A stretch of DNA of 64,000 bases from Victivallis sp. Marseille-Q1083 (GTDB lineage Bacteria; Verrucomicrobiota; Lentisphaeria; Victivallales; Victivallaceae). The notes beneath the pieces were generated by a model. It was given only the letters and a program-made list of their open reading frames with translations, ran no database searches and had not been told where the DNA came from. Shown piece by piece: positions 1-64,000 of this stretch. Position numbers and translations under genes: made by a program. Each line of letters starts with the position of its first letter. The stretch's first letter is position 1. The stretch lies in assembly GCF_903645315.1 (NCBI RefSeq), contig NZ_CAHJXL010000001.1:620001-684000 (forward strand), in the 5' to 3' direction.

Positions 1-1032
1 CGTTTCCGGTTCGAAGATCGCATTCTGCAAATTCGATTTCATCGCCACCGGCCGTTTGATCATTTCGATCAATGCCGGCGTATCGATTTTGCCGTAATTC
101 GCTTTGATCCGGTCACGCAAATGGCCGAACCGCTCGCCGCCGGACAGGTAAACGACGTCTTCGAACGCTTCCGGCAGCAGCGGGTGCGCTTCACCCGGCC
201 TCAGGATCTGCGGTTCTTCTCCGGCTTTGGCCGCCACGCCGGCCAGATCGCCGGTACGGTCCGAAAGGACGTAGTAATATTCACAGGTATGCGGCACTTC
301 CTTCATCAACTTCAATGCCTCCTCGACCGTGCCGCACTCCTCCATGATCCGGCGCATCAGGAAATTCATCGGCAGCCCGTCCCAGTCGCCCTCGCCGCGG
401 CCGCCGAGTTCACCGATCGCCAGACCCGACGCGTTCATCGCCGTCACCGTGCCGATGAAACCGGCGTAACCGACATTGCACCAGGCCCGTCTGCCTTCCG
501 GCAGGCAGACGGTCAACACCGCAAAATCCTGCAAACCGATGTCCCGCATATAATCCAGCACCCGCGCCTGCCGCACTCGGCCGCCGGCCGACGCTTTGCC
601 GCGCACCGCGATGCCGCTGCAGTGAAACATCTCCGGAAAAAGATTGATCTGACGGCCCGCTTCCGGCCGTATCCCGGCCGCCCGGCTCATCGCATCACAT
701 TCCGTCATGAAACGTTCCGGCAGAAACGGCGCCGTCCGGCTTTCCACTTCAGCAATCCGGTCGAAAAACCAGTCGTCTTTGAAATAAAGATAACCGGCCG
801 CCGTCAGCAGAATCCGTTGATACATGCCGTGAATTTCCGGCGCCAGCAAGCTGCCCTGCGCCTCGCCCATCTCCGCCGGCGAGCCGGCCACGAACAACAC
901 CCGTTTCCCACCCGGCAATTCCCCGAGCAGTCCGTGGTCCGCCCGCCGCAATATCTTCAAATCCGGCGCGCCGAACGCCGTCAACACCGCCGCCAGCAGC
1001 CAGCCGGCCAACCAATATTTTATCCGTTTCAT
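1..1032 (-). CDS. Secreted C45-family (acyltransferase-like) peptidase, partial
   Basis: 344 codons are open from the ATG at 1032 to the window edge, so the C-terminus is missing. The N-terminus (MKRIKYWLAGWLLAAVLTAF) is a signal peptide, implying export. The middle carries a Cys in the context FHCSGIAV, followed by RVLDYMRD and then AMNASGLAIGELGG. This order resembles the autoprocessing Ntn-hydrolase family C45 (penicillin acyl-transferase-like), where the Cys becomes the nucleophile after self-cleavage. A late SNLQNAIFEP segment also fits. The start is supported by a GAAGGTG ribosome site inside the end of the upstream hydrolase gene, 4 bases away, so the two are probably co-transcribed. 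The natural substrate cannot be deduced. Confidence 0.75.
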   Translation of the reverse strand, partial: MKRIKYWLAGWLLAAVLTAFGAPDLKILRRADHGLLGELPGGKRVLFVAGSPAEMGEAQGSLLAPEIHGMYQRILLTAAGYLYFKDDWFFDRIAEVESRTAPFLPERFMTECDAMSRAAGIRPEAGRQINLFPEMFHCSGIAVRGKASAGGRVRQARVLDYMRDIGLQDFAVLTVCLPEGRRAWCNVGYAGFIGTVTAMNASGLAIGELGGRGEGDWDGLPMNFLMRRIMEECGTVEEALKLMKEVPHTCEYYYVLSDRTGDLAGVAAKAGEEPQILRPGEAHPLLPEAFEDVVYLSGGERFGHLRDRIKANYGKIDTPALIEMIKRPVAMKSNLQNAIFEPET

Positions 1033-1036
1033 TTTT

Positions 1037-2740
1037 TCACCTTCCCTGCCGGATGGCAAAATTCAACACTGCCGCCATCGCCCCGGCCAACTGCCGGGCA
1101 TCCACCGCCCATACCGCCGCATCGGCCGGCGGTGCGAAATCGGCGGCAACCGCCGCCGCATCGGTCGCCCATTCCACGATGTCCGCCTCCAACTGCCATT
1201 TGCCGCCGTCGACCGTCAACCGCCGCGGCGTCCGGCCGTCGGCGGCCAATTGCAGCAACGCCTGCCCGTTCCGGACCGCGATGCGAAGGGTCGGCGAACC
1301 GGCCTCTTCTTCCAGCCAACTCAGTTGAACCTGTTTGTCCAGCAAACCGCTGGAACCGCTCAAGGCGGCCAGACCGAGCGCCCCGGCCGCCAACTGCCGA
1401 TATTGCCGCCAGCGCGGGTCAAGCGCCGTGCTGAGCATCGGCTCCGCCGCCAAATTCAGCGTGCCGGCGTACACCTTGCCGGACGCCGAACATATCCACG
1501 GATAATCGCCGTAGCCGCACCGTAATTCATTCACTTTCAACGGCAAATCCTCGCCGCTTAAGGCCAGTTGAAATTGTTCCCCGCTGCCACGCGTCAATGA
1601 CAGCCTCCCGGTCACCGGCGGCGCGTCGCCGGAACGGCAGACGAAGTCGGCCGTCAATTTCAGGCAGCGCCCGGCGTCCGGCTGCCAGCGGCACATCGCC
1701 GCCAGCTCCTCCAACACCCGGCCGATGGCGGTACCCTCCTGCCGTTCCGGACCGCCCTGACGGTGGCGGGGCACCGTTTCATCGCGAAAAAACGTCACCA
1801 GCGAATCCAGCATGTCCGGCAGCGCGGCGATCGCCGTATAATGGCCGAGTCCCGGCAGAAATTCGATATCTTCCTCCGTCAAGCCCATCGAGGCCGCCAG
1901 CGCCAGTGTGGATTCTTTCGGAATCACCTCATCGGCTTCGGCATTGAGCAGCCAAACCATTCCCTTTGCCGCCTTGCCGCGCAAATTCGCCCCGTAAGTC
2001 ACCGGGTCGACCGCGCGGAACACCGCCTCCAACTGTTGGCGCGCCTCCGTTCCGGCCCGTTCCAGCGCCTCCCGCATCGGATTGATTTCCGGCGTGTCGT
2101 GCTGAATCAAATGGGGGAAATCGCCGCCGGCCAACAGAAAGGCGGCCTTGTAAAAACGGTCATCCTGGCCGGCCACCGTCGCCCCCATGATGCCGCCCAG
2201 ACTGGTGCCCATGATATTGAGGCGTTCCGGATTGACCTCCGGACGCGTGAGCAATACATCGACCGTCCGCCGGATTTCCGGCGGAATCGCCTGAAAGGCT
2301 TCCGCCAGATAGCGCGCCCCATCCGGTCCGGCCAGCAAAGCGCGGTGGCCGCCGGCCGGCACCCGTTCGCCGAACATCGGCATGATCGGCATCACCGCCG
2401 GAATGCCGTGCGAAGCGAAATTGGCGGCGAAAATCCTGGTCAGTTCGCCACTGCCGCCAAGAATGTGCAGGCAGACCACACCGGGCCGCGGCGCCTCGCC
2501 TTCCCGCCAGTCATTCGGACAATAATAATAGGCGGCGACTTCCGCGGCCTCCGGCCATCCCGGCGGCCGCGGCGACGGAAAACGCCAGCGGTACACCCGG
2601 TAATCCGGCGCACTCTCCAGCAATTCACTCCGGAATTCGAACGACTGCCGGTCGAAGCCTTCCGCCACCCTGCCGCTCTCGTCCGCCCACAATATGCCGC
2701 CGGCCAAGATTCCCAGCAACCCAACAACAATCCACTTCAT
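1037..2740 (-). CDS. Secreted alpha/beta-hydrolase with extra C-terminal domain
   Basis: 567 residues. A signal peptide (MKWIVVGLLGILAGGILWAD) is followed by an alpha/beta-hydrolase fold over roughly residues 60-330. The nucleophile motif is GTSLGG, a candidate acid lies in AEADEVIP and the histidine in GLGHYTAI, so the triad seems complete. The family (dienelactone hydrolase/prolyl oligopeptidase-like) hydrolyses esters or peptides. The last 230 or so residues match nothing I recognise. The start has GGAG six bases upstream of the ATG. Four bases separate its stop from the C45-peptidase start, so it heads a two-gene operon. A perfect inverted repeat at 2833-2852 lies upstream. Substrate unknown. 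Confidence 0.8.
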   Translation of the reverse strand: MKWIVVGLLGILAGGILWADESGRVAEGFDRQSFEFRSELLESAPDYRVYRWRFPSPRPPGWPEAAEVAAYYYCPNDWREGEAPRPGVVCLHILGGSGELTRIFAANFASHGIPAVMPIMPMFGERVPAGGHRALLAGPDGARYLAEAFQAIPPEIRRTVDVLLTRPEVNPERLNIMGTSLGGIMGATVAGQDDRFYKAAFLLAGGDFPHLIQHDTPEINPMREALERAGTEARQQLEAVFRAVDPVTYGANLRGKAAKGMVWLLNAEADEVIPKESTLALAASMGLTEEDIEFLPGLGHYTAIAALPDMLDSLVTFFRDETVPRHRQGGPERQEGTAIGRVLEELAAMCRWQPDAGRCLKLTADFVCRSGDAPPVTGRLSLTRGSGEQFQLALSGEDLPLKVNELRCGYGDYPWICSASGKVYAGTLNLAAEPMLSTALDPRWRQYRQLAAGALGLAALSGSSGLLDKQVQLSWLEEEAGSPTLRIAVRNGQALLQLAADGRTPRRLTVDGGKWQLEADIVEWATDAAAVAADFAPPADAAVWAVDARQLAGAMAAVLNFAIRQGR

Positions 2741-2832
2741 ATTCGACTCCCGGTTTGCGGCTCTGCCGATTGATCGGCAACATCGCCCCGCCCGCGCTAT
2801 CGCCAGGTGGGGGGAAGCATTGCCCTTTTATC

Positions 2833-2852
2833 AAAGTTACACTTGTAACTTT
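2833..2852. promoter_or_regulatory. Perfect 9-bp inverted repeat with TACA-N2-TGTA core
   Basis: Two 9-base arms (AAAGTTACA and TGTAACTTT) are separated by CT, about 93 bases upstream of the hydrolase start. The core TACA-N2-TGTA is the form bound by CopY/BlaI/MecI-type repressors. No such repressor is encoded in the window, so the assignment is only by motif. Confidence 0.45.
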
Positions 2853-2900
2853 AAAAATGCAACCCCTCCTCCGGGATTTTTCTCACAAAAAAATTGCGGT

Positions 2901-3182
2901 TCAACTCCGCACGGCCAACTGTCCGTACAGACGGTTCAGATAGTTGATGTGATATTGCCAATGAACGCAAACGGTGGAAAAAAAGGCATCCAACTGACGT
3001 TTGAACTCTTCGGCATTGTCCGCCTGCAGCAGGCGCTCGTGAATTTCATTGAGCATCGACACTTCGGTGCCGATTTCCGTCAGGTGGAAGGCCAGATTGC
3101 CGGCTTCCCCGTCACAGCCGATCAATTGTTCCAATTGTTTCAAATAGGCATCGCGTTCGGCACACCAACTCATCATGTCCAT
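2901..3182 (-). CDS. Small helical protein of unknown function
   Basis: 93 residues starting at MDMMSWCAERDAYLKQ. This start is preferred over one 8 codons upstream because AGGAGG lies 7 bases before it. The protein is acidic and predicted helical, with a CAERDAYLKQLEQLI helix, a central EVSMLNEIHERLL helix and a C-terminal aromatic stretch (VHWQYHINYLNRLYGQ). No signal peptide or membrane segment is seen. A consensus-like promoter at 3246-3274 points at it. I do not recognise the family. It may be transcribed alone or run on into the hydrolase gene 160 bases downstream. Confidence 0.65.
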   Translation of the reverse strand: MDMMSWCAERDAYLKQLEQLIGCDGEAGNLAFHLTEIGTEVSMLNEIHERLLQADNAEEFKRQLDAFFSTVCVHWQYHINYLNRLYGQLAVRS

Positions 3183-3245
3183 TGCCGGACCTCCTCTGTT
3201 TTGCATTCCGGATCAGATTGGATATCGCCATTGTCCCTTTAAAAA

Positions 3246-3274
3246 AGTATAGGACATTTTTAACGATTTGACAA
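3246..3274 (-). promoter_or_regulatory. Sigma-70-type promoter for the 93-residue protein
   Basis: On the minus strand TTGTCA (3274-3269) and TATACT (3251-3246) are separated by exactly 17 bases, with transcription expected to start near 3240. Confidence 0.6.
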
Positions 3275-3334
3275 GTGCCTTAAAACTTTTTTTACAAGAT
3301 TTTTCCATTTTTTCCACCGCCGGCCGATCCATCG

Positions 3335-5227
3335 ATCGAGTAGGAGCCCGGTCATTAGTTGGCCGGGCGTCCTCTCACACCACCGTACGTGCCGTTCGGC
3401 ATACGGCGGTTCAGCAGCTTGAGTGCAACGCTTTGTACCGAAGTAGGATATCGTCATACCCTATTTCGGCAATGCGTTGAGACGGCAATACACGATGTAA
3501 AATCCAACTACGGGCAATATGCCAGTAGCCTTTCCTCGTATTCGCCCATTCCCACGCTTTTCCCTCGGAAATACCCAACGATTGCAGTCGCGTAAATCGT
3601 GTCCGTACTCGTTTCCACTGTTTCCAAACATACGTCCGAATTTTCCGTTGAATCCATTCATTCATGTTTTGCATAAACATCTTCATGTCCGCAATCGCAT
3701 AGTATCCGAGCCATCCGACGGTATATTGCCGAAGTTTGTACAGCATATATTCCACCGAATTTCCCTGATTCCTTCGGGTCAGCTCGCGAACCTTGGCTTT
3801 GAAGCGGTCTATAGACTTCTCGTGTATTCGAATTCCGGCCTGTCCTTTCGTCGTACTTCGCAGTGCGAAGCCGAGAAACTTCAGCTTCAGCGGACTTCCC
3901 GCTTTACTTTTGGATTCGTTTACTTTGAGTTTCAATTTCGCTTCAAGAAACCGTCTGCTGCTCGCAAGTACGCGTTCGGCGGCGCGTTGACTTCTGACGT
4001 AGATGTTGACATCGTCCGCATATCGTACGAACTTGTGTCCACGGCGTTCCAATTCCCGGTCGAAAGCGGTCAGGTAGATGTTGCTCAGCAATGGCGAAAG
4101 ATTGCCGCCCTGTGGACTGCCTTCTTCCGTTCGCGTCACCACGCCATTGATCATGACTCCGCTCTTCAAGTAGCGTTTAATCAGGCACAAAACTCGTTGA
4201 TCAGAGATTTTGGCCCGCAACATTTCCATCAACAGCTCATGGTTCATGGTGTCGAAATACTTGCTCAAGTCAAGATCGACAACCCGCCGATAGCCTTGAT
4301 TGTAGTATTTCCGTGCTTGCCGGATGGCCTGATGAGCGCTACGCCCCGGTCGGAAACCGTAGCTGTTTTCTGAAAATTCCTCCTCGAATATCGGGCAGAG
4401 GACCTGCGATATTGCCTGTTGAATCATCCGATCCATGCCCGTTGGAACACCAAGCATCCGTATCCCCCCGTCCGGTTTCGGGATTTCAACCCGGCGCACC
4501 GGTTGCGGGCGATACGTTTCGGTTCGGAGATTTTCAAGGAAACTTTCCTTGTGTTCGCACAGATACGCCAACAGGTCGTCAACGGTCATTCCGTCCACGC
4601 CCGGCGCTCCGCCGTTTCTCTTGACTTGCTTGTACGCACGGTTGAGGTTGTTACGCTCAAGGATGCGTTCAAACAAATCAGCACCGTCTTTCGCTTCAGT
4701 TTCCCGCGTAAGCATGCTCCGCACTCCCGGATTCTCTTCGGCTTCCAGCCTATCCATCCCCGGGCAGTTCCGTTTCCGGATTTTCTGCTCTCTACACATG
4801 CTGCACCTTTCACTTGCGAAAGATCGACTACTGTTCGGCCCTTCCCGTAAAAAAAAACACGGTACTATGGCCTCTGCTGACTTCTCAACGTTCAGCCGCA
4901 CATCACTGTACGGGTTGAAATTACCATGCATTCACGGCTTCATTCATACCGTTGAGATCTCCCCGGATAAGAGCGATAACTTTCATCCCAGGCGCCTGGT
5001 ACATCTACACCACAAGGTTCGGGCAGTATTGGACTTCGCTTTGTTGTGCAAGCTCGTCCGCCTTGCAAATGCCTTATATGTACTTTCTGTTCGTCAGGCC
5101 GGGAATTTGCCGCCGACTTCCTTCAGATTCCACCTCGCGGTGGACACCCTTGCCTTAAGCTAACAGTTCCTACTGCCAAGTCTGTAACGGACTTTCACCG
5201 TCAAGTTATCACCCATGCCGGGCGTAC
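3335..5227 (-). mobile_element. Group II intron, copy 1 (class C-like)
   Basis: A 1893-bp unit repeated at 26821-28713. On the minus strand it begins GTACG (near the usual GTGYG) and ends CTACTCGAT (AY 3' end). Just before the 3' end is a domain V hairpin (about 3360-3410, AACCGCCGTATG paired across GAAC) and a domain VI hairpin with a CTAATGA branch-site region. It encodes a reverse transcriptase without an endonuclease domain. The 5' splice site is immediately after the T-tract of the adhE terminator (5236-5269), the insertion habit known for bacterial class C introns. Boundaries come from comparing the two copies: similarity stops within one or two bases of the assigned ends. Confidence 0.9.
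3411..4799 (-). CDS. ltrA: Group II intron reverse transcriptase/maturase (copy 1)
   Basis: 462 residues from MCREQKIRKRNCPGMDRLEA, chosen because AAAGGTG precedes this ATG. The frame is open 44 codons further (to 4931) without a better ribosome site. Reverse-transcriptase blocks are clear: GVDGMTVDDLL, IPKPDGGIRMLGVPT, YGFRPGRSAHQAI, DLDLSKYFDTMNH, GSPQGGNLSPLLSNIYL and the catalytic FVRYADDVNI (YADD box). A maturase X region follows (VEYMLYKLRQYTVGWLGYY). No HNH endonuclease domain is present, which is normal for class C introns. It promotes splicing of its own intron RNA and reverse transcription into new sites. The encoded protein is identical to the copy at 26897-28285, implying recent movement. 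Confidence 0.92.
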   Translation of the reverse strand: MCREQKIRKRNCPGMDRLEAEENPGVRSMLTRETEAKDGADLFERILERNNLNRAYKQVKRNGGAPGVDGMTVDDLLAYLCEHKESFLENLRTETYRPQPVRRVEIPKPDGGIRMLGVPTGMDRMIQQAISQVLCPIFEEEFSENSYGFRPGRSAHQAIRQARKYYNQGYRRVVDLDLSKYFDTMNHELLMEMLRAKISDQRVLCLIKRYLKSGVMINGVVTRTEEGSPQGGNLSPLLSNIYLTAFDRELERRGHKFVRYADDVNIYVRSQRAAERVLASSRRFLEAKLKLKVNESKSKAGSPLKLKFLGFALRSTTKGQAGIRIHEKSIDRFKAKVRELTRRNQGNSVEYMLYKLRQYTVGWLGYYAIADMKMFMQNMNEWIQRKIRTYVWKQWKRVRTRFTRLQSLGISEGKAWEWANTRKGYWHIARSWILHRVLPSQRIAEIGYDDILLRYKALHSSC

Positions 5228-5269
5228 ACAAAAAGGCCGGGGAGAACACCTTGCGGTGTCCTCCCCGGC
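5228..5269 (-). terminator. Rho-independent terminator of adhE
   Basis: A 15-base arm (GCCGGGGAGAACACC) at 5236-5250 pairs with 5255-5269 around a TTGC loop with one mismatch. Read on the minus strand it is followed by a T-tract (A-run at 5230-5234). It lies 29 bases after the adhE stop, and the intron is inserted directly behind the T-tract. Confidence 0.85.
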
Positions 5270-5297
5270 AACCAGAGAAGGGAGAAGAACAGGGAAA

Positions 5298-7907
5298 TTA
5301 TTTTCCGTAGTAACTCTTCAAATAGAGTTCCTTCAGTTCGCTGATCAACGGATAACGCGGATTCGCGCCGGTGCACTGGTCGTCGAAGGCCATTTCGGAC
5401 ATCGTATCGACCTGGGCGAGGAAATCGCGCTCGCTGATGCCGTATTCCTGAATGGAGCTCGGCACATTGAGGTGCTTCTTGAGTTTTTCGATCTCGGCGA
5501 TGAGGTTCTCGACACTCTGCTCCTCCGTCTTGCCGCCGATGCCGAGGAAGGTGGCCAGATCGGCGTAACGCGACAGCGCTTCCGGGCATTTGTACTGCGA
5601 AAAAGTACCCTGCTTGGTCGGCTTGTTCGTCGCGTTGAAGCGGATGACGTTGGAAATCAGCAGCGCGTTGGCCATGCCGTGCGGAATGTGGAACGCCGCA
5701 CCGAGCTTGTGCGCCATCGAGTGGCAGATGCCGAGGAAGGCGTTGGCGAACGCCATACCGGCAATCGTCGCGGCATGGTGGACTTTTTCCCGCGCCTTGG
5801 CATCGTTCGGGCCGTTGTCGTAAGCCTGCGGCAGATATTTGAAGATCAGCCGGACCGCTTCGCGGGACAACGCGTTGGTGTACTCGCTGGCCAGGATCGA
5901 GACGCGCGCTTCCAGCGCATGGACCAGCACGTCGATACCGCTGGCCGCCGTCAGTTTCTGCGGCATGTTCATCACCAGCTTGGTGTCGATGATCGCGATG
6001 GACGGCGTGAACTCGTAGTCGGCCAGCGCATATTTCGTACCGGTCTTTTCATCGGTGATGATCGCGAACGGCGTCACTTCCGAACCGGTGCCGGAGGTGG
6101 TCGGAATGGTCACCATGATCGCTTTGTTGCCCAGCTTCGGGAAGTCGTAGACGCGCTTGCGAATGTCCATGAAACGCATCGCGATATCGCTGAAGTTGAC
6201 GTCCGGGTGCTCGTACAGCAGCCACATGATCTTGGCGGCGTCCATCGGCGAGCCGCCGCCGAAAGCGATGATGACGTCCGGACGGAACGCGTTCATGCTG
6301 GCGACGCCCTTGTAGGCGGAACTCAAGGTCGGGTCCGGCTCGACATCGGCGAACACGTCATATTTGATGCCGATCTCCTCGAGCTGGTCCAGGGTATCCT
6401 GCAGCAGCCCGTTGTTGTAAAGATAGCGGTCGGTGACGATGAAAGCGCGTTTTTTGCCCTGCAGATCGCGCAGACCTTCGTTCAGGCAGCCGTATTTGAA
6501 ATAAATTTTCGGCGGAACGCGGAACCACAACATGTTTTCTCTCCTCTGCGCGATGGTTTTGATATTCAACAGATGCTTCGGCGCCACGTTCTGACTGACC
6601 GAGTTGCCGCCCCAACTGCCGCATCCCAGCGTCAGCGACGGGTCGATCTTGAAGTTGAAGATATCGCCGATCGCGCCCTGGCTGGCCGGCATGTTGACCA
6701 AAGTACGGCCGGTTTTCATCCGTTTGCCGAATTCGTCGATTCTGGCGTCGTTGCGCGAATCGGTGTAGAGCACGCTGGTGTGGCCCATGCCGCCGAATTC
6801 CAGCAGATGCTGCGCCCGTTCCAGCGCCGCTTCGAAATCTTTGGCGCGATAGAGCGCCAGCACCGGCGACAATTTTTCGCAGGAGAACGGATATTCCGGG
6901 CCGACGCCGTCGGTTTCACCGATCAGCACTTTGGCCTCGACCGGCACTTTGACGCCCGCCATTTCGGCGATTTTGAAAGCGGACTGGCCGACGATCTTGG
7001 CATTCAGCTTGCCGTCGACGACGATCGTCTTGCCGACCTTGGCCGCCTCGGTCTTGTTCAACAGATAGGCGCCGCGGCGGATGAACTCCGCTTTCACCGC
7101 ATCGTAAATCGAATCGACGGCGATCACCGACTGCTCGGACGCGCAGATCATGCCGTTGTCGAACGTCTTGCTCTGCAGCACCGAACTGACCGCCATCAGG
7201 ATATCGCAGGTTTCATCCATGATGACCGGCGTATTGCCGGCGCCGACGCCGAGCGCCGGGATACCCGAAGAGTAAGCCGCTTTCACCATCCCCGGACCGC
7301 CGGTCGCCAGAATCAGGCTGATGTCCTTGTGGCTCATCAGATGCTGCGACAGCGAAATGGTCGGATTTTCCACCCAGCCGATGATATTGGCCGGCGCGCC
7401 CGCCTTGACCGCCGCATCCAGAATGATGCGCGCCGCCTCGATCGTGCTCTTCTTGGCCCGCGGGTGCGGGGAAAAGATGATGCCGTTGCGGGTTTTCAAC
7501 GCCAGCAGCGATTTGAAGATCGCCGTCGAAGTCGGGTTGGTGGTCGGCACGATACCGGCGATCAGGCCGAACGGTTCGGCTTCCTTGATGATGCCGAACG
7601 CTTCGTCGCGCTCGATAATGCCGCAAGTCTTGGTATGTTTGTATTTATTGTAGACCGATTCCGACGCGAAGTGGTTTTTGATCACTTTATCTTCGATAAC
7701 GCCCATACCGGTTTCGGCCACCGCCATCTTCGCCAGCGGGATACGGGCACTGTTGGCCGCCAACGCCGCCGCCCGGAAAATTTCGTCCACCTGTTCCTGC
7801 GAATAAGTCGCATAAATCGCCTGAGCCGCCTTCACCGTCTCGATAATCTTGTCGAGTTCAGCCAACTGCTGCGCTTCTTCCGCAACTTTTTTTTCTTTTT
7901 CTTCCAT
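5298..7907 (-). CDS. adhE: Bifunctional acetaldehyde-CoA/alcohol dehydrogenase
   Basis: 869 residues, the usual AdhE length. The N-terminal half is a CoA-acylating aldehyde dehydrogenase with the catalytic Cys in GMICASEQS. The C-terminal half is an iron-dependent alcohol dehydrogenase with the NAD-binding GGGSPMDAAK and metal-binding histidines in HSMAHKLGAAFHIPHG. It converts acetyl-CoA to ethanol and regenerates two NAD+ in fermentation, normally as cytosolic filaments. The start has AAGGAG upstream. It is monocistronic: terminator at 5228-5269 downstream, AT-rich upstream region with a long inverted repeat. It fits a strict fermenter and may work with other pyruvate-derived fluxes. Confidence 0.97.
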   Translation of the reverse strand: MEEKEKKVAEEAQQLAELDKIIETVKAAQAIYATYSQEQVDEIFRAAALAANSARIPLAKMAVAETGMGVIEDKVIKNHFASESVYNKYKHTKTCGIIERDEAFGIIKEAEPFGLIAGIVPTTNPTSTAIFKSLLALKTRNGIIFSPHPRAKKSTIEAARIILDAAVKAGAPANIIGWVENPTISLSQHLMSHKDISLILATGGPGMVKAAYSSGIPALGVGAGNTPVIMDETCDILMAVSSVLQSKTFDNGMICASEQSVIAVDSIYDAVKAEFIRRGAYLLNKTEAAKVGKTIVVDGKLNAKIVGQSAFKIAEMAGVKVPVEAKVLIGETDGVGPEYPFSCEKLSPVLALYRAKDFEAALERAQHLLEFGGMGHTSVLYTDSRNDARIDEFGKRMKTGRTLVNMPASQGAIGDIFNFKIDPSLTLGCGSWGGNSVSQNVAPKHLLNIKTIAQRRENMLWFRVPPKIYFKYGCLNEGLRDLQGKKRAFIVTDRYLYNNGLLQDTLDQLEEIGIKYDVFADVEPDPTLSSAYKGVASMNAFRPDVIIAFGGGSPMDAAKIMWLLYEHPDVNFSDIAMRFMDIRKRVYDFPKLGNKAIMVTIPTTSGTGSEVTPFAIITDEKTGTKYALADYEFTPSIAIIDTKLVMNMPQKLTAASGIDVLVHALEARVSILASEYTNALSREAVRLIFKYLPQAYDNGPNDAKAREKVHHAATIAGMAFANAFLGICHSMAHKLGAAFHIPHGMANALLISNVIRFNATNKPTKQGTFSQYKCPEALSRYADLATFLGIGGKTEEQSVENLIAEIEKLKKHLNVPSSIQEYGISERDFLAQVDTMSEMAFDDQCTGANPRYPLISELKELYLKSYYGK

Positions 7908-7965
7908 GATGACGTTCTCCTTGTCTTATCTGGTTGAAGGAACATTGTGATCAGAATAAAAATAT

Positions 7966-8052
7966 ATAGATATTTTTTTATCGAATCAACTTGACTTAAA
8001 GATACTATAAAATCAAAAAAAAGCAAATCCAATTCGATAAAAAAATATCTAT
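7966..8052. promoter_or_regulatory. 21-bp perfect inverted repeat upstream of adhE
   Basis: Arms at 7966-7986 and 8032-8052 (core GATATTTTTTTATCGAA) are perfectly complementary across a 45-base AT-rich spacer, about 60 bases upstream of the adhE start. It could be a paired operator or a transcript structure. I could not assign a particular regulator; it does not match a Rex site. Confidence 0.45.
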
Positions 8053-8130
8053 TTTATCCGGCACACTACAAAAAAAACAACCAATAACTTTAAAACAAAC
8101 AACTTATCATTATATACAAGTTGCTTTTAT

Positions 8131-8166
8131 AAAAAGCAATCCCGCCCCGGGTAATTCCGGGGCGGG
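8131..8166 (-). terminator. Terminator after the glycoside-hydrolase-like gene
   Basis: CCCGCCCCGG (8141-8150) pairs perfectly with CCGGGGCGGG (8157-8166). On the minus strand the hairpin is followed by ATTGCTTTTT. It sits 22 bases past the stop at 8188. Confidence 0.8.
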
Positions 8167-8187
8167 CGATTCCGCCGGCGGCCTCCT

Positions 8188-11100
8188 TCAATAAGGTCCG
8201 GGAAGCACTGAAACTTCCGTCTCCGCCACGCCGGGAAATTCCCCCAGCCGCAGACGCAGCCGGTACGTTCCGGGCTCCAGGGCGTCCGTGGCGACCTCGA
8301 TCCGGTTCCGGCCCGCAGTCGCGCCAACAAGTTCAAGGCGGTGCGACCGGCCGCCGGCACGGTTCGTCAGCTCCAGCGTCAGCGGCGTTTCCTCCAGCGA
8401 CCGGTTGCCGGCGCGGCAGACCACTCCCAGCACCAGCGGCATACCGCGCATCACCTCGGGATGCGCCGTTTCCAGGGTCACGGCGGACGCACCGCCGAAC
8501 CACAGCGGGATCGAGGCCCGTTCCCGGCCGTCCTCTTCCAGGCGCAGCCGCCAGCGGCCCGCCGCGGCGCCGGGTCCAACCGGCAGGGTAACCACCGTTC
8601 CTTCACCGGCCGGGACGGTCTCCTGCAGCACCGGTTGATTCGCCGCATCCCGGATTTCCAACTGCAAGACGCCGCTCCGCGGCCAGTTCAGTTCCATGCG
8701 GTTGAGCCCGACGCCCAGTTCGGCATTCACACCGGTGATTTTCAAGTCGCCGGACGCCGGCACACCACCGAAGAGCAACCGGCCGTCAGCCAGTTCAAAA
8801 CTCGAATCGACCTGCGCCCAACTGGAAAGCTGATTCCAACTGTTGAAGTTGCGGCAGACGTTGAAACGCCATGCCGTATCGTTTGCCGGCTTTTCGGAAC
8901 ATTCCATCGTCGTCCAGGGAATGAAAATTTCACATCCTACGCCGCCGGAGCCGTTCAGCGGCGCCGAGACGGCGGTGCGCACCGCGTTGTCCGGCACCGC
9001 AGTCCCATTGCGGAACAGGGTCCGGGCTCCGCGCGAATTGACGATCAAATGCCATTCTGCCCCCTTCGGCGCCTGCCAGAAAAATTCAACGACGTCGTCC
9101 GACCAGATTTCCGGATCGTCATCTTCCTGCCGGGAGTTTTCCGGACCGGTATGGTTGACGCCGCAGTAAAAATACAGCCCGGCCGTATCGTAAAGCACCC
9201 GAAAAGCAGAGCCGCTGGGCGGATCCATCCGTTCAAACTCCTCCTGACTCGACGCCGCGGCCCGCATGCGCGCCTCCTGGTTCGCCGTCCAGCGGAAAGA
9301 ACCGCTCCAAGCCGCCCCGTCCCAGGCGGCTTCATCGCACCGGCCGTCCAGGACCACCGGAGGCGAGGCAATTTCCAGAGCCACCATTTCCGAGCCGCTG
9401 CCTTCCCCGCCGCTTCGACCGACCCTGACCCGCCCGGTCCACTCGGGGGCCTCCGGCGGCGGCCTGTTTTCCCGCCACAACGGTGTTTCTCCGACAGCCT
9501 GTTGCACCCGGCTGACCGCCAGTACACACTTCCAGCGCATCCGATCCAGTTCGTCATCGGAGATTCCGGCAAAACTCTTCTGAAACTCCTCAGCGTTCAC
9601 CGGCAGCCCCCCGAAAAGTTCCCGCCGCAACTGCGCCAGCGATTCCGCCTCCTCCGCCAATCCTGCCGCCAACGCTTTTTCCTGCCATTCATCCAGCAAT
9701 TTGAAATAACCCAGGTCGTTCATGCCCTCCACGGTCCGCTCCAGTTGCAACGAACTCAAAGCGCCGTCGGCATTCACCGCCGTACCCAGCCAATACCCAT
9801 ACCCCGGATCCCACCAGCCGTCGGCCCATTGATGGAAAGCGCGTGCTCCCAGCCGCATCAGGTAGGCGGCGATCGGACGCGACCAGCCGCCGTTGTACAG
9901 CCAGACCTGTGCGCCGTCCCGCCGGGCCCGCGCCAGGGCCTCCTCGGTCCAATTATTGTAGGAGCGGAACGGCACTCCGTCACGCGCGCCGCGGTCGATC
10001 CCAGGATAACCATAACCCTGAGAGTTGTCGACCAGGCACACCCGATCCATGCCCACCACGTCGGCCAGCACCGGATTGAAGGTTTCATACCCCACAGTTT
10101 TGGTGTTGAAAAATCCGTTGATCTGGTGATAGCCGATCTCCTCCTCGCTCAAATAGAGCAAGGGAATCCCGCAATCGCCATACCGGGAGACAAACGCCTC
10201 CATGGTCCGACGGAAGATCTCCTTCGCCGCCGCGGGAAACTCCCGGGTTCCGGTGTCGGCCAGCGACAGGCCGTCGGGGCCCCGGACTCCGGGGGTGGCG
10301 TGATCCGGCGATTCGCCGGAAGCAGCTAATTTCAAGGCCACCGCATGACTCCACCAGCTCAGATGGCGCATATCCAGCAGCAGCGGCCCCGGCATTTCAT
10401 ACTGCCGCATCAGCTTGATCAGGTCGTTCAGGAATGGAATGTCCAACCGGATTTCACCGTCGACCATCTCGATGTCGGCATAAAGGTGAAAAAGGAAAGG
10501 ACTGTTCAGTCCCCGGCTTTTCCAGAGCCGCACCCAGCGTTCCAGATTTTCCGGAGTCTGCCATTCCGGCGCATAATTTACGTAACAGCCCTCGCTTTCC
10601 CGATGATAATGTCCCGGCATGAAAGCGCCGAACGGCATCTCCGGCGCCGGAACCGGCCGCGCCAGCACCGCCAGTTCCACCGGGATCTCCACCGAGCGCT
10701 CTCCCGCCGCCAGCGAAAAGACGCCGGCATAATTCCCGGCCGGAGTGTTCTCCGGGACATGAATCGTGGTCAGGATCCAGAACGTCTCCCCCAGCCGGCA
10801 CTGCCACGGGCCATCGGCAACTGGAAAACAATTCCGGTCATCCCAGATTTTCCGTTCCAAAGCATAATAGACCCGTTGAAACAGAATGTTCTCCGGCGCA
10901 ATCCGATTGCCGGCGCCATCGGCCAGCGCCCCGGCTTTCACTTCAACAGTTCCGCCTTCGTCCAGGAGCCGGACGGCAAGCCAGAAGCGGCGGAATTCGC
11001 CGGGAGCCAGAAAAGCGCGCAGTGAACGGCGTCTTTCCATGCCGCTCCAGGCCCGGCCCGGCTGGGGATCAACACCAATGCCGTCCCAGGTCCAGACCAA

Positions 11101-11286
11101 TCCGGCAGCCGCCTCCGCCCCGCCCGGCTCCGGATCCTCCGTGCCGACGGGCGGAGCACTCTCCGCCAAGGCCGGCGGCCGTACCGAAAGCACCCGGTAA
11201 TACTCCGGAATATCCGCCGCAGCGCCCCGGCCCAACAGGATCAGCCCCAATGCCGCCCCGATTCCGATCAACCATTTTCCCGACAT
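8188..11286 (-). CDS. Secreted glycoside-hydrolase-like protein with DUF4091-type and CBM9-like domains
   Basis: 1032 residues from MSGKWLIGIGAALGLILLGR (signal peptide). This ATG follows the pseudopilin stop by four bases; an in-frame start 5 codons earlier would overlap it. Residues about 50-230 form a beta-rich region. About 230-600 looks like a TIM-barrel glycoside-hydrolase region, ending in a DUF4091-like segment (SSLQLERTVEGMNDLGYFKLL). About 650-830 resembles a family 9 carbohydrate-binding domain (VVLDGRCDEAAWDGA, then FRVLYDTAGLYFYCGV and SDDVVEFFW). The last 170 residues are Ig-like. It probably acts on a polysaccharide outside the cytoplasm, substrate unknown. It is translationally coupled to the pseudopilin. 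Confidence 0.75.
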   Translation of the reverse strand: MSGKWLIGIGAALGLILLGRGAAADIPEYYRVLSVRPPALAESAPPVGTEDPEPGGAEAAAGLVWTWDGIGVDPQPGRAWSGMERRRSLRAFLAPGEFRRFWLAVRLLDEGGTVEVKAGALADGAGNRIAPENILFQRVYYALERKIWDDRNCFPVADGPWQCRLGETFWILTTIHVPENTPAGNYAGVFSLAAGERSVEIPVELAVLARPVPAPEMPFGAFMPGHYHRESEGCYVNYAPEWQTPENLERWVRLWKSRGLNSPFLFHLYADIEMVDGEIRLDIPFLNDLIKLMRQYEMPGPLLLDMRHLSWWSHAVALKLAASGESPDHATPGVRGPDGLSLADTGTREFPAAAKEIFRRTMEAFVSRYGDCGIPLLYLSEEEIGYHQINGFFNTKTVGYETFNPVLADVVGMDRVCLVDNSQGYGYPGIDRGARDGVPFRSYNNWTEEALARARRDGAQVWLYNGGWSRPIAAYLMRLGARAFHQWADGWWDPGYGYWLGTAVNADGALSSLQLERTVEGMNDLGYFKLLDEWQEKALAAGLAEEAESLAQLRRELFGGLPVNAEEFQKSFAGISDDELDRMRWKCVLAVSRVQQAVGETPLWRENRPPPEAPEWTGRVRVGRSGGEGSGSEMVALEIASPPVVLDGRCDEAAWDGAAWSGSFRWTANQEARMRAAASSQEEFERMDPPSGSAFRVLYDTAGLYFYCGVNHTGPENSRQEDDDPEIWSDDVVEFFWQAPKGAEWHLIVNSRGARTLFRNGTAVPDNAVRTAVSAPLNGSGGVGCEIFIPWTTMECSEKPANDTAWRFNVCRNFNSWNQLSSWAQVDSSFELADGRLLFGGVPASGDLKITGVNAELGVGLNRMELNWPRSGVLQLEIRDAANQPVLQETVPAGEGTVVTLPVGPGAAAGRWRLRLEEDGRERASIPLWFGGASAVTLETAHPEVMRGMPLVLGVVCRAGNRSLEETPLTLELTNRAGGRSHRLELVGATAGRNRIEVATDALEPGTYRLRLRLGEFPGVAETEVSVLPGPY

Positions 11287-11290
11287 CGCT

Positions 11291-11953
11291 TCACCACACA
11301 TTGTCGCCGATCAAAGGGTAGAGCCAGGTCGATCGCCAGCCGAACGGCATCCGCGGATCCAGGGATTTGGGATCGCTCTGCAGACTTTCCACATGGCCAT
11401 CCACGCACAAGCCGTTCAGGCGGTTGTTATGGCGCAGATTGAACACATCCGGAGCCGTGCTCCCGGCGTGGATAATCGCAATGCCCGCGGTATCGGCGAG
11501 ATAGATTTTCCCGCTGGGCACATTGATCCGTGAAAGGGCGATTCCGCCCAGGGCATCGTCGACATTCCGGTACCCGGAGATATCCTGATTGATCCCGTAA
11601 CTCATCCCGGCCAGATTGGGATCGCCGGAAAAGGCCGGACAATGGGTGAGTCCGCGCTTGCCGGCATCCGAACTCCAACTGCTTGCCGGACCGTATTCTT
11701 CCAGAAAAGTCGGCCACCAGTAATCGCCGCCACCGCCCTTGATCCGATCATTGGCCGGCGGTCCGAAGTCCGCGTTGTCATCGGCATAGAGCAGCAGCAC
11801 CACACCGAGCTGCTTCAGATTGCCGATGCATTTGACCGCCTGAGCCTTGGCTTTGGCTTTGCCGAGAGCCGGCAACAGCATGCTGGCAAGAATAGCTATA
11901 ATAGCAATTACGACCAGCAATTCAATCAATGTAAACATTTTCATCCGTTTCAT
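11291..11953 (-). CDS. Pseudopilin with H-X9-DG C-terminal motif (cassette 1)
   Basis: 220 residues from [20 protein letters not shown]. This start has TAAGGAG six bases upstream; nine further codons are open upstream without a ribosome site. The N-terminus is a type IV prepilin signal (cleavage before the F of FTLIE) and a transmembrane helix. The C-terminus contains [12 protein letters not shown], the H-X9-DG motif of prepilin-like proteins common in Planctomycetes and Lentisphaerae. The body is a soluble beta domain with two Cys. Such proteins are thought to be surface or secretion-linked. Coupled to the downstream hydrolase, so likely part of one polysaccharide-use unit. Confidence 0.9.
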
Positions 11954-12121
11954 CTTTGACTCCTTACTTTGTTTTGTCATTTGTGCATTCTGCGAAATAC
12001 ATTAAATTATTTATTTTTAACTATTTACAATGCATTGAAATTTGAAAAATCCTCCAACTGAAATTATATTGTAATCTTCTAGCAATCAAAATCATAACTC
12101 CAGAAGGAGGAATAAAAACCA

Positions 12122-13402
12122 ATGCAACTATCTTTATTCTGCGATTATCGCGGGTACGCCAACTCCAAATACGAGAGCCTGTTTCTTGCGCTGGAAGAAT
12201 CTCATGCTAGTGTCGCTAAGAAGAAAGGTCCTGGTCGTATCGGCTATGGAGATTTGGCTTACCTCAAAGCATACGTTTACAAGCACGCGGAGGAAATCAA
12301 AAGCATTCCGGAGCTCTTGCGCAATCTGCAACGGAATCCGGTGATCTGCGAAATGATCGGTTTCCAGTATGATTCGCTGCCGGACTCGTCCCGTTTTTAT
12401 ACATTCCTGAGCAAGACAAAAAATTCCGAAATCCAGGCGATTCATCATGCGGCGGTTCAGTCGCTGATCGGCGGCGGCGTGGTTTCGCTTGACGTCCTGA
12501 TCGTCGATTCCAAACCGGTCATGGCCAATACCAAGCACAACAATCCCAAAAATCCGAGTCGCTCATTGGATAAAGAGGATAAAATCCCCCGCAATCCCAA
12601 AGCGACTCTCGGCTATTATTCTTACTTGAAACAGCCATTCGGCACGGGCAAGCAATTCAGCTTTTTCTGGGGCTTCCGGACGCACGTATTGGTCTCCGAA
12701 GAAGGCGTTCCGCTGGTCGAAATCACCAAGCCGAACAACATCGCCGACGAACAGATTGCGCACTCGCTCTTACGCAAACTCAAACGGGTCTACGGACAGA
12801 AGAAAGGCCGAGTTTTTATCGCCGATTCCGCCTATGACCACCGCCAATTCTACGACTTTATCAAGGACGAAATCAAAGGCCAAGCATGCATCCCAATCAA
12901 TCCGCGCAACCAGCAAGCGGCCAAACTTCTCGGCGAAAAAGGCTGTCCCATCTGTCCCGGCGGACTCGAAATGAAATATTCATGCATCACCAAGAGCGAA
13001 GGCCGCACCCGCAAGAAATTCCGCTGTCCGATCATCGCCGGAACGCGCCCGGAAAAAGCCGAATTACCTGGCCAATGCCCTTGCAATCATCAACGATTCT
13101 GTACCGGCAGCCGCTATGGCTGTACCGCTTACATCGACGTTACCGATGATGCACGCGCCCAGGTCCCGCGCCAAAGCGCATGGTACAAAGAGACTTATAC
13201 CAAACGTACCGGCGTCGAACGCTATTTCTCGCGCCTCGGCTCGCGCGAGGTCGAACAGACCACGCATTTCAATTACCGAGCCATCCGCAACCAGATGAGC
13301 ATTGCACATCTGACGCTCGCGCTCACCGCCGTCGCCGCCGCATTCATTCTCGAACAGCCGGACAAAATCCGCTGTTACAAATCGTTTGCTGACGCCGCAT
13401 AG
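12122..13402 (+). CDS. DDE transposase (IS4/IS5/IS1182-like)
   Basis: 426 residues with AAGGAGG upstream of the ATG. Candidate catalytic residues lie in LIVDSKPV (D), FIADSAYDH (D) and TGVERYFSRLGSREVEQT (E). A Cys-rich insert (CPICPGGLE, CPCNHQRFCTGSRYGC) lies between the second D and the E, as in IS1182-like enzymes. The frame is intact. I searched by eye for terminal inverted repeats in the 150 bases on either side and found none convincing, so the element's ends are undefined. It lies between the pseudopilin promoter region and the LacI gene, splitting cassette 1. Confidence 0.85.
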   Translation: MQLSLFCDYRGYANSKYESLFLALEESHASVAKKKGPGRIGYGDLAYLKAYVYKHAEEIKSIPELLRNLQRNPVICEMIGFQYDSLPDSSRFYTFLSKTKNSEIQAIHHAAVQSLIGGGVVSLDVLIVDSKPVMANTKHNNPKNPSRSLDKEDKIPRNPKATLGYYSYLKQPFGTGKQFSFFWGFRTHVLVSEEGVPLVEITKPNNIADEQIAHSLLRKLKRVYGQKKGRVFIADSAYDHRQFYDFIKDEIKGQACIPINPRNQQAAKLLGEKGCPICPGGLEMKYSCITKSEGRTRKKFRCPIIAGTRPEKAELPGQCPCNHQRFCTGSRYGCTAYIDVTDDARAQVPRQSAWYKETYTKRTGVERYFSRLGSREVEQTTHFNYRAIRNQMSIAHLTLALTAVAAAFILEQPDKIRCYKSFADAA

Positions 13403-13684
13403 CTTCGCGATAATCTCAAATTTTTCAATCAACCCCGGCGAATTCACATCCGCCTTAATTCTTCACGCCTTTTTTCAGCGATTTTTTACCCAATTCTGCA
13501 CCAACTCGTACTGTTTGCTTGTTTTCAAAGCTTTTGCCGGTGGCTCAAACTGCTTCCTGTTCACTTTTCCTCTATTTCGCAGAACTCATTGTTTTGTCAT
13601 TTCGGTCCGGATCACCATCGTTCGATTCCACATACATTCGCCGGTAATAGGCGTCCACTCCCCTTCTCCTTTCTGGATTGTCAT
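13403..13684. other. Non-coding stretch between transposase and LacI gene
   Basis: About 280 bases with no supportable gene, no clear terminator and no transposon end. It is more pyrimidine-rich on the plus strand than its neighbours and may be the downstream part of the insertion element. Confidence 0.4.
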
Positions 13685-14785
13685 TCATCGCTTCCACCGT
13701 TCATCGCGCAGTTCCGCCGGCGGGTTCCCGCCGGCGGACTCCCGCCAGACCAGCCGGGGCCGCACTTCCGGAGCCGGCTCCTGCCACACCGCCGCCTCCT
13801 CTTCCGGATCGATCATCCGGCAGATCAGTTCGACCGCAGTCCGCCCCTGCGCCGCCTGGTCGTCATCGATCGAGGCCAGGGCCGGATTCAGGATTTCGCA
13901 GAAACGGTCATTGCCGTGACCGATCACCGCAACCTCGTCCGGAATACGGATTCCGCGCGCCTGGAATTCCCGGATTACGAAACCGGCATACTCGTCGCAC
14001 ATGGTAATCACCGCATCGCAGTTCCAATCCAGCAGCTCCCGTTCGAAACAGGCGCCAACCGCCTGTTGGATATCCACCATGGTGATGTCGGAGAGCGGCA
14101 CCGCGAAGATCCGCCCGTTAACCTCCATGCGGCCGCCCAGCGCCTCCAGCGACCGCACGAAACCTTCACGTCGGCCGTCCAGCGACAGATACCCGGCCGG
14201 ATCGATCAGCAGAGCAATGCGCCGCCGCCCCGAATTCCACAGAAAATCCAGCGCCAGCCGGGCCCTTTCGGCATAGGCGCCATCCACGTAAACCGCCTTC
14301 TCCAGCCGGGGCCGGCCGACGAAGACCAGCCGGGGCTGGCGGGCGAAGAAACTGTAGAGCGCGTCGCTGGCATCGAGATAATCGTGCGAAATGCAGATCA
14401 CGCCATCCGCACCGTACTGGCGGAAACTCTGATAGCCCGCAATCACGTTCGACACCTTGTCGTGCTCCTCGGCCACCATGATGCGGTAGCCGCGCGCATC
14501 GGCGCAACGTTCAATCGCCGCCAGCATCCGCGCCAGCCCGCCCACCGACTCCGAATCGATCAGGACCCCGATCAGCTTGCTGGTGCCGACCCGGAGATTG
14601 CGGGCCGACAGATTGGGCCGGTAATGCAGCCGTTCCGCCACAGCAAGAATGTCTTTGGCCGTCGCGGCGCCGACCCGGGTATTGCTGCCGCCCGACTGGT
14701 TCAGCACCTTCGCCACCGTCACCACCGACACGCCGCACTCCGCTGCGATGTCGCTCAAACGCACTTCTCCGCTCCGTCTCGCCAT
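13685..14785 (-). CDS. LacI-family transcriptional regulator (cassette 1)
   Basis: 366 residues. The N-terminal helix-turn-helix and hinge are typical (VRLSDIAAECGVSVVTVAKVLN, split here as VRLSDIAAECGVS then VVTVAKVLN; RPNLSARNLR). A periplasmic-binding-protein-like effector domain follows (SKLIGVLIDSE, GADGVICISHD, RIALLIDP). It should bind a sugar-like ligand in the cytoplasm. A strong promoter lies at 14829-14857 with a CG-centred near-palindrome at 14809-14818, suggesting autoregulation. It probably controls the pseudopilin and hydrolase genes downstream, although a transposase now lies in between. Confidence 0.9.
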   Translation of the reverse strand: MARRSGEVRLSDIAAECGVSVVTVAKVLNQSGGSNTRVGAATAKDILAVAERLHYRPNLSARNLRVGTSKLIGVLIDSESVGGLARMLAAIERCADARGYRIMVAEEHDKVSNVIAGYQSFRQYGADGVICISHDYLDASDALYSFFARQPRLVFVGRPRLEKAVYVDGAYAERARLALDFLWNSGRRRIALLIDPAGYLSLDGRREGFVRSLEALGGRMEVNGRIFAVPLSDITMVDIQQAVGACFERELLDWNCDAVITMCDEYAGFVIREFQARGIRIPDEVAVIGHGNDRFCEILNPALASIDDDQAAQGRTAVELICRMIDPEEEAAVWQEPAPEVRPRLVWRESAGGNPPAELRDERWKR

Positions 14786-14808
14786 AATTCAGTTTGATTT
14801 CTATTGAT

Positions 14809-14857
14809 TTATCGTTAAGTTTAATTACATTATAGCATATCCGATAAAAAAAGTCAA
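14809..14857 (-). promoter_or_regulatory. Promoter and candidate operator of the LacI gene
   Basis: Minus strand: TTGACT (14857-14852), 17-base spacer, perfect TATAAT (14834-14829). Just downstream of the expected start is TTAACGATAA (14818-14809), a CG-centred imperfect palindrome of the kind LacI-family proteins bind. Confidence 0.6.
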
Positions 14858-15090
14858 TACCCGATCCCCAAAAAAATTATTATTGTCCAGAATTTAGTGA
14901 AAGACACTTGCAGTTTCCGGCTGCCGATTACGACATTGCCGGTGATGTTCAGCCGCTTGCGGCACCAGCCCTGACCTGCCTCCCATAGTCAACCGAACCG
15001 GCGAAGCGGCAGCCGGGACGGCCTGACAGCGAACCCGGAAAGACTTGCACACGGCATCCCCGCTGAGACTCACGGCTGCTTTGGGATTTA
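14858..15090. other. Intergenic region between two regulator genes
   Basis: No gene is supportable here; short open frames lack ribosome sites and family features. I see no strong terminator. Confidence 0.4.
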
Positions 15091-15906
15091 TCAGGCGGGA
15101 AAAATCCGCCGGTACTCCATCGGCGTACAGCCGAAATAGCGATGGAACACCCGGCTGAAATGAAACTGATTGGCAAAGCCGCAACGGTCAGCCACCTCGG
15201 CAATCCGGCAATCCGGTTCCCGCGCCAGCAACTGCGCCGCCGCCTGCATTCTGACTTTGGCGACATATTGCAGCGGCGACAATTTGAGCCGGGCGGTGAA
15301 TTCCCGGTAAAACGCCGCCCGCGACTTGCCGGACAACGCATACAGCCGCTCAAGCTCCACTGCTTCGAAACGATGCCGATAAATGTACTGCAGCACCTGC
15401 AGCAGCCAGCCCGGCAATTGCGGCGCCGCCGGCTGCCGCCGCCCCAGCCGAAGAATCCGTCCGATCACCTCGTAACCGAGCGCCAGTTGCGCAACCGTCG
15501 TTTCCTCGGTCGCTTCCCGCTTCTGCAGCGCCTCCAGCCGGCTGCCCAGCGCGCCGATCTCGTCGGCCTCCGGACGCGGCACCCGCAGCGGCAGCCAGTA
15601 GCAGCTCAGTGGATCGAGCACATCGAAATTGGTCAATTTGAAATGGACATACCGCACCCGCATGATCCCGCCGGATGGATTGACGTGATGGATAATCCGC
15701 AACGGCCGGTCCGGCCCGGTGAGAAACGCTTCTCCTTCCGCCAGATCGGCGTATTCCTCCCCGGCCGACAATTCATAGCGCCCGACCGTCGCCTGGGCGA
15801 AAATATAGTAAGGGACGGTCTTGCAACTGACATCCCCCTCCTTCGGGGTCTGGAAGGAATCGCTCTGCAAAAAATCCATTTTCCATTGTACGTACGAAGA
15901 CACCAT
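15091..15906 (-). CDS. AraC-family regulator, divergent from the glycyl radical enzyme
   Basis: 271 residues from MVSSYVQWKMDFLQS, chosen because GGGAG lies seven bases upstream (the frame is open 9 codons further). The N-terminal part is a cupin-like effector domain. The C-terminal 100 residues form the two AraC helix-turn-helix units (LYALSGKSRAAFYREFTARL and CRIAEVADRCGFANQFHFSR), ending in the usual FGCTPMEYRR. It is transcribed away from the glycyl radical enzyme gene, with a shared 210-base control region, so it is the obvious candidate regulator of that enzyme. The inducer is not known. Confidence 0.88.
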   Translation of the reverse strand: MVSSYVQWKMDFLQSDSFQTPKEGDVSCKTVPYYIFAQATVGRYELSAGEEYADLAEGEAFLTGPDRPLRIIHHVNPSGGIMRVRYVHFKLTNFDVLDPLSCYWLPLRVPRPEADEIGALGSRLEALQKREATEETTVAQLALGYEVIGRILRLGRRQPAAPQLPGWLLQVLQYIYRHRFEAVELERLYALSGKSRAAFYREFTARLKLSPLQYVAKVRMQAAAQLLAREPDCRIAEVADRCGFANQFHFSRVFHRYFGCTPMEYRRIFPA

Positions 15907-16117
15907 CTGCTGCTCCCGGCTTTTCCGAAACATAGCAGTGAAAAACGGCTTTACAAATTTTTGAGACGCCCGGATATATTTTTTGGTATTGTGGATATGC
16001 CGAAAATGATATTTTAAGCTATTCTATATGGAAGAAAAAAATCAATCGGTTGACCGCTCCTTTCGACAGAACGGCAACCCGGCAACAACAATCACTGACT
16101 ATTCGGAGGGTCCGATT

Positions 16118-18166
16118 ATGCTGAAACAACTCAATCCGCTCGGCGATACCACGCCGATCCGTCTGTCCGAAGCGACCCGGACATTGGCCAAGCAATATCT
16201 CGGCGGCGACTTCAAAGCGACGGTCCGCACCATTCCGCTGCCGAAACCGCCGGACGATCTCGATGTCAACCTCGCTTATGCCAGACACCTGATGGATATC
16301 GTCGAGCAGGCGCCGCTGGAGTTGCTTCCGGCCGAACGGCTGGTCGGCGCCGCCCGTTACAGCGAAGCGCCGCAACACGGCACGCCGGGAGCCCCCTGGC
16401 CTTCGGTCAGCCATGTCACCATCGACTTTCAGCATGCCGTCCGGGTCGGGCTGCGCGGGCTGGAAGCGGACATCGACGCCGCCCGGCAGGCCCGGCCGGA
16501 ACCGGTCAATTTCTATCGTTCGCTGCAGCTCTGCATCGCGGCCATGCGGCGCTGGGTCGCCCGCTATGTCGAAGCGCTCACCGCCAACCTGGCCGACAGT
16601 GAATTCTATCCGGCCATTCTCGAAGCCTTGAAGCATGTCCCGGAACATCCGCCGCGCAATTTTTTCGAGGCGGTTCAGTCCTTGTGGCTGTTCTGGGAAT
16701 TTCAGCGCCTGGCCGGCAACTGGTCCGGACTCGGACGGGTCGATGAACTGCTCGGTCCTTACCTGGGCGACACGCCGCCGGAGGAAGCCCGGGAAATCCT
16801 GGCGCATTTCTGGATCAAAGGCACCGAATGGTGCGGCCTTTACGGCTTTTCCGGCGGCGATGCCCAGGTTTACCAGAACGTCATCCTCGGCGGCGTCGAC
16901 GCCGACGGCAACGATCTCACCAACGAAGTCACTTATCTGATCCTCGACATTGTCGAAGAACTGCATATCAGCGATTTTCCGATCGCCGTCCGGGTCGGCA
17001 AACATTCGCCGGACCGGCTGATCCGCCGGATTGCCGAAGTACAGTCGCGCGGCGGCGGCATCGTCTCGATTTACAACGAAGACGTCATTCTGCCGGCGTT
17101 GCAGAAATTCGGCTATCCGCCGGAAGAGGCGCGCCGTTTCACCAACGACGGCTGCTGGGAAGTGTTGATTCCCGGCCAGACTGCTTTCAGCTACATTCCG
17201 TTCGATGCGCTGCAATGTCTGCAGCAGGCGCTGTTCGCTCCGGTCGAATACGGCAGTTTCGACGCCTTGTATCAGAATTACCTGCGGGAACTGGCGGCCA
17301 AAATCGAAGAAACCAATCGCGGCATGCCGGACGCCTATCTGCAGCCTGAATTTCCAACGCCCCTGCTGTCGCTGTTGATGCCGAGTTGTATCGCGTCGGG
17401 CCGGTCCTACAGCATGCGCGGCGCCCGCTACAACGTCATCGCCATCCATGCCGGCGGCCTGCCGGACGTCGCCAACAGTCTGCTGGCCATCCGCAAGCTG
17501 GTCTACGAGGATCGGAAGCTGTCGCTTGCCGAACTGCGGGAATTGCTGCGGAAGGACTTCGACGACGCCGAAGCCTTCCGGCAGCAACTGTTGCATGAAC
17601 TGCCGTTTTACGGCAACGACGAGCCGGCCGGCGATGCCATGCTGGTCCAGGTCGTCGAGGACTACGTCAAAACCGCCGCTCCCAGCCGGGAAGTCAGCGG
17701 CATCCTCCGGCCGGTCGGCATCAGCACCTTCGGTCGGGAAGTGGCCTATGCGCCGGAGCGCCGGGCGACCGCATTCGGCAAACACGCCCACGAATACCTC
17801 GCGTCCAACCTGGCGCCGACGCCGGGCACCGACCGCAACGGTCCGGGCGCGGTCGTTCAATCCTTCTGCAAAGTGGATTTCACCGCGATTCCGAACGGCT
17901 GCCCGCTGGATCTGCGCTTCGACGCCAAGCTGCTGAACACACCGGACGGCATCGACATGCTCTGCGGACTGCTGAAAAGCTTCATCAGCCTCGGCGGTGA
18001 CTATCTGCAAATCGATTCCGTCAGCCGGGAAATGCTGATCGAAGCGCGCGACAATCCGGAGCGTTATCCCAACCTGGCAGTGCGCATCTCCGGCTGGTCG
18101 GCCCGTTTCGCCACCCTGACCCGCGACTGGCAGGACATGATCATCAACCGGACCACCCAGCCATAA
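16118..18166 (+). CDS. Pyruvate formate-lyase-like glycyl radical enzyme
   Basis: 682 residues from MLKQLNPLG, chosen because GGAGG lies nine bases upstream; the frame is open 30 codons earlier. The catalytic Cys is in FTNDGCWEVLIPGQ. The GC-X-E form has a Glu two residues after the Cys, as in diol/glycerol dehydratase- and choline lyase-type enzymes, whereas true pyruvate formate-lyase has two adjacent Cys. The C-terminal glycyl radical loop is RISGWSARF. The enzyme must be activated by a radical SAM activase, but no activase gene is adjacent or elsewhere in the window. It is shorter than most relatives (usually 750-850 residues). AraC genes flank it on both sides. Substrate unknown. Confidence 0.88.
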   Translation: MLKQLNPLGDTTPIRLSEATRTLAKQYLGGDFKATVRTIPLPKPPDDLDVNLAYARHLMDIVEQAPLELLPAERLVGAARYSEAPQHGTPGAPWPSVSHVTIDFQHAVRVGLRGLEADIDAARQARPEPVNFYRSLQLCIAAMRRWVARYVEALTANLADSEFYPAILEALKHVPEHPPRNFFEAVQSLWLFWEFQRLAGNWSGLGRVDELLGPYLGDTPPEEAREILAHFWIKGTEWCGLYGFSGGDAQVYQNVILGGVDADGNDLTNEVTYLILDIVEELHISDFPIAVRVGKHSPDRLIRRIAEVQSRGGGIVSIYNEDVILPALQKFGYPPEEARRFTNDGCWEVLIPGQTAFSYIPFDALQCLQQALFAPVEYGSFDALYQNYLRELAAKIEETNRGMPDAYLQPEFPTPLLSLLMPSCIASGRSYSMRGARYNVIAIHAGGLPDVANSLLAIRKLVYEDRKLSLAELRELLRKDFDDAEAFRQQLLHELPFYGNDEPAGDAMLVQVVEDYVKTAAPSREVSGILRPVGISTFGREVAYAPERRATAFGKHAHEYLASNLAPTPGTDRNGPGAVVQSFCKVDFTAIPNGCPLDLRFDAKLLNTPDGIDMLCGLLKSFISLGGDYLQIDSVSREMLIEARDNPERYPNLAVRISGWSARFATLTRDWQDMIINRTTQP

Positions 18167-18330
18167 AGATTTCAGGGCGGGAACAGACCGGCAGTCCGGA
18201 CGGCAACAGCCGTTCCGGGCTGCCGTTTTGCAACAATGTCGCAGCCAAGCCAATTTCACAGTGGCAAAACTTCCCCGGCGGTGTTATAGTTTGCCAGAAC
18301 GAACGGCCCCGAACCCCGGACTGGATTACG

Positions 18331-19224
18331 ATGGAGCAAAAACGCAACGCGATTGAAAAAAATCCGGAATTTCCCTGGGAAAATTTTTCCCGCAACACCC
18401 GTGCCGGCCTCGATACCGATCCCTTTTACGACTCCGGCATGAATATCCTCTATGCCAATTCCGGCCGCCGGACGATCAATCCCAAACATGAGCTGCGTTA
18501 CTTTGAATTTTACTCTCTGACCCACCTGTACGAAGGCGAAGGCATCTTCGAAGTTCCCGGCCAGGCGCCGGCAAAAGTCAAGGCCGGCCAGGGAATCCTG
18601 ATCTGTCCGGGTTTCGTCCATTACTACGGACAGGTCGATGCGCGCGGCTTTGTCGAGGACAACGTCTGTTTCGCCGGGCCGGTCGCCGACATCTTTCGCC
18701 AGAAAGGTTTTATTCACAACGGTCTCGTCGATATCGGCGAATACCGCACCCTGCTGCCGATTTGTCAGCTCATCGCCCGCGGCGGCAGCTTCGCCCGCAT
18801 GAAGGCCGGCATCATGCTGCAGCAATTGCTGTTGGATTTTTATGAAAAAAGCGCCAATTTCGGCCACATCACCGCCAGCCGCACCGCGATCGAGGAATTG
18901 CTGCTGGCGATCTCCGTCAACCCGATGCGCTGGTGGACGGTCAACGAAATGGCCGAATACTGCAACCTCGATCTGCAGAAATTCCGCCGGACCTTCATCC
19001 GGACTACCGGCATTCACCCGAAAAAATACCTCGACAGCTTCAAAATGTCGCTGGCCAAAAGCTGGCTGCAGAAAACCGACTGGCCGCTCGACAAAATCAG
19101 CCATTGCCTCGGCTACCAGGACCGCTATCACTTCAGCCGCCGTTTCAAGCAACTGATCGGCATCGCGCCGGAATTTTTCCGGCGGCAGCAACTGTCGATG
19201 TCGGAAAAGCCGGATTTCAATTGA
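18331..19224 (+). CDS. AraC-family regulator downstream of the glycyl radical enzyme
   Basis: 297 residues. The N-terminal cupin-like domain includes LTHLYEGEGIFEVPG and AGQGILICPGFVHYY. The C-terminal HTH pair is WWTVNEMAEYCNLDLQKFRR and DKISHCLGYQDRYHFSRRFK. It lies 164 bases after the glycyl radical enzyme on the same strand, without an obvious terminator between, so it may be co-transcribed or have its own promoter. With the divergent AraC gene on the other side, it suggests that the enzyme answers to two signals. The start at 18331 has only a weak GGA upstream. Confidence 0.85.
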   Translation: MEQKRNAIEKNPEFPWENFSRNTRAGLDTDPFYDSGMNILYANSGRRTINPKHELRYFEFYSLTHLYEGEGIFEVPGQAPAKVKAGQGILICPGFVHYYGQVDARGFVEDNVCFAGPVADIFRQKGFIHNGLVDIGEYRTLLPICQLIARGGSFARMKAGIMLQQLLLDFYEKSANFGHITASRTAIEELLLAISVNPMRWWTVNEMAEYCNLDLQKFRRTFIRTTGIHPKKYLDSFKMSLAKSWLQKTDWPLDKISHCLGYQDRYHFSRRFKQLIGIAPEFFRRQQLSMSEKPDFN

Positions 19225-19465
19225 ACGAGTCACGTCATGCCATCGATCGCGGTCAATCGGCCCGTCGTGATCATCCTGCGCTCCGGCGGCAGGCAGGGCA
19301 ACGGATTCTTTACCATCTTCAGCCGCAAATTGCTGAATAACGTCCAGTTCCGGCGCCGGCAAACAATCCATTCACTTCCGCAACCGATAACCGGTTCTCC
19401 GGCGATTCTGCAAGTCAATTTGCCCGGTCAGTCGAAAATTTTTTCCCGAAAATCAATGTGAACGA

Positions 19466-19506
19466 CAAAAAAATATCGGTGAAAACCTCACTCGAGGCTT
19501 TCACCG
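19466..19506 (-). terminator. Terminator of the rarA-rny operon
   Basis: CGGTGAAAACCTC (19477-19489) pairs with GAGGCTTTCACCG (19494-19506) with one wobble. On the minus strand a T-tract follows (A-run 19467-19473), 20 bases after the RNase Y stop. Confidence 0.85.
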
Positions 19507-19526
19507 ACCAGCCGGCCGCCGCCGGG

Positions 19527-21086
19527 TTATTTCGCGTATTCGACCGAACGGGTCTCGCGAATGATCGTCACTTTGATCTGACCGGGATAATTCATCTCTT
19601 TTTCGATGCGCTGGCAAATGTCCTTGGCCAGCATCTGCGCTTCGCCTTCGCTGATCTTCTCCGGCGTCACCACGACCCGGACTTCACGGCCGGCCTGCAG
19701 CGCGAAACAGGATTCGACGCCGGCGAAATCGTGAGCGATGCTCTCCAACTGTTCCAGCCGCTTCAAATACAGCTCGGTAGTTTCACTGCGGGCGCCGGGC
19801 CGCGACGCGCTCAACGTGTCGCAGGCGTTGATCAGGACGTCGTACAAGCTGACCGGCTCCACTTCGCCGTGATGCGCCGCCACCGCCTGGATGACATCCT
19901 TGGCTTCGTTGTGCTTGCGCAAAATATCCGCCCCGATCTGGGCATGCGAACCTTCCACTTCATGGTCGACCGCCTTGCCGATATCGTGGAAGAGGCCGAT
20001 GCGTTTGGCCTTCTGCTCATCCAACCCCAGCTCCGCGGCGATAATTCCCATGAAATAGGCGGTTTCCAGCGAATGCTGCAGCACATTCTGCGAAAAGCTG
20101 TAACGGAATTTCAAACGTCCCAGCAGCTTGATCACCTGCGGCGAAACCCCCTGGATTCCGGTTTCCAGCACCGCCGATTCGCCGGCCGAATAAACATCGT
20201 CCTCGACTTCCTTGGCGATCTTCTTGGCCAGTTCCTCGATGCGGGTCGGATGAATCCGGCCGTCGCCGATCAACCGCTCCATCAACTGCCGCGCCACTTC
20301 CTTGCGAACCGGGTCGAAGCAGGAGATCACCACCGCCTCCGGCGTGTCGTCGATCAGAATATTGACGCCGGTAGCCGCTTCCAGGGCCCGGATATTGCGG
20401 CCTTCCCGGCCGATGATCCGCCCCTTCATCTCATCGTTCGGCAACGGGATCGTCGCCGTCGTCCGTTCGTAGGTGCAGTCCGACGCATAACGCTGGATCG
20501 CGTAGGTCAGGATCCGGCGCGACTCCTTCTCGGCCTTCTGCTTGGCTTCTTCCAGCAGGTCGCGCACCAGCAGCCCGGATTCGTTCTTCACTTCATTTTT
20601 CAGCTTTTCCAGCAGCATCTGCCGGGCGGTTTCCCGATCGAGCTGGGCGACCCGCTCCAACTCGTCGATCTGCTTGGAAATACTCTGCTGCAATTCGTTT
20701 TCGCGGTTGTTCAACCGTTCCCGCAGCAGTTCGATCTCCTTTTCCTGCCGTTCGAGATTCTTCAACTTGCCGTCGAGCGAATCGTTTTTGCGCTCCAGCG
20801 CCTCCTCGCGCTGCGACAGCCGTTTTTCAACGTTCTGCTGCTCGCGGCGACGCTCTTTGAGTTCGTGCTCGCACTCCTCGCGCAATTTCAAAATTTCGCT
20901 TTTGGCGGTCACCTTCGCTTCCCGCTGGATATGCTCGGCCTCTTTGCTGGCCTCTTCCCTCATCTTGTTGATCAGAACTTCTGCGGAACTCTTCCGCGCT
21001 TTCTGCACAGCGGCGTTGATCACCCATCCGACCACGCCGCCGCCGAGGACACCCAGTCCGATGTACCAATACCAATTCAAATCCAT
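19527..21086 (-). CDS. rny: Ribonuclease Y
   Basis: 519 residues, the standard length. It has an N-terminal membrane helix (about residues 5-25), a long coiled coil (REEASKEAEHIQREAKV onwards, to about 190), a KH domain (GRIIGREGRNIRALE) and an HD phosphohydrolase domain (LFHDIGKAVDHEVEGSH). It is a membrane-anchored endoribonuclease that starts mRNA decay. The ATG overlaps the stop of the preceding gene as TGATG, so the pair is translationally coupled; a GTG one codon earlier is also possible. It is the last gene of a three-gene operon with a terminator at 19466-19506. Confidence 0.96.
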   Translation of the reverse strand: MDLNWYWYIGLGVLGGGVVGWVINAAVQKARKSSAEVLINKMREEASKEAEHIQREAKVTAKSEILKLREECEHELKERRREQQNVEKRLSQREEALERKNDSLDGKLKNLERQEKEIELLRERLNNRENELQQSISKQIDELERVAQLDRETARQMLLEKLKNEVKNESGLLVRDLLEEAKQKAEKESRRILTYAIQRYASDCTYERTTATIPLPNDEMKGRIIGREGRNIRALEAATGVNILIDDTPEAVVISCFDPVRKEVARQLMERLIGDGRIHPTRIEELAKKIAKEVEDDVYSAGESAVLETGIQGVSPQVIKLLGRLKFRYSFSQNVLQHSLETAYFMGIIAAELGLDEQKAKRIGLFHDIGKAVDHEVEGSHAQIGADILRKHNEAKDVIQAVAAHHGEVEPVSLYDVLINACDTLSASRPGARSETTELYLKRLEQLESIAHDFAGVESCFALQAGREVRVVVTPEKISEGEAQMLAKDICQRIEKEMNYPGQIKVTIIRETRSVEYAK

Positions 21087-21688
21087 CACACCAACTCCTG
21101 TTCTTGTCTAACCCGCTCAGTCGCCGCTTCCGTGACGATGACATCCAATCGCCGGTCATGTTCCGCCGCCGGTACGGTCGCCACTTCGCGGTCACCGAAA
21201 AAAACTCCGATCACCGGCCCGCGGGCCCCGGCCAACAGCCGATCATAAAAACCTTTGCCGCGCCCCAGCCGTCTTCCGGCCCGGTCGAACGCCATTCCCG
21301 GCACCAGCCAGGTCAGATGTCCATCGCACCACGTCTGCGCCGCCGCCGGCAACTCCGGCCGCGGTTCCTGTAGCTTATATTTTCCAATACTCAAATCTTT
21401 TTCCAAATCTTCCACCGGCACCATTTCATAGCTCCCGTCGCCGGCCCGGTAACGGGGCAGCCAGACCAGCCGGCCGGCCGACAGCCACTGCCGGAACCAC
21501 GGCCGCAAATCCGGTTCCGTCGCATCGGACAGAAAACCGGCAATCGCCACCGCTTGCCGCACTTCCGGCAAAGCCGACAGCCGCTCGGCAATTGCGGCAC
21601 TGGCGGCCGCGCCATCCGCCGGCCCCGGCCAGGCACGGCACTGCCGGCGCAGCAACCGTTTTCTTTCGACAATCGAATCAATTGCCAT
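21086..21688 (-). CDS. 5-formyltetrahydrofolate cyclo-ligase
   Basis: 200 residues starting MAIDSIVERKRLLRRQCRAW. This ATG has GGAGCGG about eight bases upstream; another ATG two codons earlier is too close to it. Family features are the N-terminal basic helix (KRLLRRQCRA), LVWLPRYRAG, LTWLVPGMAFDRAGRRLGRGKGFYDRLL (the GMAFD and LGRGKGFYDR ATP/folate motif, quoted here in overlapping parts) and VIGVFFGDREV. It recycles 5-formyl-THF to methenyl-THF using ATP. It overlaps the end of rarA by 11 bases and the start of rny by one base, which argues for tight coupling. Confidence 0.93.
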   Translation of the reverse strand: MAIDSIVERKRLLRRQCRAWPGPADGAAASAAIAERLSALPEVRQAVAIAGFLSDATEPDLRPWFRQWLSAGRLVWLPRYRAGDGSYEMVPVEDLEKDLSIGKYKLQEPRPELPAAAQTWCDGHLTWLVPGMAFDRAGRRLGRGKGFYDRLLAGARGPVIGVFFGDREVATVPAAEHDRRLDVIVTEAATERVRQEQELV

Positions 21689-23030
21689 GTTCATCCGCTC
21701 CGGCCGCCGCCCGGCAGGCCTTGAAATAAGCCAGCCGTTCCTTGATTTTCGCTTCATAACCATTGCCGGTCGGACAATAATACTCCCTGGGCACGCCGAG
21801 GTAATCCTGGACCACGTAGCCGCCGAAATCGTGCGGATAGCGGTATTCTTCGCCGCCCGCCTCCTCACGGCCGGCGGCGGAATGCGGATCGCGCAAATGC
21901 CGCGGAACCGGTTGAATCCGCTGCTGTTCAACATCTTTTCCGGCGGCATCCAGCGCCAGGCAGGAGGCATTGCTTTTCGGCGCGGTCGCGCAGAAGGTCA
22001 CCGCCTGCGCCAGAATCAACCGCGCCTCCGGCAAACCGATCATGTCGACCGCCTGCATCGCGCTCACCGCCAGCGGCAGCGCCCGCGGATCGGCGTTGCC
22101 GATGTCCTCCGAGGCAAAAATGACAATCCGCCGGGCGATGAAACGGATATCTTCGCCGGCGTGGAGCATTTTGGCCAGATAATAGACCGCCGCATCCGGA
22201 TCGCTGCCGCGCATGCTCTTGATGAACGCGCTGGCGGTGTCGTAATGCTCGTCGGTACTGTAATTGATGAACTTGCGTTGAATGGATTCTTCAACGGCCG
22301 CCAGTGAAACATGCTTGATCTGATCGGCCAGTCCCGGCGGGGTGGTCATCACCGCCAATTCCAACGCATTGAGCGCCCGGCGGCCGTCGCCTTCACAGAC
22401 TTTCGCCAGCCAGTCGCGCGCTTCCGCCGCCAATTCCACCTTTTCCCCACCGTATCCCAGCGGACTGCGCAATGCCCGGTCGATCAGAGCCTTGATCTCC
22501 TCCTCGCTCAACGGCTTCAATTGAAAACACATCGAACGGGACAACAGCGCGCCGACCACATAGAATTGCGGATTGTGCGTCGTCGCGCCGACCAGCCGGA
22601 TGTTGCCATTTTCAACGTCCGGCAGCAACGAATCCTGCTGCGCCTTGTTGAAGCGATGGATTTCGTCGATGAACAACACCGTTTTCCGGCCGGCAAGCTG
22701 CCGGCGCTGTACGGCGTGGCCAATCTCACGGCGGATATCCGCCACCGAGGAGGTGACGCCGGAAAGGCGGATGAATTCCGCATCGGTGGCCGCCGCGATG
22801 ACTTCGGCCAGACTGGTCTTGCCGACGCCCGGCGGCCCGGAAAGAATGATGGAAGTGAATCGGTCTGCATCGATCGCCCGCCGCAACAGTTTGCCGGGCG
22901 AAAGCAGATGACGCTGACCGACGTAGTCTTCCAGCGTCAACGGCCGCAACCGCGCCGCCAGAGGCGGTGGTTCCGTCCGGGGCATGGCCTCGGCGGCGCC
23001 GGAATCCATTTGCAAATTCAACTGTTCCAT
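21678..23030 (-). CDS. rarA: Replication-associated recombination protein A (clamp-loader-like AAA+ ATPase)
   Basis: 450 residues from MEQLNLQMDSG; the frame opens 4 codons earlier at a TTG, but the ATG has AAAGAG nearby. Walker A GPPGVGKT is at residues 65-72 and Walker B is LFIDEIHRFN. A sensor region reads GATTHNPQFYV, and the C-terminal half has the MgsA/RarA tetramerisation type (EDIGNADPRALPLAVSAM, RLILAQAVTFCATAPKSN). The family acts at stalled replication forks with SSB. It heads the operon rarA, cyclo-ligase, rny. Confidence 0.95.
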   Translation of the reverse strand: MEQLNLQMDSGAAEAMPRTEPPPLAARLRPLTLEDYVGQRHLLSPGKLLRRAIDADRFTSIILSGPPGVGKTSLAEVIAAATDAEFIRLSGVTSSVADIRREIGHAVQRRQLAGRKTVLFIDEIHRFNKAQQDSLLPDVENGNIRLVGATTHNPQFYVVGALLSRSMCFQLKPLSEEEIKALIDRALRSPLGYGGEKVELAAEARDWLAKVCEGDGRRALNALELAVMTTPPGLADQIKHVSLAAVEESIQRKFINYSTDEHYDTASAFIKSMRGSDPDAAVYYLAKMLHAGEDIRFIARRIVIFASEDIGNADPRALPLAVSAMQAVDMIGLPEARLILAQAVTFCATAPKSNASCLALDAAGKDVEQQRIQPVPRHLRDPHSAAGREEAGGEEYRYPHDFGGYVVQDYLGVPREYYCPTGNGYEAKIKERLAYFKACRAAAGADEHGN

Positions 23031-23042
23031 CTTCTCTTTCAA

Positions 23043-23544
23043 GACTTTGAAGCGGAAAGCGTTGAATTTTCGTCTATCAAGGCAGGCTCTTTATGACATC
23101 GTCCGGCGTGCGGCCCATTTTTCGCCGGCGGCCGACAGAACAACCGCCCGGCAAGTGAATGGTTCATTCCCTCAAGACACCTCACTCCGGTTTATCGAGA
23201 ATTCCCGACCCGGTTTCGCATAACCCGGACGGAATGGAATCACTAAGTCACATCGATCACATCTTGAAAAACGTCAAACTTTTCGTCAAAGCCGTCGTTT
23301 CACTCGAATATTATAAAAAACGCCTTCGGTCCTACCCAGACCCGGCGGTACTGTTGATAAATATAACCACTTTGAACAACAAATAAAGCGACAAACAACG
23401 AAAAAAACATATTTTTTTGCGCCACGTCCGGCAACAGAACAACCAAGTTGCTCGTCATCATTACATTAAATCAAAGCCTGTTGACATTTTTTCCACCCGT
23501 GAAAACCCTGTTATCCATCCTCACCGGAACAGAAAGGAACCGCC
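23043..23544. other. Non-coding region upstream of two unknown ORFs
   Basis: About 500 bases with AT-rich patches and no supportable gene. A perfect TTGACA occurs at about 23483-23488 but has no good -10 at the right spacing. Confidence 0.4.
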
Positions 23545-23991
23545 ATGAATGCTTTTATCCCGTCAAGACAATCCCTGCAATTGTCCGGGCAGAACCATGC
23601 CGTCCGGCCGCTGTGTTTCGGCGCTTATCTCTTCTTCAGCCAACTGCTGGAAGAAGCGGCAGCCGTCTCCGCCGACTTGACCGAACCGAAGCGGCGTCCC
23701 GAACGGCTGGCCGCCGTTCAGCAGCGGCTGCTGGCGCTGTTGAACCGTCATCTGTCGCCGCCGGTTGAAACGCTCGACAGCGCCGCCTGCATCGAACTGC
23801 TGAACCGCCTGGCCGGCATTCCGGTTTCCGGCGCCGCGGCTGCGACACCGGCCGGCCGGTCTTTCGATCCGGAACGTTTCCTCATCGAACTGCTGCGCTG
23901 TTATCCGGGTTATACCGTCCGGACCCTGCTGGCCGAGCCGGCGGCGGCCGTCTTCGCCCTGTACCGCCATCGCCAATGCCGGGAGCGATGA
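23545..23991 (+). CDS. Hypothetical protein, 148 residues
   Basis: Starts after AAAGGAACCGCC, a plausible ribosome site. Mostly helical and Leu/Ala/Arg-rich (LLEEAAAVSADLTEPKRR, RLLALLNRHLSPPVETLD, ECIELL-like helix CIELLNRLAGIPVSG). No signal peptide, membrane helix or catalytic motif. The next ORF begins one base after its stop. The size, order and coupling resemble small phage or accessory gene pairs, but I recognise no family. Confidence 0.5.
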   Translation: MNAFIPSRQSLQLSGQNHAVRPLCFGAYLFFSQLLEEAAAVSADLTEPKRRPERLAAVQQRLLALLNRHLSPPVETLDSAACIELLNRLAGIPVSGAAAATPAGRSFDPERFLIELLRCYPGYTVRTLLAEPAAAVFALYRHRQCRER

Positions 23992-23992
23992 C

Positions 23993-24211
23993 ATGAATAC
24001 GGCCAATTACCATTCGATCGAAATCGCCGCCGGCCGCAACCGCCAATTTCAGCACCAACTGCTGCAGCAGGCCGGTCTCCGGCTCCCGGCGCCGGCAAAC
24101 ATCGAAGAAACCGAACTGGCGGACTTGCGGCAACAGTTGGCGGAGCTGCAGCAGACTGTCGAACTTTTGACGCGACAGCTCGAAACGCAGAATGAACCGG
24201 TCGGCCTGTAA
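23993..24211 (+). CDS. Hypothetical coiled-coil protein, 72 residues
   Basis: Begins one base after the preceding stop, so translation is probably coupled. The C-terminal half is a heptad-like helix rich in Leu, Glu and Gln (ELADLRQQLAELQQTVELLT). No catalytic features. Likely a partner of the 148-residue protein. Confidence 0.45.
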   Translation: MNTANYHSIEIAAGRNRQFQHQLLQQAGLRLPAPANIEETELADLRQQLAELQQTVELLTRQLETQNEPVGL

Positions 24212-24795
24212 AAGACCGACCAGACCGGATAACGCCGAAAGAAGACATTCCGCATGACGATTCGGCCAATACCGTTTGCCGGCGACCCAACCGTCATACG
24301 GAATGCGGGTCGGAACGATGGCGGCCGGACCTCCCGGCCGACACCATTCGAGAGAGATGGGAAATTCTTTTATTCAGAAACAGAAACGCCGATGAGGATG
24401 CCGTCAAAAAAAAAAGTGGACTGTTTTCCCTCATATTCCTCTCCATGGCAATCGCAAGCCAACATCGGAAATAAGAAAGAAAACGCCCACATCATCTTGT
24501 CATGGTGCAGGCGTAACTTTCAGTCGATACATCCGATGTAAAAAATTGCGATTTTTTGGGAGAGGATGCCTTTCTGAAAGTCCCGCTGAACTTCAGTAAA
24601 ACAGATACAATTGTAAAAATTAGTTTACTTACCGGCTGTCATTTTCCCTCAATGCTGGTGGTGTAACAGTAAATTTTTCTTAAATTAAAGCAAATATGAT
24701 CGAATGTCAATTCATTTTTTCCATATAATTGCATTTTTTTCAGTAACAAAATCATTACCGGAGTTTCAGCCGCATCTTTCCGGCCCCGGAAATCC
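24212..24795. other. Intergenic region, no supported gene
   Basis: 584 bases. It holds a small perfect hairpin near 24198-24220 (GGTCGG paired with CCGACC) and AT-rich sequence from about 24590. A 95-codon open frame at 24254-24541 lacks a ribosome site and any family feature, so I do not call it. Confidence 0.4.
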
Positions 24796-25917
24796 TCAAC
24801 TGCAGACGGCGAAACCAGCCGCATGTTTCAGCTGCGCCCCCCTGATGCCGGCGGCTTCCAGCGACGAAATCCGCCCCTGCCGGCGCAAGGCGACGATCCG
24901 GTCGACGGTCACCGGTCCAAAGCCGGGCACCCGCAGCAGCATCTCCCGGTCGGCCCGGTTGACATCCAACGGAAAAAGATGCCGGTGCCGCTCCGCCCAG
25001 GCCCGTTTCGGATCGACGCTCAAGTCGAAATTGCCGCGCTCGTCGAACTGCAACTCCGAGGCGTCGAAGCCGTAACGCCGCAGCAGAAAATCGGCCTGAT
25101 ACAGCCGATGCTCCCGGACGAACCGGTCATCCGCGCCCAGTTCGAAATGTTCGCCCGGCAAATTGCGCCGCCCCAGACCGGGCTGATAGGCGGAAAAATA
25201 GATGCGCTGCAATTTCAGCCGGTTGTACAGGCCGTCCATATAACGGACGATCTCCCGGTCGCATTCACCGGCGGCGCCGACGACGAACTGCGTCGTCACC
25301 GTCACCCGGGCCCCGGGCGTACCGCGGCTGGTCAGGCGGCTCATCAATTTCAATTTGTCGATGATATCGGTCTGGTAATCCTTGTATTGCGACAAGGCGG
25401 CAAAATGGTGGGCGCCCGGCGTCTCGATATTCAGCGACACCGCGCTGGCCACTTTGACCGCCCGCTCGACGGCCGCGTCACTGGCCCCCGGAATGACTTT
25501 CAGATGAATATAACCGTGGTAATGATATTTATAACGCAGAATTTCCGCCACCGCCAGCAACCGCGCCATCGTCGCGTCGGGCGAACCAACGATGCCGGAA
25601 CTGATGAAAATACCGATCAGGAACCGTTTCCGCAGGATTTCGATGAAGGCGGCGGCGGTCTCCTCCGGCGTCAGCGAGCAGCGCCGCACGTTGCCCTCCA
25701 GGCGCAAGGGACAATAACCGCAATCGCTGGTGCAGCAATTCGACAGCAGCGTTTTCAGCATGATACCGTGCCCGCCGGAGGCCAGCGGCACCGGATACAG
25801 CCATTTGCCGTCGAGCCCGCGCCGGCGGCGGTCCTGCGAGCCGGTCCCGCAGGCGCAGGCCAGATCGTACTGCGAGTCGGCAGCCAGGATATCCAATTTT
25901 TCAAATGTCGACGGCAT
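24796..25917 (-). CDS. Radical SAM protein with helix-hairpin-helix, putative DNA modification/repair
   Basis: 373 residues from MPSTFEKLDILAADSQYD; the frame is open 38 codons further, but relatives begin at about this point. The radical SAM cluster motif CX3CX2C is in CTSDCGYCPLR. SFSSGIVGSP-like text appears as FISSGIVGSPDATM, typical of the family linked to uracil-DNA glycosylase-like proteins. The C-terminus carries a helix-hairpin-helix (LLRVPGFGPVTVDRIVALR), which binds DNA. In many genomes a glycosylase-like partner is next to it; none is seen here. The exact reaction of the family is not established. Confidence 0.85.
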   Translation of the reverse strand: MPSTFEKLDILAADSQYDLACACGTGSQDRRRRGLDGKWLYPVPLASGGHGIMLKTLLSNCCTSDCGYCPLRLEGNVRRCSLTPEETAAAFIEILRKRFLIGIFISSGIVGSPDATMARLLAVAEILRYKYHYHGYIHLKVIPGASDAAVERAVKVASAVSLNIETPGAHHFAALSQYKDYQTDIIDKLKLMSRLTSRGTPGARVTVTTQFVVGAAGECDREIVRYMDGLYNRLKLQRIYFSAYQPGLGRRNLPGEHFELGADDRFVREHRLYQADFLLRRYGFDASELQFDERGNFDLSVDPKRAWAERHRHLFPLDVNRADREMLLRVPGFGPVTVDRIVALRRQGRISSLEAAGIRGAQLKHAAGFAVCS

Positions 25918-26066
25918 GAATTTCGGCGCTCCGGTTTTCTGTCTGCAAACAATACCCGGCAACGCTATTTTTTTCAATACCCGCAGTCTTGAAAAGAGCC
26001 TAAAAAACAGTAAGGTAATTATTCCCAGCAATTCTTAATCAACTCAATCTGACTCGGGAGGGACAA

Positions 26067-26759
26067 ATGGTTTCGATCCAAAAGAAAATGGCCGCTGAAT
26101 TTTTCGGCACGTTCTGGCTGGTGTTCGGCGGTTGCGGCAGCGCGGTGCTGGCCGGCAATTATATCAACAATACCGGCGTGGCGTTCGCCTTCGGCCTGAC
26201 GGTGCTGACGATGGCCTTCGCGCTCGGCCATATTTCCGGCTGCCACCTGAATCCGGCAGTCAGCCTCGGCCTGCTGACCGCCGGGCGGTTCGACCGCCGG
26301 GAACTCGGTCCGTACATTCTATCCCAGGTTCTCGGCGCCGCCGCCGGCAGCCTGGCCATCTACCTGATCGCCAGCGGCATCGACAGCTTCAGCCTCGCCG
26401 CCAGCGGCTTTGCCTGCAACGGTTACGGCGAACATTCGCCGGGCCGCTACAATTTCCTGGCCTGTGCGGTCTCGGAAATTGTCCTGACCTTTTTCTTTCT
26501 GCTGGTCATCATCGGCGCGACCGACAAACGGGCGCCGAAAGGCCTGGCGCCGGTGGCAATCGGCCTGGCGCTGGCGCTGTGCCACCTGATCGGCATCCAG
26601 GTGACCAATTTATCGGTCAACCCGGCCCGCAGCACCGGCCCGGCGATTTTCCACGGCGGCTGGGCAATGGCGCAATTGTGGTTTTTCTGGGTCATGCCGG
26701 CCATCGGCGCCGTACTGGCCGGCCTGGTTTACCGCGGATTATTCGAAGAGAAACGCTGA
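26067..26759 (+). CDS. aqpZ: Aquaporin Z-type water channel
   Basis: 230 residues with GGGAGGGAC upstream of the ATG. Six membrane helices and the two half-helix NPA motifs are present: HLNPAVSLG (N62-P63-A64) and [10 protein letters not shown]. The H and R contexts suggest a water-selective pore rather than a glycerol facilitator. It is a single-gene unit facing group II intron copy 2, which begins 61 bases after its stop on the opposite strand. Confidence 0.95.
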
Positions 26760-26820
26760 AAACGCGGCCGTTTCCGTCGATGCCCCCGGCCGGAAGTCAG
26801 CGGCGCTGGCCGGAAACCCG

Positions 26821-28713
26821 ATCGAGTAGGAGCCCGGTCATTAGTTGGCCGGGCGTCCTCTCACACCACCGTACGTGCCGTTCGGCATACGGCGGTTCAG
26901 CAGCTTGAGTGCAACGCTTTGTACCGAAGTAGGATATCGTCATACCCTATTTCGGCAATGCGTTGAGACGGCAATACACGATGTAAAATCCAACTACGGG
27001 CAATATGCCAGTAGCCTTTCCTCGTATTCGCCCATTCCCACGCTTTTCCCTCGGAAATACCCAACGATTGCAGTCGCGTAAATCGTGTCCGTACTCGTTT
27101 CCACTGTTTCCAAACATACGTCCGAATTTTCCGTTGAATCCATTCATTCATGTTTTGCATAAACATCTTCATGTCCGCAATCGCATAGTATCCGAGCCAT
27201 CCGACGGTATATTGCCGAAGTTTGTACAGCATATATTCCACCGAATTTCCCTGATTCCTTCGGGTCAGCTCGCGAACCTTGGCTTTGAAGCGGTCTATAG
27301 ACTTCTCGTGTATTCGAATTCCGGCCTGTCCTTTCGTCGTACTTCGCAGTGCGAAGCCGAGAAACTTCAGCTTCAGCGGACTTCCCGCTTTACTTTTGGA
27401 TTCGTTTACTTTGAGTTTCAATTTCGCTTCAAGAAACCGTCTGCTGCTCGCAAGTACGCGTTCGGCGGCGCGTTGACTTCTGACGTAGATGTTGACATCG
27501 TCCGCATATCGTACGAACTTGTGTCCACGGCGTTCCAATTCCCGGTCGAAAGCGGTCAGGTAGATGTTGCTCAGCAATGGCGAAAGATTGCCGCCCTGTG
27601 GACTGCCTTCTTCCGTTCGCGTCACCACGCCATTGATCATGACTCCGCTCTTCAAGTAGCGTTTAATCAGGCACAAAACTCGTTGATCAGAGATTTTGGC
27701 CCGCAACATTTCCATCAACAGCTCATGGTTCATGGTGTCGAAATACTTGCTCAAGTCAAGATCGACAACCCGCCGATAGCCTTGATTGTAGTATTTCCGT
27801 GCTTGCCGGATGGCCTGATGAGCGCTACGCCCCGGTCGGAAACCGTAGCTGTTTTCTGAAAATTCCTCCTCGAATATCGGGCAGAGGACCTGCGATATTG
27901 CCTGTTGAATCATCCGATCCATGCCCGTTGGAACACCAAGCATCCGTATCCCCCCGTCCGGTTTCGGGATTTCAACCCGGCGCACCGGTTGCGGGCGATA
28001 CGTTTCGGTTCGGAGATTTTCAAGGAAACTTTCCTTGTGTTCGCACAGATACGCCAACAGGTCGTCAACGGTCATTCCGTCCACGCCCGGCGCTCCGCCG
28101 TTTCTCTTGACTTGCTTGTACGCACGGTTGAGGTTGTTACGCTCAAGGATGCGTTCAAACAAATCAGCACCGTCTTTCGCTTCAGTTTCCCGCGTAAGCA
28201 TGCTCCGCACTCCCGGATTCTCTTCGGCTTCCAGCCTATCCATCCCCGGGCAGTTCCGTTTCCGGATTTTCTGCTCTCTACACATGCTGCACCTTTCACT
28301 TGCGAAAGATCGACTACTGTTCGGCCCTTCCCGTAAAAAAAAACACGGTACTATGGCCTCTGCTGACTTCTCAACGTTCAGCCGCACATCACTGTACGGG
28401 TTGAAATTACCATGCATTCACGGCTTCATTCATACCGTTGAGATCTCCCCGGATAAGAGCGATAACTTTCATCCCAGGCGCCTGGTACATCTACACCACA
28501 AGGTTCGGGCAGTATTGGACTTCGCTTTGTTGTGCAAGCTCGTCCGCCTTGCAAATGCCTTATATGTACTTTCTGTTCGTCAGGCCGGGAATTTGCCGCC
28601 GACTTCCTTCAGATTCCACCTCGCGGTGGACACCCTTGCCTTAAGCTAACAGTTCCTACTGCCAAGTCTGTAACGGACTTTCACCGTCAAGTTATCACCC
28701 ATGCCGGGCGTAC
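26821..28713 (-). mobile_element. Group II intron, copy 2 (class C-like)
   Basis: The same 1893-bp unit as 3335-5227, with matching ends. On the minus strand the 5' end (GTACG) follows the T-tract of the terminator at 28714-28758, just as copy 1 follows the adhE terminator. The 3' end faces the end of aqpZ. Domains V and VI are preserved. The flanking sequences of the two copies are unrelated except for the terminator-like structure, so the unit is a true mobile element rather than a duplicated region. Confidence 0.9.
26897..28285 (-). CDS. ltrA: Group II intron reverse transcriptase/maturase (copy 2)
   Basis: Identical in sequence to the 462-residue protein of copy 1, including the YADD box and the maturase region; the same start argument applies (open to 28417). 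Complete identity means the second insertion is recent or the copies are kept alike by gene conversion. Confidence 0.92.
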   Translation of the reverse strand: MCREQKIRKRNCPGMDRLEAEENPGVRSMLTRETEAKDGADLFERILERNNLNRAYKQVKRNGGAPGVDGMTVDDLLAYLCEHKESFLENLRTETYRPQPVRRVEIPKPDGGIRMLGVPTGMDRMIQQAISQVLCPIFEEEFSENSYGFRPGRSAHQAIRQARKYYNQGYRRVVDLDLSKYFDTMNHELLMEMLRAKISDQRVLCLIKRYLKSGVMINGVVTRTEEGSPQGGNLSPLLSNIYLTAFDRELERRGHKFVRYADDVNIYVRSQRAAERVLASSRRFLEAKLKLKVNESKSKAGSPLKLKFLGFALRSTTKGQAGIRIHEKSIDRFKAKVRELTRRNQGNSVEYMLYKLRQYTVGWLGYYAIADMKMFMQNMNEWIQRKIRTYVWKQWKRVRTRFTRLQSLGISEGKAWEWANTRKGYWHIARSWILHRVLPSQRIAEIGYDDILLRYKALHSSC

Positions 28714-28758
28714 ATAAAAAAACCGCCGGAGTGCCTTGAACGGCGCTTCGGCGGTTTT
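28714..28758 (-). terminator. Terminator of the 28-residue protein gene
   Basis: AAAACCGCCG (28719-28728) pairs with CGGCGGTTTT (28749-28758), and the stem continues inward for seven more pairs with two wobbles. A T-tract follows on the minus strand (A-run 28716-28722). The intron begins directly after it. Confidence 0.85.
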
Positions 28759-28778
28759 CCGCGTCCGGAAATCGGGAG

Positions 28779-28865
28779 TTATTTCTTCCTGCCGAAGATT
28801 TTTTCCCAATTTTCACGATACTTCGCTTCATCACCCGGACGGCGTTTGCTTCCTTTGCCAGCCAT
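28779..28865 (-). CDS. Small conserved-looking basic protein, 28 residues
   Basis: Encodes MAGKGSKRRPGDEAKYRENW followed by EKIFGRKK. A strong ribosome site (AAGGAG, about seven bases before the ATG) and a dedicated terminator 20 bases after the stop show it is a real gene despite its size. The pattern GKGSKRRP...KY..NW..IFG is one I have seen in short proteins of several bacteria and phages, always without a known function. It is highly basic and could bind nucleic acid. It is expressed alone and convergent with aqpZ before the intron was inserted. Confidence 0.75.
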   Translation of the reverse strand: MAGKGSKRRPGDEAKYRENWEKIFGRKK

Positions 28866-28998
28866 GATCCAAACTCCTTGAGGTTGATGGTTGATCGATG
28901 CTTTTATTTTTCAAAGCTTATACTATAGCGAATTTTCCCCGAAAAGCAACCCGGCTCCGCTGAAAAATCCGGATTTTTTCACGGCGGCGCCTCCGGAA

Positions 28999-29424
28999 TC
29001 ATTCCCCAAGCTCTTCCGGCGGGAAATGGGTCCGGATATAGGCGACCGCCTGTTCCAGCGAACCGAGAATCTTCGTACAGTAACGGACCATCCACGGACT
29101 GCATTCCTGAAACGAAAACGGCGAAAAGGCGATGACAAACTTGCCGAGGTGATGCGAGGCGTAAAACACCTCCATGCTCGTCCCGATGCTCGGTTTGTTG
29201 TAATTGACCAGGATGATGTCGGCCGCCCGGACATCCTGCAAATCGAATTCGACGATTTCGTTGGCGCTGTCCACCTCGCGGTCGACGAACATGCGGCGCA
29301 TCGGGTCCAACAATTTATAGGCTTCCCCCAACTGCGTTTTGGCAGCCGCCCGCCAGGCGCGGGCCTGTCCGGCATGTTCATCCATGATCGGACCGGACAA
29401 ATAGACGACAAGACGTTGTTTCAT
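28999..29424 (-). CDS. Nucleoside 2-deoxyribosyltransferase-like protein
   Basis: 141 residues from MKQRLVVYLSGPIMDE, with GGAG six bases upstream (the frame is open 9 codons further). Features of the family: the N-terminal strand VYLSGPI, an aspartate-rich middle (FDLQDVRAADIILVNYNKPSIGTS, quoted in part as DLQDVRAADIILVNYNK) and SMEVFYASHHLGKFVIAF with the likely catalytic Glu. Such enzymes move deoxyribose between bases or hydrolyse nucleotides. It appears to be a stand-alone gene. Confidence 0.8.
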   Translation of the reverse strand: MKQRLVVYLSGPIMDEHAGQARAWRAAAKTQLGEAYKLLDPMRRMFVDREVDSANEIVEFDLQDVRAADIILVNYNKPSIGTSMEVFYASHHLGKFVIAFSPFSFQECSPWMVRYCTKILGSLEQAVAYIRTHFPPEELGE

Positions 29425-29608
29425 TTCAACTCCGGATTGCAGATAACTCAAATTTGGCCAATACTAATACACCGCCAACCGCCGAATTTCCCGCCGGCAT
29501 CAATCTTTTTATCGAAGAAACCGGAAAGCCGGTTCGCAAAAAACGGTTTGCCGGGTTATCTTATGGCGATGATTTTTCTAATTGCAACGCTGATCAGGAG
29601 GTCAAGCC

Positions 29609-31606
29609 ATGAAATGTGTGGTGTTCGCTTATCATAATATCGGCCGGACTGGCATCGAACAGTTGCTGGCCAACGGATACGAAATTGCCGCGGTATTTAC
29701 CCATAAGGACAATCCCGACGAAACCATCTGGTTCGGTTCGGTCGCCGAGCTGGCCAGCAGTCACAACATCCCGGTTTTCGCGCCGGAGGATGTCAACCAT
29801 CCGGTCTGGGTCGAACGGATCAGGGCGATGAAGCCGGATATCATCTTTTCGTTCTATTACCGCAATATGCTGTCGACCGATATCCTGGATCTGCCGCCGA
29901 AAGGGGCGTTGAACCTGCACGGGTCATTGCTGCCGAAATACCGCGGCCGGGTGCCGCTGAACTGGGCAATCATTAACGGCGAAAGCACCAGCGGCGTCAC
30001 GCTGCACTACATGACCGCCAAGCCGGACGCCGGCGACATCATCGGCCAGGAGGCGTTCGCCATCACCGAGGACGACACCGCCCGGACCGTATTCGACAAA
30101 GCGGTGGCCGCCGCCGGCCAGTTGCTCGGCCGGGTACTGCCGCAGGTCAAGTCCGGCAATATCCAGCGCAAAATCCAGCAGGAGAGCGAAGCCACCTATT
30201 TCGGCGGCCGCAAGCCGGAGGACGGCCAGATCGACTGGTTCAAATCGGCCCGGGAAGTGCGCAACCTGGTGCGCGCGGTGACCAGGCCGTATCCGGGCGC
30301 CTTCTCCTTCATGGGCGACCGCAAATGTTTCTTCTGGGCGGTCTCCGAAACGACCGCCGACGGCATTTTCGCCCCGGGCACCGTCATCTCCGCCAATCCG
30401 CTGGTCATCGCCTGCGGTTCCGGCGCCGTCCGGGTCGACGCCGCCCAGCTCGAAAACGGCATCTACACCACCGGTGAACAATTCGCCGCCGACGCCCGCA
30501 TCGTCAAGAACATGACATTCGGCGCCAACGCCCGCCTGGCCCAGCAGGCCGCCCGCAAGAAAAGCGTGCTGATCCTCGGCGTCAACGGCTTCATCGGCAG
30601 CCACCTGAGCGAACGCCTGCTGGCCAGCGGCAAATACGAAGTTTACGGCATGGATTTGCGCTCCAACTACATCGAGCACCTGATGGGCCTGCCGAATTTC
30701 AACTTCCGCGAAGGGGACATCGCCATTCACCGCGAATGGATCGAATATCACATCCGCAAATGCGACATCATCCTGCCGCTGGTCGCGATCGCCACGCCGA
30801 TCGAATACACCCGCAATCCGCTGCGGGTGTTCGAACTGGACTTCGAGGAAAATCTGCGGGTGGTGCGTTACTGCGTCAAATACAACAAGCGCATCCTCTT
30901 CCCGTCGACCTCAGAGGTCTACGGCATGTGCGAGGACGCCTATTTCGATGAAGACAATTCCAAGCTGGTCACCGGCCCGATCCGGATGCAGCGCTGGATC
31001 TACTCCTGCAGCAAGCAACTGCTCGACCGGGTCATCTGGGCTTACGGGGTCCGGAACAATCTGAAATTCACGCTGTTCCGGCCGTTCAACTGGATCGGAC
31101 CGCGCCTGGACAGCCTGACCTCGGCGCGGATCGGCAGTTCGCGGGCGATCACTCAGATGATCTTGAACCTGGTGCAGGGCTCTCCGATTCAGTTGATCGA
31201 CGGCGGCGAACAGAAACGCTGTTTCGTCGACATCTCCGAAAGCATCGAGGCGCTGTACCGGATCATCGAAAATGACAAAGGCTGCTGCGACGGCCAGATC
31301 ATCAACATCGGCAATCCGGACAACGAAGCGAGCGTCAAGGTGATGGCGGAAATGCTGGTCGAAAAATTCGAAAAACATCCGCTGCGCGACAAATTCCCGC
31401 CGTTCGCCGGCTATCTCGTCGTCGAAAGCGGCGCCTTCTACGGCAAAGGCTACCAGGACGTTCAGCACCGCTGCCCGAGCATCAAAAACGCCAAGCGGCT
31501 GTTGCACTGGACACCGTCGGTTTCGCTGGAGCAATCCATCGAAACCACGTTGGACTTCTTCCTGCAGGAAGCGGTCAAATCCGGTGAATTCGGCATCCTG
31601 GATTGA
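29609..31606 (+). CDS. arnA: Bifunctional UDP-Ara4N formyltransferase/UDP-glucuronate decarboxylase
   Basis: 665 residues, close to the 660 of the E. coli enzyme. CAGGAGGTC precedes the ATG. The N-terminal formyltransferase has the N-x-H and D residues ([24 protein letters not shown]). The C-terminal short-chain dehydrogenase part has the glycine-rich VNGFIGSHL and the Tyr-Lys pair in [10 protein letters not shown], with PSTSEVYGM upstream. It oxidises and decarboxylates UDP-glucuronate and N-formylates UDP-4-amino-arabinose for lipid A decoration. First gene of arnA-arnT-arnD. Confidence 0.93.
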
Positions 31607-31629
31607 GCCGGTCCATTCGGCCTGAATCA

Positions 31630-33294
31630 ATGCCAACCAAACGAATTGCCGAACTTGCCGGCTCCTTGCGCGCCGGCCGGTGCTTCTGGCTGCTGTTCGG
31701 GTTGTCGCTGCTGATTTTTCTCGGCGGCCTGGGCAGCCGGGAGATCTGGTCGGGCGACGAAACCCGGGTCGCCGGCATTTCCGCCGAAATGGCGTTGGAC
31801 AACAATTATGTGCTGCCGCGCCTGAACGGCCAGCCGTTCCTGGAATATCCGCCGCTCTACTACTGGTGCGTTTCAGGCTGTTTCCGCCTGTTCGGCTTCA
31901 CCGATTTCGCCTCCCAGCTGCCGTCGGCGCTGGCGGCAGTCGGCGGCGTCCTGGTCGTCTTCGCCCTGACCCGCCGGCTGGGATACGGCAACCTGGCCGC
32001 GCTGTTGAGCGGCCTGATCCTGGCCACCAGCGCGCAATATTTCGGCAACGGTCGCATCTGCATGGTCGATATGCTGCTGGCATTTTTCGTCATCCTGGCC
32101 ATCTGGGCCTTCCGGGAATGGATCGACAGCCGCGGCAACCGGAAACCGGCCTGGCTGCTGCTGACGGCAGCGGCGCTGGCCGGCGGCATCATGACCAAAG
32201 GACTGGTCGGGCTGGCGCTGCCGCTGGCGGCGATCGGCAGTTATATGGTGTTGGAAAATAGCTTGATCAGCCGCCGGTTGCGCTGGAAGTGGTATGCCGG
32301 CATGTTGCTGGCCTGCCTGCTCGCGCTGCTGCCGGCCGCGGCCTGGCTGGCCATGCTGCACGACACCGCCGGCGGCAGTGCGGTGCACACGGTATTCTGG
32401 ACCAACAATTTCGGCCGTTTTTCCGGCAGCCAGGGCGACCATGTCGTTCCGTTCTATTATTATCTGGAAAAATTGCCGACCCTGTTTCTGCCGTGGCTGG
32501 TGCTGCTGCCGTTCGCCGGCTATGACGCCATCCGGCAATTGTGGCGCCGCCGCGATGAAAAATTACTCTATCTGTTCTGTTACCTGTTGATTCCCTATCT
32601 GCTGCTGACACTGTCTTCCAGCAAGCGCCAGGTCTACCTGCTGCCGCTGTATGCCGGGCTGGCAGTTCTGGTCGGACGCTGGCTGGCTCTGGCGCTGACC
32701 GGGGAATTCGCCTGGACCCGCCGGAAATGGTTCGAACGCACTCTTTTCTGGGCGTTTTGCGGCCTGGCCGCCGGCTTCATCGTCGCCGGCATCGGACTGG
32801 CGCTCTGGGGAAACTGTTTCAGCTTCCCGCTGCTTTCCGCGCTGGCAGGTTTTGGCGCGCTCCGGCTGATCAAGCGTCATTTGAAGCCGGCATTCGGTTG
32901 CTTCCTGGTCGCACTGGCGGCATTTTTTTCGTCGATCGACCCGGCCATCCAGAGTCCGCAGGATCAGCGCGAATCGCTGCGCCAACTGTTCCAATCCTGT
33001 TTGAAAGGCATGGCGCAAGGCGAACAAGTTTACCTTTACCAACCGGCGGAACGGATTTCCGGCGCGGCGATGTTTTACCTGAACCGTGAAATTCCGGTCA
33101 TCCGCGAGGACCGAACACGCTGGCCGCAGAGCGGTACCATCCTGCTGATCGTCCGCTGCAAAGGGAAAACCCTGCCGGCGGGGTTGCTCGCCAGCGCTGC
33201 GGAACAGGTTTTTGCCGACCATTATTATGTCTTTCGGACTCCGGCGGGCGACTTGGAACATTTAATCACGCAACTCAAGGAGCTGGGCGTATGA
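31630..33294 (+). CDS. arnT: ArnT-like aminoarabinose (GT39/83) glycosyltransferase
   Basis: 554 residues from MPTKRIAELAG; a TTG start nine codons earlier, overlapping the arnA stop, is the alternative. It is a multi-spanning inner-membrane protein of the dolichyl-phosphate-mannose/ArnT type: first periplasmic loop with SREIWSGDETRVAGISAEM and PFLEYPPLYYW, then 10 or more hydrophobic helices, and a soluble C-terminal part. Members move a sugar from undecaprenyl phosphate to lipid A. Its place between arnA and arnD supports aminoarabinose as donor, but the acceptor is not shown. It overlaps arnD by four bases. Confidence 0.85.
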   Translation: MPTKRIAELAGSLRAGRCFWLLFGLSLLIFLGGLGSREIWSGDETRVAGISAEMALDNNYVLPRLNGQPFLEYPPLYYWCVSGCFRLFGFTDFASQLPSALAAVGGVLVVFALTRRLGYGNLAALLSGLILATSAQYFGNGRICMVDMLLAFFVILAIWAFREWIDSRGNRKPAWLLLTAAALAGGIMTKGLVGLALPLAAIGSYMVLENSLISRRLRWKWYAGMLLACLLALLPAAAWLAMLHDTAGGSAVHTVFWTNNFGRFSGSQGDHVVPFYYYLEKLPTLFLPWLVLLPFAGYDAIRQLWRRRDEKLLYLFCYLLIPYLLLTLSSSKRQVYLLPLYAGLAVLVGRWLALALTGEFAWTRRKWFERTLFWAFCGLAAGFIVAGIGLALWGNCFSFPLLSALAGFGALRLIKRHLKPAFGCFLVALAAFFSSIDPAIQSPQDQRESLRQLFQSCLKGMAQGEQVYLYQPAERISGAAMFYLNREIPVIREDRTRWPQSGTILLIVRCKGKTLPAGLLASAAEQVFADHYYVFRTPAGDLEHLITQLKELGV

Positions 33295-34175
33295 AACTGA
33301 TCGGGCTGCGCATCGATGTGGATACTTACCGCGGCACCAAACGCGGCACGCCGGAATTGTGCCGCATTCTGGCCAAACATGGCATCAAGGGGACCTTTTA
33401 TTTCTCGGTCGGACCGGACAATATGGGACGGCACCTGTGGCGGCTGCTGAAGCCGGCCTTCCTTTGGAAAATGCTGCGCACCAATGCCGCCGGTCTGTAC
33501 GGACCGGAAATCGTCCTGATGGGGACCGCCTGGCCGGGGCCGCAGATCGGCAAACGGCTCGGCGCCGTGATCAAGGCGACAGCCGACGCCGGCCATGAAA
33601 TCGGACTGCATGCCTACGACCACCACAAAGCGCAGGCCAAAATCGACCGGATGACGCCGGAAGAGATGCACAATGAGTTGCAAAAAGGGGTCGACATCCT
33701 GACCGCCATTCTCGGCGAACCGCCGGTCACCAGCGCAGTGCCGGGCTGGCGCTGCAACGACGCGCTGCTGCTGGAAAAGGCCGCATTCCCCTTCCGGTTC
33801 AACAGCGACTGCCGCGGCAGTACGCTGTTCATGCCAATCGTCGACGGCCGGCGCCTCCCCCAGCCGCAGGTGCCGGTGACCTTGCCGACTTACGACGAAA
33901 TTCTCGGCCGCAACGGCGTTACCGACGACAATTACAACACCCATATGCTCAGCCTGCTGCAGGAAGAGCACCCCAACGTGCTGACCATCCATGCCGAGGC
34001 GGAAGGCGGCAAATGCGCCGCGATGTTCGATCAGTTTCTGACCCGCGCCGGAGAACAGGGCTGGGAGTTCAAAACGCTCGGCGAACTGGTGGCCGGACAG
34101 CCGCAGTGGCCGGATGGCGCCATCGAACCGCGCCCCTTCCCCGGCCGGGAAGGCTGGCTGGCCTGCCAGAAATAG
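33291..34175 (+). CDS. arnD: Undecaprenyl-phosphate-Ara4FN deformylase (polysaccharide deacetylase fold)
   Basis: 294 residues; ATG overlaps the arnT stop (ATGA). It has the NodB-type metal-site motifs: LRIDVDTYRG (Asp pair), HEIGLHAYDHH (His motif) and a late LTIHAEAEGG. It resembles ArnD more than chitin deacetylases (GIKGTFYFSVGPDNMGRHLWRLL, given in part as KGTFYFSVGPDNMGRH). It removes the formyl group added by ArnA after transfer to the lipid carrier. The partner enzymes ArnB and ArnC are not in the window. Confidence 0.9.
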   Translation: MKLIGLRIDVDTYRGTKRGTPELCRILAKHGIKGTFYFSVGPDNMGRHLWRLLKPAFLWKMLRTNAAGLYGPEIVLMGTAWPGPQIGKRLGAVIKATADAGHEIGLHAYDHHKAQAKIDRMTPEEMHNELQKGVDILTAILGEPPVTSAVPGWRCNDALLLEKAAFPFRFNSDCRGSTLFMPIVDGRRLPQPQVPVTLPTYDEILGRNGVTDDNYNTHMLSLLQEEHPNVLTIHAEAEGGKCAAMFDQFLTRAGEQGWEFKTLGELVAGQPQWPDGAIEPRPFPGREGWLACQK

Positions 34176-34213
34176 CCGGCGGGACAAAATTCCAAAATTC
34201 AAATGACCGGCTG

Positions 34214-34268
34214 TTGCTTTTCGCCGGACGGGTGATTATATTGCACGGTTGTAATTATACGTTTCATG
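34214..34268 (+). promoter_or_regulatory. Promoter and candidate operator of the LacI gene (cassette 2)
   Basis: TTGCTT (34214-34219), 17-base spacer, TATATT (34237-34242), then AATTATACGTTTCATG at 34253-34268. That last element matches 13 of 16 bases of the perfect palindrome upstream of the pseudopilin (35548-35563) and lies at nearly the same distance from the -10. Confidence 0.6.
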
Positions 34269-35423
34269 AAAAGGCGCCAGAATTTGTCACTTATGTCACA
34301 AGCCAGTAAAAAACCGGCAACGCTCAAGGATATCGCGCTGTTGGCAAAATGCTCCACAGCGGCGGTTTCCACGGTTTTAAACAACTCCAAAAGCACCACC
34401 ATCGTCAGCGATGCGGTAAAGCAGCGCGTCATGGAGATCGCCACCGAGCTGAATTACCGGCCCAACTACGCCAGCCGGAGTTTGAAAAGCCATCGTTCCA
34501 GGACGATCGGGCTGTATATTCAAAACGGGCCGTGGCACAATTTGAGTAATTTTTACGAGATGTCGATTTTCCGCGGCGTCGAAAAAGCGATCGGCGATTT
34601 CGGTTACGATCTGCTGCTCATCAATGTCAACTCCAACATCATGCCGGAAAAATGCGCCGCCAAGCTGCTGGAAAACCGTATCGACGGCGTCGTCATTCTG
34701 CATGCGGATCCGGACAGCGCCGCCTGGATTGACGAACTGCTGGCCATCAGCCACAACGTTGTCGCCATCGACTACAACCGCCGGAAGGCCAACCTGGACG
34801 CGATGATGTTCGACAATTACGCCGGCGTAGAAATCGCCCTGCGTTATCTGGCCGGGCTGGGGCACCGGCGGATCGGCTTCATCGGCCACGGCGTCGACAC
34901 GCCGCATCTCGACGTAGTGGAGCGGGAAACGGCTTTCCGGCAACTGACCGGCCAACTCGGTTTGGACAATGACGACGCGCTGCTGTGCAGCGGCGACAAA
35001 TTCGCGACGAAGCTGTCGCTCGAACAGCAATACTGCCAGGCGGAAGGCGAGTACGGCATCCGTTATTTTCATCGGCTGCCCCAGCCTCCGACCGCAATCC
35101 TGGCCTGGAACGGCCTGTCGGCGGTTTCCGCCGTGCTGACTTGCGCCAAACTCAACTGGCGCGTCCCGGACGAGATCAGCATCCTCGGCATCGACAACAG
35201 CGATTACTGCTATTTTTGTTCTCCGGCGCTGTCAGTCGTCGACCACCGGCTGGAGGATATGGGTTATCAGGGAGTGGTCACATTGATCAACCGGCTGGAA
35301 AATAACGTCACCGAAACCACCCACCGGATTTTCGCGCCAGTCATCATCGAGCGGGAGTCCACCGCTCCGCACCAATATCTAACCAGTTCTTCAAAAACGG
35401 ATTATATATTTCAAATCCAATAA
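34266..35423 (+). CDS. LacI-family transcriptional regulator (cassette 2)
   Basis: 385 residues from the first ATG; MSQASKKPATLKDIALLAKC at 34293 is an equally likely start, because the first ATG lies inside the candidate operator and has no ribosome site. HTH and hinge: LKDIALLAKCSTAAVSTVLN and RPNYASRSLK. The effector domain is of the periplasmic sugar-binding type (RTIGLYIQNGPW, GHRRIGFIGHG, DEISILGIDNSDYCYF). It lies 213 bases upstream of a pseudopilin and a GH20-like gene on the same strand and probably represses both itself and them through matching operators. Confidence 0.9.
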   Translation: MKRRQNLSLMSQASKKPATLKDIALLAKCSTAAVSTVLNNSKSTTIVSDAVKQRVMEIATELNYRPNYASRSLKSHRSRTIGLYIQNGPWHNLSNFYEMSIFRGVEKAIGDFGYDLLLINVNSNIMPEKCAAKLLENRIDGVVILHADPDSAAWIDELLAISHNVVAIDYNRRKANLDAMMFDNYAGVEIALRYLAGLGHRRIGFIGHGVDTPHLDVVERETAFRQLTGQLGLDNDDALLCSGDKFATKLSLEQQYCQAEGEYGIRYFHRLPQPPTAILAWNGLSAVSAVLTCAKLNWRVPDEISILGIDNSDYCYFCSPALSVVDHRLEDMGYQGVVTLINRLENNVTETTHRIFAPVIIERESTAPHQYLTSSSKTDYIFQIQ

Positions 35424-35505
35424 TTTTCCACCTGAATCCAATTTTCCTAACATAATTCTATTCTTTCCATAACCGAAAAATCATCGAAATTTTCAAGGAA
35501 GGGTA

Positions 35506-35563
35506 TTGCTTTTTTTTCATTTTTGTGATATAATTTGAATAGTTCAGAATTAAACGTTTAATT
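35506..35563 (+). promoter_or_regulatory. Pseudopilin promoter with 16-bp perfect palindromic operator
   Basis: TTGCTT (35506-35511), 17-base spacer, TATAAT (35529-35534). AATTAAACGTTTAATT (35548-35563) is a perfect 16-base palindrome with central CG, just past the expected transcription start, the classic position for LacI-type repression. Confidence 0.7.
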
Positions 35564-35641
35564 TTCATAAAGCGAAAGGTCTTTTTTCCATCTCTCTTAT
35601 ACTTCTCCCAAATAGAAAACCAAACCCAAGGAGCAATGAGA

Positions 35642-36382
35642 ATGAAAACGAAGAAGATTTTTACACTGATAGAACTGCTGGTCGTGATCGCGATTATCGC
35701 CATCCTCGCCAGCATGCTGCTGCCGGCGCTCGGCAAGGCCAAAGCCGCCGCCTTGAGCGTGAAATGCAAGTCCAACTGCAAACAGCTCGGCCTGTCGTTC
35801 GCCATGTACACGCTCGACGAGGACGACTGGTTCCTGGCGGCCAGCGTTCAGGACCCGACCGACAATCAATGGGTCTACTGGCCGACGTTCCTGAATGAAC
35901 ACTATTCGGCTCCGGGAGAAATTTTCATCTGTCCGGCCGCCTCCGGCAGTTCGTGGAATGACGATGAAACCTCACTGCAGAACAACGTTTCGCTCGGAAT
36001 GAACTTCAATACGATGGGCGCCTGGGTAGGCCATTGGCAGGCGACGCCGAAGAAAGTCAGCACAATCCAGCAGGTCGCGTCCAAAATCGGCGCCAATCCG
36101 GTCGTCGTCGCCGACAGCTTCCCGAAATCGGCCGGCGAAGCGCAGGAAGGCATTTACGTCAGTCACTATGCGCCGTACAACATGGTCGAAGGCTATGAGG
36201 TCTCCTATCAATACGCCTGGCGGGATAGCCACGGCAACAGGGTCAATGCGCTGCTGCTGGACGGCAGTGTCCGCGACTATACCCGGGCGCAGGCCTGTGA
36301 AGCGGCCAACAACAGCGATCTGGTCAATCCCTGGCAATGGGATTCCGGGACGACCTGGTGGGACACCAATACCCAGCTCTGA
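35642..36382 (+). CDS. Pseudopilin with H-X9-DG motif (cassette 2)
   Basis: 246 residues from [21 protein letters not shown] is eight bases upstream of this ATG but only two from the earlier one. Prepilin peptidase site before FTLIE and a 20-residue transmembrane helix follow. [12 protein letters not shown] is the H-X9-DG motif. The rest is a beta-rich soluble domain, with Cys in ICPAASGSS. It shares the N-terminal 35 residues closely with the pseudopilins at 11291 and 47679 but differs in the body. It is driven by the palindrome-bearing promoter at 35506. Confidence 0.9.
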
Positions 36383-36397
36383 ATATTTCAGTCTCCT

Positions 36398-36420
36398 CCC
36401 TGCCGGACAAGCCGGCAGGG
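36398..36420 (+). other. Intercistronic hairpin between pseudopilin and GH20-like gene
   Basis: CCCTGCCGG (36398-36406) pairs perfectly with 36412-36420 around ACAAG. There is no T-tract, so it is more likely a stabilising or processing hairpin inside an operon than a terminator. Confidence 0.55.
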
Positions 36421-36455
36421 AACAACCGCATTTGCCAGAAAGTTGAATTTTTTTT

Positions 36456-38750
36456 ATGATACTGAAAACCTTTGCCGTTTTTTTCCTTCTGTGGACGCTG
36501 CTGCCGTTGCCGGGCAACGACGACGCGATCCGGTTCGGCATTCTGCCGCGTCCCAGGCAATTGACGGTGGAAGCCGCCGCGCCGGTCACGTTCGGTCCGG
36601 CATTCCGGCTGCAACTGCCGCCGGAAGCGCCATATGAATCATGGCTGCGGACCGAATTGATTTCTTCGCTCGGCTGGCACGAGAGTGACGCGCCGGAAGC
36701 CTGCCTCATTCAAATCCGGGAAGCGGACGATGCCGCGCCGGAACAATACACGCTGCAGCTCGATTCTTCCGGCATCACGCTGACGCTCGGTTCTCCCCGG
36801 GCCGGTTTTCCCGCCGTCGGGCGGTTGTTGAGCCTGCTCGACACCGGCTGCCTGCAAATCAACCCGGACCGTTCGCTGACCGGCCCCGCCCTGACGCTGG
36901 CCGACCGGCCCGATTTCGCCATCCGGGGCATGCACCTGCAACTGGCGTTCGAACACGCCGACGGTCTGGCGGCGGAACTCAAACACGTCAAACGTTATCT
37001 GGACGTCATGGCCCGGACCGGCTTCAATCTGGTGGTACTCGACCTCGGCGGCCGTTACCCGTTTACCAGCCTGCCGTCGGCAACCCAGTATACCCCCTGG
37101 AGCCGGGAGGCGATCCGGGAAATCGTCGCTTATGCGCGTTTGCGCGGCATCACACCGGTTCCGGGCATCAATACCATCAGCCACGTCGAACGCGCGCCGC
37201 AAGTCCTGATCTTCAAGGATCAAGCGGGCTATAACCTCGGCATGGATGTCACCGATCCGAATTTTCTGCCGCTCTACCGGCAACTGCTGGACGAACTCGG
37301 CGAACTCTTCGAACAACCGCCTTACCTGGTCATCGGAGCCGATGAATGCCGCGAGGCGCTGGATATGCTGGCTGAACGGAGCGGCAAAAGCCCGGACCGG
37401 CTGTTCGCCGACACGGTCAATGCCGTCGGCGATTATCTGCTGTCCAAGCAAATTACGCCAATCTTCTGGCACGATATGTTGTTCGTACTGCCCGGCGAAC
37501 TGCAGCCGGACGGCACCCGGCTCCATGCCGCCGATTTGATCAACGAAAAATTCATCGTCGACTTCTGGAATTATGATTACCATCCCTTTTACGAAGGACT
37601 TGAACGGCTGAAAGACAAACCGAACCTCTGGGTTTCACCCTGGCTCGAAATCGGTGCCACCCAAAAACTGCTGCAGCAGGCATACCGGCAGGGCGTCAAC
37701 GCCGTTCTGGGCACCACCTGGGCCTGGCCGACCGAAATCGGCGCCGCGCTGTTCCACACGGCGGCACTGTCCTGGAATCGCCACGCCCGGCTTGATTTCG
37801 ACACGACCGGTGTTTTTCTGAATCTTCTGTTGCGGCGGCAGGATTTGACGCCGCCGGGCCATATGACACCGCTGACCGCCTCGGGCGGCGCACCGGCCGG
37901 GAGCGGCGTCGATTTGCCCGCCGGCAGTTTTCGCCACGGCGGCCGGCAATTCGATTGCACCGGCCCGTTGACGTTTTCCCGGCCGCTGCCGGCCTACCGG
38001 CCGCTCCGGCTCGACGAAGTTGTTTCGCAATTGGAACGGAACCGGAATCTGGAAATCCTGCTTCGCAACCCGCGGCGGGCCGGAGAAGGAATACCGGTCG
38101 ACAAAGTCAATGCCCCGCGCGGCCACCTGGAAACCATTCTCTATACGCCGGAACACGGCAAGAGCACCGGCACCAATCTCTACGGGGATGACTGGATTGT
38201 CTCCGGCGGCAGGGTGGTCAAGCGAACCCACAACGAAGCGAATGCGGCAATTCCCGCGGACGGCTGCGTGGTTTCCGCCCATTACTGGCAAGGGGCGGAC
38301 TGGCGTTTCTTCTACTTGAGCGATTGTTTCAATCCCGATTCCCCGTTCGAACTGGTCGGCGCGCTGCCGGCAACCGAACCGGCCGAACCGATCCGCGTCG
38401 CCATCCCTCCGGAAGCCGACGGCGTCAGTTTCCTGCTCGCGGCGGCCTTCATGCGGGCCACCGGCCCGGGTCCCCTGGCGACCGTGGAACTTCATTTTGC
38501 CGACGGCAGGCAGGAACAGCTTGCGCTGGACAGCCTTCTTTTCCGCCAAAGCACTCCCGCCCCGCCCGGCAATTTCGAATTGTACATGGCGACCGACTGT
38601 TTCGCGCCGACGGCCAAGCGGAGCCGGCTGGTCATCCTGGAATACGACCGGCAGGGCGGCCCGATGCCGCAGGAAATCATTTTCCGTCCGGAACCGGAGG
38701 CGCTGAAACAGGGACTGACCCTCGTCGGCAGCACCGCCTGGCAACGCTGA
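36456..38750 (+). CDS. Secreted GH20-like beta-hexosaminidase homologue
   Basis: 764 residues with a signal peptide (MILKTFAVFFLLWTLLPLPG). An N-terminal alpha/beta domain (RFGILPRPRQLTVEAA, ADDAAPEQYTLQLDSSG) precedes a TIM barrel starting at RPDFAIRGMHLQL. The catalytic Asp-Glu pair of family 20 is present in LVIGADECREAL. The region after about residue 480 is an extra beta-domain. Family 20 enzymes use the substrate's acetamido group to cleave terminal N-acetylhexosamines, so mucin or chitin-type sugars are likely targets. Second gene after the pseudopilin; a terminator follows at 38767-38799. Confidence 0.85.
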   Translation: MILKTFAVFFLLWTLLPLPGNDDAIRFGILPRPRQLTVEAAAPVTFGPAFRLQLPPEAPYESWLRTELISSLGWHESDAPEACLIQIREADDAAPEQYTLQLDSSGITLTLGSPRAGFPAVGRLLSLLDTGCLQINPDRSLTGPALTLADRPDFAIRGMHLQLAFEHADGLAAELKHVKRYLDVMARTGFNLVVLDLGGRYPFTSLPSATQYTPWSREAIREIVAYARLRGITPVPGINTISHVERAPQVLIFKDQAGYNLGMDVTDPNFLPLYRQLLDELGELFEQPPYLVIGADECREALDMLAERSGKSPDRLFADTVNAVGDYLLSKQITPIFWHDMLFVLPGELQPDGTRLHAADLINEKFIVDFWNYDYHPFYEGLERLKDKPNLWVSPWLEIGATQKLLQQAYRQGVNAVLGTTWAWPTEIGAALFHTAALSWNRHARLDFDTTGVFLNLLLRRQDLTPPGHMTPLTASGGAPAGSGVDLPAGSFRHGGRQFDCTGPLTFSRPLPAYRPLRLDEVVSQLERNRNLEILLRNPRRAGEGIPVDKVNAPRGHLETILYTPEHGKSTGTNLYGDDWIVSGGRVVKRTHNEANAAIPADGCVVSAHYWQGADWRFFYLSDCFNPDSPFELVGALPATEPAEPIRVAIPPEADGVSFLLAAAFMRATGPGPLATVELHFADGRQEQLALDSLLFRQSTPAPPGNFELYMATDCFAPTAKRSRLVILEYDRQGGPMPQEIIFRPEPEALKQGLTLVGSTAWQR

Positions 38751-38766
38751 GTTTCGCCACCCGACT

Positions 38767-38799
38767 GGTCCGGCAGACATCATTGCCGGACCTTTTTTT
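38767..38799 (+). terminator. Terminator of cassette 2
   Basis: GGTCCGGCA (38767-38775) pairs with TGCCGGACC (38784-38792), followed by seven T. It lies 17 bases after the GH20-like stop. Confidence 0.9.
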
Positions 38800-38908
38800 G
38801 TTAGAAAACGATTGAGAATCCGGCCGGAACGGCAACGGCGGTTGCATGATTCGCCGCCGGAAGATACATTTTTCCGCAGATCGAAAAAAACAACTCGGGA
38901 GCAGAAAA

Positions 38909-40012
38909 ATGATGTTCAAAAACCTGACGGCTTCGCTGCTGGTCTTCGCCGGCGCGGCAATCGCCTCCAACGCTTTCGGCGCGGCGGAAGCACCGGCCGC
39001 CGCCTATCGGCCGCCGCAATTGAGCGAACCGGACAACTGGACGATGGTGGTGATTCCAGACACCCAGAATTACGTCAAAAACAGCCGCAACCAGGGAATC
39101 CTCGACCTGATGCTGACCTGGACGGCGGAGAACGCCGAACCGCTTCGCATCCAGCAGGTTCTGGTCGTCGGCGACCTGGTCGACCAGAACCGCGATCCCA
39201 ATCACTACCCTGGCCGGAACAATCAAAACGGCGACGAACAATGGCAGGCGTTTTCGACGTTGCTGCAGCGTTTGGACGGCAAGCTGCCTTACATTCTCTG
39301 CACCGGCAACCACGATTACGGCGACAAGGACGCCATCGACCGGCAGACCCAATTCCCCACTTACTTCACGCCCGACCGCAACCCGGCCTGGCGCGGCATT
39401 CTGCAGGCGTGCGGGCCGGACAGCATGGGAGACGAAACGCTGGCCAACGCCTGTTATGAATTCACGACGCCGGCCGGCCAAAAACTGCTGGTCGTCTCGG
39501 TCGCCTTTTCGCCGACCGACGCGGAACTCGCCTGGGCGAAAGCGCAGCTCGACCGGCCGGAATACCGCGACCATTTCGCCATCATTCTGACCCACGCCTA
39601 TCTCGGCTCCGACGGCAAACGCCTCACCGGGCGCGGTTATCCGGTGGACAAGGACGGCAATGTCGGCGAAGACATCTGGAACAAACTGGTCAAAGTGACG
39701 CCGAATATCCGGCTGGTGATCTGCGGCCATATCTCCTCGCCGGACGACTGGGACGGCTGCACGGCTTATTCCACCGACCGCAACGACGCCGGCCGGACCG
39801 TCGGCCAGCTGCTCTTCGACCCCCAGGCGCTGGGCGGCGGCTGGCACGGCAACGGCGGCGACGGCTGGCTGCGGCTGCTCGAATTCTCTCCGGATCTGAA
39901 AACCATCAAGGTACGGACCTTTTCACCGCTGTTCGCCGCCAGCCCGGCCACCCGCCAACTGGCCTGGCAGCAGGAACCGTTCAACGAATTCGAAATCCGC
40001 TTCGAAGATTGA
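38909..40012 (+). CDS. Secreted calcineurin-like metallophosphoesterase
   Basis: 367 residues from MMFKNLTASLLVFAGAAIAS (signal peptide). GGGAG lies upstream of this ATG; the frame is open 21 codons earlier. Metal-binding motifs in order: VIPDTQNY, VVGDLVDQN, CTGNHDYGD, ILTHAYLGSD and ICGHISSPDD. Enzymes of this type hydrolyse phosphodiesters or phosphomonoesters; the exported location suggests work on extracellular phosphate compounds. Its stop is two bases from the stop of the convergent phosphoesterase at 40015. Confidence 0.87.
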   Translation: MMFKNLTASLLVFAGAAIASNAFGAAEAPAAAYRPPQLSEPDNWTMVVIPDTQNYVKNSRNQGILDLMLTWTAENAEPLRIQQVLVVGDLVDQNRDPNHYPGRNNQNGDEQWQAFSTLLQRLDGKLPYILCTGNHDYGDKDAIDRQTQFPTYFTPDRNPAWRGILQACGPDSMGDETLANACYEFTTPAGQKLLVVSVAFSPTDAELAWAKAQLDRPEYRDHFAIILTHAYLGSDGKRLTGRGYPVDKDGNVGEDIWNKLVKVTPNIRLVICGHISSPDDWDGCTAYSTDRNDAGRTVGQLLFDPQALGGGWHGNGGDGWLRLLEFSPDLKTIKVRTFSPLFAASPATRQLAWQQEPFNEFEIRFED

Positions 40013-40014
40013 AT

Positions 40015-40908
40015 TCAACGGTCCGCCTGGTCCGCCCGGCGGATCGTCAATTCGACGATCTCCGGCGGACAGCGGAACCGCAACTGGGCGATGCTCTGGC
40101 CGAGGCCGTTCGAAACCAGCAGCGTCCGGCCTTTTTCGACGATCAGGCCGCTGGCATAGCGCTGGCCGTACTCCGACGGCACCACCAGCCGCCCCAGCCA
40201 CGGCAGATTCACCTGCCCTCCGTGCGTATGGCCGGCGATGACCAGTTTGGTTTCGGGCGGCAGCTCCGGAAAGACATCCGGATGGTGCGACAGGACGATG
40301 CCCGGTTCCGCCGGTCGGTACTCCTCCGGCAACCTGCCGGGATCGAACTGCCGGGTCTCCCGGTCCGGCAGGCCGACCAACTGGACTTTACCGGCCGGCA
40401 GCTGCAACCAACACCACTCATTTTCCAGCACCCGGATCCGGTTGTCTTCCAGCGCCCGGCGGATTCGCGGCCCGTCCTGCCACCAGTCATGGTTGCCCAG
40501 TACGGCAAAAATTCCACCCGGCGCCGTCAACTTGCCGAGCGCTTCGGCGATCGCTTCCGGCGTGGCGGTATCCTTCCAATGGCGTCCCCGGACATAATCG
40601 CCCAGCAGAAAAATGACATCCGGCTTCAGAGCATTGCTTTCAGCGACGATACGGCGCAAACGGTCCAAATCTTCCGGGCGGACATGCAAGTCGGCCAGCA
40701 CAACCGCCCGTATTCCGTCGAGCGCCGCCGGCCACTGTTCCAACTGCACTTCATAACGGGTGACGACCAGCCGGTTCGGCTCCACCCGGCCAATCCAGAC
40801 CAGAAAACCGGCGATCACCGCCGCCGCGGTCAAACCTCCGACCATGCGGCGATGAAAGCTTCCGGTTCGTTTATCGACGCTTGCGCCGTCCCGCGCTCCA
40901 GCGGCCAT
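40015..40908 (-). CDS. Membrane-anchored metallophosphoesterase (YaeI/YkuE-like)
   Basis: 297 residues from MAAGARDGASVDK, with GGAG eight bases upstream (a TTG two codons earlier is less likely). It has an N-terminal membrane helix (MVGGLTAAAVIAGFLVWIG), then the motif set VVLADLHVRP, LLGDYVRG, VLGNHDWW, VLSHHPD and IAGHTHGGQVN. The YaeI/YkuE family contains UDP-diacylglucosamine-type and related phosphodiesterases at the membrane. It is convergent with the secreted phosphoesterase, with a two-base gap. Confidence 0.88.
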   Translation of the reverse strand: MAAGARDGASVDKRTGSFHRRMVGGLTAAAVIAGFLVWIGRVEPNRLVVTRYEVQLEQWPAALDGIRAVVLADLHVRPEDLDRLRRIVAESNALKPDVIFLLGDYVRGRHWKDTATPEAIAEALGKLTAPGGIFAVLGNHDWWQDGPRIRRALEDNRIRVLENEWCWLQLPAGKVQLVGLPDRETRQFDPGRLPEEYRPAEPGIVLSHHPDVFPELPPETKLVIAGHTHGGQVNLPWLGRLVVPSEYGQRYASGLIVEKGRTLLVSNGLGQSIAQLRFRCPPEIVELTIRRADQADR

Positions 40909-40986
40909 TTTCAAGCTCCGTCTCCCTCATTCTGCCGGTTCTTTGACATTTTTTTATCGTATTGAATATATTTCATCTTTGTCCGC

Positions 40987-41042
40987 TTTACAAATCCGAC
41001 CGCTTCTCTATATTATCATTGTTTAAATGACAAAAACGTTTT
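40987..41042 (+). promoter_or_regulatory. Promoter and CG-centred palindrome upstream of the DUF4434 gene
   Basis: TTTACA (40987-40992) and TATATT (41009-41014) are 16 bases apart; AAAACGTTTT (41033-41042) is a perfect palindrome with central CG just downstream, typical of LacI-family operators but shorter than the one in cassette 2. Confidence 0.5.
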
Positions 41043-41092
41043 AGGACATCACAACCGGACTTCACGCAATCACGACAGGAAAGGAAATCGCG

Positions 41093-42034
41093 ATGAAAAT
41101 CAACGGCAGCTGGTTTGAATTTCAACATGGCGGCGGCTGGGAAGCGAAATACTGGAATCCGCAGTTTATGCAATTTTCGGCGGAACAGTGGAAGACGTTG
41201 ATCAAAGACATTGCCGGAATCGGCATGGAATATCTGGTATTGATGTCCAGTGCACTGGGCGGCAAGACCTTCTACGAAAGCGAATACGCCGAGGAGTATC
41301 CGATCGCCTGCCGCAATCTGCTGCCGCTTTTGCTGGAAACCGCCGAAAAGCTGGATTTGAAGGTTTTCGTCGCCAACGATTTCTTCGGCGACTGGAGCAA
41401 TCCGGTCGCCATGATGACCGACTCGAACATCCGGGAAGCACGCGACCGGCGGAGTGCCGAAATCGTCGAACGGTTCGGGCATTACCGGAGCTTTTACGGC
41501 TGGTACTGGCCGAACGAAGCGGCGATTCATCCCTATTACGAGGAATTCTTCATCGATTATGTCAACCACAACTCGGCGCTGGCGCATCAATTGACGCCGG
41601 GCAAGAAGACGCTGATCGCCCCGTACGGCACCTTCCGGGCCAAAACCGATGACGCCTTTATCGACCAACTGGAACGCCTCGACATCGACTATATCGCCTA
41701 CCAGGATGAAATCGGCGTCCGAAAATCCAACCTCGACTGGACGCCGTATTACTTCGAAGCACTCCGCCGGGCGCACGACAAAGCCGGACGGAGCAAACTC
41801 TGGGCCGATGTCGAAGTATTCCATTTCGAAGGCGAAGTTTACAAAACTGCTCTGCTGCCGGCGCCGTTCGAGCGCGTCAAAGCTCAAATCGACGGCATCA
41901 GCCAGTTCGTCGACCGTATTCTGATTTACCAGTCCCCCGGCCTGATGAGCCGCCCGGGTTCCATCGCATCGACCGGCACCGCCTCGGAGCAACTCTACAC
42001 CGCCTATGCGGAACACTTGAAGCGGCAGGGCTGA
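41093..42034 (+). CDS. DUF4434-type TIM-barrel protein
   Basis: 313 residues, AGGAAAGGAAA upstream. No signal peptide, so probably cytoplasmic. Family-like segments are ISGTWFEF-like MKINGSWFEFQHGGGW, MEYLVLMSSALGG, RSFYGWYWPNEAAIHPYY (with a likely acidic residue), TLIAPYGTF and DYIAYQDEIGV. DUF4434 proteins are predicted glycoside-hydrolase-like barrels of unproven activity. A terminator at 42057-42095 shows that it is a single-gene unit, with a possible LacI-type operator upstream. Confidence 0.8.
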   Translation: MKINGSWFEFQHGGGWEAKYWNPQFMQFSAEQWKTLIKDIAGIGMEYLVLMSSALGGKTFYESEYAEEYPIACRNLLPLLLETAEKLDLKVFVANDFFGDWSNPVAMMTDSNIREARDRRSAEIVERFGHYRSFYGWYWPNEAAIHPYYEEFFIDYVNHNSALAHQLTPGKKTLIAPYGTFRAKTDDAFIDQLERLDIDYIAYQDEIGVRKSNLDWTPYYFEALRRAHDKAGRSKLWADVEVFHFEGEVYKTALLPAPFERVKAQIDGISQFVDRILIYQSPGLMSRPGSIASTGTASEQLYTAYAEHLKRQG

Positions 42035-42056
42035 ACCGCGCCTCCGCCCGGCCAAT

Positions 42057-42095
42057 CCCGGAACCGGCAATGCTTTCGGTTCCGGGGAATTTTTC
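42057..42095 (+). terminator. Terminator of the DUF4434 gene
   Basis: CCCGGAACCG (42057-42066) pairs with CGGTTCCGGG (42077-42086), followed by AATTTTT. Confidence 0.85.
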
Positions 42096-42138
42096 TGCCG
42101 GCATTGCCCGGCCGGCAGGATCCCCAACGATTTCCGCA

Positions 42139-42301
42139 GCAGGCGGCTTGATTCCGGACGCCGGCCCTGCTATGATATGCGGTCGGGAGCATGACAGACT
42201 TTCGCCGGAGAACGACTATGAAAAGAAAGCAGATTCTATTTTTCCAGCGCCGCGTCCATCCCGAGCTGGAACGCGCCGTTTCGAATTACGCCAATGCCAA
42301 A
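42139..42301 (+). repeat. 163-bp direct repeat, copy 1
   Basis: Matches 43973-44135 with two substitutions. It contains a promoter (TTGATT 42148-42153, 17 bases, TATGAT 42171-42176), the ribosome site and the first 28 codons of the XylR-type regulator. Sequence identity ends abruptly at both edges. Confidence 0.95.
42218..42301 (+). pseudogene. Truncated 5' end of the XylR-type regulator
   Basis: Codons 1-28 (MKRKQILFFQRRVHPELERA and eight more residues) of the gene at 44052, then the frame runs into unrelated sequence and stops at 42382. The promoter and ribosome site are intact, so a short chimeric peptide could be made. Confidence 0.85.
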
Positions 42302-42597
42302 ATCTCTGTTGCTTCGGCACCCCGTTTGATTGCCCGGTTCCGCGCTTTCAAGGCTCCTTCCATTTGGAGCTCGGCATTATAGGCTTTCAGCGCCGCTTGT
42401 CTGGCCTGGTTATTGGCCAGTTCCAGTTTTGCCGCCGCCTGGTCAATCTGAAAATCTTTCAACGTCAGTTCACCGCGTTCTTTGAGTCGGCGGTTCATTT
42501 CCTCATATGCCTGTTTGCGAAATTTCAATTCATTTGCGGCGGCCTTCTCGGCAGGACTGGGTTCGAATGTTTTCCGTTTTGGCCAATCGCTTTCCAT
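42286..42597 (-). CDS. Hypothetical helical protein, probably truncated at the repeat junction
   Basis: 103 residues from MESDWPKRKTFEPSPAEKAA. Charged, Ala-rich and helical throughout (KFRKQAYEEMNRRLKERGEL, LELANNQARQAALKAY). Its last few codons (LALA then stop) lie inside the 163-bp repeat, so the original C-terminus was probably lost when the insert joined. No family recognised; phage origin is possible given the tail-like genes elsewhere in the insert. Confidence 0.5.
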   Translation of the reverse strand: MESDWPKRKTFEPSPAEKAAANELKFRKQAYEEMNRRLKERGELTLKDFQIDQAAAKLELANNQARQAALKAYNAELQMEGALKARNRAIKRGAEATEILALA

Positions 42598-42735
42598 ATA
42601 AAGTTACTTGCTAAGATAGAATATAATACGCGGAAACCATAGCCGCCAAATAACAAAAAAATAGCGACCGGCTCTTGAGATAACCTAAATTTGGTTTATA
42701 TTATTACTGTAATAAAAAAACAGGAGTTGAAAGCA

Positions 42736-42990
42736 ATGCCGGTAATTTGTCGGTTCTATGGCATTTTGATCAAGATGTACTTCCGGGCCGGAGAACATAA
42801 CCCGCCACATTTTCATGCAATTTATGGAGACCGGTCCGGAATGTTTGACCTTGATACTTTGGATATGATCGAGGGTGACTTGCCGCAAAAGGCATTGGCG
42901 ATGGTTCAGGAGTGGGGCAAAGATCACCGGGCCGAACTGCTGGAAATCTGGAATACGCAGAAATTCCGCGAGATTGCACCGCTGGAATAA
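42736..42990 (+). CDS. DUF4160 protein
   Basis: 84 residues from MPVICRFYGILIKMYFRAGE, with GGAG upstream; the frame is open 15 codons further. The family signature is complete: a short N-terminal beta hairpin, then EHNPPHFHAIYGDRSG and a C-terminal AMVQEWGKDHRAELLEIWN helix. DUF4160 genes are usually followed, as here, by a DUF2442 gene; the pair is suspected to be toxin-antitoxin-like, but this is unproven. Seventeen bases separate the two. Confidence 0.88.
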   Translation: MPVICRFYGILIKMYFRAGEHNPPHFHAIYGDRSGMFDLDTLDMIEGDLPQKALAMVQEWGKDHRAELLEIWNTQKFREIAPLE

Positions 42991-43007
42991 ACAAGAGGGC
43001 ATGACAA

Positions 43008-43394
43008 ATGGCATTTCACAAATTGACTGCCGTAAAGGCGTTGCCGGGCTGGTTGCTGCTGGCGGATTTTGCCGATGGCAGGCAGACGGCCTATAACGTC
43101 GGAGCATTGTTCGATGTGCAGCCGGAATTTCAGGACTTGCGCAATATTCCCGGCCTGTTTGAACAAGTGAAGGTCGATGTCGGCGGGCATGGCGTGAGTT
43201 GGAATGATGCAATCGACCTGGACGCCGAAGAATTGTATTGCAACGGTCTGGAGACCCGGCCGACGACGGAAACAAGCCGGGGGCAATGCTGTCCGGCGTG
43301 CGGCCAGATGATTCGGCGCAAAAGTTCCCGGCAGACCGCCGCCAGCCGGGTCAACGGCCGCAAAGGCGGCCGGCCGAAAAAAGTAACGGCATGA
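43008..43394 (+). CDS. DUF2442 protein with CxxC and AT-hook-like tail
   Basis: 128 residues. Residues 1-80 match the DUF2442 type (LTAVKALPGWLLLADFADGR, WNDAIDLDAEELYCNG). The C-terminal extension has CCPACGQMI and a basic tail ASRVNGRKGGRPKK, which resembles an AT-hook (GRP core) and would bind DNA. This agrees with an antitoxin/autoregulator role beside the DUF4160 protein. The Cys pattern is incomplete for a zinc ribbon. Confidence 0.82.
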   Translation: MAFHKLTAVKALPGWLLLADFADGRQTAYNVGALFDVQPEFQDLRNIPGLFEQVKVDVGGHGVSWNDAIDLDAEELYCNGLETRPTTETSRGQCCPACGQMIRRKSSRQTAASRVNGRKGGRPKKVTA

Positions 43395-43401
43395 TGGAGC
43401 G

Positions 43402-43473
43402 ATGAAAAAGAATTCCGGGAAATTGACCGGTTATCTGGCGTTCGATCCGGATGAAACCGGATTGTGCCGATGA
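43402..43473 (+). CDS. Very short ORF after DUF2442
   Basis: 23 codons (MKKNSGKLTGYLAFDPDETG and three more). GGAG lies before the ATG. It may be the decayed start of a third gene of the cluster; nothing else supports it. Confidence 0.25.
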   Translation: MKKNSGKLTGYLAFDPDETGLCR

Positions 43474-43507
43474 TCAATTCGACTTTGGAATTCAGGCGTT
43501 CCAATGC

Positions 43508-43699
43508 CTAATTGCTCTGCTGCCTGGCGCAATTGCGCGCCATTTCGGCTATATACGATGGCAGGAACTTGATGCCGCCGCTGCCGGTAAAACGGACCGA
43601 CAAGCGGGAAAGGTAAAAACAGGCGTCTTTGAAAACAAGGCGCCTGTCCTGTTCAATCTGGTCCCATTCCCAGCTGAATGTCTGTAAATACCTGTCCAT
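43508..43699 (-). CDS. Small protein overlapping the tail-chaperone-like gene
   Basis: 63 residues from MDRYLQTFSWEWDQIEQDRR. It overlaps the 3' end of the 94-residue gene by 47 bases in another frame. In phages, a second tail chaperone product is often made by ribosomal frameshifting at such an overlap; the frame relationship here (+1 or -2) would not fit the usual -1 slip. No family recognised. Confidence 0.4.
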   Translation of the reverse strand: MDRYLQTFSWEWDQIEQDRRLVFKDACFYLSRLSVRFTGSGGIKFLPSYIAEMARNCARQQSN

Positions 43700-43937
43700 C
43701 CTTTTCGAGCAGCAGTTCGATCTGCTGTTCGTTCATTCCCTCGACGCACCGGGAGAACAGGAGCCGCCGGATACGCAATTCGGCATCGTCCGGCCGGTTG
43801 TGGCTGATATCCGACATTTGCAACGCGATATCGTCGCCGAATGCCGAAATCGTCACGTTCTGTTTTTCGCCCAGGACCGAAATTGCCACTTCTTTTTTCG
43901 GGAGTTCCAGCGCGGCCAATTTGCTCAAATCAAGCAT
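43653..43937 (-). CDS. Phage tail assembly chaperone-like protein (tentative)
   Basis: 94 residues, AGGAAATTAG upstream. MLDLSKLAALELPKKEVAIS, a second strand pair and a helical C-terminal half (DAELRIRRLLFSRCVEGMNE) resemble phage tail assembly chaperones in length and layout. The identification rests on pattern only. It is followed by an overlapping frame, the usual arrangement of this phage gene pair, and lies in an insert bracketed by a direct repeat. Confidence 0.4.
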   Translation of the reverse strand: MLDLSKLAALELPKKEVAISVLGEKQNVTISAFGDDIALQMSDISHNRPDDAELRIRRLLFSRCVEGMNEQQIELLLEKDGQVFTDIQLGMGPD

Positions 43938-43972
43938 AATCTAATTTCCTAACAAACCTCAAAATTTTCATC

Positions 43973-44135
43973 GCAGGCGGCTTGATTCCGGACGTCGGCC
44001 CTGCTATGATATGCGGTCGGGAGCATGACAGACTTTCGCCGGAGAACGACTATGAAAAGAAAGCAGATCCTATTTTTCCAGCGCCGCGTCCATCCCGAGC
44101 TGGAACGCGCCGTTTCGAATTACGCCAATGCCAAA
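43973..44135 (+). repeat. 163-bp direct repeat, copy 2 (functional)
   Basis: Copy attached to the complete regulator. It carries promoter TTGATT (43982-43987), 17 bases, TATGAT (44005-44010), the GGAG site and codons 1-28. Confidence 0.95.
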
Positions 44136-45236
44136 GAGTGGATATTGGACATCTACCACTATGACTTTCCCCGCGGCTGGTTCGGAGACGGGGTGATCGC
44201 CGATTATCCCGACCGCGAGGATTTGGACTCTCTGGGAAACGACAATACCCTGCCGGTCGTCACCCGTTCGGTACATCAAGGCCCCAATATTGTCAATGTC
44301 GGCGGCGCGAGCGACGTTCTGGCCCGGCAGGTTTTCGATTACTTCCGGGTGCGCGGCTACCGCCACTTCGCAATGGTGGAATATCAATGCTGGCCGGTGC
44401 TGCCGGGCCTCCGTTCCATCGAAGCGGAACTGGCAGACCTGCTGGCTCTCCGGGGCCAAGTGCTGCACCTATTGTACTGGAACGGCGAAAGCGGCAATTT
44501 GAGTCCCGGCAATTTCCGTTTCGGGGTACAGCGGATCCGGCAGTTTCTCCGCGGTTTGCCCAGACCCTGCGCACTGTTCGTCCCGAATATTTTCGAGCTG
44601 CCGATCGTCTCCCGGGCGCTGGCGGAGGAGAACTGCCGGATCCCGGCCGAAATCGCGCTGTTGAGCAACAACGACGAACCGGTGCTGACTTTGCAAACCC
44701 ATCCGCCGACTTCAGCTTTGAGCGGCGAACTCTATGAGATCGGCAATCTGATGGCCAAAGCGCTCGATATCCGGCTCCACGGCCGGCAAGTGCGCACCCC
44801 GCTGCTCTATCCGCAGTCGAAAAGCATCGTCACCCGCGGCAGCACCGACATGCTGGCGATGCAGGACGAATCCCTGAAAAAGGCGATCCAGTACATTTTT
44901 TCCCATCGCGGCGTCATGGCCAACGTCGATGCGGTGGCGGCAGCGGCGGATATTTCGGTTTCCCAGTTGAAACTGCTGATGCGCCGGGAGCTGCAGACCT
45001 CCCCCGGCCGCCTGCTCCAGACGGTCCGGCTGGAATACGCCCATCGGCTACTGGCCAATCCGACGCTGACGCTGGAAGCGGTGGCCTCCCGCTGCGGTTA
45101 CGCCGACGCGGCGGCGATGGGCAAAGCGTTTCGAAAACACTACGGCCACTCTCCCGGCTATTACCGCATTCGCGGCAATACGCCGGGAAAAGCCAGTTCA
45201 TTGCGCTGGCAGGAGCTGGCGGCCACCGGCCAATAA
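44052..45236 (+). CDS. XylR-type regulator (LacI-like effector domain plus AraC HTH)
   Basis: 394 residues from MKRKQILFFQRRVHPEL, GGAG seven bases upstream; an earlier in-frame ATG has no ribosome site. The middle is a periplasmic-binding-protein fold (GYRHFAMVEYQ, CALFVPNIFELPIVSRALAE in part, IAEIALLSNNDEP-like PAEIALLSNNDEPV). The C-terminus is AraC type (ADISVSQLKLLMRRELQTSP and EAVASRCGYADAAAMGKAFR). This architecture is that of XylR-like sugar-responsive activators. Convergent with the DUF4091 protein gene, the likely target along with the pseudopilin. Its 5' end has been duplicated upstream (42139-42301). Confidence 0.88.
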   Translation: MKRKQILFFQRRVHPELERAVSNYANAKEWILDIYHYDFPRGWFGDGVIADYPDREDLDSLGNDNTLPVVTRSVHQGPNIVNVGGASDVLARQVFDYFRVRGYRHFAMVEYQCWPVLPGLRSIEAELADLLALRGQVLHLLYWNGESGNLSPGNFRFGVQRIRQFLRGLPRPCALFVPNIFELPIVSRALAEENCRIPAEIALLSNNDEPVLTLQTHPPTSALSGELYEIGNLMAKALDIRLHGRQVRTPLLYPQSKSIVTRGSTDMLAMQDESLKKAIQYIFSHRGVMANVDAVAAAADISVSQLKLLMRRELQTSPGRLLQTVRLEYAHRLLANPTLTLEAVASRCGYADAAAMGKAFRKHYGHSPGYYRIRGNTPGKASSLRWQELAATGQ

Positions 45237-45245
45237 GCCCGCCTT

Positions 45246-47609
45246 CTAAAATTCGGCCGCCTGCAGCGCTTCCGCCAGTCGTTGCCGCACTTCCCGCAAC
45301 AACCGCGGATCACGGCTGAAACGGGTCTTTTCCGGCGATACGGTCCGGCAGAGCCGCAAAGCGGCTTCACGGCCGAAACGGGTTTCATACAGTTTCAGGT
45401 ATTCGTAATCCTCCATACTGTCCCGCATATTTTCCAGCCGGATCGTACCCAGCGGACCGTCAACGCCGTAAACCAGCAGCCGGCCATCGCCGTGAATATT
45501 GTCCTGCGCGCCCCCTTTCGACATGGTCGTGAAACTCCAGTCCAGATAGGAGCCGCAGTGATCCGGGTCCAGCGGCCGGCGCGACTGCTTGAAGCAGCCC
45601 TCCTGCCAGTAAGCGTTCCAGCTCCAGTACAGAAAGCCGTCCATCCCCTGCTCATAACACTGCCAGGCGAACAGGCGGCTTTCGATCAACGGGAACTCCA
45701 TGCGGAAATTCACATACGGATACCAGGGCAACAGGCAGATATACCCCCAGACCTGCAAACCGGGATCGGCCGCCCGGACCGCCGCCGCTTTTTCGGCGTC
45801 ATATTCGGGAAACAGCACACAAATCCAATCCAGGTTCATCGCCCGGATCGCCGCCGCTTCCAGCGGCACCACCGAAACCATGGTGGTCGACAGCGTCGGA
45901 ATGCCCGGGAAGCGTTCCCGCAAGATGCCGAAAACCGTCCGGACCGTGTCACGATGGGCGGCCTGGAACTCGTCGCAGCCATAGAAAAAAGCTTTGCGGC
46001 GCCAATCGGGATGACGGTCCACCTCCGCCATCTGTCCGGCCAGGGCGTCGACTTTTTTCCGCAACGCATCCGGCCGAATTTCGCGCCCGAAATCGACGCC
46101 GAAGTTATACAGCCGTATCCGGTCGGCGTAAGCGGCAAACGCCTCCAGGTCCGGCAACGCCGAATTGTAGATGCGCTGCGGCGGAAAACGATGAAGCAAC
46201 AGGAAATCCCAGTAACGCCGCCGTATTTCCGGGAAACGCTCTTCGCCGTAAACCTGACGCAAATCTTCTTCATCCAGATCGATCGCCACCGGCAGGGAGG
46301 CCATTTCCGGCAGCACGAAATCCCACACCGTAATCCGCAACGGGAACTCCAGGATCCCTTCCGGATGCTGCCGCGACCGCAACCGGACCAAACCGCGATA
46401 GACTCCCGGCCGGGTATCGGCCGCCGCGGTGACGGTAAACCAAATTGGCGTCACCGCAGTGTCGGTTACCTCCACCGGTCCGCCGGGCAGCAACACTTCC
46501 GGCGTCCAGCCGGGCGCCTGCGGCGGCTGGGCCGGGTGCTGCGTCACATTTTCCAGCCGCACCCATCCCTGCCGGTAAACGGCAATCGCGTCCGACGGAA
46601 AAACCGTATCCGGCCGGCCATCCAGCCGCGGCGGGACAATTTCCACGTCATATTCGCCGAAGCCGTCCGCATTCAGCGCTTTCAATGCCAATTGGAAACT
46701 CTCCGCTTCCCGCCGGGCCAACGTCACGGCAACGCCGTCCTCCGGCTGTCGCCCCGATTCCGGCAGCGCATCCGGCATCAGCCGCGTCATCGAATCGGCG
46801 CTCCAGGCGGCGATCGCCCGCGGCGGCCGCTTTGCGGCAGCCAGCCGGATTTCCGTCCCGACCCGGCCGCCGCCATACGGATCTGCCGCCGTCAACTGCA
46901 CGACCAAATCGCCGGCGGGGATATTCTCATCGCGGCAGACCGGATAAGCGTCCGTTCCCTCCGCCTTCGCAACCTGGACTCCGGCGGCGTCAACCACCGT
47001 CAGCGACCAATCGGCCGGTGAATTCAGCCGGCCGAACGCCGTCAAGCCGCGATCACCATACAAGCCGTTGACGGCATGAAACGCCTCCACCGCCAACTCG
47101 AATTCCTGATTTTCCGCCGTCAACGCGATGTTGTCAAACCAGACCCGGCCGGCAGCCCGGCTGTAGAAATAGATCCGGACCGCCTTGACCGGCCGCGTTC
47201 CGGCCGCCACCGTCAGGGTCTGCCGTCCCCAAAGGCCGGTGTCGGATAGCGCAAACGTATTGGACCAGTCACGCATTCCGTTGACGTAAAGCAGCTCGAT
47301 ATTGACCTCCGGCGCCCCGTCGCGGATCTCTTCGCTGCGCACATCAAACTGCAGCGTAAACGGGCCGCGCCGCGGTTCTTCAAAGTTGACAACCTGACTG
47401 AAACCGCAGGCATCCTCCCAGACCAGACCGGCCGGATGGTCACGTTCCAGCAACGCACAGCTTCCCCGGCCATCTTCTTCAACCAACCGATAACCGTGAT
47501 AATACGGCTGCCATCCTTTTTCACCTTCTTCAAAGCCGGAATTGTCCACCATGCCGCCAACGGCAACCGCCCCGATGAACAATCCCACCATCCAAAGCCG
47601 GAATTTCAT
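45246..47609 (-). CDS. Secreted DUF4091 glycoside-hydrolase-like protein
   Basis: 787 residues from MKFRLWMVGLFIGAVAVGGM (signal peptide), AAGGA upstream. The N-terminal 160 residues form a carbohydrate-binding-like jelly roll (VDNSGFEEGEKGWQPYY, FTLQFDVRSEEI, VWFDNIALTAEN). A beta-rich linker and a TIM-barrel region follow, then the DUF4091 end (LLVYGVDGPLGTIRLENMRD and SMEDYEYLKLYE). It is likely to act on a plant or host glycan. The pseudopilin at 47679 is 66 bases upstream on the same strand, so the pair repeats the arrangement of cassettes 1 and 2. Confidence 0.82.
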   Translation of the reverse strand: MKFRLWMVGLFIGAVAVGGMVDNSGFEEGEKGWQPYYHGYRLVEEDGRGSCALLERDHPAGLVWEDACGFSQVVNFEEPRRGPFTLQFDVRSEEIRDGAPEVNIELLYVNGMRDWSNTFALSDTGLWGRQTLTVAAGTRPVKAVRIYFYSRAAGRVWFDNIALTAENQEFELAVEAFHAVNGLYGDRGLTAFGRLNSPADWSLTVVDAAGVQVAKAEGTDAYPVCRDENIPAGDLVVQLTAADPYGGGRVGTEIRLAAAKRPPRAIAAWSADSMTRLMPDALPESGRQPEDGVAVTLARREAESFQLALKALNADGFGEYDVEIVPPRLDGRPDTVFPSDAIAVYRQGWVRLENVTQHPAQPPQAPGWTPEVLLPGGPVEVTDTAVTPIWFTVTAAADTRPGVYRGLVRLRSRQHPEGILEFPLRITVWDFVLPEMASLPVAIDLDEEDLRQVYGEERFPEIRRRYWDFLLLHRFPPQRIYNSALPDLEAFAAYADRIRLYNFGVDFGREIRPDALRKKVDALAGQMAEVDRHPDWRRKAFFYGCDEFQAAHRDTVRTVFGILRERFPGIPTLSTTMVSVVPLEAAAIRAMNLDWICVLFPEYDAEKAAAVRAADPGLQVWGYICLLPWYPYVNFRMEFPLIESRLFAWQCYEQGMDGFLYWSWNAYWQEGCFKQSRRPLDPDHCGSYLDWSFTTMSKGGAQDNIHGDGRLLVYGVDGPLGTIRLENMRDSMEDYEYLKLYETRFGREAALRLCRTVSPEKTRFSRDPRLLREVRQRLAEALQAAEF

Positions 47610-47678
47610 CACCCGTTCCTTCCGTTCCTTGCTCGATTCCCAATGTGAACATTCATGAAGTATAGTGCTTCCTCCCGA

Positions 47679-48368
47679 TTATTCAAACCACCATTTTTCG
47701 TCTTCGCCGCCGCGGAAAATTTCCTTGTCGTTGTGCAACTGATCCCACTTGTAATATTTGGCGCTGCCGTCCAGATGCAGATAGTTGCCGCCGGTATTGT
47801 GCCGTTTGGCGAAACCGGTCGCCGTCCCGTACCAGCTCGACCAGTGGCTGTCCCACGGCATGAACGTCAGGGTTCCGGCATCGTTGCCCAAATCATGCGA
47901 ATCGCCGGCGCTGATCACCGTGGTGCTGGCGACATTTTCAATCGGCCGGCCGTCGGAATACTGCAAGCTCAGCGCATAGGACAGATAACCGTTGTGCGCC
48001 GTCGCGCCGTTCCAGCTCATCGCCGGGCAGAGCAGATAGGCCGGCATGGTGTTGTCCCAGTAATGAATGTTGGCGGCGGCGTCGCTGTAACGCGGTCCGT
48101 CCATCGTATAAGGCGCGATGAAAGTCGGCCAGTAGGTGGCGGTATCCGGATCATACCCCAGAGGAGTCGGCGCCATCCGGCTGTTGTTGTCGTTCCGGTA
48201 CATGATCATTCCCAGCCCGATCGTCTTGACGTTGTTCAAGCATTTGATGCTCTGCGCCGACGCCTTCGCCTTGCCCAGAGCCGGCAGCAGCATGCTGGCA
48301 AGAATGGCGATAATCGCGATAACGACCAGCAATTCAATCAATGTAAAATTTTTGATCCCTTGCTTCAT
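47679..48368 (-). CDS. Pseudopilin with H-X9-DG motif (cassette 3)
   Basis: 229 residues. [20 protein letters not shown] gives the prepilin cleavage site and membrane helix. [12 protein letters not shown] is the H-X9-DG motif. The body has aromatic-rich loops ([25 protein letters not shown]). It closely matches the other two pseudopilins only over the first 35 residues, as expected for a constant export signal with a variable head. GGTTGG lies before the ATG. It is upstream of the DUF4091 gene and probably co-transcribed. Confidence 0.9.
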
Positions 48369-48725
48369 TTTTCCAACCCTTTCTATGTTTTTGTTTGCGG
48401 GACAATCGTCTCATCGTGATAAAACCCGGACCGCCCGGAGCTAATTTTAAATCAGCTCAATCAATAGTATACTGATTTTCCGCTCAAAAATCAATATCCA
48501 TAAAGACATTGTTAAGGTTAATTCGGACAAAGCGCCTCAATCCGGCACAGCCGGAGAGACAACGCCGCCCCCTTCCCCGCCGGGCCGCTTCCGTCGAAAA
48601 AAATACCGGCAACGTTTCCTTGCACTTTGGCCGCAGGAGGTCTACAGTAAGGAAGACAGCAATTTCCAATCCGGCGCCGCCAGGGAGGCCGCGCCCAACC
48701 GTTCACCGTTTCAGGAGCTTGATTT
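48369..48725. other. Intergenic region with divergent promoters
   Basis: About 350 bases. A TATACT/AGTATACT palindrome near 48468-48475 may belong to the pseudopilin promoter. No gene is supportable. Confidence 0.35.
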
Positions 48726-49136
48726 ATGAGAACTTTTTCCGCTTTTACCGTTTTGTCCGGTTTGCTGCTGCTCGGCGCCGGCTGTGCGTCGTGGTCTGAT
48801 GACGTTCAATCCCCGGTGCCGGTGGTCATCTCACCGGATCAGCAAAACCCGATTCTGCATCTGCGCGTCGGCCAGACAATTGCTCTGGAACTGGAGGAGA
48901 ATCCGACCACCGGTTACCGTTGGACCGGCGAAATCATTCCGGCGGATGTCGCAGAACTGACGCAGGACGAATATAAAGTGCCGGATTCCCCCCTGATGGG
49001 CGCCCCCGGCAAACGGGAATACAAACTGAAAGCGTTGAAAGCCGGCAAAGCGACCTGGCAATTGCGCTACGTCCGCAGTTGGGAACCGGACACTCCGGCC
49101 GAACAGTTGAAGATTTCCCTGGACGTTCAGGAATAA
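48726..49136 (+). CDS. Chagasin-type (I42) protease inhibitor lipoprotein
   Basis: 136 residues, AGGAG upstream. The signal peptide ends in a lipobox (LLLLGAGC, lipid Cys at residue 20), so it is probably anchored to a membrane facing the periplasm or outside. The inhibitor loops of the I42 family are present: NPTTGYRW, the Gly-rich GAPGKREYKL and RSWEPDTP. Chagasin-like proteins block papain-type cysteine proteases; this one may protect the cell from host or microbial proteases. It is a single gene with a terminator at 49147-49182. Confidence 0.9.
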   Translation: MRTFSAFTVLSGLLLLGAGCASWSDDVQSPVPVVISPDQQNPILHLRVGQTIALELEENPTTGYRWTGEIIPADVAELTQDEYKVPDSPLMGAPGKREYKLKALKAGKATWQLRYVRSWEPDTPAEQLKISLDVQE

Positions 49137-49146
49137 CCTCCCCCGG

Positions 49147-49182
49147 AAAACTTGCCGTCTTGGATCGGCGGCAAGTTTTTTT
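49147..49182 (+). terminator. Terminator of the chagasin-type gene
   Basis: AAAACTTGCCG (49147-49157) pairs with CGGCAAGTTTT (49169-49179) and continues into a run of T, ten bases after the stop. Confidence 0.85.
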
Positions 49183-49209
49183 CCCGCGAAACGGCATCAC
49201 CGGCGTTGT

Positions 49210-49779
49210 TCACTGATATTTCCGAATCAGCGCGTCCAGTTTTTCAGCGGGAATCCGTTCGACCGGCAGAACCGGCTCCGGCTCCGGCCGGCAGGGCGCA
49301 ATCGCTTTTTCAAACCAGGCGACATCATGCCAGGCTCCGCATTTATAACCGGTGCGGCGATAGATCCCGATCCGCCGGAATCCCAGCGCCAGATGAAGTT
49401 TCTCCCGGGCAGGATTCGGCACGGTACCCCCGCCATAAACGGTCTTGATTCCCTGCCGTTTCAAAATTTCCATTAAGACGGCGTACAGCTTCCTGCCCAA
49501 CCCCCGCGAAGTGAAAGCACGGTCGAGGTAAATCGACAGTTCGGCGTTCCATTGATAGGCGGCGCGTTCCATCTGTCGGTGCGCATACGCATAGCCGATA
49601 ATCCGGCCGTTTTCCCCGGCGACCAGACAGGGGTAAATCCCGGAGATGCTCGCGAACCGCGCCGTGAACTCCCGCTCGGACGGCAACACCGTTTCAAACG
49701 TGATCGGCGTATCGATATATTGAGCGTATATCCGCAATAACGCGGCACTGTCGCCCTTCGTCGTCAATCGGATTTCCAC
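49210..49779 (-). CDS. GNAT N-acetyltransferase (phosphinothricin acetyltransferase-like)
   Basis: 189 residues starting at a GTG (MEIRLTTKGDSAALLRIYAQ), chosen because GGGAGGAG lies six bases upstream; a TTG seven codons earlier overlaps that site. It shows the GNAT order: VEIRLTTKGD, a TFET segment (TPITFETVLPSE), IGYAYAHRQMER and the acetyl-CoA loop RAFTSRGLGRKLYAVL, then FRRIGIYRRTGYKCGAWHDV, which is typical of the pat/bar branch. The substrate amine is unknown; resistance to phosphinothricin-like compounds is possible. Confidence 0.85.
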   Translation of the reverse strand: MEIRLTTKGDSAALLRIYAQYIDTPITFETVLPSEREFTARFASISGIYPCLVAGENGRIIGYAYAHRQMERAAYQWNAELSIYLDRAFTSRGLGRKLYAVLMEILKRQGIKTVYGGGTVPNPAREKLHLALGFRRIGIYRRTGYKCGAWHDVAWFEKAIAPCRPEPEPVLPVERIPAEKLDALIRKYQ

Positions 49780-49816
49780 ATCAAACTCCTCCCGCCGCAA
49801 CCGATGCTCGACTTCG

Positions 49817-50647
49817 TCAGTGTAAAAATTCCAAACCGGCGCCGATAAAAAGCATGCCGCTCAACACCCCGGCCAGCGCGATGTGATGTTTGCCGTAAGT
49901 TTCCGCCATCGGCAGCAGTTCGTCGAAGGCGATATAAACCATGACGCCGGCCACCAGCGCGAACATGACCGCCAGCACCGTCGGGGTCAGGATCGGCAGC
50001 AACAGCAGAAAACCGATCAAAGCGCCGACCGGCTCCGCCAACCCGGACAGCAGCGAATACCAGAAGGCCTTTTTTTTGTTGCCGGTGGCATAAACCAGCG
50101 GCACGGCGATCGCGATCCCTTCCGGGATATTGTGCAAAGCAATCGCGATGGCGATCGGCACGCCGACCTCCATGCCGGACAAGCCGGCGGCAAAAGTCGC
50201 CAATCCCCCCGGGAAGTTGTGCAAACCGATCGCCAGGGCAAACATGATTCCGGCCCGGCCGAGCCGCGCCCGTTCCTCCGGGCTCGCATAAACGGCGTGG
50301 TTGAATTCCGATTGCGAACGGACGTGGTGCGGATTTTCCACTTCCGGCACCAATTTGTCGATCACGGCAGTCGCCAGCAAACCGAAGGCAAAACCACCGA
50401 GCGCCAGCAATCCGCCCCGGGTGAGACCGTAAACATCCTGCAGCCCCACCCTCGCCTGATTCAGCAATTCCACCAGCGAAATATAAACCATCACCCCGCC
50501 GGAAAACCCCAGCGACGCCGACAGGAATTTGCCGGAATCCTGTTCCCGGTGGCTGAAAAATGCCACCGCTCCGCCGATTCCGGTCGCCAGACCGGCGAAT
50601 AAAGTCAAGCCCATCACCAGCAGAAACTGCTCGAATGTCACCGTCAT
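49817..50647 (-). CDS. zupT: ZIP-family metal transporter (ZupT-like)
   Basis: 276 residues from MTVTFEQFLLVMGLTLFAG; AGGAG lies upstream, and 42 further open codons have no such site. Eight membrane helices. The metal pathway motifs are present in IGLHNFPGGLA (helix IV) and IALHNIPEGIAIAVP (helix V), with a His-bearing cytoplasmic loop (VENPHHVRSQSEFNH). It should import Zn, Fe, Mn or similar. It is the gene after feoB in the same direction, but a terminator separates the two. Confidence 0.93.
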   Translation of the reverse strand: MTVTFEQFLLVMGLTLFAGLATGIGGAVAFFSHREQDSGKFLSASLGFSGGVMVYISLVELLNQARVGLQDVYGLTRGGLLALGGFAFGLLATAVIDKLVPEVENPHHVRSQSEFNHAVYASPEERARLGRAGIMFALAIGLHNFPGGLATFAAGLSGMEVGVPIAIAIALHNIPEGIAIAVPLVYATGNKKKAFWYSLLSGLAEPVGALIGFLLLLPILTPTVLAVMFALVAGVMVYIAFDELLPMAETYGKHHIALAGVLSGMLFIGAGLEFLH

Positions 50648-50770
50648 AACAAATTCTCCTCGCCTTGACCGCCGCCCCTCCGGGGGCGCGCTCCCTTTAA
50701 TAGATCGACCCTTGCCGGGAATTGCAAATCGGCCGCTTAAAAATTCCGCAGTTTTATCATCCGCCGGCAA

Positions 50771-50798
50771 CAAAAACGCCCCGGATATTCCGGAGCGT
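50771..50798 (-). terminator. Terminator of feoB
   Basis: ACGCCCCGG (50776-50784) pairs with CCGGAGCGT (50790-50798) with one wobble. On the minus strand TTTTTG follows. It lies 20 bases past the feoB stop. Confidence 0.85.
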
Positions 50799-50818
50799 GA
50801 AAGGCCAACCGGCGTTCG

Positions 50819-52969
50819 TCAACCGATCAGATGCGTTCCGAGCTCGAAAAACGAACCCGCCTGGTAGACGATTAACGTCAGCAGATAAGCCATCAGCGTC
50901 AGTCCGCACACCTGCAGCAGTGTCAGCGTCCAGGAGTTGGTCTCCCGCCGCACCACCGCCACCGTGGCGATGCAGGGCATCGACACCAGACAGAACAGCA
51001 TGATGCAGAATCCCTGCAGCGGTGTATAATTTTCCTGCAGATGCGTCCGCAGCGGCAGCGATGCTTCGTTCGCCTCGCCCACCGAGTAGAGAATGCCCAA
51101 CTGCGACACGAACAGCTCTTTGGCGGCAAAGGCGCCGATCAATGCCGAACTGACCCGCCAGTCGAAACCGAGCGGATGCATGACCACCTCCAGCCCCTTG
51201 CCGATCCGGCCGGCCAACGAATAAGCGAGAATTTCGGATTGCCGCTCCGCCCGCAAGGTTTGAATCTGGTCCTGCTGCTCCTCTTCCGGCAATTGGCGCT
51301 GTTCCACCGCGGCAATTGCCGCGTCGTAATCGCGGTCGAAAGTTTTCTTCTCCGGAAAAGTGTTGATGACGTAAAGCAACACCGAGGCGGTCAGAATCAG
51401 CGTCCCGGCCTTGCGCAGATACATCACCGTCCGCTCCCACATGTGGATCAGCAGACTTTTCATCGTCGGCATCCGGTACGGCGGCAGCTCCATGACGAAC
51501 ACTTCATCCTCGCCCCGGAACAGCGTCGATTTCAACAGCACCGCGCAGCCCAGCGCCAGCGCGATGCCAATCAGATAGATGACCCACATGATCATCGCCT
51601 GGAAGTTTTCCGGGAAGAAGGCCGGAATAATCAACGCGTAAATCGGCAGGCGGGCGCCGCAGCTCATCAGCGGCAGAATCAGAATCGTCGTCAGCCGGTC
51701 GCGTTCCGATTCGATCGTCCGCGTCGCCATCACCGCCGGCACCGAACAGCCGAACCCCAGCAGCATCGGAATAAAACTCTTGCCATGCAGCCCGAACTTG
51801 TGCATGAAACCGTCCATGACGAAGGCGGCACGCGCCATATAGCCGGTTCCTTCCAGAAAAGCGATCGCCAGAAAAAGCAGCAGAATATTCGGCAGGAACG
51901 ACAGCACACTGCCGACTCCGCCGATAATCCCCTCGATGACCAGTGATTTGACGAACGGCAGAAAAGTCGCCGGCCAGTATTCGGAGAGGAAATCGGCCAA
52001 CCCGCTGAAAAAGAAATCCAGCAATTGCATCAGCGGTTCGCCGCAGGTAAAGGTAAAGGCAAAGACCAGCAACATCATGATCAGGAAGATCGGCACCCCC
52101 AGATAGCGGTTGGTCGCCACTTTGTCGATGTTGTCGGAAATCTGCCGCCGCTGCTCGTTGTTGATATGGATCGCTTCCCGGCAGGCGCCGGCGATCATGC
52201 CGTAACGGCAGTCGGCCATAAAGGTTTCGTGGTTGATGCCGTGCCTGGCGGTCAGCTTCTCCCGCCGGGACGCCGCCTCCTCCAATACCGGTGCGAACTC
52301 CGGCATCCGGCCGACATCCTCGTCATTTTCCAGCAATTTGATGGCAAAATAGCGGGCCGGAATGTGGTTGAACTGCGGCAGTTGCAGCGCTTCAACCGCC
52401 CGGGTCAGCGCTTCGATTGCCGCATCGGTGGTCTCGCCGTAATGCAGCCGCACCGGCAGCGGTTTCGGCTCCGTCTCCAGAATTTCCTGCGCCGTTTCCT
52501 TCAGTTTGTCGATGCCCTCGCCGTCGGATCCCACCGTCTCGACAATCTTCGCGCCGAAATAACGTTCCAACTTGGCATAATCGAACTCCAGGCCGCGGTT
52601 CCGGGCGTCGTCGACCATATTGAACACCAGCAGCATCGGAATATTCAGCTCCGCCAACTGGGTGGTCAGATACAGATTGCGCTGCGGATTGCCGGCGTCA
52701 ATGATGTTGAAAATCAGGTCGATTTTGGTTTCCAGCAGTTCCCTGAACGCCACCTGCTCTTCCGGCGACGAACTGGACAGACCATAAATCCCCGGCAGAT
52801 CGATCAATTCGACATCCAGATTGCCGATCCGGCAGCGGCCGCTCTTGCGCTCCACCGTGACGCCCGGGTAGTTGCCGACATGCTGGCGCGTACCGGTCAA
52901 CAGATTGAAAACGGTCGTCTTGCCGCAATTCGGATTGCCGGCCAAGGCGATGCGATAAACTGGTTTCAT
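50819..52969 (-). CDS. feoB: Ferrous iron transporter FeoB
   Basis: 716 residues. The N-terminal G domain has G1 GNPNCGKT (residues 11-18), G3 DLPGIYGL, G4 NMVDDARN. A helical spacer follows, then two Gate repeats with the conserved Cys (FGCSVPAVMATRTIE, and MSCGARLPIYALIIP) in the membrane part. It imports Fe(II) under anaerobic conditions. There is no separate feoA gene; instead the upstream DtxR-type regulator has a C-terminal FeoA-like domain. A TTAG-N6-CTAA element lies between the regulator and feoB, suggesting iron-dependent repression. Confidence 0.97.
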   Translation of the reverse strand: MKPVYRIALAGNPNCGKTTVFNLLTGTRQHVGNYPGVTVERKSGRCRIGNLDVELIDLPGIYGLSSSSPEEQVAFRELLETKIDLIFNIIDAGNPQRNLYLTTQLAELNIPMLLVFNMVDDARNRGLEFDYAKLERYFGAKIVETVGSDGEGIDKLKETAQEILETEPKPLPVRLHYGETTDAAIEALTRAVEALQLPQFNHIPARYFAIKLLENDEDVGRMPEFAPVLEEAASRREKLTARHGINHETFMADCRYGMIAGACREAIHINNEQRRQISDNIDKVATNRYLGVPIFLIMMLLVFAFTFTCGEPLMQLLDFFFSGLADFLSEYWPATFLPFVKSLVIEGIIGGVGSVLSFLPNILLLFLAIAFLEGTGYMARAAFVMDGFMHKFGLHGKSFIPMLLGFGCSVPAVMATRTIESERDRLTTILILPLMSCGARLPIYALIIPAFFPENFQAMIMWVIYLIGIALALGCAVLLKSTLFRGEDEVFVMELPPYRMPTMKSLLIHMWERTVMYLRKAGTLILTASVLLYVINTFPEKKTFDRDYDAAIAAVEQRQLPEEEQQDQIQTLRAERQSEILAYSLAGRIGKGLEVVMHPLGFDWRVSSALIGAFAAKELFVSQLGILYSVGEANEASLPLRTHLQENYTPLQGFCIMLFCLVSMPCIATVAVVRRETNSWTLTLLQVCGLTLMAYLLTLIVYQAGSFFELGTHLIG

Positions 52970-52984
52970 AACGGCTTTTCAAAT

Positions 52985-53010
52985 CCTTAGATTAGGTTCG
53001 ACTAAATTTA
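52985..53010. promoter_or_regulatory. DtxR/IdeR-like operator upstream of feoB
   Basis: TTAG at 52987-52990 and TTAGGTTCGACTAA at 52992-53005 (TTAG-N6-CTAA) resemble half-sites of DtxR-family boxes (TTAGGTTAG type). They lie 36 bases upstream of feoB and directly downstream of the DtxR-family gene. Confidence 0.5.
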
Positions 53011-53048
53011 TCTTCAAAAAATAATCGCATCCCCGGCAGGGACGCGAT

Positions 53049-53738
53049 TCACTGCTCGGTCAACCGCACCCAGATATGCGCCGCTTCCTTGCTGCGCAAC
53101 GACAGGCTGCTGCCCATCACCCGCACCCGGAGCAAATCGCCGAAGGGAGCCCGCCCTTCCATCTGCAGCAACGTACCGCTGACCAAACCCAGATCGGCAA
53201 ATTTTTTCACGCCGCGCAAATTCTCCGCAACCCGCACGACGACCGCCTGGCGGCCCTCCGGCAATTGATCCAGCGAAATAAGCTTTTCCGCCGAATCGGC
53301 ACAGAGTTGCGGCATCGTCTGCTCCAGATACTGCCGCAGTTCGGCGCAATCCGGGCGGTCCCCGATCGCTTCGACCAAAGCGACGAAACGGGACATGACC
53401 TTCTCACTGACGACATGTTCGATCTTGCAGGCGGTGTCGTTGGCCTCTTCCGGCTCCAGCTTCAATATTTCACTGAAAAAACGCTTGAGCGCCGCGTGAC
53501 GATGCCGGATCACCGCAGCGGTTTCCGCCCCGAGCGCCGTCAATACCACCGGCGCGTGGGATTGATAGCGGATCAGGCCACGGGCCGAAAGCCCCTGCAA
53601 CGCATTGGTCACCGACGGCATCTTCACCCTGAGACGATCGGCGATGTCCTTGGTATGCGCATGACCGTTGGCGGCGATGATTTCGGAGATCGCCTCCAGA
53701 TAATCTTCCATGCTGCTTGAAATATCGATCTTTTCCAT
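53049..53738 (-). CDS. DtxR-family metalloregulator with C-terminal FeoA/SH3-like domain
   Basis: 229 residues from MEKIDISSSMEDYLEAISEI; six codons more are open upstream. The winged helix is HTKDIADRLRVKMPSVTNAL, and the dimer/metal domain contains the metal ligands in KIEHVVSEKV and the preceding Glu/Cys (EANDTACKIEH). The last 75 residues form a FeoA-like SH3 domain (GVKKFADLGLVSGTLLQM and LLRVRVMGSSLSLRSKEA). It senses Fe or Mn and should control feoB, 80 bases downstream. A possible promoter with TATTAT lies upstream near 53760. Confidence 0.92.
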   Translation of the reverse strand: MEKIDISSSMEDYLEAISEIIAANGHAHTKDIADRLRVKMPSVTNALQGLSARGLIRYQSHAPVVLTALGAETAAVIRHRHAALKRFFSEILKLEPEEANDTACKIEHVVSEKVMSRFVALVEAIGDRPDCAELRQYLEQTMPQLCADSAEKLISLDQLPEGRQAVVVRVAENLRGVKKFADLGLVSGTLLQMEGRAPFGDLLRVRVMGSSLSLRSKEAAHIWVRLTEQ

Positions 53739-53980
53739 CAATAGGCAACTTTCCATTTTTCAGATTGTATAATATATCCAGTGATTGTTCAAATGCAATC
53801 CGGCTTCTATTAGGGAGCGCTAACTTTCTTTCAAAAAAGTATGGTCCAACATTGTCGTCGCGTTCTCCAGTTCGTCTCCTATCGTTAAATTAATATTACT
53901 AATTATCGAGAAAATCCCATAATTCCCAGACAAAAATCCCTAAAAAGACAAAATTTATCATATTTTATTCACTATACAGG
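53739..53980. other. AT-rich intergenic control region
   Basis: Holds the probable promoter of the DtxR-type gene (minus strand, TATTAT-like box around 53768-53775) and AT-rich sequence. No gene seen. Confidence 0.4.
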
Positions 53981-54009
53981 TTGACTTTTAAAACAAACTG
54001 TGCTATACT
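53981..54009 (+). promoter_or_regulatory. Strong sigma-70-type promoter of the hairpin-array RNA
   Basis: TTGACT (53981-53986), 17-base spacer, TATACT (54004-54009). The expected transcription start is about 54016, 60 bases before the first hairpin. Confidence 0.75.
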
Positions 54010-54015
54010 AAAAAC

Positions 54016-54084
54016 ATGGGGACGATGGAGAGCAGGATGTTTGATGCAGCCGCTCAACCCGAAATGATCGAACCGGCCGGCTGA
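54016..54084 (+). CDS. Possible 22-residue leader peptide
   Basis: MGTMESRMFDAAAQPEMIEP plus AG, beginning at or next to the expected transcription start, so it would be nearly leaderless. Its TGA stop lies within the first GAGGAG loop. Low support; it could also be chance. Confidence 0.25.
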   Translation: MGTMESRMFDAAAQPEMIEPAG

Positions 54085-54345
54085 GGAGCGGCCAATCGGT
54101 CAGCAGAAGACCGTTCCGCCGGCAATTGAGGAGTATTCCGGCGGAATTGGTGGTTCAAACTTCGCAAAGAGGAGGCGCAAGTTTGAACGGGTCGGTTCGC
54201 CCGCCGGAAGAGGAGCGGCGGGCGAATTGCGGTGCAGCCGGCAAGAGGAGACCGGCTGCGCCAGCCGACCGGTCGGGCCGGAAGAGGAGCCGTCCCGGCC
54301 GGGAGGTGCCACCAAAAATTCGGGTTGAGAGGCTGCTGCTTTTTG
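54016..54345 (+). ncRNA. Tandem seven-hairpin RNA with GAGGAG loops
   Basis: Hairpins in order (5' arm/3' arm): 54075-54079/54089-54093; 54097-54101/54109-54113; 54114-54122/54138-54146 (9 bp); 54153-54162/54179-54188 (10 bp); 54196-54205/54217-54226 (10 bp); 54231-54241/54252-54262 (11 bp, one wobble); 54269-54277/54294-54302 (9 bp plus an inner CGG/CCG). Stems are all different yet pair, while the loops repeat: GCTGAGGAG, TGAGGAGT, AAAGAGGAG, GAAGAGGAG, CAAGAGGAGA, AAGAGGAG; the second hairpin has AGCAGAA. Linkers are 0-7 bases. Upstream a CAGGATG is found at 54033-54039. There is no terminator before the GntR gene at 54363, so it may be a leader, a processed small RNA, or both. GGA in loops is the signature of CsrA/RsmA-binding RNAs; the loops also look like Shine-Dalgarno sites. 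Confidence 0.65.
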
Positions 54346-54362
54346 GGAATAGGATTTAAATA

Positions 54363-55061
54363 ATGACTTACGATCCGAATGCACTGATTGCCGGCGATAT
54401 GACGTTGACCGGCCAGGTGGTCAACCGCCTGTTGGATTATATCAAAACGCACAACCTTGGAGTCGGCGACGAATTGCCGACCGAAGCCAGACTGGTGGAA
54501 ATGTGGCAGGTTTCCCGGGTGGCGTTGCGGGAAGCGTTCTGTTATTTGAAAGCGCTCGGGTTGGTCACCTCCCGGCGCGGCAGCGGCATCCGGGTCGCGG
54601 CACCCGATCTGGTCAACGTATTGGAGCGCCTGCTTCGTCATTTGACCCGCCCCGGCACCGCCGAACTGAACGAACTGTTCGAATTGCGGCGGATCCTGGA
54701 ACTGGGGTGCGTCGGCGATGCGGTGGAAAAAGCCAACGGAGCCCAACTCGACGCCATCGAACAGAACTGTTCGGCGTTCGAACAGCTTATCTGTGCCGAA
54801 CCGCTGGATTTCGACCGCATTGATGAGGCGGAAATCCGTTTTCATGCCGCGTTGATGGCGCCGGCCAATTGCCGGATGCTCAAAGTCATCGCCGCCGCCC
54901 TGGGGGAATTCTTCCGGCAACGGCATATTCTCGACGACGGCGCTTATGAACGCCAGCGGCTGGAAAAGATCAGCCGGGAACACCGCCTGATCGCGTCGGC
55001 CTATCAAATGCATTCGCCGGAATCGGCCTATTTCGCGCTGCGCCGTCATCTGAACTATTGA
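54363..55061 (+). CDS. GntR-family regulator (FadR/FCD subfamily)
   Basis: 232 residues. The N-terminal winged helix is LGVGDELPTEARLVEMWQVS (plus RVALREAFCYLKALGLV). The C-terminal FCD domain has the Arg/Asp/His features (ELFELRRILELGCVGDAV, DEAEIRFHAALMAPANCR, EHRLIASAYQMHSPESAYFA), which bind carboxylate ligands with a metal. The ribosome site is weak (AGGA nine bases upstream). It follows the hairpin array without a terminator, which could control its expression. The MATE transporter gene 157 bases downstream is a possible target. Confidence 0.9.
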   Translation: MTYDPNALIAGDMTLTGQVVNRLLDYIKTHNLGVGDELPTEARLVEMWQVSRVALREAFCYLKALGLVTSRRGSGIRVAAPDLVNVLERLLRHLTRPGTAELNELFELRRILELGCVGDAVEKANGAQLDAIEQNCSAFEQLICAEPLDFDRIDEAEIRFHAALMAPANCRMLKVIAAALGEFFRQRHILDDGAYERQRLEKISREHRLIASAYQMHSPESAYFALRRHLNY

Positions 55062-55120
55062 CGCGTCGGCCGGCATTCCGCCGATTTCTCAATAAAGCGC
55101 GAAAAAATCGTCCCGCCGAT

Positions 55121-55148
55121 TTGACAATGCCGGTCGGCATGCTAGAGT
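55121..55148 (+). promoter_or_regulatory. MATE-gene promoter with dyad in the spacer
   Basis: TTGACA (55121-55126), 16-base spacer, TAGAGT (55143-55148). The spacer contains ATGCCG-GT-CGGCAT (55127-55140), a perfect inverted repeat: a repressor bound there would block RNA polymerase. Confidence 0.55.
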
Positions 55149-55218
55149 ACAGCCTTTACAGTTCTTCGTTGCCTGTCGAGCTTGATTCGTTCTATCAATT
55201 ACTTGGAAAATCAGAAAA

Positions 55219-56685
55219 ATGTTCTCCCCCAAGACCCTCAAGGGGTATGTCAGTCGTCGTCATTTTCTGGAACCCGGCGGTTATCTGGAACTCTGGCGGG
55301 TCGCCTATCCGCTGATCATCATGAGCGCCAGCCTGACGGTCATGCAATTCGTCGACCGCATGTTTCTGGCCTGGCATTCGCCGGAAGATGTCGCGGCGGC
55401 CTTGCCGTCGGGCATCTTATATTTCACGCTGTTCAGTTTCTTCTCGGTGACGATCGGTTTCACTTCGGCGGTAGTCGCCCAATTGTACGGCGCCAAGGAG
55501 TATGTCTCCTGCGTCCGGGCCGCCTGGTCGGGATTTTACGTCGCCTTGGCGGCCGGCTTGTGGATCGCCCTCGTCAATCCGCTCATCGGCAACTTCTTCA
55601 TGGAGCACAGTATTCAGATCGATCCGGACATCATCGAACGGCAGAAGGAGTACTTCCGGGGGTTGCGGTTCAGCGGCGTATTCGTCTGTCTGAGCGCACC
55701 GCTGTTCGCCTTCTTTTCCGGACGCGGGAAAACATTGCCGATCGCGGTAATCAACGTCGCCAGTTGCATGGTCAACGTGCTGCTCGATTACATGTTCATC
55801 TTCGGCAAATTCGGCGCGCCGGCCTGGGGTATCTACGGCGCCGGCATTGCGACGACATTGTGTACGCTGTTCACCTTTCTGTGCGCGGTCGTCATCTTCT
55901 GCACCGTCGATCAGCAAACCTTCCCGACCCTGAGCTGCAAGAAACTGCATTGGGCTTACGTCCGGCGGCTGTTTGAATTCGGCACCCCGGCCGGAATGCA
56001 GGTATTCTTTGACGTCGGCGCCTTCACGCTGGTGGTCATGCTGATCGGCCGGCTTCCGGCCGACGCCCAGAGCGCCACGACGATCGCTTTGACCATCAAC
56101 AACATGTGTTTTGTTCCGCTGCTCGGCATGTCCGATGCCACGGCGATTGTCGTCGGCCAGTATATCGGCCGCAACCGCAAAGAGGTATCGCGGCGGACGA
56201 CCTACCGCGCTTTCCGCATGGCGACCTTGTACATGATCTGCGGCGGCATCATCTATCTGTCCATTCCGCATCTGCTGGCCGGAGTGTTCGCACCGGACAC
56301 CCCCAGCGAAAAAGTGAATTTCGATACGGTGGTGCACTATTGCCGGCTGATTCTCGCCTGTGCGGCATTTTACAACTTTTTCGATGCGATGAAATACATT
56401 TTCATGAGCGCATTGCGCGGCGCCGGCGATACCAAAGTCGTTTTCCTGATCAGCTTCTGCGGCGCCTGGGGCATCATGGTGCCGGGCATCCTGATCCTGA
56501 TCCTGTGGCTGAACGCCTCCGTGCTGACCGTCTGGCTGTTCCTGACCTTCTACATCATGCTGGAGGCCAGTTTCATCTGCTGGCGGTTCCGTTCCGGCAA
56601 GTGGCGGAATATCGAACTGGTCAAAAGCGAACGGCTGGTGCTTGAAACTCCGGTCGAAGAATATGTCCCGAACCGGACGATCTGA
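55219..56685 (+). CDS. MATE-family multidrug/metabolite efflux transporter
   Basis: 488 residues with about 12 membrane helices in two repeats. Typical segments: GGYLELWRVAYPLIIMSASL, MQFVDRMFLAWHSPEDVAAA, GASTVVAQ-like TSAVVAQLYGAKEY, ISLPAGMQVFFDVGA-like FGTPAGMQVFFDVGAFTL and MKYIFMSALRGAGDTK. It exports organic cations or natural products in exchange for Na+ or H+. Its promoter has an operator-like dyad. The preceding GntR gene may regulate it. Confidence 0.92.
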   Translation: MFSPKTLKGYVSRRHFLEPGGYLELWRVAYPLIIMSASLTVMQFVDRMFLAWHSPEDVAAALPSGILYFTLFSFFSVTIGFTSAVVAQLYGAKEYVSCVRAAWSGFYVALAAGLWIALVNPLIGNFFMEHSIQIDPDIIERQKEYFRGLRFSGVFVCLSAPLFAFFSGRGKTLPIAVINVASCMVNVLLDYMFIFGKFGAPAWGIYGAGIATTLCTLFTFLCAVVIFCTVDQQTFPTLSCKKLHWAYVRRLFEFGTPAGMQVFFDVGAFTLVVMLIGRLPADAQSATTIALTINNMCFVPLLGMSDATAIVVGQYIGRNRKEVSRRTTYRAFRMATLYMICGGIIYLSIPHLLAGVFAPDTPSEKVNFDTVVHYCRLILACAAFYNFFDAMKYIFMSALRGAGDTKVVFLISFCGAWGIMVPGILILILWLNASVLTVWLFLTFYIMLEASFICWRFRSGKWRNIELVKSERLVLETPVEEYVPNRTI

Positions 56686-56764
56686 TCCCTTTTAAACAGA
56701 TCAAAAAAAATAACAATATAATCGCTCCGGGCCGGACGCGGTCCAGCGGGCGGAACCAATTTCA

Positions 56765-56792
56765 GAAAGCGCCGGACATTCCCGGCGCTTTC
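56765..56792 (+). terminator. Terminator-like hairpin after the MATE gene
   Basis: GAAAGCGCCGG (56765-56775) pairs perfectly with CCGGCGCTTTC (56782-56792). The A-run before and T-run within the stem make it plausible in either direction; it is 80 bases past the stop. Confidence 0.6.
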
Positions 56793-56818
56793 CTCAAGCC
56801 CACCGGGCACTTGGCGAA

Positions 56819-57255
56819 CGTCACCGGTGGCGGTACGACAAGATTTCAGCGATGAGCTAAACTCGAGATGCCATCGTCGGGAGTATCATTGCTCCGGAAT
56901 TGTCGCCTTGAAATAACTGGCAGGATAAGTACTTAAATCTCAATCCGGAGCCATGCGAGACAAATCAAGCCATATTGCCCCAAAGCAGCGCTTTGGCTTC
57001 GAAAGAAAAAAACCGTCCGGCAACCGAATTTTTACAAGAAAAGCATACAAACGGCTGAACAAAGCGGCCGGGATCCCAGTCTAAGGCAATAGAATCTCCT
57101 CTCTTTCCCCTCTTCTGGGCCTTCTCCGATTCGGAGAAGGCCCTCTTGCTTTTATACTTTCTGAAATGAATCCGCTATCAGCAGACAATGACATTTCCGA
57201 CTACGGCATCTCGAGTTCAGCTCATCGCTGAAATCTTGTCGTACCGCCGGTGACG
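56819..57255. repeat. Imperfect 60-bp inverted repeat enclosing a terminator hairpin
   Basis: 56819-56880 is the reverse complement of 57197-57255 with one 3-base indel and about five substitutions (shared core CGACAAGATTTCAGCGATGA). The 316 bases between hold no gene but contain a perfect 11-bp hairpin (GGGCCTTCTCC 57117-57127, pairing with 57133-57143) followed by T-rich sequence. It may be a MITE-like element, the ends of a decayed insertion sequence, or two inverted copies of a small interspersed repeat. Confidence 0.6.
57117..57155 (+). terminator. Perfect 11-bp hairpin with T-rich tail
   Basis: GGGCCTTCTCC, loop GATTC, then the exact complement, followed by TCTTGCTTTTA. No gene upstream on this strand within 400 bases uses it, so its transcript is unknown. 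Confidence 0.6.
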
Positions 57256-57369
57256 CTCGACAATCACCCGGTATTGAAGTTAGCGCCGGTGTTCCGGAGA
57301 CTCTCCATCCGTAGCCTGATCCGCGGAGTATTGAAAGCATGGCGCAGGCTGGTGAAGTCCAATAAGCTC

Positions 57370-57573
57370 TCATCTCCTTTCTTCTGGTGTCCCAGCCGAC
57401 GCAATAATTTGCCGAAGTAAAGGCGCCGCTTGCAGCAGCAACGATCTGGCGAGTCCGCGATAGTGGTTCAGATAGCTCTTGAGAATTTTCTGCTGCGCCT
57501 CCGGACCTGACAGTAGAACTGGTTCTATTCTCTTGTAAATCAAATTGTTCAATATTTCGTCCCGGCAGACCAC
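57370..57573 (-). pseudogene. Gene remnant, function not recognised
   Basis: A 67-codon frame (MVCRDEILNNLIYKRIEPVL ...) that looks protein-like (helical, LARSLLLQAAPLLRQIIASA) but has no ribosome site. Similar-looking coding appears to continue in another frame towards 57260, as expected after a frameshift. Probably debris of an element between the MATE gene and the polysaccharide locus. Confidence 0.3.
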
Positions 57574-57643
57574 GCAAGAACCGTTTCTTATGGTCTTGAA
57601 ATTACTGCTTTATTTATTAGTAAATAAAATTCGGATTGCCATC

Positions 57644-57671
57644 TTGACAATCATTCAAGCGGCAGTATATT
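57644..57671 (+). promoter_or_regulatory. Promoter of the polysaccharide locus
   Basis: Perfect TTGACA (57644-57649), 16-base spacer, TATATT (57666-57671). It would give a leader of about 500 bases before the NusG-like gene. Confidence 0.65.
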
Positions 57672-57799
57672 AAATTTGATTTTTAGTAATTGAATCTGGA
57701 TAAAGTGAGAATGACAAGGCAAACCCAAACAGCAGATATAATTTTTACCGCAGGGCTGTTTTCGTTTTGGCATGTTTCGCAATTCAGGTCTTTCGGGAA

Positions 57800-57824
57800 G
57801 CTTGATAATGTAATTATCAAGCTC
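57800..57824. repeat. 11-bp perfect inverted repeat next to the microsatellite
   Basis: AGCTTGATAAT, spacer GTA, then ATTATCAAGCT. It ends ten bases before the GCAA tract and would form a stable hairpin in the leader RNA or serve as a protein site. Confidence 0.7.
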
Positions 57825-57832
57825 TCATTCTT

Positions 57833-57886
<54 letters not shown>

Positions 57887-58005
57887 GCAGATTTCGTGCC
57901 AGTTTTCTTGTCACGATTTTCTTTGCTCTTTTCAGCGGAACTCCGCTGTGCCCGGCAGGGCATTGTCGTTCTCTGATTTTAATAAAAACAAATATTACCA
58001 CTATT

Positions 58006-58050
58006 GTGTCGCAGGAGAAGTTTTTGCCTCTTCTGCGACACTTTATTTTT
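58006..58050 (+). terminator. Leader terminator/attenuator hairpin
   Basis: GTGTCGCAGGAGA (58006-58018) pairs with TCTTCTGCGACAC (58029-58041) with one wobble, and TTTATTTTTA follows. It lies between the locus promoter and the NusG-like gene, so transcription would need read-through to reach the operon. Confidence 0.65.
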
Positions 58051-58186
58051 ATACATTGGAACAGTTGCAAACTTCAGCATAACTGCTGAGGAGTGCGGCT
58101 GTTTTTTTTGTCTGGTTGACGGTGCTTTTGCTGGGTAAATCCCTAAAAAGCATCGCTTCGCGCTGCCCGGATGCAGGAATTCAGTT

Positions 58187-58744
58187 ATGAGTAATGCAGG
58201 ACACAATGGTGATGAGATACTGGCAATGCTCTGTCCGTATGAGAATACGCGGTGGATGTATTTCGTCTCCAGACCGCGCTGCGAAAAAAGACTTTACGAA
58301 GGGCTTCGAGAACAGGGAATCCCCGCTTATCTTCCGCTATTTGTCAAAACGACGGAATATTCCCATCGGGTTTACAAGCGCCAGGTTCCGATGTTTCCGG
58401 GCTATGTTTTTGCTTCCACGCGTTCGCAGGGATTTGATATTCAAAGAATCAACTCTGCATTGCTGAAAGTGAAATTTCTTCCTGAACCGCTGGCGGATAT
58501 CTTACTCAATGAACTTCGGCTCGTGCGGAAATTTGAAATTCTGGCGCAAGACCACAAACTGGCGGTCAAGCCGGAGATCGTAAAAGATACACCCGTATTG
58601 ATTCGACGCGGCGCTTTCAAAGGCGATTACGCTATTGTGGAAAAACGCAAAAATACAGAAACCATAATTGTCAATATTCAATCGGTGCAAATGTCGCTGC
58701 ACATTGAATTGCCTGTCGATTGGTGCGAAGTTGCCGGCAACTGA
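58187..58744 (+). CDS. NusG-like transcription antiterminator (UpxY/RfaH/LoaP type)
   Basis: 185 residues. The NGN domain is clear: WMYFVSRPRCEKRLYEGLRE, then LPLFVKTTEYSHRVYKRQVP and MFPGYVFASTR. The C-terminal KOW-like part is TPVLIRRGAFKGDYAIVEKR. Specialised NusG paralogues of this kind sit first in long polysaccharide operons and suppress termination there. It fits its position as first gene, with a hairpin terminator in its own leader. GC content is lower than in flanking regions. The start at 58187 has only a weak ribosome site. Confidence 0.9.
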   Translation: MSNAGHNGDEILAMLCPYENTRWMYFVSRPRCEKRLYEGLREQGIPAYLPLFVKTTEYSHRVYKRQVPMFPGYVFASTRSQGFDIQRINSALLKVKFLPEPLADILLNELRLVRKFEILAQDHKLAVKPEIVKDTPVLIRRGAFKGDYAIVEKRKNTETIIVNIQSVQMSLHIELPVDWCEVAGN

Positions 58745-58804
58745 TCGCATTGCGTCAACCATTAGCCGGCTGACACTGAAACGATTATTCGGGAAAGTTT
58801 ATCC

Positions 58805-59758
58805 ATGAGCAGAAAGTTTGAAATAAAAAAACTCGGTATGGTATTCGAAATGCCTGATAAGAGTAATAAAATTCTTGTCATCGGCTCAGACACCTATCTG
58901 GGGGCGCACTTTACGAAGTATTGGCTTGCAGCCGGCTACGAAGTATATGGATGTGGTCGTGCGACTAAGCTTGATGAAAGCTTATCCCGGGCAAAATATT
59001 TTACAGGGGATTACTCAACATGGCACTTCCCCATCTGCAACTATGATTGGATTTTACTCTGTCTGGATCCTCGTGACGGCCTGGACCTTCATTTGAAGAT
59101 ACTGGAATCGTTGTGCGATCATTTGGTAAACCAGGGGCTAAAATCCCATCTCTGCTATCCGTCCTCCTTTGCAGTTTGCGAGGGAAATTCCCAAAGACCG
59201 CTTGAGGAAAAAGCTTCCTTGACTCCCCACTCTGAATTGGAAATGACGATCGCGGCGGCGGAATTGTATCTGAGGATGCGTTCGTGCCGGGCGGATGGGA
59301 AATTATTGACCTATATTCTGCGGATGGGAGAGATTTACGGCGATGAATTCGGCTTTGATGATGCTCCCGGGCTGTTCAATTTCTACTTGCGAAATGCTGT
59401 TCGCGGCGATGAACTTCCCATGTATGGGTTAGGGTTGAAACGCAGAACTTTTACCCATATTGCCGACGCATGCAACTTTGCGATTCAATATATGAAACTT
59501 GATTTTCCTCCGAATACAATGAATGTTCCCGGTGAAAATATGAGAATCGTTGACTTCTTGATGGCGATTGCCTGTCATTATGAGGTTGAGACTCCTCTGG
59601 CAAGCCCTGATGAAAACAATGTCTATTGCAATCGTTTCGCGGGAAACCAGGTTCTCTCCAGAAAACTTGCGACCTCTTTGATCAATTACGAATTAAAGTA
59701 TGAATTTAAAGCGTGGCTGTCACAACAACCTCGTCCGCCGGCGGTTGCCCTGGGGTAA
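58805..59758 (+). CDS. Epimerase-like extended SDR protein lacking the Tyr-Lys pair
   Basis: 317 residues. The N-terminal Rossmann motif is KILVIGSDTYLGAHFTKYWL (GxxxxLG form), with a conserved CYPSSFAVCEG strand and later YILRMGEIYGDEFG and RRTFTHIADACNFAI, all typical of NAD-dependent sugar epimerases/dehydratases. At the place of the catalytic YxxxK the sequence is LEMTIAAAE, giving L and I instead of Tyr and Lys. It may be inactive, regulatory, or use another mechanism. It is second in the polysaccharide locus, and GC content is low, suggesting acquisition. Confidence 0.8.
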   Translation: MSRKFEIKKLGMVFEMPDKSNKILVIGSDTYLGAHFTKYWLAAGYEVYGCGRATKLDESLSRAKYFTGDYSTWHFPICNYDWILLCLDPRDGLDLHLKILESLCDHLVNQGLKSHLCYPSSFAVCEGNSQRPLEEKASLTPHSELEMTIAAAELYLRMRSCRADGKLLTYILRMGEIYGDEFGFDDAPGLFNFYLRNAVRGDELPMYGLGLKRRTFTHIADACNFAIQYMKLDFPPNTMNVPGENMRIVDFLMAIACHYEVETPLASPDENNVYCNRFAGNQVLSRKLATSLINYELKYEFKAWLSQQPRPPAVALG

Positions 59759-60370
59759 AAATGATTCTACCGCCTCCAAAATATCCGTATTTCAAGCATC
59801 GCGCAGGACTTTCGGGACAGGTTGTCGCTAGATTGGATGATATAACAACAAAAAGCGGGAAAATCGCACCGAACTGTCAGGTGTGAACCGTGATATCAAT
59901 GGCAGTAAGTAGAAGCTGATTGGTGAACTGCGTTTCATGAAGTCGGGGGAATGGGGGAATGTGCGCGTTCCCCCTGTTGGTTTTAAGTTGTCCGAGACCA
60001 CCAATCCACTGGTATTACATGACGAAAACAATTATGACTGTATTCAAGCGGTACTGTCATGCAAATCCCCTCAGCCATATACACAGGAACGAATACACGA
60101 AAGCAATCTCTCGTACGGCAACAGTTCGTTTATGTCGCAAGAACCGGAAATGCCGTCACAATCCAATTGACCATAACCGGCTTGGATTCTGTATGGTCGC
60201 TGCTGGCAATTGAAATTTGATGAAGAAATATCGGATCACCGGCTTTGACGTGAAGCCGGGTGAAGCCTGAAAAGGCGCAGCGAAGCTTGGAATATAGAAT
60301 GGATGCTTCCATCGGTCAAGCGATGCGCTTTTTGAATAGAAAATTACAGTTTTAAAAAGGGGAAAACAAG
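59759..60370. other. Gap in the polysaccharide locus with hairpins, no firm gene
   Basis: Contains perfect hairpins at 59953-59974 (GGGGGAA/TTCCCCC) and 60239-60259 (CCGGCTT/AAGCCGG), and a longer structure 60275-60333 (GCGCA/TGCGC outer stem, GAAGC/GCTTC inner) followed by five T, which may be a terminator or antiterminator target. Short open frames (such as 41 codons from 59761) have no family features. Possibly the remains of a deleted gene. Confidence 0.4.
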
Positions 60371-61579
60371 ATGAAAGCCTGTTTCATGGGCTTGGGTTAC
60401 ATCGGTTTGCCGACAGCGATCATCGCGGCGAAACACGGTGTGGACGTAATTGGAGTGGATATCAATCCGCAAGTGGTGGAATTGACCAACCAGGGCATCA
60501 TTCATATTGTCGAGCCCGGTTTGCAGGAATTGTGCCGGGAAGTGGTGAAAGCCGGGAAGCTGAAAGCAGCGACGGCGCCGGAAATCAGTGATGCCTATTT
60601 CATCGTGGTGCCGACGCCATTCAAGGGCAACCATGAACCGGATATATCCTATGTCGAAAACGCCACCCGCATGGTGCTGCCGCTGCTGAAAGCAGGCGAT
60701 TTGTTCGTCATCGAATCGACTTCTCCGGTCGGGACGACCGACAAGATGCGCAACCTGATTTTTTCGGAACGTCCGGAGTTGGAGGCTCGAATCCATATCG
60801 CCTATTGTCCGGAACGGGTCCTGCCCGGCAACGTCATCTATGAGCTGGTGCACAACGACCGGGTGATCGGCGGCGTCAATCCGGAATCGACCGAAAAGGC
60901 GATTGAATTTTATGCGCAATTCGTCCAGGGCAAACTGCACCGGACCAATGCCAAAACTGCCGAAATGTGCAAATTGACGGAAAACTCCTCGCGCGATGTG
61001 CAAATCGCCTTCGCCAATGAATTGTCGCTGATCTGCGATAAGGCCGGCATCAACGTCTGGGAATTGATCGAACTGGCCAACAAACATCCGCGCGTCAATA
61101 TTCTGCAGCCCGGTTGCGGCGTCGGCGGTCACTGTATTGCGGTCGATCCCTATTTTCTGACGGCGGAATTTCCGATTGAGTCGCAACTGATCGCCAAGGC
61201 ACGGGAGTTGAACAATTACAAGGCATTCTGGTGCGCCGAAAAAGTTCACAATGAAATGTTGAAATTCGAATTGAAATACGACCGTCCGCCGGTGGTGGCG
61301 ATGATGGGGCTGGCCTTTAAGCCGAACATCGACGATTTGCGGGAAGCCCCGGCCAAATATATCACCACCAAAGTGATGCAGGGCTGCAATAACGCGGAGC
61401 TGTTGATCGTCGAACCGAACGTGGCTGAACATAAGGTGTTCAAATTAACCGACTACCGTGAAGCATTCGAACGGGCGGATATCGTCGTCTACCTGGTGGC
61501 GCACAACGAATTCAAGAGCCTGCCGCCCACCGCGGAAGACAAAGTAATTTTGGATTTCTGCGGAGTGTTCAAAAAATAA
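60371..61579 (+). CDS. wecC: UDP-N-acetyl-D-mannosamine dehydrogenase
   Basis: 402 residues, AGGGG upstream of the ATG. NAD-binding [10 protein letters not shown] at the N-terminus, [26 protein letters not shown] and the catalytic-Cys region [18 protein letters not shown] mark the nucleotide-sugar dehydrogenase family; [10 protein letters not shown] and [18 protein letters not shown] favour the UDP-ManNAc branch. It oxidises UDP-ManNAc to UDP-ManNAcA in two NAD-dependent steps. The adjacent wecB supplies its substrate, which supports the assignment. Confidence 0.95.
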
Positions 61580-61580
61580 G

Positions 61581-62738
61581 ATGAAAAAGGTGATGCTGGT
61601 CTTCGGAACGCGCCCCGAAGCGATCAAAATGGCGCCGCTGGTCAAAGCTTTTCAGGAAAGGCCGAAACAATTTGAAACGGTCGTCTGTGTCACCGGCCAG
61701 CACCGCGAGATGCTGGATCAGGTGTTGCATCTGTTCGAAATCACGCCGGATTATGATTTGAACATCATGAAATCCGGCCAGGATCTGTACGATGTCACCA
61801 GCCGGGTGCTGCTCGGAATGCGCGAGGTGCTGTTACAGGCCAAACCGGATGTGGTGCTGGTGCACGGCGATACGACGACTTCGACGGCGGCGGCTCTGGC
61901 GGCGTTTTACCAGCGGATTCCGGTGGGACATGTGGAAGCCGGTTTGCGGACCCACAACATCTACAGTCCATGGCCGGAAGAGATGAATCGTCAGTTGACC
62001 GGGCGGATCGCCGGCTATCACTTTGCGCCGACGCCGCTGAGCAAGCAGAATCTGCTGGCCGAAGGCGTAACGGATGAAAAGATTTTCGTCACCGGCAATA
62101 CGGTGATCGACGCGCTGCATTGGGTGACGAACAAGTTGAATCAATCGAAAGAGATGCAGACCGGCTTGTCAGGGGTGTTGCGGCAGGCCGGTTATGACGT
62201 CAACCGGCTGACGGCCGGCAAACGGCTGGTACTGATCACCGGTCACCGGCGTGAGAATTTCGGCAATGGCTTCATCGTGATGTGTTCGGCAATCAAACTG
62301 TTGAATCAACTGTACCCGGAGGTCGATTTCGTCTATCCGATGCACCTGAATCCAAATGTGCGCCAGCCGATTCATGAAGTATTCGGCAAGGAGCCGCCGG
62401 CAAATATGTTCTTCATCGAGCCGCTGGATTATCTGCCGTTCGTCTACCTGATGGAAAAAAGTTTTCTGGTACTGACCGATTCCGGCGGCATTCAGGAAGA
62501 AGCGCCGGGCCTGGGCAAACCGGTTCTGGTAATGCGCGACACCACCGAGCGTCCGGAAGCATTGGAAGCCGGGACGGTGAAGCTGGTCGGCACCGATTTC
62601 GATAAAATCGTCAGTGAAGTATCGCGTCTTCTGAATGAGCCGGATTACTACCGAAGCATGAGCCAGGCCGTCAATCCCTACGGCGACGGCTTGGCTTGCG
62701 GAAGAATTGCTGAAATTTTGAGTAACAAAACCGAGTAA
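61581..62738 (+). CDS. wecB: UDP-N-acetylglucosamine 2-epimerase
   Basis: 385 residues, starting one base after the wecC stop, so the two are coupled. Family segments: [85 protein letters not shown] and [20 protein letters not shown]. It interconverts UDP-GlcNAc and UDP-ManNAc in the cytoplasm. With wecC it gives UDP-ManNAcA, a common precursor of enterobacterial common antigen-like and capsular polymers. Confidence 0.96.
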
Positions 62739-62747
62739 AAATTATTC

Positions 62748-64000
62748 ATGTCTTTTCAATCAATAGATTGGCTTGCCTTTTTACCTGGACCGTGTCAAAA
62801 GATAATTGGACGGATTCACGCATCAAATTACGGAAAAAGAATTTCTGTAGGCGCGTTCTGGTCATTTTCCGGCTCGGCAATTCAGCGTTTGCTATTACTG
62901 GTGTCAAGTATCTTCTGCGCCCAAATCCTTGGAAAAAATGCCTATGGCGAACTTGGCATGATTCGTTCCACGATTAACATGTTCGTCGTTCTCGGTGCTA
63001 TGGGGTTGGGCATGACTGCCGCAAAATACATTTCCGAATATCGCGACAAACGCAAAGATCGGGCGGCGGTTATTTATCTGTTGACCAATTTATTTGGAGG
63101 CTCGACGGGCCTTATTGCAACGTCTGCGGTCATTCTTTTGGCTCCGGCGATTGCCGACATGATGAATGCGCCCGAGTTAATCGGCGGCATTCGATGGGGC
63201 GGAGTTCTCCTGCTGTTCAGCATCATAAATGGAATCCAAACCGGCACACTGTCCGGTTTCGAAGACTTTAAAGCGATCGCGATCAATTCGGTATGGGCTG
63301 GCATTTCAGAGTTCATTTGCATTTTAATTGGAGCTTATTATTGGGGTGTCATTGGTGCAATCTTGGGATACGGGATCGGTTTTCTGGTATTGACTGTTAC
63401 GAATTCCCTGGCAATCAAACAAAATTTAAAAAAGAATGCGATTATCCCGGATATTCATCAGTTGAAAGCAGAGGATTTTAACGTTATCTGGAAATTCAGT
63501 ATTCCGGCGATGCTTTCCAGTTTGATGGTGATTCCGGTATTCTGGTATGTCAAAACTCTGTTGGTACAGCAGGACGGTTTTGGTGCCTTGGCAATTTTTG
63601 ATGCTGCCGATCAATGGAAGATGATTATTCTTTTTATTCCGGGAGCGGTAGCCAGAATTGTTCTGCCGATCTTATCGAACATTCACGGTGGTGGAGAACA
63701 TCGGACTTATATCAAGGTTTTATTGCTGAATATTGCAATCAATGCTGCAATCACTCTGTTTATGACATTATTGGTGATCATCGGGGGCAAATATATCATG
63801 TTGCTCTATGGAAAAGGTTTCAATGAAACTACGCCATTGGTCCTGTTGGCTGTTTCAACGCTGTTTACTTCCATTGCGACAGTCGTTGGGGCTGCAATTG
63901 CCAGCCGGGCAAAAATGTGGATTGGATTAGGGTTCAATTTATTTTGGGGAATTATGACGGTTGCTTTTTCCTACTATTTTCTGCGTCAAGGCTATGGAGC
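62748..64000 (+). CDS. Polysaccharide flippase (Wzx-like), partial
   Basis: Open from ATG 62748 (MSFQSIDWLAFLPGPCQKII) to the right edge, 417 codons so far. Hydrophobic helices are regularly spaced; ISVGAFWSFSGSAIQRLLLL and QILGKNAYGELGMIRSTINM are typical of the N-terminus of O-antigen/teichoic flippases (MVF/PST superfamily), as is AGISEFICILIGAYYWGVIG. It should move lipid-linked repeat units across the inner membrane. It follows wecB by nine bases and lowers the GC content again, so the locus continues beyond the window. Confidence 0.88.
   Translation, partial: MSFQSIDWLAFLPGPCQKIIGRIHASNYGKRISVGAFWSFSGSAIQRLLLLVSSIFCAQILGKNAYGELGMIRSTINMFVVLGAMGLGMTAAKYISEYRDKRKDRAAVIYLLTNLFGGSTGLIATSAVILLAPAIADMMNAPELIGGIRWGGVLLLFSIINGIQTGTLSGFEDFKAIAINSVWAGISEFICILIGAYYWGVIGAILGYGIGFLVLTVTNSLAIKQNLKKNAIIPDIHQLKAEDFNVIWKFSIPAMLSSLMVIPVFWYVKTLLVQQDGFGALAIFDAADQWKMIILFIPGAVARIVLPILSNIHGGGEHRTYIKVLLLNIAINAAITLFMTLLVIIGGKYIMLLYGKGFNETTPLVLLAVSTLFTSIATVVGAAIASRAKMWIGLGFNLFWGIMTVAFSYYFLRQGYG

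Follow-up and report, generated by a model that had tools for sequence, protein, structure and literature searches.

We found that the + strand of the window (the whole stretch of DNA analyzed here, 64,000 nucleotides) carries six hairpins between 54065 and 54302 that display GAGGAG in or next to the loop and whose stems are unrelated in sequence. Computation establishes the hairpins and the pairing specificity of this array, the match of its promoter, and a second array in the genome, with CsrA and Hfq giving no match. We give about an even chance to the explanation that the array gives rise to a multivalent decoy RNA imitating Shine-Dalgarno (SD) sites, with a CsrB-like design and a partner other than CsrA. 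For the array RNA, we infer transcription, decoy action, and partner identity as follows. A sigma70-type promoter would drive a transcript of ~330 bases; its hairpins, enclosed by a long closing helix, would present the SD-like GAGGAG (mostly AAGAGGAG) in the loop. As the stems drifted and the loops stayed, the loop is presumably the active part. The RNA would titrate a trans-acting factor that recognizes GAGGAG in ribosome-binding sites, and titration would free the mRNAs repressed by that factor, which is the logic of CsrB with another partner; at least one other array of this genome would act on that partner as well.

Structure and pairing specificity of the array

The predicted RNA fold is a multibranch structure at window positions 54046-54336 (+), in which a closing helix encloses the six GAGGAG hairpins (Table 1). 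The motif starts at 54083, 54128, 54169, 54210, 54245, and 54284 on the + strand, and its first G is invariant across the six loops. Hairpins 2 to 6 fold with stems of 11-13 bp, none having more than one bulge or mismatch or more than one G-U pair, whereas hairpin 1 is weaker than the other units (mean unpaired probability of its GAGGAG, 0.68), the minimum-energy fold pairing part of the motif. The initial annotation had described an array of seven hairpins, six of them with GAGGAG, and the sites and folds agree with this description; the seventh, at 54097-54113, overlaps the outer stem of hairpin 1 and competes with this hairpin, so that the seven cannot all be complete at the same time. The CsrB-like CAGGATG reported near 54033 is indeed present, at 54034. 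The initial annotation did not include the closing helix, the downstream gntR, the second array, or the ar14-like opposite strand.

Table 1. Features of the array region and of further GAGGAG loci in the same genome (window positions unless a contig, C1, is given)
Feature	Position	Strand	Details
Sigma70-type promoter	53981..54009	+	TTGACT - 17 - TATACT, TG before second hexamer; 10/12 matches
Closing helix, 5' arm	54046..54063	+	6 + 11 bp (17 bp) around one G-A mismatch; pairs with 54319-54336 (fold)
Hairpin 1	54065..54102	+	GAGGAG at 54083-54088, partly paired in minimum-energy fold
Alternative hairpin without GAGGAG	54097..54113	+	Loop AGCAGAA; excludes outer stem of hairpin 1; from sequence
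Hairpin 2	54114..54146	+	Loop TGAGGAGT; fold
Hairpin 3	54153..54188	+	Loop AAAGAGGAG; fold
Hairpin 4	54196..54226	+	11 bp perfect stem, loop GAAGAGGAG; fold
Hairpin 5	54231..54262	+	Loop CAAGAGGAGA; fold
Hairpin 6	54269..54302	+	Loop AAGAGGAG; fold
Closing helix, 3' arm	54319..54336	+	Followed by TGCTTTTT at 54337-54344; fold
RF02344 (ar14) match	54192..54307	-	27.2 bits versus gathering score 58.8; E 0.0019-0.0029
GntR/FCD transcription regulator (gntR)	54363..55061	+	PF00392, PF07729
Second hairpin array, L181	C1:565.9-566.2k	GAGGAG strand	Stems unrelated; followed by intrinsic terminator
GAGGAG-rich locus, L182	C1:2535.9-2536.1k	GAGGAG strand	Terminator hairpin and T-run, not listed by terminator scan
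Short third locus, L194/L287	C1:3056.5k	GAGGAG strand	TTGACT-17-TATAAT promoter; one local GAAGAGGAG hairpin

Folding of 54010-54350 gave -179.8 kcal/mol (z -7.9), and none of 100 shuffled sequences folded equally well; the triple-GAGGAG pattern occurred four times in the window versus 0.01 expected. Besides, we performed a pairing test in which the 3' flanks were swapped among the units, since under selection for the stems a 5' flank is expected to pair with the 3' flank of its own unit rather than with those of neighboring units. The real assignment of the six units was the best of all 720 permutations, with -134.2 kcal/mol versus a mean of -90.3 kcal/mol. Together with the fold z score, this result bears out the earlier view that differing stems that still pair indicate a structured RNA. 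When the spacers were shuffled, 1 of 200 sequences matched the real array, in which four of six GAGGAG lie wholly in hairpin loops; across 864 kb of this genome, 54 of 392 GAGGAG are located in a local hairpin loop. As a control, 22 of 23 clusters of at least four GAGGAG, drawn from 111 loci of relatives, showed no own-flank pairing beyond chance; the exception was the array of genome G033 described below (5 of 5000), and the next best was locus L153 (4 of 24). When 16 hairpins were aligned rigidly, 50.0% of positions were paired in the stated register versus 56.8% after a slide of one column; the slid register scores higher and the pairing is blurred because the loop length varies from 8 to 11 bases.

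Transcription, strand, and the downstream gene

Transcription is predicted to start near 54016, downstream of the promoter in Table 1, and the promoter scan found four promoter-like sites in the array region versus 0.9 expected. No intrinsic terminator was found after the array by the terminator scan; the closing helix together with TGCTTTTT (54337-54344) may form the RNA end for some transcripts. The ATG of gntR is located 26 bases past the closing helix, and the promoter scan found no promoter-like site on the + strand between the array and gntR, so part of the transcripts probably extend into this gene. Thus, gntR is probably read from the array promoter, the array then being the gntR leader, and the window copy may have a cis leader role for gntR alongside a trans role.

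Promoters, terminators, and G-U counts favor the GAGGAG strand as the RNA. This strand bears the promoters of the window array and of L287 as well as the terminators of L181, L182, and the G033 array, and it has the lower fold energy in all three arrays tested (window, L181, and G033). G-U pairs on the GAGGAG strand versus the opposite strand numbered 8 versus 6 in the window, where the difference alone is small, 15 versus 4 in L181, and 26 versus 4 in G033. The opposite strand of the array also folds well (z -9.1), because any set of near-perfect hairpins gives a good fold on the minus strand, and no minus-strand promoter-like site was found in 54300-55400. The sole Rfam match below E 1 near the array was ar14 on the minus strand, with CUCCUC aligned with the ar14 loops, and we judged this likeness to be a mirror image that shows how the loops relate to SD pairing, not the RNA itself. 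The initial annotation knew of no described RNA family of this kind, in accordance with the absence of any Rfam match at the gathering score. Reading the array as coding sequence was rejected: long frames cross it (340 aa on the minus strand and 77 aa on the plus strand), but such frames are frequent in GC-rich DNA. The crude gene caller called the arrays coding owing to these long frames, and its labels are therefore weak.

Elsewhere in the window, two group II introns, at 3335-5144 and 26821-28630 (-), have identical Rfam scores and are probably copies of one element. At 57833-57886, 13.5 perfect GCAA copies, open on both strands and situated a short distance upstream of a NusG-like gene (58187), form a possible phase-variation tract.

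Further loci in the same genome and in relatives

Four clusters besides the window were inspected after a pattern search of the genome: L181, L182, L194/L287, and L183. Clusters of at least six GAGGAG numbered three in 864 kb, namely, the window, L181, and L182. In the swap test of L181, 10 of 720 permutations were as good as the real assignment, and five of its seven GAGGAG are in loops (shuffled mean, 0.42; 0 of 200 as high). The L181 terminator is visible in the sequence, folds, and appears in an Infernal alignment to an sRNA terminator, and it is not listed by the promoter/terminator scan; a GGGtGRT gene lies on one side of this locus and a DsrE gene on the other. A sigma54-like site, TGGCACGAAAGCCGCT, is situated ~70 bases upstream of the L181 array; the pattern used, written post hoc, has no other match in 864 kb. 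Hairpin evidence was absent at L182, where 68 of 120 permutations were as good as the real one and none of nine GAGGAG was in a loop; a hairpin at its first site was discarded, being inside an ORF of a locus that overall failed the pairing test. The local hairpin of L287, a locus that faces a convergent gene, is lost in the minimum-energy fold of 270 bases, and L183 (C1:3745k) was rejected as an array, consisting merely of ordinary SD sites before genes.

Possible targets of the same partner were seen as well. A single GAGGAG hairpin (L285, C1:2561406) is located in the leader of an HTH regulator, 48 bases before its start, and is absent from the minimum-energy fold of its 120 bases; this leader is a possible target of the partner of the arrays. 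mRNAs with AAGAGGAG as the SD are also possible targets, and AAGAGGAG stands at SD distance before an ATG in at least three of eight occurrences in crude intergenic sequence.

No sequence homologue of the window array was found in 60 relatives. G033, a genome of another genus in the same family, has tandem-repeat GAGGAG hairpins with a terminator (L184, G033:C5:55.0-55.7k, minus strand), flanked by an Rrf2 regulator gene and an hcp-like gene, the latter named from a reading of its N-terminus. The pairing test of this array gave 4 of 20000 and, in a repeat run, 5 of 5000, and as the array is a tandem repeat, its stems are not independent. Among the remaining g8 genomes searched, G024 alone gave a match, limited to a 38-base piece. 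No array was present in relatives' loci L153, L165, L201, L204, and L220, folded by eye, or in loci L291, L295, and L297 of the phylum scan, whose pattern matched 15 of 387 genomes, the window's own genome included. The single-hairpin model R1 was weak, giving matches at E up to 1 in 66 of 120 genomes, with the window ranked first, and a looser pattern run over contigs was too loose, matching at least 119 stretches from many phyla. These wide searches gave many chance and coding matches; the named loci were inspected singly, and 111 loci were screened by script. As judged from these sequences, the distribution of the array is narrow, with one relative having a loosely similar array among the loci inspected. 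Thus, the lack of conservation in relatives, which the initial annotation had named as refuting its reading, was largely observed; against it counts the L181 array of this genome, whose stems are unrelated to those of the window array.

Candidate partners

The initial annotation had pointed to CsrA, for which (PF02599) we found no match in this 99.72% complete genome (G000); PF02599 matches occurred in 8 of 120 sampled genomes, all eight outside the window's family. A remote CsrA-like protein beyond the Pfam model may conceivably exist. A CsrB-like array in a genome where CsrA was not found suggests that a different partner is trapped. The other option of the initial annotation, an SD mimic that traps ribosomes or an SD-binding protein, may still apply. 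Hfq (PF17209) had no match in any of 61 genomes, this genome included, and an Hfq-dependent RNA with distal-face (ARN) sites was rejected: AAGAGGAG fits the ARN reading, but the genome is without Hfq. TRAP-type (GAG)n binding was likewise set aside, as the hairpins do not fit it.

RRM_1 was found in 55 of 61 genomes, and this genome encodes three single-RRM proteins. Both genomes with arrays have three RRM matches, and nine others with at least three gave no array; given also its presence in 55 of 61 genomes, RRM does not clearly track the array. PMC12119571, citing a 2021 paper, states that the single-RRM protein RbpB of Bacteroides binds GUAGGAUA with a KD of 5.1 uM and does not bind UCCUGUGC. 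The array loops have AGGA in common with this ligand. A different, 41-nt leading motif was given by a CLIP study of RbpB, according to PMC11697453. We regard one of the three single-RRM proteins as the first candidate for the partner, with the 16S tail or C-rich small RNAs as rivals. A still wider proposal is a Csr-like global circuit around a single-RRM protein, which would bind GAGGAG ribosome-binding sites and be titrated by RNAs with up to ~7 SD-mimic hairpins; in bacteria lacking both CsrA and Hfq, such a circuit would be convergent with CsrA/CsrB. This proposal is tentative, and we place it on the unlikely side.

Alternative explanations

Alternatively, base pairing between the loops and the anti-SD tail of 16S rRNA might sequester 30S subunits or keep them parked. 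The genome has the standard 16S 3' end, GGATCACCTCCTTTCT, and duplexes of loop and tail, at -7.4 to -9.4 kcal/mol, match what an ordinary SD gives here (AAAGGAG, -7.5). However, the best anti-SD complement, AAGGAGGUGA (-16.1), is absent from all six loops, and so is AAGGAG, which is the most frequent SD hexamer (29 of 382 starts versus 13 of 382 for GAGGAG, as counted on crude gene calls with starts picked partly by SD likeness). Moreover, the first G of the motif is invariant though only a wobble is possible with the tail. The constancy of GAGGAG in the loops, with the better complement never used, argues that they are read by more than just the tail, and 30S subunits form a very large pool for any decoy to sequester; we therefore consider a ribosome decoy unlikely. 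We consider it improbable that the array soaks up C-rich (CUCCUC) small RNAs whose repression works by masking SD sites. The array loops are exact complements of CUCCUC, small RNAs with C-rich loops of this type occur in other bacteria, and the ar14 consensus loops read CCUCCUCCC, but no convincing C-rich partner emerged from 864 kb (~1/5 of the genome), in which 62 CTCCTC were in loops and six passed the filter, with no clear small RNA anatomy.

If the array were only a cis leader of gntR, sensing a factor or controlling read-through with no trans role, the short distance to the ATG, the missing promoter-like site, the lack of a local terminator, and the five T after the closing helix would all be in line. 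The other loci stand against this: L181 has its own terminator and different neighbors, and L287 faces a convergent gene, contexts that show the array design not to be tied to gntR, so we hold an exclusive cis role to be quite unlikely. It is highly improbable that the minus strand yields the functional RNA, which would then resemble ar14 and carry anti-SD CUCCUC in its loops. The RF02344 match and the minus-strand z score would agree with it, but the match is below the gathering score (Table 1) and L181 is without an ar14 match; besides, the promoter is on the + strand with no counterpart on the minus strand, and energy, G-U pairs in three arrays, terminators, and the L287 promoter are all on the side of the GAGGAG strand. 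A CsrA sponge would account for the design, the GGA loops, and CAGGATG, but PF02599 is without a match in the genome or its family, and we rejected this explanation as barely credible because no CsrA was found. An SD-mimicking decoy for another partner is the reading that we prefer.

Comparison with known systems

To our knowledge, every known decoy RNA with repeated GGA loops is linked to CsrA; finding this design where CsrA and Hfq are both lacking would imply that the strategy arose again with another partner. CsrB/CsrC and RsmX/Y/Z likewise have many GGA-loop hairpins on one RNA and several copies per genome, whereas here no CsrA was found, the loop is GAGGAG, a long closing helix is present, and no Rfam match reached the threshold. 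Indeed, no Csr or Rsm family appeared in the Rfam search of the array even at E up to 10. The ar14 family (RF02344), which we take to be the alphaproteobacterial "cuckoo" (CcsR) small RNAs with CCUCCUCCC loops, also consists of successive hairpins whose loops share a motif related to SD pairing, but its likeness to the array is on the opposite strand and below threshold, and its loops are anti-SD whereas those of the array mimic the SD.

No comparable RNA was found in the open-licence literature, as judged from listings. The array would give a first handle on posttranscriptional control in this lineage, and its RNA could be used as bait for fishing out the partner directly. As described in PMC11697453, the FopS RNAs and RbpB of Bacteroides likewise combine an RRM protein with a family of paralogous RNAs in bacteria that lack Hfq and CsrA, but FopS has a single-stranded 5' part and a terminator, with no hairpin array and another motif. 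We class the putative array RNA with the multivalent decoy RNAs as a new form, outside the CsrB family.
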